Source of the DNA: Candidatus Altimarinota bacterium
Lineage (GTDB): Bacteria > Patescibacteriota > Gracilibacteria > GCA-2401425 > JAJOLG01
Reading direction: 5' to 3'
Length of the DNA stretch: 9,650 bases
Assembly (NCBI GenBank): GCA_021129445.1
Contig: JAJOLG010000006.1
Coordinates: 1-9,650, forward strand
Below the pieces are notes generated by a model that saw nothing but the letters and a program-made list of their open reading frames with translations, had not been told where the DNA came from and did not search any database. Position numbers and translations under genes: made by a program. This document shows, in pieces, positions 1 through 9,650 of the stretch. How positions within the stretch are numbered: the stretch's first letter is position 1; every line of letters starts with the position of its first letter.

Positions 1-1
1 T

Positions 2-247
2 TTTTATTCAGCTGTAACAAAAGATTGAATGGATAATAATGCATATGTACTTTGTGCTGATATGGAAACAAAACAAAAGGCTAATACTGCTGCTGCATGA
101 GTTATGACTGCTTCTGGAAGTTTTGCTAATACAGTTACAGAATATGCTACATTACAACCATTAGTATGAGCTGCAACTAAAGCAGAAATTGATGATGCTG
201 ATAATGCTTGAGCAAATCAATCTGTTTACTGCATCCTTAGACCATAA
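2..247 (+). CDS. C-terminal part of a probable type IV pilin-like protein (partial, 5' end outside window)
   Basis: Reading from base 2 with TGA as glycine gives about 81 residues ending in TAA. The stretch is rich in Ala, Thr, Asp and Asn with few Lys, unlike the Lys/Ile/Phe-rich genes that follow. It has two cysteines, one in a Y-V-L-C-A-D context near the start and one four residues from the end in Y-C-I-L-R-P. A secreted, low-complexity, Ala/Thr-rich C-terminal domain closed by a late cysteine resembles the D-region of type IV pilins or pseudopilins, which are common surface proteins in these bacteria. The diagnostic N-terminal prepilin helix is outside the window, so the family call is inference. 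Another exported surface protein is possible. The coding call is secure because a terminator follows 27 bases after the stop. Confidence 0.6.
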
Positions 248-267
248 TCTTTTAAAAACAAACAAAC

Positions 268-300
268 AAAAAAACTCTGAAATAAATTTCAGAGTTTTTT
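268..300 (+). terminator. Rho-independent terminator after the pilin-like gene
   Basis: A perfect 9-bp inverted repeat, arm ACTCTGAAA at 274-282 and TTTCAGAGT at 287-295, encloses a 4-base TAAA loop and is followed by a T run to 300. A-rich sequence before the arm extends the pairing with the T tract. It separates the upstream pilin-like unit from ruvB. Confidence 0.88.
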
Positions 301-360
301 AATTTAAAAAATTTTTTGCAAAACAAAAAAAAATCTTTTTCATCTTAAAAATAAAAAAAT

Positions 361-1410
361 ATGGCAGTAAAAAAATTTTCAGATTTAAATCAAAAAAATT
401 TAACTTCGGTAAAAAATATTTCAAAAGATGAAGAAATTCAAGAAATTTCTTTGAGACCTTCGTATTTTGATGATTATGTTTGACAATCTTCGATAAAAGA
501 AAAATTGAAAATTTTTATTGAGGCAGCGAAGCAGAGATGAGAAAGTTTGCAGCATATTTTATTTTATTGAGCTCCTTGACTTTGAAAAACTTCTATTTCA
601 AATGTTATTGCGAAGGAAATGTGATCGAATATTAAAATTATGTCTGGACCGACGATTACGAAGGCTGGGGATTTGGCTGCGATTTTAACTTCAATAAAAA
701 AGTGAGATATTTTGTTTATTGATGAAATTCACAGAATGAAGACAAATATTGAGGAAATTTTGTATTCTGCGATGGAGGATTTTAAAATTGATATAATTAT
801 GTGAAAATGACCTGGTGCGAGGTCGATGAGGCTTGATGTTCCAAAATTTACTTTGATTTGAGCGACAACAAAGGCATGAAGCTTATCAGCTCCGTTGAGA
901 GACAGGTTTTGAATTATTGAAAAATTGGATTTTTATACAATTTCTGAGATGAAAAAAATTATTTCGAGGTCTGCAAAAATTTTACAATTAAAAATAGATG
1001 ATGAAGCTTTGGAGGATATTGCTTTATGTAGCCGTTTTACACCAAGAATTGCAAATAGACTTTTGAAATCTTTGAGAGATTTTGCTCAGGTTCAAAATGA
1101 AAATTTTTTGGACATTAAAACGACAATTTCTTGATTGAAATCGCTTTGAGTTGATGAGACTTGACTTGATAAAAATGACGAGTTTTTTTTGAGGACGATT
1201 TTGGAAAAATTTGATTGATGACCAGTTGGTTTAAATACTTTAGCAATTGCAATGAATGAAGATAAAGAGACAATTGAGGACATTCATGAGCCATTTTTAA
1301 TTCAAAAATGATATATTAAGAGAACTCAAAAAGGTAGAATTTTAACACAGAAAAGTTTAGATTTTTTAAAAAATAAAAAAATAAATGAAGACAATAGAAA
1401 AATATTTTAA
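361..1410 (+). CDS. ruvB: Holliday junction branch migration ATPase RuvB
   Basis: The 349-residue product is close to the usual RuvB length (about 330-350). RuvB is the hexameric AAA+ motor that, with RuvA, drives branch migration of Holliday junctions in recombinational repair. Visible landmarks: L-R-P near residue 31 with a following Y-V-G-Q, Walker A G-A-P-G-L-G-K-T at 70-77, Walker B with D-E-I-H at 121-124, sensor-1 type G-A-T-T at 167-170, and P-L-R-D-R-F-G at 178-184 holding the arginine-finger region. The C-terminal third carries the winged-helix signature G-G-P-V-G-L, T-I-E-D and R-T-Q-K-G-R. Many glycines, including three in Walker A, are TGA, so the standard code would break the gene. 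The ATG at 361 is preceded by an A-rich AAAATAAAAAAAT leader with no Shine-Dalgarno. The 3' end overlaps the next gene by 26 bases. No ruvA or ruvC is in the window. Confidence 0.97.
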
Positions 1411-2617
1411 CGAAAATACAATGTCGGTTCACATAAAAACTTGAGCAAAAATTTTTGCAAAAAAATGAATGCCTTGAAATGTGGAATTTACAGCTATTTC
1501 AAAAACTGATACGACTGAAACTGAGGCTGATAGAATAGTTGATGAAATTATAACTTATTGAGAAAATTTTTGATATTTTGATCAGAAGAAAGATTGAGTT
1601 GTAGTTTTACAAATTGACCATTACAGGATCACAATTACGACTTTTCCACTTTCGGAAGCAACAGAAATCACAATTGTAAAACCGGTAAAAAGACTTTGAG
1701 TTGATGATTATTGAATTGATGAAAAATTAAAGGAGAGATTTTTGGAGAGTGCTGAGTGAATTTTAGTTGCATGAGCACCTTGATCGTGAAAATCCACTTT
1801 TATTCAAGCCTTGGTAGATTTTTATGATAAAAATTGAAAAATTATTAAAACTTTGGAATCGCCAAGAGATTTACAAGTTCCGCATAATGTGACACAATAT
1901 TCAATGAAACACGCAGAACATGATACAATTCGTGATATTTTGCTTTTAAGTCGTCCAGATTATGTATTTTTTGATGAAATTCGTAATCACAAAGATTTTT
2001 GATTTTATTCAGATTTAAGACTTTCGTGAATTTGAATGGTGTGAATTGTTCATGCGACAAAGCCGATTGACGCAATTCAAAGATTTGTTTGAAAATTGGA
2101 TTTATGAATGATTCCATCTGTGATTGATACGGTTGTTTTTATTCAAAATTGATGAATTGAAAAAATTTTAACTTTGAAATATGAAATGAAAGCACCGATT
2201 TGAATGGAGGAAAGAGACTTGGTCAGACCTGTGATTTCAATTTCTGATTTTGAAACCTGAAGGGAAGAGTATGAAATTTATACATTTTGAGAAGAGACAG
2301 TTGTAATGCCAATTCCTGAAGAATATGCACAAAATAAAGAAGAACAAGAAAAAATAAATAAAATTTTCGCAAAAGAATGTGAAGAATATTTTAAAGAAAA
2401 TTGATTTTTAACAGAAGTTGTTGCAAAATCTACAAAAAAAATTCAAGTAAAAATTTTAGAGTGAGAAAAAAATTTTAAATTGTGAAAAAAATTTTGAAAA
2501 AAGTGAAAAAAATGATGAAAAATTTTTGGTGATAAATGAGCTTTTATTTGAAAAAAATGAGTAAATATTCAGAGATTTGAGGAGGTTTTAAGGACTGGGA
2601 TTGATGTAATTGAATAA
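1385..2617 (+). CDS. PINA-type (VirB11-like) ATPase with C-terminal KH domain, lacking the N-terminal PIN domain
   Basis: The 410-residue product has a P-loop G-A-P-G-S-G-K-S-T at 130-138, then L-E-S-P-R-D-L-Q-V at 157-165, R-P-D-Y-V-F-F-D-E-I-R at 190-200 (Walker B region) and V-H-A-T at 222-225, followed by P-I-D-A-I-Q-R-F. These blocks match, as I recall them, the archaeal ATPases with PIN, VirB11-like and KH domains (PINA family). The C terminus holds a short KH-like segment with G-K-K-G at 389-392 as the GXXG nucleic-acid loop, preceded by a Lys/Gly-rich tract at about 360-386. Archaeal members begin with a PIN nuclease-like domain of over 100 residues; here about 45 unrelated-looking residues lead straight into the ATPase's own N-terminal region. 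The archaeal relative is reported to act on Holliday junctions. The ATG lies inside ruvB, in another frame, suggesting translational coupling. The family call is firm; a role in junction processing is inference. Confidence 0.85.
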
Positions 2618-2633
2618 AATTAAAAATTTTAGA

Positions 2634-3428
2634 ATGATAAAACTATTAAAACTATTTCAAGGTTTTACAGATTTTCTGCTTATTATTTCAGCATTTTTCC
2701 TTGCATATTTTTTCCGTCTTTCAATTTTTTTACTCGCAGAGTGAAAATGAATAATTCATTCTGATTACCCGATAAATTCTTTTATTGTAATTTCTGCATT
2801 TTCTGCATTTTTTACTGTTTTTTATTTTTATTTAAATTGAAGATATTCAAATAATAAAATTTATAAAAATTTACAATCTTCTATTTACTGAGCAGGTTCT
2901 GCCATTGCCGTATTTATAATTTTATATTTTTTTTCTCGTCAAATCTTTTTTTCAAGATTAATTCCAATTTATGCATTTTGAATAATTTTTATTTTTAATT
3001 ATTTTTCTTACTTGTGATTTAAAAAAATTTTTCAAAATAAAAAAATTCAAGAAAAATTTTGAAGAAAAATTTTGATTATTTGAGCAAATAAAACTGCTGA
3101 AAAAGTCATTGAAGCATTAAAAAATGATGGAGGAGTGAGAAATATTGTTTGAATTTTAGATTCTTATTGAACTTCAAAAAAAGAAATTTTATGAGTGCCG
3201 GTTTTGTGAAAATTAAATATTTTTGAAAAAGTAATTAAAGATAAGCAAATTGAAGAAATTGTGCAATGTGATAATTTTGAACACACTTTAAATATTTCGG
3301 TTTTTTGCAAAAATAATTGATTAATTTTTAAACAATCGCAGGATTATCATTGATTATGAAATATTAAAACTGAATTTTATCAATCAGAAAATTGATTAAA
3401 TTTTTTTGGGTTTGATTGAAAAAAATAA
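2634..3428 (+). CDS. Membrane protein matching the N-terminal half of a polyprenyl glycosylphosphotransferase (no transferase domain)
   Basis: The 264-residue protein has four predicted membrane helices (about 14-35, 48-67, 87-100 and 109-127) and then a cytosolic Rossmann-like domain. That domain starts K-I-L-I-I-G-A-N at 145-152 and contains V-G-I-L-D-S, G-V-P-V-L-G and I-E-E-I-V. The order of four helices followed by a CoA-binding-like nucleotide-binding fold is that of WcaJ/WbaP-type initiating enzymes, which load the first sugar phosphate onto a lipid carrier for surface polysaccharide. Those proteins are usually about 450-480 residues and carry the catalytic bacterial sugar transferase domain at the end. 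Here a TAA and then a terminator follow directly, so that domain is absent from this locus. It may be a regulatory or partner subunit, a truncated remnant, or a related sensor. It begins 16 bases after the PINA-type gene. Confidence 0.75.
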
Positions 3429-3437
3429 AAAATAATT

Positions 3438-3469
3438 AAAAAATTTCTTTGCATAAAGAAATTTTTTTT
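3438..3469 (+). terminator. Rho-independent terminator closing the ruvB cluster
   Basis: A perfect 10-bp inverted repeat, AAATTTCTTT at 3441-3450 and AAAGAAATTT at 3455-3464, with a GCAT loop and a T run to 3469. It lies ten bases after the stop of the truncated glycosylphosphotransferase-like gene and before the first NYN gene. Confidence 0.8.
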
Positions 3470-3499
3470 ATAAATTTTAAAAAATAAAAATTTTTTTAA

Positions 3500-4021
3500 A
3501 TGAAAAAAATCCATAATATTGCTTTTGTAGATTGACAAAATCTCCATTTATGAACTCAATCTGAGTGATGGATTATTGATTTTAAAAAATTTTATATTCA
3601 TTTAAAAGATAAATATAAAATTAAATTCGCAAATTTTTACATTTGACATTATGTTTCTGAAAATGATTTTTTGTATGAAAAAATAAAAAATGCATGATTT
3701 AATTTGATTTTTAGGGATCATAATGAAAATCAGAAATGAACAAAAAAATGAAATGTTGATGTAGATATTGTTTTTGATGTTATGGAAAAAATTATTAAAA
3801 AAAAGGAATTTGATAAAATAATTTTAGTTTCTTGAGATTGAGATTATTTTAGAATTGTAAATTTTTTAATAAAGAACGGTTTATTTTGAAAAATTTTATT
3901 TCCAAATACAAAAAGATCGTCTTTGTATAAAAAAATAACAAGACATTTTTGAACATATTTAAATGAAAAATGAATTAAAGAAAAAATTTGAATAAATAAA
4001 AAATGAAGAGGGCTGGCCTAA
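3500..4021 (+). CDS. NYN-domain putative ribonuclease (LabA/DUF88 type), copy 1
   Basis: The 173-residue product is a single NYN domain, a PIN-like metal-dependent RNase fold. Acidic active-site positions expected for the family are visible: D11 in F-V-D-G-Q-N-L, D87 and D89 in G-N-V-D-V-D-I-V, and D113 and D115 in S-G-D-G-D-Y. All the strand-helix elements of the domain appear present. The ATG at 3500 follows an AAAATAAAAATTTTTTTAA leader and a terminator, so the gene is probably transcribed on its own or leads into pyrH. Its last codons and TAA (4019-4021) lie inside a stem-loop element also found at the end of the paralogue at 8296-8784. RNase activity is expected from the family, but the substrate is unknown; the adjoining RNA element is a candidate. 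Confidence 0.9.
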
Positions 4022-4097
4022 AGCACTCACGCTTTTCGGGTTCCTCTTCGTGGTGAACAGAAAAATTTTATTTATTTTAAAAAAAAAGTCAAATAAA
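4000..4097 (+). other. Structured element at the 3' end of NYN copy 1 (element copy A)
   Basis: An outer stem GAAGAGG (4005-4011) pairs with CCTCTTC (4043-4049). Inside it AAAGC (4020-4024) pairs with GCTTT (4031-4035) around an ACTCAC loop. The inner stem can be extended by CC/GG (4017-4018 with 4038-4039) across a small internal loop. The NYN stop codon falls at the foot of the inner stem. No T run follows the outer stem, so this is not a standard terminator. A 15-bp motif (4083-4097, containing GTCAAATAAA) lies 38 bases further on and is repeated exactly, at nearly the same distance, in copy B. I infer an RNA-level function such as a processing site, self-target or small RNA; the function is unknown. 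Confidence 0.65.
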
Positions 4098-4112
4098 AAA
4101 TAATAAAATATT

Positions 4113-4835
4113 ATGTCTAAAAAAAGAATTTTAATTAAATTATCAGGTGAGGCGATGAAATGAGAGAGAGAATTTTGATTTGATTATGCAATGGTTGATC
4201 ATTTTGCAAATGAAATTTGAGAACTGTCAAAAACACATGAAGTTGCAATTGTTTTATGAGCATGAAATATTTGGAGATATTCAGATAATAAAGATTCTTG
4301 ACTTGATCGTGTTCAATCAGATACAATGTGAATGATGGCAACTTTAATGAATGCAAATATGCTTTCTGAAAGAATGAAAAAAATTTGATTAGACACAATT
4401 ATTTATTCACCACCAGCGATAAATGTTGACATTTTGGCTGAGAGGTATAATTCAATTAAGGCAAGAAAAAGTTTATCGGAATGAAAAATTGTTTTTTGTG
4501 CTTGATGAACTTGAAGTCCATTTTTTACAACAGATTCAGCAGCAGCATTGAGAGCAGCAGAATTAAATTGTCATACAATTTTAAAAGCTACAAGTGTAGA
4601 CTGAGTTTACGATTCAGATCCAAATAAAAATCCTGATGCAAAAAAATTTGATGAAATTTCATTTAAAGATGTGATTTTTAAATGATTAAAAGTTATGGAT
4701 CAAACAGCTTTTGTGCTTTCAAAAGAGGCTTGAACTGATATTTTTATTTTTAATATGAAATGAAAATGAAATTTTAAAAAGGCAGATGAGTGAGATTATT
4801 CAATTTGAACTCATGTTTTTAATGAAAATAATTAA
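4113..4835 (+). CDS. pyrH: UMP kinase (uridylate kinase)
   Basis: The 240-residue length is normal for PyrH, the hexameric amino-acid-kinase-fold enzyme that phosphorylates UMP to UDP in pyrimidine nucleotide synthesis in the cytosol. Visible signatures: K-L-S-G-E at 9-13, the UMP-binding region D-R-V-Q-S-D-T-M-G-M with M-N-A following, G-G-T-G-S-P-F-F-T-T-D with A-A-A-L-R-A-A-E, and K-A-T-S-V-D-G-V-Y-D-S-D-P. The usual G-G-G-N loop reads G-A-G-N-I-W-R here, a mild deviation. It lies 91 bases after NYN copy 1 and 18 bases before frr, the common pyrH-frr pairing. The rpsB and tsf genes that often precede pyrH are not here. The start at 4113 follows AATAAAATATT without a Shine-Dalgarno. Confidence 0.97.
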
Positions 4836-4853
4836 AAAATAAATAAATTAAAT

Positions 4854-5411
4854 ATGATTAAAGAAATTTTACAAAAAACAGAAGAGGGTTTAGAAAAATC
4901 AGTTGCACATTTAAGAGATGAATTTTTATGATTGCAGGCCTGAAAAGCAAGTCCTGCTTTGGTTGAAAACATTATGATAAATGCATATTGATCAATGTCT
5001 CCTTTAAAAAATAATGCTGCGATAACTTGTCCAGAATCGCAACAAATTCACATTTCTCCTTGGGATAAATGATTGATGTCAACTATTGAAAAGACGATTA
5101 GAGATTGAGATATGTGATTTAATCCTTTAAATAATTGATCTTTAATAATTGTAACAGTTCCAGCTTTAACAGAGGAAAAAAGAACAGATTTGAAAAAAAT
5201 TGTGCATAAAAAATGAGAGGAAGCAAAGGTTTCTATTCGTCAACACAGACACGATGCAAAATCAAAAATGGAAAAATTAGAAAAAAATAAAGAAATTTCT
5301 CAGGATGAATTGAAAAAATGAGAAGATGATTTGCAAAAAATGGTTGATGAGAAAAATAAAAAAGTTGATGAAATTGTGAAACATAAAGAAGAAGAAATAA
5401 TGAAAGTGTAA
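4854..5411 (+). CDS. frr: Ribosome recycling factor
   Basis: The 185-residue product has the standard length and layout of RRF, which with EF-G splits post-termination ribosomes. The N-terminal helix contains L-R-D-E-F-L and A-G-K-A-S-P, matching the usual R-T-G-R-A-S/H-P segment. Domain II contains I-S-P-W-D-K, and the segment P-A-L-T-E-E-K-R-T-D-L-K-K matches the hinge and helix-2 start. The remainder is the long charged C-terminal helices (V-S-I-R-Q-H-R, then Lys/Glu-rich). It begins 18 bases after the pyrH stop and is almost certainly co-transcribed with it. Leader AATAAATTAAAT, no Shine-Dalgarno. Confidence 0.97.
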
Positions 5412-5421
5412 AAAATATTCA

Positions 5422-5475
5422 ATAAAAAAATTTTTTCTTGCAAAAAGAAAAAATTTTTCTTATTTTAAGAAAAAT
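5422..5475 (+). terminator. Terminator-like region with alternative hairpins after frr
   Basis: AATTTTTTCTT (5429-5439) pairs perfectly with AAGAAAAAATT (5445-5455) and is followed by a T run. The same T-rich strand, TTTTTCTTA at 5454-5462, can also pair with TAAGAAAAA at 5466-5474. The first hairpin plus T run looks like a terminator for pyrH-frr; the second is a mutually exclusive alternative. All stems are A/T, so the strength is uncertain. Confidence 0.6.
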
Positions 5476-5495
5476 ATTAAATTAACTTTAAAAAA

Positions 5496-5723
5496 ATGGA
5501 ATTTTTAACATATTCACAAATTACATTGTCTATTCTTTTTATTTTATCAGTTTTATTTCAGGAGGCAAAATCTTGATTTTGATGAGCTTTATGATGATCT
5601 TCATCAGAAGAAAATATCTCATTTTACTGAAATAAAAGATGAATGGCATTATTTCTTTTTAGATCGTCAATAATTCTTGCGATTTTACTTTGAGCAAATG
5701 CAATTGCATTTTTATTTGTATAA
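5496..5723 (+). CDS. secG: Protein translocase subunit SecG
   Basis: The 75-residue product is typical of SecG, the small two-helix subunit of the SecYEG channel in the cytoplasmic membrane. Helix 1 lies at about 5-22 and helix 2 at about 57-75. Between them is the hallmark Gly-rich loop S-G-F-G-G-A-L-G-G-S-S at 26-36, ending in a short polar stretch with G-N-K-R-G. Most loop glycines are TGA, so the standard code would destroy this motif. It is followed after 15 bases by the solute-binding protein gene and probably forms an operon with it and the next membrane protein. The start at 5496 is the only ATG that gives a full first helix. Confidence 0.9.
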
Positions 5724-5738
5724 AATAATTAAAAATTT

Positions 5739-7865
5739 ATGAGAATTTTTCATAAATTTTCTAAAATTGAAAAACTGTTAATAATTTTTTTGTTTTTGAC
5801 AGTTTTTTTTTCAATTTCGAAAATTTCATATAATTACTTTGAAGATAATTCGTATTCACAAAAGGATTTTTGATGAACTTATAGCGAAAGTTTGGTTTGA
5901 AATATAGGTTTTTTAAACCCTGTTTTTAACAATTTAAATCAGGTTGATAAAGATATTTCATATTTTTTATTTGAATGATTGATGAAATATCAAAATTGAA
6001 AAATTATTAATAACATTGCAAATCATACACTTTCCGAAGATAAATTGACTTATATTTTCAAAATTAAGCCAAATATTTTTTGGCACGATTGAAAAAAAAT
6101 GACTGTTGATGATGTGTATTTTACATACCATGATATTTTGCAATCACCAGATTTTGAAAATAAAAATTTATCGGCCTGATTAATTTGAGTTAAGATTGAA
6201 AAAAAATCTGATGATGAAATTTCTTTTACTTTAAAAAAACCTTATAAATTTTTCCTTTCAAATTTAACAATTTGAATTTTACCAAAGCATATTTTAAGCA
6301 CAGTTCCGGTGGAAAATTTAAAATATTCGGATTTTAATTTTGAAAATCCAGTTGGTTTATGACCTTATAAATTTTCGAAAATCCAAAATTTTTGAGATTA
6401 TAAAAAAGTTTTTTTAACTAAAAATAAAAATTTTTTTGATAAAAATAAAAAATTTTATATAGAAAATTTAGAATTTTTTGTATTTAAAGATAGAGAAACA
6501 CAAAAAAAATATGCAAATAATTTTTTAGGATTTTGACCAATTCAAAAACCTATTGATAAAAAAAATAATGAAAAAACATTTAATTTATCTTGATTTGAAG
6601 TTTATAAATTTTTTCAAAGAAAAACCGTTTGATTATTTTTAAATACTGAAAGTGAGTTTTTGAAAAATCCAAAAACAAGATTATGATTGCAACTTGCGAT
6701 AAACAAAAAAGAGTTAATTGAAAAAATTTGAGAAGAAAAAATTGTAAATACACCATTTTTGGAACTAAAAAATGATTGGAGTTTTGATTTTAATCAGAAA
6801 AAAGCGATGTGAGCATTGCATGATGCATGATGGAATTTACCGGAAAAAGTGCAAATTAAGCAAGGTGATGAAAAATTTAAAAATAATGATACAAAATATA
6901 TTTTTTCTCATAAGAAAAGTATTTTTTCAACATCATCTTGAAGTTTTTTTCTAAATTGAAATGCACCAGAAAAAGCAGTTGCAATTTATGTAAACGATTA
7001 TAAATTAAGGCAGTTTAAGAAATGAAATAAAATTTTTTCATACAAGTTGAATACAAAAATTTGAACACTTAAAGAGTGAAAAAATGATTACATTATCAAA
7101 GCAAAAATGGAAAATTGAGATTATGAAATCTTAGATGTGATGCAGATTTTTTATTTTAAAAATGAGGAGGAAGTTGCTAAAAAACAAAGAGAGATTAATT
7201 CGTGAGAAATCAGATGAATTTTGAAAAAAATCAAAAAAAATCAAGATATTAAGAAAAATTTAGATATTGCTGAAAAATTTGATTTTAGGGTTAATTCTGA
7301 TTGAAAAATTTTAAAATTGAAGCTAATTACCGATAAAAGAATTGAAAAATACAGAATTATTGCAGAAAATTTAAAAAAATATTTTAAAAATATTTGAGTT
7401 GATTTAGAGGTTGAAAATTTAGATTTTAAAGATTTTGTTGAAAAAATAAATAATAGAGATTACGATATTTTGCTTTATTGACAAGTAATGTGATATAATT
7501 TGGACACTTATCCATTTTTTCACTCATCGGAAGCCTGAAAGTGATGATTAAATTTTTCGAATTTAAAAGATCCAGAATTTGATGTTTTAATTGAGAAAAT
7601 TAGATCTTCACATGACGAAAAAGAAAGGTCTGAGTGATTAAAAAAACTTTGAGAAAAATTTAAAACAGAAGTTCCTGCGATTTATTTGTATTCACCAGAG
7701 TATTATTATCAAATTTCAAAACATGTTAAATGAGTAAAATTATGAGATATTTCCAATGCGGAAGATAGATTTTCAGAATTTTCTGAGTGGTATATAAATG
7801 AGAAAAAAAATATTAAAAAAGATGTAAATTTTTTCTCTTGGATTAAAGAAATTTTTGCAAAATAA
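5739..7865 (+). CDS. Family 5 (peptide/OppA-like) extracellular solute-binding protein with an Ig-like insertion
   Basis: The 708-residue product starts with one hydrophobic helix at about 13-27. There is no lipobox cysteine, so it is probably a membrane-anchored extracellular protein rather than a lipoprotein. Family-5 features follow: L-N-P-V-F-N near 58, L-F-E-G-L, F-K-I-K-P-N-I-F-W-H-D-G-K-K-M-T-V-D-D-V-Y-F, then N-P-V-G-L-G-P-Y-K-F, and near the end Y-D-I-L-L-Y-G-Q with D-T-Y-P-F-F-H-S-S. A segment at about 398-475 interrupts lobe II; it is strand-rich, contains V-Y-V-N-D-Y-K-L-type and L-K-E-G-K-N-D-Y sequences, and looks like an Ig-like fold. This makes the protein about 150 residues longer than usual OppA proteins. 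No permease or ATPase gene is adjacent. Ligand unknown; peptide binding is the family default. Confidence 0.88.
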
Positions 7866-7873
7866 AAGAAAAA

Positions 7874-8242
7874 ATGCATCTAAAAAATTTATTATTATCG
7901 TTCTTGTTTGTGTTTTTTTTATCAATAATTTCTTTGTATTTTATTGTAAATAAAACATCTCCGGACTCATTTTTAATTATAATTTTATTTTATTTTACAA
8001 TATTTTTAATGAGTTTTTCAATTGCAAATTTTTTTTGAATATCTTTAAGATTTTTATTTTCAAACAGACTTCATCTGAAAAATTTTTTAGAAAATTCATT
8101 AAGACAAAGTTTTTTAATTTCAATATTTTTTTGTATTTCATTTTTTTTAATGCAAAAAGAAATTTTTTCCATGGTGAATTTATTTTTTTTAATTGCAATT
8201 TGAGGGATTATTGAGTATTTGTTTTATTTTTTTAAAAAATAA
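7874..8242 (+). CDS. Small four-helix membrane protein, function unknown
   Basis: The 122-residue product has four hydrophobic stretches (about 4-25, 33-56, 79-93 and 101-119). An arginine-containing linker, S-L-R-F-L-F-S-N-R, follows helix 2, and a conserved-looking S-L-R-Q-S leads into helix 3. The ends are N-in with a short C-terminal Lys tail. I know of similar small hypothetical proteins in Candidate Phyla Radiation genomes, recalled only in outline, and no function. It starts 8 bases after the solute-binding protein stop, so it is probably in the secG operon. Its Phe/Leu/Ile richness is enhanced by T-rich codons. A short imperfect hairpin (TTTTG 8243-8247, CAAAA 8251-8255) and T-rich sequence follow, too weak to call a terminator. 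Confidence 0.8.
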
Positions 8243-8295
8243 TTTTGACTCAAAAGAAAATTTTTTGAATATCTGTTTAAATAAATAATTTTTTT

Positions 8296-8784
8296 ATGGT
8301 AAAAAATATTGCTTTTATTGATGGACAAAATTTAATTAAATCATTACCTTGGAATATTGATTATAAAAGATTTAAGATTTATTTAAAAGATAAATATAAA
8401 ATTGATGAAGTTTATTATTTTTTATGATTTGTTGATTGACAAAATAAACTTTATGAAAATTTACAAAAAGCATGATTTATTCTCATTTTTAATTCAAAAT
8501 GAGAAAATTTAAAATCAAATAAAAAATGAAATATTGATGTTAATTTGGTTTTCGAGGCGATGAAAAGATATGCAGAAGGTGGTTTTGATAAATTTTTACT
8601 AGTTTCTTGAGATTGAGATTTTTTTAATATGGTGGATTTTTTTATAGAAAAAGACAAATTTATTAAAATTTTATTTCCAAATAGGAAAAATTATTCTTCA
8701 CTTTATAATTCAATTTGAAATAAGTACTTTTCTTTTATCAACTGATTAAAAGATAGATTACAATACAAAAAAAAGAGTGGCTAA
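8296..8784 (+). CDS. NYN-domain putative ribonuclease (LabA/DUF88 type), copy 2
   Basis: The 162-residue paralogue of the gene at 3500 shares N-I-A-F-[VI]-D-G-Q-N-L, L-K-D-K-Y-K-I, K-K-G-N-[VI]-D-V, L-V-S-G-D-G-D and I-L-F-P-N. The predicted acidic site is D9, D81, D106 and D108. The position equivalent to D89 of copy 1 is N83 (I-D-V-N-L-V), so metal binding may differ. It is one of the few genes here with some GGN glycines near its start (GGA in D-G-Q-N). The end, K-K-K-S-G then TAA, lies in a structured element homologous to the one ending copy 1. It probably has the same kind of role on a different RNA, or is a specialised duplicate. Confidence 0.9.
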
Positions 8785-8861
8785 AGCACTAACACTTTTC
8801 GCACCTCTTTTCGTTAGAATACAATAAAATTCTAATAAAAAAAAATAAAAAGTCAAATAAA
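8765..8861 (+). other. Structured element at the 3' end of NYN copy 2 (element copy B)
   Basis: An outer stem AAAAGAG (8771-8777) pairs with CTCTTTT (8805-8811). An inner AAAG (8783-8786) pairs with CTTT (8795-8798) around a CACTAACA loop. The NYN TAA is at 8782-8784, the same place as in copy A. The core CTAAAGCACTAACACTTTTC differs from copy A at only two bases in the aligned stretch. In the outer stem, the G-C pair 4005/4049 of copy A is an A-T pair here (8772/8810), which keeps pairing. A further hairpin, TTAGAAT (8814-8820) with ATTCTAA (8829-8835), follows and is specific to this copy. The 15-bp motif 8847-8861 then repeats exactly. Confidence 0.65.
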
Positions 8862-8868
8862 TTTTTTT

Positions 8869-9650
8869 ATGGCAAAAAACCTAGTTATCGTCGAATCACC
8901 AACAAAAGCAAAAATTATCACAAATTTTTTATGAAAAGATTACAAAGTTATGTCTTCAAACGGGCATATTCGTGATCTTCCTGCGAAAAAATGAGATATG
9001 ACACCAAAACAAGCTGAATTGCCTTATTCAACTTTGGCGGTTGATATTGATTGAGATTTAGATATGATTTTTGTCAATACTCCTGCGAAAAAGAAGATTA
9101 TTGCGAATATTAAGGCACAGATTGAACCTGATACTATTTTATGGCTTGCGAGTGATGAGGATCGTGAGTGAGAAGCAATTTCTTGGCATCTTTTGGAGAC
9201 TTTGGACCCGAAGAGAAAATTGAAAAATAAAAGAGTAGTTTTTCATGAAATTACAAAATGAGCAATTAAGGAGGCTTTTAAAAATACAAGAGAACTTGAT
9301 ATGGATTTAGTTGAAGCGCAAATGGCAAGAAGGGTTTTGGATAGAGTTGTTTGATATAAACTATCTCCACTTCTTTGGAAAAAAATTAAATTTTGACTTT
9401 CTGCGTGAAGAGTTCAAACTCCTTGCACGAGAATTTTAGTTGATAGAGAAAGGGAGATTCAAGCATTTATTCCAGAAGAATATTGGAGTATTTGAGCATT
9501 TTTTAACAAAGATAAAATAAATTTTGAAGCAAAAATTATTTCTGATAATTGAAAAAAAGTTGATTTAAAAAATTCTTCTGATGTTGAAAAAATTTTAGAA
9601 AAAATTTGAACAAAATTTGTTGAGAAAAATTGAGAAATTATTTTAGATGA
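8869..9650 (+). CDS. topA: DNA topoisomerase I (type IA), N-terminal part (runs off window)
   Basis: The 260 visible codons are the start of TopA, which relaxes negative supercoils by a single-strand break and passage. The TOPRIM domain begins [11 protein letters not shown] at 5-15 with the catalytic glutamate at 9, and the metal-binding D-E-D-R-E-G-E-A is at 96-103. After it come [15 protein letters not shown], then L-S-A-G-R-V-Q-T-P and [10 protein letters not shown]. The usual next positions are S/V-A or T-L; here they read P-C-T, a small variation. The active-site tyrosine lies downstream, outside the window. Start at 8869 after AAATAAATTTTTTT, 84 bases after NYN copy 2. Confidence 0.96.

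Follow-up and report, generated by a model that had tools for sequence, protein, structure and literature searches.

Both nuclease genes of the NYN family in a 9,650-nucleotide stretch of Candidatus Altimarinota DNA (referred to here as the window) finish inside the same kind of hairpin, which raises the question of what this hairpin is, from which strand it is made and how it is related to the nuclease. The source genome of the window comprises 673 kb and is 94.8% complete, and the window was best read with TGA as glycine (code 25). The two genes and their ends are as follows:

3500..4021, plus strand: NYN nuclease gene 1, 173 aa in code 25; Pfam NYN (PF01936), 3e-17; catalytic Asp conserved
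4019-4021, plus strand: stop codon TAA of NYN gene 1, inside small-RNA gene 1 (see below)
8296..8784, plus strand: NYN nuclease gene 2, 162 aa; Pfam NYN, 1.3e-13
8782-8784, plus strand: stop codon TAA of NYN gene 2, inside small-RNA gene 2

Both window proteins carry an NYN domain with a conserved acidic active site, as is characteristic of the NYN/LabA-like family, and among 108 NYN proteins compared the catalytic Asp positions were 97-100% conserved. The nearest solved structure was 2QIP (VPA0982), a LabA-like/DUF88 protein, and the Pfam and PDB sequence matches together settle the predicted fold. The PADLOC profiles for NYN and for HEC-09, a candidate defence family, also matched (HEC-09 in 14 of 20 proteins, E down to 4e-8); the latter match, to what is itself only a candidate defence system, may be taken as a weak hint. 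No ToxN-like match was obtained in the Pfam, PADLOC or PDB comparisons. Elsewhere in the window, directly after ruvB, there is a secretion-type ATPase (T2SSE, 1385-2617) with a lysine-rich C-terminal region and, judged by eye, a possible KH-like segment.

A first-pass annotation, made from the letters of the window, had described the ends of both NYN genes as lying in a nested hairpin with the stop codon at the same place, and this description was borne out: the stop codon TAA begins a shared core, TAAAGCACTNACNCTTTTCG (plus strand), at both gene ends. The 20-nt core was indeed special to these two sites, as no other site in the 673-kb genome carried it at up to two mismatches. The outer stems differ by changes that preserve pairing (GAAGAGG/CCTCTTC vs AAAAGAG/CTCTTTT), again as described. 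A 15-bp motif, AAAAGTCAAATAAA, is repeated about 40 bp downstream of both NYN ends; what the annotation had overlooked is its identity, since it is the -35 region of a promoter that reads into the element on the minus strand. On this strand we identified the following features:

3999..4058, minus strand: small RNA 1, about 60 nt, 5' end near 4058; covariance model (CM) R1, 54.8 bits, E 1e-10
Parts of small RNA 1, minus strand, from fold and covariation: leader GUUCACCAC; stem 4049-4043/4011-4005; inner stems; U-tail 4003-3998
4065..4092, minus strand: promoter of small RNA 1, TTGACT (4092-4087), 16 bp, TAAAAT (4070-4065); includes a portion of the 15-bp motif
8762..8821, minus strand: small RNA 2, about 60 nt, 5' end near 8821; CM R1, 64.3 bits, E 3.5e-13
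Parts of small RNA 2, minus strand, from fold and covariation: leader GUAUUCUAAC; stem 8811-8805/8777-8771; inner stems; U8 tail 8774-8767
8829..8856, minus strand: promoter of small RNA 2, TTGACT (8856-8851), 16 bp, TAGAAT (8834-8829)

Both RNAs are members of the training set of CM R1, and their high R1 scores are therefore expected; the model found exactly two copies in the genome, which are the two in the window. Both promoters are sigma-70-like, with 10 of 12 consensus matches each. The leader starts about 7 bases after the -10 box and is followed by a hairpin with two internal loops and then by the U-tail, and in relatives the promoter occupies the same position relative to the small RNA. 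On the plus strand no T-run was found at the element. The plus-strand regions folded better than their shuffles (z -3.4 and -4.0; both beat 200 of 200 shuffles), whereas the folds of the RNA strand were less marked (z about -2.1), so that within the window the case for the minus strand is carried by the promoter and the T-run, its weight being provided by the comparison with relatives. A simple terminator scan called no terminator in either window RNA; it requires an uninterrupted stem, which the internal loops probably do not allow. An integron attC-like or REP-like DNA element had also been considered and was dropped once promoter and T-run were found on one strand. We conclude that the ends of both NYN genes overlap separate predicted small-RNA genes on the opposite strand, each with its own promoter and intrinsic terminator.

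To follow the element beyond the window, NYN homologues were collected and found in 28 of 60 genomes of the same class. The strong matches, mostly from standard-code genomes, all showed a convergent promoter, hairpin and T-run when inspected by eye. The first-pass annotation had proposed a covariance-model search for the element beside NYN genes elsewhere, and homologues were found: with the named and viral loci as the test set and the remaining gene ends at these loci as controls, a detector of promoter, hairpin and T-run responded at 71 of 87 NYN ends vs 25 of 319 control ends (Fisher p 9e-42), at least one control match (in L067) being itself another such RNA. When the detector, closer reading and the covariance models were combined, about 76 of 80 named relatives had NYN together with the RNA, the loci lacking it being L103, L106, L110 (cut by the contig end) and L133. 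The RNA was also present at all 30 class NYN loci retrieved by protein profile alone. No RNA-model match was obtained at the more distant NYN loci L028, L029, L031 and L032, and the RNA thus appears to be restricted to one NYN subfamily.

Within the class, R1 matched in 72 of 288 genomes and 52 of 174 genera, and NYN adjoins most of these matches; phylum-wide, R3 matched in 57 of 379 genomes and R1 in 17 of 379. The named relatives come from many Patescibacterial lineages, Saccharibacteria, Clostridia, WOR-3, Nitrospirae, Omnitrophota and Chloroflexi. Since contigs of metagenome-assembled genomes may be mis-binned, we single out as the strongest cases outside Patescibacteria a WOR-3 chromosome (CP070802, L097), a 472-kb Nitrospirae contig (L108), in which NYN carries two internal stops, and the isolate Emticicia sp. 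BO119 (L109). The pair also occurs on seven contigs of a viral collection (L145-L151). In a set of phage genomes from GenBank no relative was found of the one NYN protein searched, and the plasmid matches were distant NYN proteins. Two related NYN genes on one contig could in principle have resembled each other by chance, or by a duplication after which both copies retained a similar terminator. The occurrence of the same RNA in 52 of the 174 class genera, mostly beside NYN, and beside NYN in other phyla, with covariation, has already refuted this explanation, to which we give practically no weight.

The RNA and the protein also have a common history. On the NYN protein tree the RNA subtype switches 3 times (minimum 2), compared with 49.7 times after shuffling, and since physical linkage alone could make the subtype track the tree, this result speaks for co-inheritance and not for contact. 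These comparisons establish, at the level of sequence, the existence, strand, structure, tight linkage and co-inheritance of the predicted module of NYN and RNA. Some genomes hold several copies: one class genome (G097) has six NYN matches of the RNA-linked subfamily, several with type D RNAs, and a Falkowbacteria locus (L067) has a subtype B and a subtype A RNA on one strand about 1 kb apart (1982-2040 and 2999-3057), which suggests two NYN modules in tandem.

Covariation, which the first-pass annotation had proposed to look for, was positive in three independent alignments, one for each of the RNA subtypes A, B and D. Type A, the subtype of the window, consists of a stem followed by a CC-GAAC-GG-loop-CC-UAA-GG core; in 9 of its 12 pairs both partners had changed, paired cells made up 93.5% and the inner four pairs covaried by themselves. 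Pairs changed on both sides numbered 8 of 11 in type D and 5 of 14 in type B. In all three alignments the covariation score was reached by 0 of 500 shuffles; the structures were drawn by eye from the aligned sequences, so that controls with a slid structure somewhat favour them, and the shuffle controls agree. The 5' leader, AUCACSAY, is unpaired and in type D hardly varies between phyla. A small encoded peptide seems unlikely, as an AUG is present in type D RNAs and absent from type A. No family of Rfam 15 matched the element (window and 21 loci scanned). The annotation had named coincidence with an ordinary terminator as an argument against its proposal, and this was half right: the outer stem is a terminator stem, but the terminator belongs to a separate small-RNA gene, and the inner stems covary although a terminator does not need them.

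We then compared the gene order of the loci. In the great majority the order is convergent, and the RNA gene overlaps NYN at its stop codon. Four loci are arranged differently. L080 and L261 have the RNA and its terminator immediately upstream of NYN in the same orientation, and a second TATAAT precedes the nuclease gene; L085 has the RNA downstream of NYN, likewise co-oriented and with its own promoter TTGACA-17-TAATCT; in L246 the two genes are divergent. At none of these four is the RNA antisense to the NYN 3' end. No preferential pairing of the RNA with the start of its own NYN gene was found in 69 loci (-14.28 vs -14.28 kcal/mol when swapped; mean rank 0.53). The non-convergent loci, together with the lack of a pairing preference, argue against cis-antisense control and equally against a self-target on the sense strand.

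The first-pass annotation had assigned the element to the sense strand, and this assignment did not survive, the promoter, the T-run and the conserved 5' leader all being on the minus strand. Regnase-1 is an NYN/PIN-like RNase with stem-loop RNA targets, and a similar self-target in the NYN mRNA, or a plain NYN terminator, could be imagined from the overlap with the stop codon and from the folding of the plus strand. Unlike the 3'-UTR element of that comparison, the stem-loop here is an independent RNA gene on the opposite strand, with a conserved promoter and a U-tail there and no T-run on the plus strand; moreover, it lies upstream of NYN at L080 and L261 and is divergent at L246, hence outside the NYN 3' end. 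We regard a sense-strand element as very improbable. The same promoter, U-tail and leader on the opposite strand, and the separate promoter at L085, also speak against the suggestion of a small RNA released from the NYN mRNA. What stood of the original interpretation is a structured RNA that is conserved, covaries and is linked to NYN genes; a guide- or antitoxin-like RNA had been among its options.

Could the RNA act on the NYN gene itself? It might base-pair with the NYN mRNA at its 3' end, or transcription of NYN might run into its promoter, and the nuclease would be kept low by type I-like control or by transcriptional interference. The convergent overlap with the stop codon, seen at the vast majority of the loci, is in line with this, and since RNA and NYN 3' end are antisense to each other there, some cis effect may exist at those loci. 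Against it stand the upstream, downstream-tandem and divergent RNAs at L080, L261, L085 and L246 and the lack of preference for the own NYN start region; in addition, the conserved internal loops, the leader and the covariation of the inner stems would be superfluous for an RNA of full complementarity. The toxins of type I systems are as a rule short peptides, mostly hydrophobic, whereas NYN is a nuclease of about 160-175 aa with a conserved catalytic Asp. Control of this kind is in our view distinctly unlikely. A comparable known arrangement is that of Bacillus type I systems such as yonT/SR6, where an antisense antitoxin RNA overlaps the 3' end of the toxin gene (PMC5848175), as the small RNA does with the nuclease gene here; the NYN loci differ in that the protein is a nuclease with a conserved active site, RNA structure and leader are kept across phyla, and arrangements without overlap occur.

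A further indication came from loci in which one partner was missing. Neighbours of the class RNAs were counted with code 25, since those genomes read TGA as glycine; an intact NYN was found for 55 of 67 RNA matches, a partial one for 5 and none for 7, and two NYN genes scored as interrupted in this count contain, within the match, no stop other than the terminal one. In the phylum-wide sets about 12 of 40 RNAs were without an intact NYN neighbour. Promoter, hairpin and T-run were kept by 14 of 19 orphan RNAs, one orphan (L266) probably being a false positive. The cognate NYN was wholly absent from several genomes with orphan RNAs and located elsewhere in the genome in others. RNAs without intact NYN thus numbered about 24 of 107, vs 4 NYN genes without RNA out of 110 (p 3e-5), an asymmetry which is suggestive only, as its two sides were ascertained by different searches. 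It would match a toxin and its antidote, where the antidote may outlive the toxin and not the reverse. Orphan RNAs might also be remnants that decay slowly, or they might serve another function. In one orphan locus (L255, G439, 1300-1500), a highly conserved RNA has, by eye, a RAYT/Y1-transposase-like ORF and an inverted repeat at the place expected for NYN; in another (L237, G386, 1582-3060), the RNA is followed by RelB/RelE-like, AbrB-like and PIN-like ORFs, which by eye form a toxin-antitoxin gene cluster.

Taken with the conserved active site, the asymmetry is best fitted by an RNA antitoxin that acts on the nuclease protein, and the tandem RNA copies at L082, L149 and L170 and the weak HEC-09 match point the same way. 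We therefore consider it rather probable, though well short of certain, that the locus is a two-gene module of an NYN/PIN-like ribonuclease and a dedicated RNA antitoxin of about 60 nt, with a logic like that of type III systems. The small RNA would be strongly transcribed from its own sigma-70-type promoter, ended by the intrinsic terminator and labile; it would fold into the specific internal-loop hairpin, bind the NYN nuclease and block or occupy its active site. If transcription of the small RNA stopped, on phage takeover, under stress or on loss of the locus, the RNA would be lost and the freed nuclease would cleave RNA.

The RNA could instead be a cofactor of the nuclease, a ribonucleoprotein in which the single-stranded leader AUCACSAY would provide specificity or recruit the target. 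The unpaired leader, nearly invariant across phyla, the near-universal association of RNA and NYN and the intact active site are all compatible with this, but there is no variable guide segment, so any target would have to be near-universal; RNAs with intact promoter and structure persist in genomes without a cognate NYN, and the rarity of NYN without RNA suits a toxin better than an enzyme merely deprived of its cofactor. We consider a cofactor role unlikely, if still a live alternative. Its bolder form, a compact, single-protein, RNA-programmed NYN effector whose 5' leader would recognise a near-universal cellular or phage RNA, seems to us rather less likely again; if true, it would be a new kind of RNA-directed nuclease across Patescibacteria and other phyla.

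Another NYN protein with a small-RNA partner is known from a type III CRISPR locus of B. fragilis; its Mn2+-dependent cleavage of single-stranded RNA has been demonstrated, and it has been proposed to trim crRNA intermediates (PMC11346440). The resemblance lies in the NYN-domain ribonuclease and the small RNA, whose joint action is a prediction in our case, and no CRISPR genes were noticed at the NYN loci as read, without systematic annotation. By analogy, NYN might be a maturase trimming a small regulatory RNA with trans targets of its own. The 5' end of the RNA is already set by the promoter and the 3' end by the terminator, and orphan RNAs occur without the supposed maturase, which makes this role improbable.

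The antitoxin reading invites comparison with the type III systems ToxIN, CptIN and TenpIN (reviewed in PMC5086642). As in these systems, an endoribonuclease adjoins a structured noncoding RNA ended by an intrinsic terminator; at L080 and L261 the RNA is even upstream, with the terminator between RNA and NYN, while most other loci are convergent. Tandem RNA units are found occasionally (two units at, for example, L082, L149 and L170), nearly all other loci having a single unit of about 60 nt. The differences are that the nuclease is NYN/PIN-like and not a ToxN, CptN or TenpN toxin, that the RNA is a single unit with no evidence of repeat processing and not a tandem repeat array, and that it has its own promoter in a mostly convergent order; toxicity and binding are here predicted. 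As both the ToxN fold and the repeat array are absent, we do not class the NYN module as a member of type III. AvcID, a type III system, has a deoxycytidylate deaminase as toxin and an sRNA antitoxin, AvcI, of about 280 nt, which decays when transcription stops and so releases the enzyme (PMC10511110). Here too a dedicated sRNA has as its partner an enzyme that does not belong to the ToxN family, its inhibition being established for AvcID and presumed for NYN. Unlike NYN, the AvcID toxin is a deaminase, and no terminator is predicted between avcI and avcD.

None of the sources searched mentions an RNA partner for proteins of the same sequence family, LabA-like/DUF88 NYN, or for PADLOC NYN and HEC-09; HEC-09 itself came up once in the full texts searched. 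Similarly, no paper linking an NYN nuclease with such a partner small RNA was found in the full-text literature searched, from which subscription papers and preprints are mostly absent, and the novelty of the pair is provisional. If the antitoxin reading is true, the pair would represent a large, apparently undescribed family of RNA-controlled nucleases, mostly in uncultured bacteria, with an RNA family missing from Rfam, and the idea of small enzymes held by a dedicated antitoxin RNA, as in ToxIN and AvcID, would extend to the NYN/PIN-like fold. The gene-order variants and the cultured host Emticicia sp. BO119 would then be a natural set for testing the mechanism.

Finally, several RNAs depart from the usual form. 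In L117 the internal-loop strands CCUAAGG/CCGAAGG have changed places compared with type A (CCGAACGG/CCUAAGG), and L104 and L143 look similar; the swapped loop resembles the UAA/GAN internal-loop motif of rRNA. At three NYN loci (L087, L088, L118) the RNA hairpin is far shorter, about 38 nt, and is perhaps minimal or decaying.
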